In this document: piece after piece, positions 1-10,338 of the stretch
How the letters are laid out: each line of letters opens with the position of its first letter
Position numbering within the stretch: the stretch's first letter is position 1
Origin: Oscillospiraceae bacterium
Lineage (GTDB): Bacteria > Bacillota > Clostridia > Oscillospirales > Ruminococcaceae
Length of the DNA: 10,338 nucleotides
NCBI GenBank assembly: GCA_031260615.1
Contig: JAISLG010000035.1
Location: forward strand, 1 to 10,338
Direction of reading: 5' to 3'
Notes under the pieces: generated by a model
Told to the model about the DNA's origin: nothing
Databases searched by the model: none
What the model saw: only the letters and a program-made list of their open reading frames with translations
Made by a program: the position numbers and the translations under genes

Positions 1-26
1 TTCTTTTCTTTCGCGAAAGAAAAGAA
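1..26. repeat. Perfect 26-bp palindrome at window edge
   Basis: The first 26 bases are a perfect inverted repeat: the half TTCTTTTCTTTCG is followed directly by its reverse complement, with a CGCG centre. The left arm (TTCTTTTCTTTCGCG) recurs inside the 79-bp tandem repeats that follow (at about 140 and 219), where the right arm is replaced by CAAGACAAGC. The purine-rich right arm continues into AACCAAAAGAAAG. It may be an intergenic mobile-repeat end or a hairpin. The left boundary is cut by the window, so the full element may be longer. Confidence 0.75.
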
Positions 27-69
27 CCAAAAGAAAGCCTTGATACCATCTTGGTTTGAGTGGCGACAA

Positions 70-276
70 TTCGCGCAAGACAAGCAACGGAACGAAACAC
101 ATTTAATCCAAATATGTAAAGGAAACGAGGGGGGACGTGTTCTTTTCTTTCGCGCAAGACAAGCAACGGAATGAAACACATTTAATCCAAATATGTAAAG
201 GAAACGAGGGGGAATGTGTTCTTTTCTTTCGCGCAAGACAAGCAACGGAATGAAACACATTTAATTCAAATATGTA
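70..276. repeat. 79-bp tandem repeat, about 2.6 copies
   Basis: A 79-bp unit repeats in direct orientation. A partial copy occupies about 70-136, a full copy 137-215 and a third 216-276, which stops where the GTAGGGGCG hairpin begins. CGCGCAAGAC recurs at 72, 151 and 230, giving an exact 79-bp period. Copies differ by only a few bases (AACG/AATG, AATCC/AATTC, GGGGAC/GGGAAT). Each unit contains an imperfect inverted repeat, ACACATTT and AAATATGT around a 5-nt loop. No convincing coding sequence or protein-binding motif is seen. The near identity suggests recent tandem amplification of an intergenic element. Confidence 0.85.
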
Positions 277-298
277 GGGGCGATGTCCACATCGCCCC
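277..298. repeat. GTAGGGGCG-type palindromic hairpin
   Basis: GGGGCGATGT at 277-286 is followed after two bases by its reverse complement at 289-298, giving a tight GC-rich stem (9 bp with a TCCA loop). It directly truncates the third 79-bp repeat unit. Similar TGTAGGGGCG...CGCCCC hairpins are, from general knowledge, scattered in intergenic DNA of many gut Firmicutes. It has no T-tract, so it is not a standard intrinsic terminator. Confidence 0.65.
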
Positions 299-380
299 GT
301 TTGTGATTTGTATGCCCCGTTCCTCCCGTTCCTTTGTGTGTGGTATGTGTTGTAGCCTCAGTTGCCCTGAATGTTTAGGC
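299..380. other. Intergenic spacer, nothing recognised
   Basis: This T/G/C-rich spacer lies between the repeat block and the purM promoter. It shows no credible reading frame with a ribosome binding site, no RNA gene and no purine-type riboswitch. Together with the repeats it makes up the 458-bp gene-free left end of the window. Confidence 0.5.
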
Positions 381-409
381 TTGAATTGTACTCTTGTTTG
401 ATGTATAAT
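381..409 (+). promoter_or_regulatory. Sigma-A-type promoter upstream of purM
   Basis: A -35 box TTGAAT (381-386) and a perfect -10 box TATAAT (404-409) are separated by the ideal 17 bp. Transcription would start near 416, giving a leader of only about 43 nt before the purM ATG. That leaves no room for a guanine or PRPP riboswitch, so any purine control would have to act at the promoter or elsewhere. No clear PurR/PurBox site was recognised. Confidence 0.65.
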
Positions 410-458
410 TACATAATCCCTGATTGTGTGTTAAATAAAAAAATACTTAGATAAACTT

Positions 459-1505
459 ATGTTAAATTCCTTTTCCGATAGTTATAAATCCGCTGGTGTG
501 GATATTGAGGCAGGTTATGCTTCTGTCAACCTTATGAAAGAACACGTTGAACGAACCCGAGTTAAGGGAGCGTTCGATGCTCTCGGCGGTTTTGGGGGGT
601 TGTTTCTTCCTGACTTGTCGGGTATGAAAGAGCCTGTTCTTGTGTCGGGTACGGACGGTGTAGGTACAAAACTTAAACTTGCGTTTCTCCTTAACCGCCA
701 CGATACTATCGGTATCGACTGCGTTGCTATGTGCGTCAACGATATTATCTGTTCGGGGGCAAAACCACTGTTCTTCCTCGACTATATCGCTTGCGGTAAA
801 AATTCCCCCGAAAAAATCGCGCAGATTGTAAAAGGCATCGCGGACGGCTGTGTATCTGCCGGTTGCGCGCTCGTGGGCGGCGAAACCGCTGAAATGCCCG
901 GGTTCTATAAAGAGGACGAATACGACCTTGCAGGATTCTCCGTCGGTATCGTTGATAGACCTAAAATTACCGATAAAACCGCTATGCAAGTCGGCGACGC
1001 AATTATCGGACTCGAAAGTACCGGGTTACACTCCAACGGATTCTCCCTCGTCCGCAAAGTGTTCAATATCAATAACCCCGACAGGCTCGCAATTAAAGTA
1101 CATGGGTCGGAACATACACTCGGCGAAATATTACTCGCGCCTACCGCTATATATGTCAAACCCGTCCTCAAAGCGATTGAAAATATAAAAGTATCGGCTA
1201 TATCGCATATTACGGGCGGCGGTTTCTACGAGAACGTACCGCGCTCGTTCCCCGAACATTTAGCGGCGGTTGTCAAAAAAGACAGTTACCCCGTCCACCC
1301 CATTTTCAAACTTCTCCAAGACACGGGGCATATCCCCGAACACGATATGTATAACACGTTTAATATGGGTATCGGTATGACACTTGTCGTGCCGAAAGCA
1401 GATGCCAAAGACACCCTCCGTATTATCGGGGAGGCAGGGCAAGTCTGCTATCAAATCGGGGAAGTTACCGAACGCACGGATAATGGCGCGGTAGTTATCG
1501 TATAA
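459..1505 (+). CDS. purM: Phosphoribosylformylglycinamidine cyclo-ligase (AIR synthetase)
   Basis: PurM converts formylglycinamidine ribonucleotide plus ATP to aminoimidazole ribonucleotide, step 5 of de novo purine synthesis, in the cytosol. The 348-residue product is close to the usual length (E. coli PurM is 345). It carries the expected PurM/PurL-superfamily motifs: GTDGVGTKLKL (64-74, ATP/substrate loop), RHDTIGIDCVAMCVND (80-95), GGETAEMPG (140-148), GLHSNGFSLVRK (189-200), HITGGGFYENVPR (250-262) and FNMGIGM (301-307). The ATG start is supported because the N-terminus aligns with E. coli PurM (SYKSAGVDIEAG). No Shine-Dalgarno is visible before it. Only one base separates its stop from the purN start, so translation is probably coupled. 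It is the first gene after the 381-409 promoter. Confidence 0.97.
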   Translation: MLNSFSDSYKSAGVDIEAGYASVNLMKEHVERTRVKGAFDALGGFGGLFLPDLSGMKEPVLVSGTDGVGTKLKLAFLLNRHDTIGIDCVAMCVNDIICSGAKPLFFLDYIACGKNSPEKIAQIVKGIADGCVSAGCALVGGETAEMPGFYKEDEYDLAGFSVGIVDRPKITDKTAMQVGDAIIGLESTGLHSNGFSLVRKVFNINNPDRLAIKVHGSEHTLGEILLAPTAIYVKPVLKAIENIKVSAISHITGGGFYENVPRSFPEHLAAVVKKDSYPVHPIFKLLQDTGHIPEHDMYNTFNMGIGMTLVVPKADAKDTLRIIGEAGQVCYQIGEVTERTDNGAVVIV

Positions 1506-1506
1506 T

Positions 1507-2103
1507 ATGAATATTACTGTGTGTGTGAGCGGCGGCGGCACTAATTTACAGTCGCTGATTGACAACGGGATTGACATTAGTTTGGTTATCGCGAGTAAAC
1601 CGAATATATACGCGATTGAACGGGCAAACGCGGCGAATATACCCGTAATTGTCGGGGCGATACCCGATAACTTGGACACGGATTTGATTGTCCTTGCAGG
1701 GTATTTGCGGATTGTACCACCCGAGATATGCGACAAGTATCGGGTTATTAACATACACCCCGCGTTACTGTCCGTCAAAAATAAGGACGGCACCCCGAAA
1801 TACGGGGGCGTGGGTATGTACGGGTTAAACGTGCATCGTGCCGTCCTCACTGCACACGAAAAATACACGGGTGCAACCGTACACTATGTAACAGCCGAGG
1901 TGGACGGCGGTGAAATTATACTTGAAAAATCCGTCGAAATACCCGATAATATATACGCTACTCCCGACCTCGATACGGCTGCACGAGAACTCCAACGGCT
2001 CGTTATGGACAAGTGCGAACGGGTGGTTATGCCAATGGCGGTGCGGAATATTATTGGTTTGGGTTATGAGAAATTACCCGATGAACCGAAATTTTCCGAA
2101 TAA
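1507..2103 (+). CDS. purN: Phosphoribosylglycinamide formyltransferase with an appended C-terminal tail
   Basis: PurN transfers a formyl group from 10-formyl-THF to glycinamide ribonucleotide, step 3 of purine synthesis. The 198-residue protein has the phosphate-binding GGGTN (9-13), the catalytic Asn82 and His84 in INIHPALL, and the catalytic Asp133 in TAEVDGG, matching E. coli N106, H108 and D144. Compared with E. coli PurN it lacks roughly 18-24 residues before VLAGYLRI. This is the helical segment following the first Rossmann strands, where the chain goes directly from IPVIVGAIPDNL to DTDLIVLAGY. It also has an insertion (SVKNKDGTPK, 89-98) after the active-site loop. The last 14 residues (LGYEKLPDEPKFSE) are not PurN-like and are identical to the C-terminus of the next small protein. 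The start overlaps the purM end almost directly and has no Shine-Dalgarno. Confidence 0.93.
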   Translation: MNITVCVSGGGTNLQSLIDNGIDISLVIASKPNIYAIERANAANIPVIVGAIPDNLDTDLIVLAGYLRIVPPEICDKYRVINIHPALLSVKNKDGTPKYGGVGMYGLNVHRAVLTAHEKYTGATVHYVTAEVDGGEIILEKSVEIPDNIYATPDLDTAARELQRLVMDKCERVVMPMAVRNIIGLGYEKLPDEPKFSE

Positions 2104-2126
2104 TTTTTTTAGGGAGATACATTATG
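2051..2126 (+). repeat. Direct repeat copy 1: purN tail to start of next gene
   Basis: Bases 2051-2126 match 2263-2341 (offset 212). The coding part, 53 nt including the stop, is 49/53 identical. It is followed by a T-tract (7 T here, A plus 9 T in copy 2), then AGGGAG and a 16-nt segment to the ATG with two differences. All six substitutions are transitions. The repeat unit therefore covers peptide tail, stop, ribosome binding site and next start codon. Confidence 0.92.
2111..2116 (+). promoter_or_regulatory. Strong ribosome binding site
   Basis: AGGGAG lies 7 nt before the ATG at 2124. It is notable because purM, purN, the lipoprotein, the ECF gene and the PHP gene have no comparable Shine-Dalgarno. 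This site and its near copy at 2326 are carried in the duplicated segment. Confidence 0.8.
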
Positions 2127-2315
2127 GCTCAGTTTGATATTCAAGAAACACGAAAAGACGAATTGATACATCTGTATCAAGATTTGGAACTGCTCTATTC
2201 AAAAGGCAATAAAGAAAAAATCGAGGCTGGAATATGGCTTGCCGAAAGAATGAGAAAACGGCTTATTGATTTGGGTTACGAGAAATTACCCGATGAACCA
2301 AAATTTTCTGAATAA
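2124..2315 (+). CDS. Small protein of unknown function (63 aa), paralogue A
   Basis: I do not recognise this family. The 63-residue, charged, Cys-free protein has no signal peptide or membrane segment. Residues about 11-27 and 30-50 look like two amphipathic helices (DELIHLYQDLELLYSKG and KEKIEAGIWLAERMRKRLIDLG), followed by a polar, Pro-containing tail, LPDEPKFSE. It aligns without gaps over 32 residues with the next gene product: DLELL/DLKIL, a shared WLAE/RLAE core, and RLIDLG/RLIALG followed by LPDEP/IPDVP. The strong AGGGAG site 7 nt upstream supports expression. It lies 20 nt after purN, inside the purine operon. Its last 14 residues are identical to those of PurN. It is not PurS by sequence pattern. 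A role in purine enzyme assembly or regulation is possible but unproven. Confidence 0.8.
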   Translation: MAQFDIQETRKDELIHLYQDLELLYSKGNKEKIEAGIWLAERMRKRLIDLGYEKLPDEPKFSE

Positions 2316-2341
2316 ATTTTTTTTTAGGGAGGTACACTATG
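2263..2341 (+). repeat. Direct repeat copy 2: end of small gene A to start of small gene B
   Basis: This is the partner of 2051-2126. It encodes the last residues of small protein A, the stop, a longer T-tract, AGGGAGG and the ATG of small gene B. The three coding differences within the last 14 codons (TAT/TAC, CCG/CCA, TCC/TCT) are all synonymous. The only amino-acid change (Gly/Asp) is just upstream of the identical tail. Confidence 0.92.
2326..2332 (+). promoter_or_regulatory. Strong ribosome binding site
   Basis: A full AGGGAGG lies 6 nt before the ATG at 2339. Like the 2111 site it follows directly on a run of T residues. It is the best Shine-Dalgarno in the window. Confidence 0.82.
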
Positions 2342-2521
2342 ACTTTACCTGAAATGCAAAATATACAACTTCATTCGTATATTGACGTAATCTTGGACTT
2401 GAAAATACTCAAATCGCAACTGACAGCCGACGAATACAAGGCGGCGGCTCGGCTCGCGGAAATGAGTAAAGAACGCTTAATTGCACTCGGTGTGCAGAAT
2501 ATCCCCGATGTTCCGCAATAA
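2339..2521 (+). CDS. Small protein of unknown function (60 aa), paralogue B
   Basis: Paralogue of the preceding 63-aa protein, family not recognised. The 60-residue chain appears to be an all-alpha helical hairpin: a helix around 12-28 (HSYIDVILDLKILKSQL), a second around 30-50 (ADEYKAAARLAEMSKERLIALG), and a short tail, VQNIPDVPQ. The conserved positions with paralogue A are Asp-Leu at the end of helix 1, a Leu-Ala-Glu core in helix 2, Arg-Leu-Ile-x-Leu-Gly at its end, and Pro-Asp-x-Pro in the tail. Protein divergence is much greater than in the duplicated A/purN tail, so the A/B duplication is old. The gene has a consensus Shine-Dalgarno and ends in a double stop, TAATAA. The 146 bp after it contain a micro-ORF and an intergenic repeat before the next purine gene. 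Confidence 0.78.
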   Translation: MTLPEMQNIQLHSYIDVILDLKILKSQLTADEYKAAARLAEMSKERLIALGVQNIPDVPQ

Positions 2522-2540
2522 TAAACGGAGATAAATACCA

Positions 2541-2567
2541 ATGCCTCGCTTCACCCCCCCACACTAA
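2541..2567 (+). other. Possible micro-ORF or gene-start remnant (8 codons)
   Basis: After gene B, CGGAG (2526-2530) followed by ATAAATACCA and ATG at 2541 resembles the stop-ribosome-binding-site-start modules that precede genes A and B. The frame encodes only MPRFTPPH before TAA. It may be a relic of a third small paralogue or chance. No attenuator-type codon run is present. Confidence 0.2.
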
Positions 2568-2575
2568 CCAATATT

Positions 2576-2645
2576 ATATACTCCGTATCGGTAAAGTCGC
2601 TCTACCGCAAAAACGCGGAGCATTTTTTAGTGGTGTTGCGATATA
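2576..2645 (+). repeat. Dispersed ~70-bp structured element, copy 1
   Basis: This element is nearly identical to 5792-5860. Two mutually exclusive folds can be drawn. In fold 1, CTCCG (2581-2585) pairs with CGGAG (2616-2620), enclosing CGGTA (2589-2593) paired with TACCG (2603-2607), and is followed by six T residues (2623-2628). In fold 2, TACCGCAA (2603-2610) pairs with TTGCGATA (2636-2643), 7 of 8 positions. It ends 22 nt before the ATG of the PurO-like gene, whose AGGAA site (2654-2658) lies just downstream. It may be a MITE-like repeat or a cis-acting RNA. It does not match a riboswitch class that I recognise. Confidence 0.75.
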
Positions 2646-2667
2646 AATTAAACAGGAAATACTAACT

Positions 2668-3375
2668 ATGCAAATACTCGAAACACTCCCCTACCACGGG
2701 CGCGGCATAATTGTCGGCAAAACCGACGACGGAAAAGCCGCTGTCGGTTACTTTATATCAGGACGCAGCGCGAATAGCCAAAACCGTATTTTTGAAACCA
2801 ACCGCGAATACGGCGCGTCCGAAATAATACGCACCGCGCCGTTCGACTCGTCTAAGGTTACTGACCCGTCACTCATAATATACAACGCCGTCCGTAACCT
2901 CGGTAACAAAACTATTGTCACCAACGGCGACCAGACCGATACAATTTATGAACTTATGGATAAGCAATATTCGTTTGAGCAGTCACTCCGCGGGCGCGAG
3001 TATGAACCCGATTCGCCTAACTATACCCCCCGTATCAGTACCGTAATACACATCGACCGAAAAGGTGACTTTAACTATGCAATATCAATACTCAAAAAAA
3101 GCGGCGGCAATGAAACTAATAGGCATACTTTCTCCTATTCTAATCCCGCTCGCGGCAAAGCGCGTTTTATCCGCACTTATCGGGGAGAACAAGACGGTGT
3201 ATTGCTTCCGTTTGACGGAGAGCCAATCGAAACCCCGATAAAAAATACCATTGACGAGTTCTCCGCCGATATTTGGAACAGTTTGTCGCCCGATTACAAA
3301 ATATCGTTGGTTACGCGGTTTATCGACCCGACAACAGGTGAATATGAGCAAAATATCATAAACAAACACGGGTAA
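2668..3375 (+). CDS. purO: IMP cyclohydrolase, PurO-like family
   Basis: This is predicted to close the second ring of the purine by converting FAICAR to IMP, the last de novo step. The 235-residue protein looks like the PurO-type (archaeal-style) IMP cyclohydrolase family that also occurs in Clostridia, not the PurH C-terminal/N-terminal type. Family-like segments are YHGRGIIVG (9-17), YFISGRSANSQNR (28-40), TNGDQTDTI (85-93), EPDSPNYTPRIS (113-124) and a C-terminal TRFIDPTTGEYEQNIINK. A Shine-Dalgarno, AGGAA (2654-2658), precedes the ATG by 9 nt. The setting downstream of purM and purN agrees with the role. If it is active, the organism probably carries a separate AICAR formyltransferase gene elsewhere. 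Whether it is the main IMP cyclohydrolase cannot be seen here. Confidence 0.88.
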   Translation: MQILETLPYHGRGIIVGKTDDGKAAVGYFISGRSANSQNRIFETNREYGASEIIRTAPFDSSKVTDPSLIIYNAVRNLGNKTIVTNGDQTDTIYELMDKQYSFEQSLRGREYEPDSPNYTPRISTVIHIDRKGDFNYAISILKKSGGNETNRHTFSYSNPARGKARFIRTYRGEQDGVLLPFDGEPIETPIKNTIDEFSADIWNSLSPDYKISLVTRFIDPTTGEYEQNIINKHG

Positions 3376-3380
3376 TTGCT

Positions 3381-4046
3381 ATGCGTAGTGGGTTGCTTGC
3401 TATACCTCTTGACGAAGCGTTCGCACAGGCAGTCGAGGACGATACCTGCCCTCTTTGTGTAATGCTCAAAACACTCGAACTCCGCGTGGCGGAATACGTC
3501 ACGGGTCCCGCTATGATGGAACCCGACTTCCGTACCGAAACAAATTCCAAAGGGTTCTGCAACAAGCACCTTAAACAACTCCTCGAACAAAATAATAGGC
3601 TCGGCGTAGCATTGATACTGTCCTCGTATTTGTCGATAAATAAACCGTTTTATCCGCATACAAAACGCACGGGCGAACTAAATAACACTTGCTTTTCGTG
3701 TGAGCAAATCGACAAGGGTTTTGTGGCTCTTACCAAACAAATATTGGTCGAATATAAGGACACGCCCACTTTCGCGCCGCTCGTTAAACGGCAAAAATAT
3801 TATTGCCTGCCGCACTATAACGCGCTTATATCCGAATATAATAAACTCCCGAAAAAAATACAAAAGGCAATCCCCGATTTCCCGTCCGTTATCGGCACAG
3901 TCGCCGAAAATACGCGCGCGAAACTCGAAACGGACATCAAAACTTTCTGTAAATCCTTCGACTACCGCAATATCGGAAAAGCACTCTCCGAACAAGAAAA
4001 AATAAGCATAGAAAATACAATGTACTTCCTCACGGGGGAAAAATAA
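3381..4046 (+). CDS. DUF6062-like double CxxC/CxxH protein
   Basis: The biochemical role is unknown. The 221-residue product resembles the DUF6062 family of Clostridia, including the N-terminal segment with CPLC, the GPAMMEPDFR motif (42-51) and GFCNKH. It contains two similarly spaced metal-binding-like modules: C23-x2-C26 with C60-x2-H63, and C104-x2-C107 with C142-x2-H145. The gap between the two half-motifs is about 34 residues in each, which suggests an internal duplication of a CCCH zinc-binding unit. The remainder is charged and helical, with no signal peptide or membrane segment, so it should be cytosolic. It starts 5 nt after the purO stop, without a clear Shine-Dalgarno, and is probably translationally coupled. 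A link with purine synthesis is only positional. The family assignment is from memory of the motif pattern. Confidence 0.8.
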   Translation: MRSGLLAIPLDEAFAQAVEDDTCPLCVMLKTLELRVAEYVTGPAMMEPDFRTETNSKGFCNKHLKQLLEQNNRLGVALILSSYLSINKPFYPHTKRTGELNNTCFSCEQIDKGFVALTKQILVEYKDTPTFAPLVKRQKYYCLPHYNALISEYNKLPKKIQKAIPDFPSVIGTVAENTRAKLETDIKTFCKSFDYRNIGKALSEQEKISIENTMYFLTGEK

Positions 4047-4061
4047 ACTCTATTAAAAAGA

Positions 4062-5156
4062 ATGAAAAAAAAATTATCACTGCTCATCGCAAGTATACTC
4101 CTCATCACGTCCGCAACCGCGTGTAAGAAAATACCCCTTGACGAATACAACGCACTCCACAGCCGCACATACAATGAGGGGCAAACTACCGAGGAAACGA
4201 ACACTTCCGCACCCTCGGACACGCATACTACCGCCACGGGAAAGCCCGATTTAACCGCGAATTGGAGTACCTCTTTGACCGTCACGGGTGAATTTTCCGT
4301 GTCGGAATCCGTTGTGACCGAACCGCCGATTATTAACGTGCCGAACTTCGTCACGGGGATACAAAACGGTGTCGCAAAATACACCAACGCGAATGTAATG
4401 AATGCCGAAAACGCCGCGATATACAATATCGACACGGGCGAACTCGTGTACCTCAAAGAACAACCGAAAATTAACCCGACCGCCGCCGTGCGTATCCTCG
4501 CCGCCCTAACCGCGTTAAACTACTTTGGGGAGGACGAGCAAATTACAATCGGAACGGAGGTTTCCCTCTCCAACGGGACAAAGTTAAAATACGCAAAAGG
4601 CACGGTACTTACGCTGAAACAGGCGATTGCCGCATCTATTGTCGGGCTGAAAGGGCAAGGTGCGAATGACGTCGCGTACGCAATCGCGGTTAATATTGCG
4701 AGGGCATACAGCAAAGATCCCGATATGACCGATACCGCGGCAGTCGCGGCGTTCGTGAATATGATGAAAGTTTACGCCGCCGATAAATTAAACCTCACTA
4801 CCTTTGAACCCGCAAACCCGTCGGGATACCTCGACAGCAAGCAAAACGCAACAATGCGCGATATACTGACTATACTCGCGGCGGCGGCAGAAAACCCGAC
4901 TATTACCGATGTATGCGCGATTAAAACTACTGCGGCGGGTAAGACGTTCGACCCAACTTTCCCGTCCTCTACCCTCGCGGATAACGGGGGATACGCATTC
5001 GCGCGCGTGGACAGTTACTGGTATTTCTACGGATTGTACACAAATAAAAAAGGCGAACGCCTTATTATTCACCTGTCCAATGGCACGGAAACGAACTCGA
5101 AAAAAGACTTGGCTAAGATGTTAGAATACGCTGTGAATGGGATACCACTCGAATAA
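4062..5156 (+). CDS. Lipoprotein, degenerate D-Ala-D-Ala carboxypeptidase-like (peptidase S11) protein
   Basis: The N-terminus is a lipoprotein signal (MKKKLSLLIASILLITSATAC, predicted lipidated Cys21). A Thr/Ser-rich linker (about 30-90) reaches across the wall, and an S11-like penicillin-binding domain follows (about 105-360). The fold signs are clear: ENAAIYNIDTGELVY, the long helix PTAAVRILAALTAL, GTVLTLKQAIAASIVGLKG and NPSGYLDSKQNATMRDILTIL. The catalytic residues are not conserved. The SxxK serine and lysine are replaced (A141, R144), the SxN motif reads G-A-N (200-202), and no KTG is found at the expected place near 312-316. It is therefore likely a non-enzymatic, cell-surface peptidoglycan-binding or structural protein. 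Length is 364 residues. No Shine-Dalgarno is seen. It starts 15 nt after the DUF6062-like gene. Confidence 0.82.
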   Translation: MKKKLSLLIASILLITSATACKKIPLDEYNALHSRTYNEGQTTEETNTSAPSDTHTTATGKPDLTANWSTSLTVTGEFSVSESVVTEPPIINVPNFVTGIQNGVAKYTNANVMNAENAAIYNIDTGELVYLKEQPKINPTAAVRILAALTALNYFGEDEQITIGTEVSLSNGTKLKYAKGTVLTLKQAIAASIVGLKGQGANDVAYAIAVNIARAYSKDPDMTDTAAVAAFVNMMKVYAADKLNLTTFEPANPSGYLDSKQNATMRDILTILAAAAENPTITDVCAIKTTAAGKTFDPTFPSSTLADNGGYAFARVDSYWYFYGLYTNKKGERLIIHLSNGTETNSKKDLAKMLEYAVNGIPLE

Positions 5157-5200
5157 CAACGTTCCCCTGATTGGTTTATGAAACGGATAATTTTGGTTTA

Positions 5201-5812
5201 ATGAATATAAATAAAAAAAAATATGCTGCAATTCGGCTCACTGTATGCGGAGTGCTTGCCGCGCTGTCGATTATATTTTACACACTGCTTGAATTTCCCG
5301 TGCCGGGAGCGTATGGATTTTTGAAAGTAAACCCGTCTGACATACCCGCAATACTCGCCGGGATATTCCTGTCCCCGTTTTACGCAATCGGTGTCATTGC
5401 AATACGGTGCATTGTGCATTTGATGAACACGACTACGGGCGGACTCGGTGAAGTAGTGGATTTTGTCATTGCTATTGCATCTGTGCTAATGTTCATACTG
5501 CCCGTGAAACTCATACAGCTTAAACCTGACTTGACCGCGAAACGCACAGCAATATCGTACATTGTCGGGGTTTTAGCCGCTACTGTTGCGGCGGTAATCG
5601 CGGGTGCGCTCATAAACCTTGTTACGTTCAAGGCGTTTATGGGGCTTATGGCACCCACAGTACCCGTGAATTGGGCGATGACTAAGGACTTTATACTGTT
5701 CGGCGGCACGCCTTGTACATTACTCCGCTCCGCGCTTAACTTCGGGGCGGCTGTCGTAATATGCCCCATTCTCGCCCCGACGTTAAAAAGAATATACTCC
5801 TTATCGGTATAA
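5201..5812 (+). CDS. ECF transporter S component, RibU-like
   Basis: This is a substrate-binding membrane subunit of an energy-coupling factor vitamin transporter. It would dock on a shared EcfT/EcfA module not encoded here. The product is hydrophobic, with about five or six membrane segments near 12-31, 47-67, 86-104, 117-142 and 173-195. The pattern after helix 1, GFLKVNPSDIPAILAGIFLSPFYA (39-62), followed by HLMNTTTGGLGEVVDF (73-88), resembles the RibU branch, where riboflavin is the known ligand. The actual substrate cannot be fixed. The ATG at 5201 (MNINKKKYAAIRLTV) is preferred over an in-frame TTG at 5171, because the basic N-terminus and first helix start there. No clear Shine-Dalgarno is seen. 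The last residues, IYSLSV, and the stop are supplied by the 5792-5860 repeat element. Confidence 0.85.
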   Translation: MNINKKKYAAIRLTVCGVLAALSIIFYTLLEFPVPGAYGFLKVNPSDIPAILAGIFLSPFYAIGVIAIRCIVHLMNTTTGGLGEVVDFVIAIASVLMFILPVKLIQLKPDLTAKRTAISYIVGVLAATVAAVIAGALINLVTFKAFMGLMAPTVPVNWAMTKDFILFGGTPCTLLRSALNFGAAVVICPILAPTLKRIYSLSV

Positions 5813-5860
5813 GTCGCACTACCGCAAAAACGCGGAGTGTTTTTGTAGTGTTGCGGTATA
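5792..5860 (+). repeat. Dispersed ~70-bp structured element, copy 2
   Basis: This is the partner of 2576-2645 (roughly 85% alike by eye, with two one-base indels). Fold 1 pairs ACTCC (5796-5800) with GGAGT (5834-5838), encloses CGGTA (5805-5809) with TACCG (5820-5824), and is followed by five T residues. Fold 2 pairs TACCGCAA (5820-5827) with TTGCGGTA (5851-5858), a perfect 8 bp. It begins inside the last codons of the ECF S gene and provides its stop codon (TAA at 5810-5812). A TATAAT at 5857-5862 sits on its right edge, but no -35 box is correctly spaced. It ends 18 nt before the PHP gene. Confidence 0.75.
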
Positions 5861-5878
5861 ATAAAATAGACACCCATT

Positions 5879-6583
5879 ATGAAAAGAACTGACTTTCACA
5901 CACACATACTACCGAATATCGACGACGGCGCGGCAGATGTCGCTGAGTCCGTCTGTATGTTAAAAAAACTCGCGGCTGACGGCGTGGATACTGTGTATCT
6001 AACTCCGCATTACCGCGCGGACAAACAGAGTTACGATAATTTTATAAGCGGACGCGAAATCGCGTATAACCGCTTAGTTTCTGCACTTGAAACGGAACAG
6101 GATATGCCGACACTTGTCCTCGGCGCGGAGGTACGGGCATTCGATGAATTAACAGACTTGTCGAAAGACGAGTGGCGCGGAGTATCGGCGAACAATACGA
6201 TACTGCTTGAACTGCCTTACATACCCGCCCCGAATATGGTGGCGGAGCATTTTCTGCCGTTGTTTTCGCAGATACAAGGATACGGGTTTAATATTTGCCT
6301 TGCCCATATCGAACGGTACATTGCATACGCCGAACCCGACATACTGCGCGAGATAATATCCGCCGCCGCATACCCCGCGCAACTTAACTGCGAATCCCTC
6401 GTTGCGAATCCAATCGACAAATCGCGGCTGTTCGCGGAGGAATGCCTGAAAGACGGGGTATACGGTTTTTTGGGGACAGACTCGCACAATACGCACACGC
6501 GTATGCCGCGTTTCGCGGACACGGAAAAGTACATTAGGCGGCACTTCTCGGACGCTGATTTCTTGTCGCTGATGCCAAGGTGA
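5879..6583 (+). CDS. PHP-domain protein tyrosine phosphatase, CpsB/CapC (YwqE) type
   Basis: This is a metal-dependent (Mn-type) PHP phosphatase of the family that dephosphorylates bacterial tyrosine kinases controlling capsule and exopolysaccharide synthesis. The 234-residue product (relatives are about 250) carries all metal-site motifs: DFHTHILPNIDDGA (5-18), TPHYR (42-46), GAEVR (82-86), LAHIERY (141-147) and LGTDSHN (198-204). It is cytosolic and has no signal peptide. The start lies 18 nt after the structured repeat, without a clear Shine-Dalgarno. No tyrosine kinase (CpsD/YwqD) or capsule gene is visible in the window, so the partner must lie elsewhere or the enzyme has another substrate. 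It is the last gene of the rightward group, facing the leftward activase gene. Confidence 0.88.
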   Translation: MKRTDFHTHILPNIDDGAADVAESVCMLKKLAADGVDTVYLTPHYRADKQSYDNFISGREIAYNRLVSALETEQDMPTLVLGAEVRAFDELTDLSKDEWRGVSANNTILLELPYIPAPNMVAEHFLPLFSQIQGYGFNICLAHIERYIAYAEPDILREIISAAAYPAQLNCESLVANPIDKSRLFAEECLKDGVYGFLGTDSHNTHTRMPRFADTEKYIRRHFSDADFLSLMPR

Positions 6584-6631
6584 CAAGCAACCAAACAACA
6601 AGGGGAACAGCCAAAGGCAATAATCTTAACC

Positions 6632-6703
6632 GAGGGGGCTTTGCCCCCTCACCCCCAGCAGGGGGCTACGCGCCCCCTGCACCCCGCGGCAGCGTGACGC
6701 TGC
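6632..6703. repeat. Block of three consecutive GC-rich hairpins
   Basis: Three inverted repeats follow each other in the convergent intergenic region. GAGGGGGC/GCCCCCTC (6632-6650) has 8 bp with a TTT loop, GCAGGGGGC/GCCCCCTGC (6658-6680) has 9 bp with a 5-nt loop, and GCAGCG/CGCTGC (6689-6703) has 6 bp with a TGA loop. None is followed by a T-run, so they are not standard intrinsic terminators. They look like a composite intergenic repeat element of the kind scattered in gut Clostridia. From 6704 to 6794 no gene is seen. Confidence 0.7.
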
Positions 6704-6794
6704 ACCCTTGAAGTGGCGAAAAGCAACCAAATTTATTCAGAGGGTTTGTTGGGGCGAACGCAAGTGACGGTATGCACAATATGTATTTATACAT

Positions 6795-6828
6795 AAAAAA
6801 GCAAGTCGCGAACATATTCGGGACTTGC
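6795..6828 (-). terminator. Intrinsic terminator of the activase gene
   Basis: On the minus strand, GCAAGTC and GACTTGC (6822-6828 and 6801-6807) form a stem extended, past one mismatch, by CGAA/TTCG around a 4-nt loop. The stem is followed directly by six T residues (A-run at 6795-6800 on the plus strand). It sits about 30 nt beyond the stop of the leftward gene. On the plus strand it is followed by a T-rich stretch and may weakly stop the rightward operon. Confidence 0.88.
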
Positions 6829-6858
6829 ATTGGTTTCTTTATTTTTCTTTATATATGC

Positions 6859-9800
6859 TTACTTTGCCCCGGCGAGCATAAGTTTAATCCTATTCAGCTG
6901 GTTCACCTCACTTGCCCCCGGGTCGTAGTCTACTGCTACTATGTTGCTTTCGGGGTGGCGGCGGCGTAATTCGCCGATTACGCCCTTGCCCGTGACGTGG
7001 TTGGGTAGGCACGCGAATGGTTGGATACATACGATATTGTTTACGCCTGTTTCGATTAACTCTAACATCTCCGCTGTCAAAAACCAACCCTCGCCTGCAA
7101 TGTTACCCGTTGATACCACATTTTCCGCTAATTTGCGGATATGGTCAAAATCCGTATTTTCGCCGAATTTCGGGTGCCGCGACAGTGCGTCGCGATACGG
7201 TTTTTGCAGTTTGAGGAACGCCTTGATTGCAAGGTTGCTCAGCAAATGCCGTTTTGTCGAGCAAGTCAAGTATTGGTGCCGCACATTCGCGTGGTCGGCA
7301 AGGAACAGCATAAAGCCCATTAAATCGGGTACTACTGCCTCCGCACCCTCCTTTTCGAGTACACCAACAATGTCATTGTTCGCCCCGGGGTGGTACTTGA
7401 CAAGCACCTCTCCTACTACCCCGACACGGGGCTTTTTCACGTCCGTTATCGGTAATTTGTCAAATTCAGCGAATATCTTTTCGAGGGTGCGGCGTACTGC
7501 CCCGAAGTTTACCGTTTTCAGGCTTAACTTCGCCTCCTCCGCTAACTTGTCGCGTAATTCCTGTGCGCTCCCAGCGACTACCTCGTAAGGGCGTGTGCGA
7601 TACAAGCATTTCATCAGCGCGTCCCCGTAAATTAACGACATAAACGCGCGCATTAACATAGCCACCGATTTGTGGAAACCCTTTTGCCGTTCCATTCCTT
7701 GAAAATTCAGCGATATTAACGGCGTATTGCGATACCCTCCGTCCGATAACGCCTTTTTCAACAGCCCGTAATAATTCGTTGCGCGGCACGTCCCACCCGT
7801 TTGTACTATCATTACCGAGGTATTGTCAAGGTCGTATTTGCCGCTGTCAAGCGCGTGCATTAACTGTCCCACTACCATTATCGCAGGGTAGCAGGCATCG
7901 TTGTTGACGTACTTTAACCCCGTTTCAACCGTGTCGCCGTTAAATTCTTTCAGTATCTCAAAGTTGTATCCGCTGTAATTAAATGCCGCTTCGAGTATGT
8001 CAAAATGCGACGGCGACATCTGCGGAGCAAGTATAGTATGCCGTTTCTTGAACTCTTTGGCGAAATATGGGGGTGTGTACGGCGTGTACCGTACTGTCCT
8101 CGGGCGTTTCGTGCCGCGCCGTTTCTTGTCCTCGATAACCGATATTAGCGACCGCACGCGTATCCGTGCCGCACCAAGATTGTTCACTTCGTCTATTTTG
8201 AGTACCGTATGCGTTTTCCCTGAGTTGTGCAGTATCTCCGCGCATTGCTCGATTGTTACCGCGTCAAGTCCGCACCCGAACGAGTTCAACTGTATGAGTT
8301 CCAAGTTGTCGTTCTCGCATACTACTTCCGCCGCCGTAAACAGCCGAGAATGGTACGTCCATTGGTCGGTTATCCGCAACTTGCCCTCGTGTTGCCCGAG
8401 GTGCGCTATACTGTCCTCCGACAATACCGCGTACCCGTAACCGCTTAACATTTGCGGTATCCCGTGGTTTATCTCGGGGTCGATGTGATACGGTCGCCCG
8501 GCAAGTACAATACCCTCCCCGTGCTTTTCCGCAATAATACGGAGGGTTTCCTCCCCCTTCGCGCGCAACTCCGCTCTGTACTTTTCCTGTTCTTCGTACG
8601 CTTTGGCGAGTGCAAACCCGATTTCCGCTCCCGTAATGTTCGCCGTTTTGTCAAAATAATCCTTGCCGCAAAACTCCTCTACAAGTCGCTCGGACATACG
8701 GTTAGGCTCGTATATCGGCAAGAACGGGTCAAGGAAACTAACCTCCCCCGAATGTATTTCGGGTACGCAGTTTTTGATAACCTCGCCATAAGTCGCAACA
8801 ATGGGGCAGTTGTAGTGGTTGTCGCCGCCCGTATTTGCACGCTCGTCCGTTTCAAAGGTTAAACTTGGGTAGAAGATGAATTTGATGCCGTCATTGATAA
8901 GGGACTGCACTGCCCCGTGCATTAGTTTGGCGGGGTAACAGACACTTTCAGATGGCATTGTTTCCATACCGAGGTCGAATATTCCGCGTGAACTCTCGGG
9001 GGATACGATAACCTCGTATCCGAGTTTGTCAAAGAACGTGAACCAAAACGGGTAATTCTCGTACATACCGAGTACGCGCGGTATCCCAACTTTGCCGCGT
9101 TTCGCACCGACAGTCGACTTGTAGTTAAATATCCGCTTGTACTTCCAATCGTATATATCAGGCATTTTCTCCTTGTCGGAGAGTTTTTTCTTGCCTGATA
9201 TATCGCCCTTTTCACAGCGGTTGTTTGTAACGTAAATTTCGCCGTCGGGGAATTTGGATATGGTGAGCAGACAGTTATTCGGGCATTTGCCGCACCGCGC
9301 CGACCGCTTATCCACAGTGAATTTGTCCAACTCGTCAAGCGAAAGTATAGTGGACTGTTCACCGTCCGAGAGTTTCGCGGCAATCAATGCCGCGCCGTAT
9401 GCTCCCATTAACCCAGCCTTGTCGGGGCGCACTACTTCACGCCCTGTTTCGGCTTCAAACGCGCGGAGTACACTTTCGTTAAGGAAAGTGCCGCCCTGAA
9501 CGATAACACGTTCACCCATTTGCGAGTTATCGCGGAGTCGGATTACTTTATACAGTGCGTTTTTGACGACAGACAAGGATAACCCTGCGGATATATCGGC
9601 GACTTCCGCGCCCTCTTTTTGCGCTTGTTTAACGCGGCTGTTCATAAATACGGTACTACGCGAACCTAAATCAACGGGATTTTTCGCGAGCAATCCAATC
9701 TGACTGAACTCTGCCGCCGTCATACCGAGCGCATTAGCAAAGTTTTCTATGAAACTGCCGCAACCCGAACTGCACGCCTCGTTGAGCAACAGATTATCAA

Positions 9801-10338
9801 TTTCCGCGCCTGTATTGCCCTCGGGATATTTGAGTGTAATACACTTCATATCCTGTCCGCCGATGTCGAGAATGAAGTTTACTCCCGGGAGTATTTTCTG
9901 TGCCGCCGTGCAATGCGCGACTGTTTCGACTTCGCCCTTGTCGCACCGTAATGCGGCTTTGATGAGGTGTTCGCCATAACCTGTTGTACAGACTTTGCCG
10001 ATAAACGCGCCTTTGGGGAGATTAGCATAAATGTCTTTGAGAATGTTAATAACCGCCATTAACGGGTCGCCCTTGTTGCCACCGTAATACGAGTAGATTA
10101 TCCGCGCGTCGCTGTCGATGAGCGCGGCTTTGGTAGTAGTCGAGCCTATGTCGATACCGAGGAATACTTCGCCTTTGGTATCGGCTATTTCGGACGTGGG
10201 TATTTTATGCGCGGCGTGTCGAGTTCTGAATTCTGCGAGTTTATTTTCGTTCTCGAACAAGGATGGCAAGCGTTTAACTTCGTGCGCGTAACTGTCGGAT
10301 ATATCGGTTATTTTAGTTTTGAGTTCAGTGACAGACAC
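6859..10338 (-). CDS. 2-hydroxyacyl-CoA dehydratase activase-related fusion protein (HgdC/HgdB-like), partial
   Basis: This is part of a very large protein fusing ATP-dependent activase domains with dehydratase-like domains, widespread in anaerobic Firmicutes. Its exact substrate is unknown. From the edge, residues 1-57 match the linker that normally joins two activase domains (LFENENKLAEFRTRHAAHK). Then comes an ASKHA-fold activase domain (about 58-325) with GIDIGSTTTKA (61-71), DIGGQDMK (158-165), NEACSSGCGSF (186-196) and VQGGTF. A cysteine cluster follows (CGKCPNNC 349-356, C375). Next is a DUF2229-like region (about 416-735) with SESVCYPAKLMHG (463-475), then an HgdB-like region (about 765-1155) with NDACYPA, QTGGTCRATNYYG (846-858) and IQPFACLPNHVTGKG. 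The GTG at the edge is probably not the true start, and a first activase domain of about 300 residues should lie beyond it. The Cys equivalent to HgdC C166 appears as Ser228. A terminator follows the gene. Confidence 0.93.
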   Translation of the reverse strand: MSVTELKTKITDISDSYAHEVKRLPSLFENENKLAEFRTRHAAHKIPTSEIADTKGEVFLGIDIGSTTTKAALIDSDARIIYSYYGGNKGDPLMAVINILKDIYANLPKGAFIGKVCTTGYGEHLIKAALRCDKGEVETVAHCTAAQKILPGVNFILDIGGQDMKCITLKYPEGNTGAEIDNLLLNEACSSGCGSFIENFANALGMTAAEFSQIGLLAKNPVDLGSRSTVFMNSRVKQAQKEGAEVADISAGLSLSVVKNALYKVIRLRDNSQMGERVIVQGGTFLNESVLRAFEAETGREVVRPDKAGLMGAYGAALIAAKLSDGEQSTILSLDELDKFTVDKRSARCGKCPNNCLLTISKFPDGEIYVTNNRCEKGDISGKKKLSDKEKMPDIYDWKYKRIFNYKSTVGAKRGKVGIPRVLGMYENYPFWFTFFDKLGYEVIVSPESSRGIFDLGMETMPSESVCYPAKLMHGAVQSLINDGIKFIFYPSLTFETDERANTGGDNHYNCPIVATYGEVIKNCVPEIHSGEVSFLDPFLPIYEPNRMSERLVEEFCGKDYFDKTANITGAEIGFALAKAYEEQEKYRAELRAKGEETLRIIAEKHGEGIVLAGRPYHIDPEINHGIPQMLSGYGYAVLSEDSIAHLGQHEGKLRITDQWTYHSRLFTAAEVVCENDNLELIQLNSFGCGLDAVTIEQCAEILHNSGKTHTVLKIDEVNNLGAARIRVRSLISVIEDKKRRGTKRPRTVRYTPYTPPYFAKEFKKRHTILAPQMSPSHFDILEAAFNYSGYNFEILKEFNGDTVETGLKYVNNDACYPAIMVVGQLMHALDSGKYDLDNTSVMIVQTGGTCRATNYYGLLKKALSDGGYRNTPLISLNFQGMERQKGFHKSVAMLMRAFMSLIYGDALMKCLYRTRPYEVVAGSAQELRDKLAEEAKLSLKTVNFGAVRRTLEKIFAEFDKLPITDVKKPRVGVVGEVLVKYHPGANNDIVGVLEKEGAEAVVPDLMGFMLFLADHANVRHQYLTCSTKRHLLSNLAIKAFLKLQKPYRDALSRHPKFGENTDFDHIRKLAENVVSTGNIAGEGWFLTAEMLELIETGVNNIVCIQPFACLPNHVTGKGVIGELRRRHPESNIVAVDYDPGASEVNQLNRIKLMLAGAK

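Follow-up and report, generated by a model that had tools for sequence, protein, structure and literature searches.

Introduction

Chimeric and partial gene duplicates, as outlined in PMC3449122, arise by local duplication that ignores gene boundaries, and a reading frame with two sources is the result. The cases treated there come mostly from multicellular eukaryotes; the locus described here is alike in its outcome, and the gene concerned is a bacterial housekeeping gene, purN. Another gene of the locus, purO, is termed an archaeal signature gene in the relevant part of PMC3261824; in this bacterium it adjoins purN.

The window, i.e., the whole analyzed stretch of 10,338 nucleotides, is contig 130 of an Oscillospiraceae assembly (GCA_031260615.1; 965,798 bases, 167 contigs, 73% complete). 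The gene order is purM, a purN-like gene, two small genes A and B, purO, and further genes (Table 1). The purN-like reading frame has parts from two donors, the purN core and the end of A. With a probability of roughly 0.6, we interpret it as a lineage-specific chimeric PurN end formed by local duplication or conversion; the direction, the order of events, and the lack of a function for the tail are what we infer.

Table 1. Features of the purM–purO region of the window.
Feature	Positions	Strand	Remarks
purM	459..1505	+	AIRS domains; upstream neighbour of the purN-like gene
purN-like gene, divergent, 198 aa	1507..2103	+	core approximately residues 1–183; shared foreign tail 185–198
Shared tail of PurN, LGYEKLPDEPKFSE + stop	2059..2103	+	codon comparison; absent from the PurN relatives examined
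Repeat copy 1: purN end, stop, T-tract, ribosome-binding site, A start	2051..2129	+	
Small orphan gene A, 63 aa	2124..2315	+	model: helical hairpin and coil tail
Repeat copy 2: A end, stop, T-tract, ribosome-binding site, B start	2263..2344	+	
Small orphan gene B, 60 aa	2339..2521	+	A paralogue; diverged C-terminal motif LGVQNIPDVP
purO-type IMP cyclohydrolase	2668..3375	+	PF07826, E 1.3e-58

Results

The PurN-Like Protein

The product of the purN-like gene scores above the cut-off for the formyl transferase N-terminal domain (PF00551; 87.4 bits vs 26.1, E 1.2e-24) and matches solved PurN structures by sequence (best E 1.2e-14). For the NCBIfam equivalog TIGR00639, still the best of the seven families listed, it reaches 95.5 bits, below the curated cut-off of 150.1, a naming threshold, and hence is called here a divergent PurN-like protein. 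The columns of N82, H84, and D133, which we take to be the catalytic Asn-His-Asp with the same roles as in the E. coli enzyme, are invariant in an alignment of 40 sequences; judged by this alignment, the catalytic columns are intact. The nearest PurN proteins are 54–60% identical in the alignment, or 48–52% by BLASTP. Relative to the aligned relatives, there is an 8-residue insert after INIHPALL (residues 89–96), and approximately eight extra residues are inserted close to where the last helix begins (residues about 148–156).

In the structural model (pLDDT 93) the last helix spans residues 155–183, and neither helix nor strand follows; mean pLDDT is 78 at residues 181–190 and 46 beyond, with values under 50 at residues 193–198. 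Past the last helix, PurN relatives either end soon or carry some other, unrelated tail, both length and sequence being variable.

The DNA Repeat

The C-terminal 14 residues of the PurN-like protein are identical to those of the downstream 63-residue protein A, an identity first noted in a reading of the sequence alone (below, the sequence-only reading) and confirmed by comparison of the open reading frames. Its description of a DNA repeat with a 212-bp offset, running through the stop codon, T-tract, ribosome-binding site, and next ATG, holds as well, the start-to-start spacing being 212. The two copies match at 88% (E 1.6e-23 in a search within the same genome), and positions 2051–2103 and 2263–2315 agree without gaps at 49 of 53 bases. 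The repeat begins eight bases 5′ of the tail codons (2051 and 2263, respectively); the T-tract spacer differs in length by three bases between the copies and is followed by the AGGGAG site and ATG. Past the ATG, the similarity drops to the level seen between the starts of A and B; since the strong similarity fades just there, a copied unit consisting of the end of A and the leader fits the data.

The repeat is not a chance resemblance, as copy 1, aligned locally to the 471 bases 3′ of it, scores 114, vs a maximum of 32 in 1000 dinucleotide shuffles of those bases; the next-best match in the same genome is a 19-base stretch with E 0.037. The longest exact string common to both copies is 20 nt, which makes a k-mer misassembly appear unlikely.

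The Small Genes A and B

A and B share 19 of 60 residues (32%) with no gap or stop (pairwise E 2e-9), and none of 5000 shuffles reaches the alignment score. From this comparison A and B are old paralogues, B being too diverged from A for a recent copy. The best-conserved part is the C-terminus, RLIxLGxxxxPDxP, with 8 of 15 residues identical; its score is reached by none of 5000 shuffles, vs 27 of 5000 for residues 1–45. In both genes an AGGGAG site precedes the ATG. The model of A, tentative because it was built on a two-sequence alignment, has helices at residues 6–27 and 30–49 and a coil tail at 50–63 (mean pLDDT 84; 84 at residues 51–60 and 65 at the end). The body of A was also considered as a derivative of PurN and rejected, as residues 101–182 of PurN resemble residues 1–47 of A no more than shuffled sequences do (3908 of 5000 shuffles score as high).

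The third-position GC content (GC3) of A, 19/63, differs from that of six other window genes plus the purN core (971/1787; p 1.6e-4, or 0.0012 for A without its tail), while B shows no significant difference (28/60, p 0.29). Hence, base composition agrees with a tail derived from the small genes for A, but not for B. The GC3 of the 14-codon tail itself is 5/14 vs 100/182 in the purN core (p 0.18), the tail being too short to tell.

A purO-like open reading frame lies within 400 nt 3′ of the purN stop in at least 43 of 103 related loci, a lower bound, as some loci end shortly 3′ of purN, and within 30 nt in 31. A and B thus occupy an often tight purN–purO junction. Immediately 3′ of B, at 2519–2567, a leader-like GGAGATA is followed by an 8-codon frame from ATG to TAA; by its sequence, this may be what is left of a third member of the small-gene array.

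Other Elements of the Window

Between B and purO, an intergenic element at 2577–2646 is repeated at 5793–5861. It has 17 matches in the genome at E <= 0.001, including the query, the others being 75–96% identical; folded as RNA, it shows no exceptional stability (z -1.0). Near the contig end, at 70–276, there is a tandem repeat with a 79 nt unit (2.6 copies, 96% matches). The frame at 4062–5156 encodes a lipoprotein-like protein with no Pfam match and a weak similarity to the D-Ala-D-Ala carboxypeptidase VanY-D model (65.3 bits, cut-off 625); SxxK, presumably the usual motif of this kind of protein, is not obvious by eye. The stretch 1400–6700 contains 11 terminator-like sites vs 7.7 expected, with none in the purN–A–B part on the plus strand, and Rfam gives no match in the window.

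Relatives of A, B, and the Tail

A search with A or with the A+B profile in a database of 5.8 billion proteins, reaching only relatives that share exact 5-residue words, returned no protein but A and B themselves. Among 71 genomes of the genus, A (at E <= 0.01) and the tail pattern each match the source genome only. In 394 genomes of the order, the A+B profile has four matches at E <= 0.01, namely its own genome and three single weak matches, which lie inside long frames of 455–1167 aa and are taken as chance; so are the results of an earlier search, with 15 of 99 genomes matched at E <= 1, the source genome included, and a best foreign E of 0.025. Viral contigs gave 88 pattern matches to the A+B profile, none of them confirmed, and A alone matched nothing in plasmids and phages. 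Pfam, NCBIfam, PHROGs, and PADLOC contain no accepted match for A or B; similarities of B to SAM_2 (E 0.053, below the cut-off), SAM_1 (E 0.11), and two PHROGs (E 0.049 and 0.22) were set aside as chance.

The best phmmer matches in 18,813 ORF pieces of the fetched loci have E 0.028 for A, in a locus that had been fetched for that weak resemblance, and E 0.59 for B, vs 0.53 and nothing in the reversed controls. A fold search with the A model yields 36 PDB matches, all of them with E above 0.001. By these searches, A and B appear to be orphans; a family restricted to close relatives would have escaped them, and the absence elsewhere is weak evidence because the nearest PurN proteins are so distant. 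PurN proteins without the tail are common, and none has been seen beside A or B. A narrow literature search on PurN with a C-terminal extension found nothing.

Probable Assignment of the Tail to the Small Genes

The pattern LGx4PDxP has exactly three matches in the (incomplete) genome assembly, at the C-termini of PurN, A, and B, and none in the reversed control. It is absent from the last 40 residues of all 103 PurN open reading frames called in 109 related loci. These comprise 29 loci from a 60-genome search (56 of 60 matched; 30 loci kept, the window's own excluded) and 80 others kept from at least 592; six of the 109 yielded no PurN frame and were dropped (eight with the stricter motif). 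Among the best 120 of 7989 PurN proteins, LGY, KLPD, LPDEP, and GYEK occur within the last 45 residues only in the window's own PurN. The tail is indeed alien to normal PurN, as had been proposed.

B, the old paralogue of A, carries the motif in the corresponding position, and the A–B similarity is strongest at the C-terminus; both observations suggest that the motif most likely belonged to the small genes before reaching purN. The sequence comparisons accordingly favor one direction: the tail most likely moved from a small gene to purN.

A Model for the Origin of the Tail

We propose that the old paralogous small genes A and B already lay between purN and purO when, recently, the 3′ end of A and the leader following it would have been copied onto the 3′ end of purN. 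PurN would thereby have gained the end of A and lost its own variable C-terminal end, a change probably tolerated as the tail lies past the final helix of the fold. In both models, the terminal helix ends where the shared peptide is joined on (residue 49 of A, residue 183 of PurN), and the peptide follows as coil.

Two routes can be envisaged. In one, unequal exchange at the similar leaders would duplicate A in tandem, and a deletion would then trim the first A copy to its last 17 or so codons, fused in frame to purN; as the exchange occurs at similar leaders, the copied unit would end at the ATG. In the other, a single event of one-sided gene conversion, anchored in the similar leaders and starting there, would transfer some 60 bases in the upstream direction into purN. 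Both routes fit, and the data do not separate them. Among the relatives examined, no intermediate purN–A′–A–B was found, nor was an un-fused purN beside A found in a close relative among the genomes examined. The scheme of the sequence-only reading, tandem small genes and a deletion fusing purN to the end of one of them, stands in that fusion with a small-gene end is the best account; its mechanism and order of events are unproven. Counting against a chimeric origin are the GC3 of the tail, not distinct from that of the purN core, and the silent changes discussed below, which mildly favor maintenance.

Alternative Explanations

That A and B do not represent genuine genes, or that the repeat is an assembly artefact, is very improbable, even if no homologues of either were found (both as a profile; A alone in plasmids and phages) and the locus is known from one fragmented, incomplete assembly. 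The copies, unlike those of a misjoin, differ at several positions and have no more than 20 nt of exact sequence in common; the A–B alignment covers 60 codons and is free of gaps and stops, AGGGAG precedes the ATG in both, and the hairpin modelled for A has good confidence values. We also doubt that the tail is a lineage-specific C-terminus of PurN itself that was passed from purN to A. The variable length and sequence of relatives past the last helix would allow this, as would a tail GC3 not significantly different from that of the purN core; however, B carries the motif at the homologous place, no called PurN frame has it, and the third positions of A are AT-rich with or without the tail.

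Somewhat less remote, but still rather unlikely, is a maintained docking peptide: the two-helix A and B would bind a partner via LGx4PDxP, and PurN would have gained the same partner. The differences within the 14 shared codons (TAT/TAC, CCG/CCA, TCC/TCT) are all silent, as had been stated correctly, and three of three silent changes have P 0.007–0.055 without selection, depending on transition weight. However, the 14-codon frame is set by where identity ends, which weakens the argument: the next differing codon inwards, GGT/GAT (Gly/Asp), is a replacement still inside the DNA repeat, and with it three of four changes are silent, the chance of at least three being roughly 0.02 to 0.16 (silent fractions of 0.19–0.38, derived for the 14 codons). 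The conclusion drawn from the silent changes, that the peptide is maintained, is thereby reduced to a hint at most. A–B conservation peaks in the tail region; compared with a neutral simulation, codons 46–60 have 8 identical residues vs a mean of 5.1 (P 0.04), and codons 1–45 give P 0.34, although the boundary at residue 45 was a post hoc choice and the whole length gives P 0.06. On these sequences, it is possible that the motif is maintained in the small proteins. The coil modelled behind the helix end in both PurN and A would suit a docking peptide, but the pLDDT of 84 at residues 51–60 of A fits a packed end as well as a free peptide, the tail, A, and B were found in no other genome searched, and no partner is known. 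The occurrence of the tail in one assembly, without conservation, which the sequence-only reading had named as an outcome that would refute its interpretation, is what we see, but it is not decisive at the 54–60% identity of the nearest PurN proteins. Less likely again is the wider idea that PurN captured the docking peptide of lineage-restricted two-helix proteins by recombination between adjacent genes, and that the enzyme and the small proteins encoded in its operon compete for, or share, one partner. In the chimeric reading, which we prefer, the tail probably has no job of its own in PurN.

Discussion

The locus is a clean and fairly recent-looking case of a bacterial enzyme swapping its C-terminal end, stop codon, and the leader of the next gene with a neighbour, the exchange leaving the conserved fold untouched. 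Should a binding partner of the tail be demonstrated, the locus would exemplify the spread of a linear motif from one gene to its neighbour; at present, it is a curiosity seen in a single assembly.

The protein resembles PurN, the 10-formyl-THF GAR transformylase, in its formyltransferase domain, the N82/H84/D133 columns, and the matches to PurN structures, and its gene in the position between purM upstream and purO downstream; it differs in the foreign tail, the insert after INIHPALL, and the TIGR00639 score under the cut-off. Compared with the chimeric duplicates of PMC3449122, only the last 14–17 codons of the neighbour and the downstream leader have been gained here, and the purN part is unduplicated. 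We class the locus as a further example of local duplication producing a chimeric gene end, here that of a divergent PurN-like protein.
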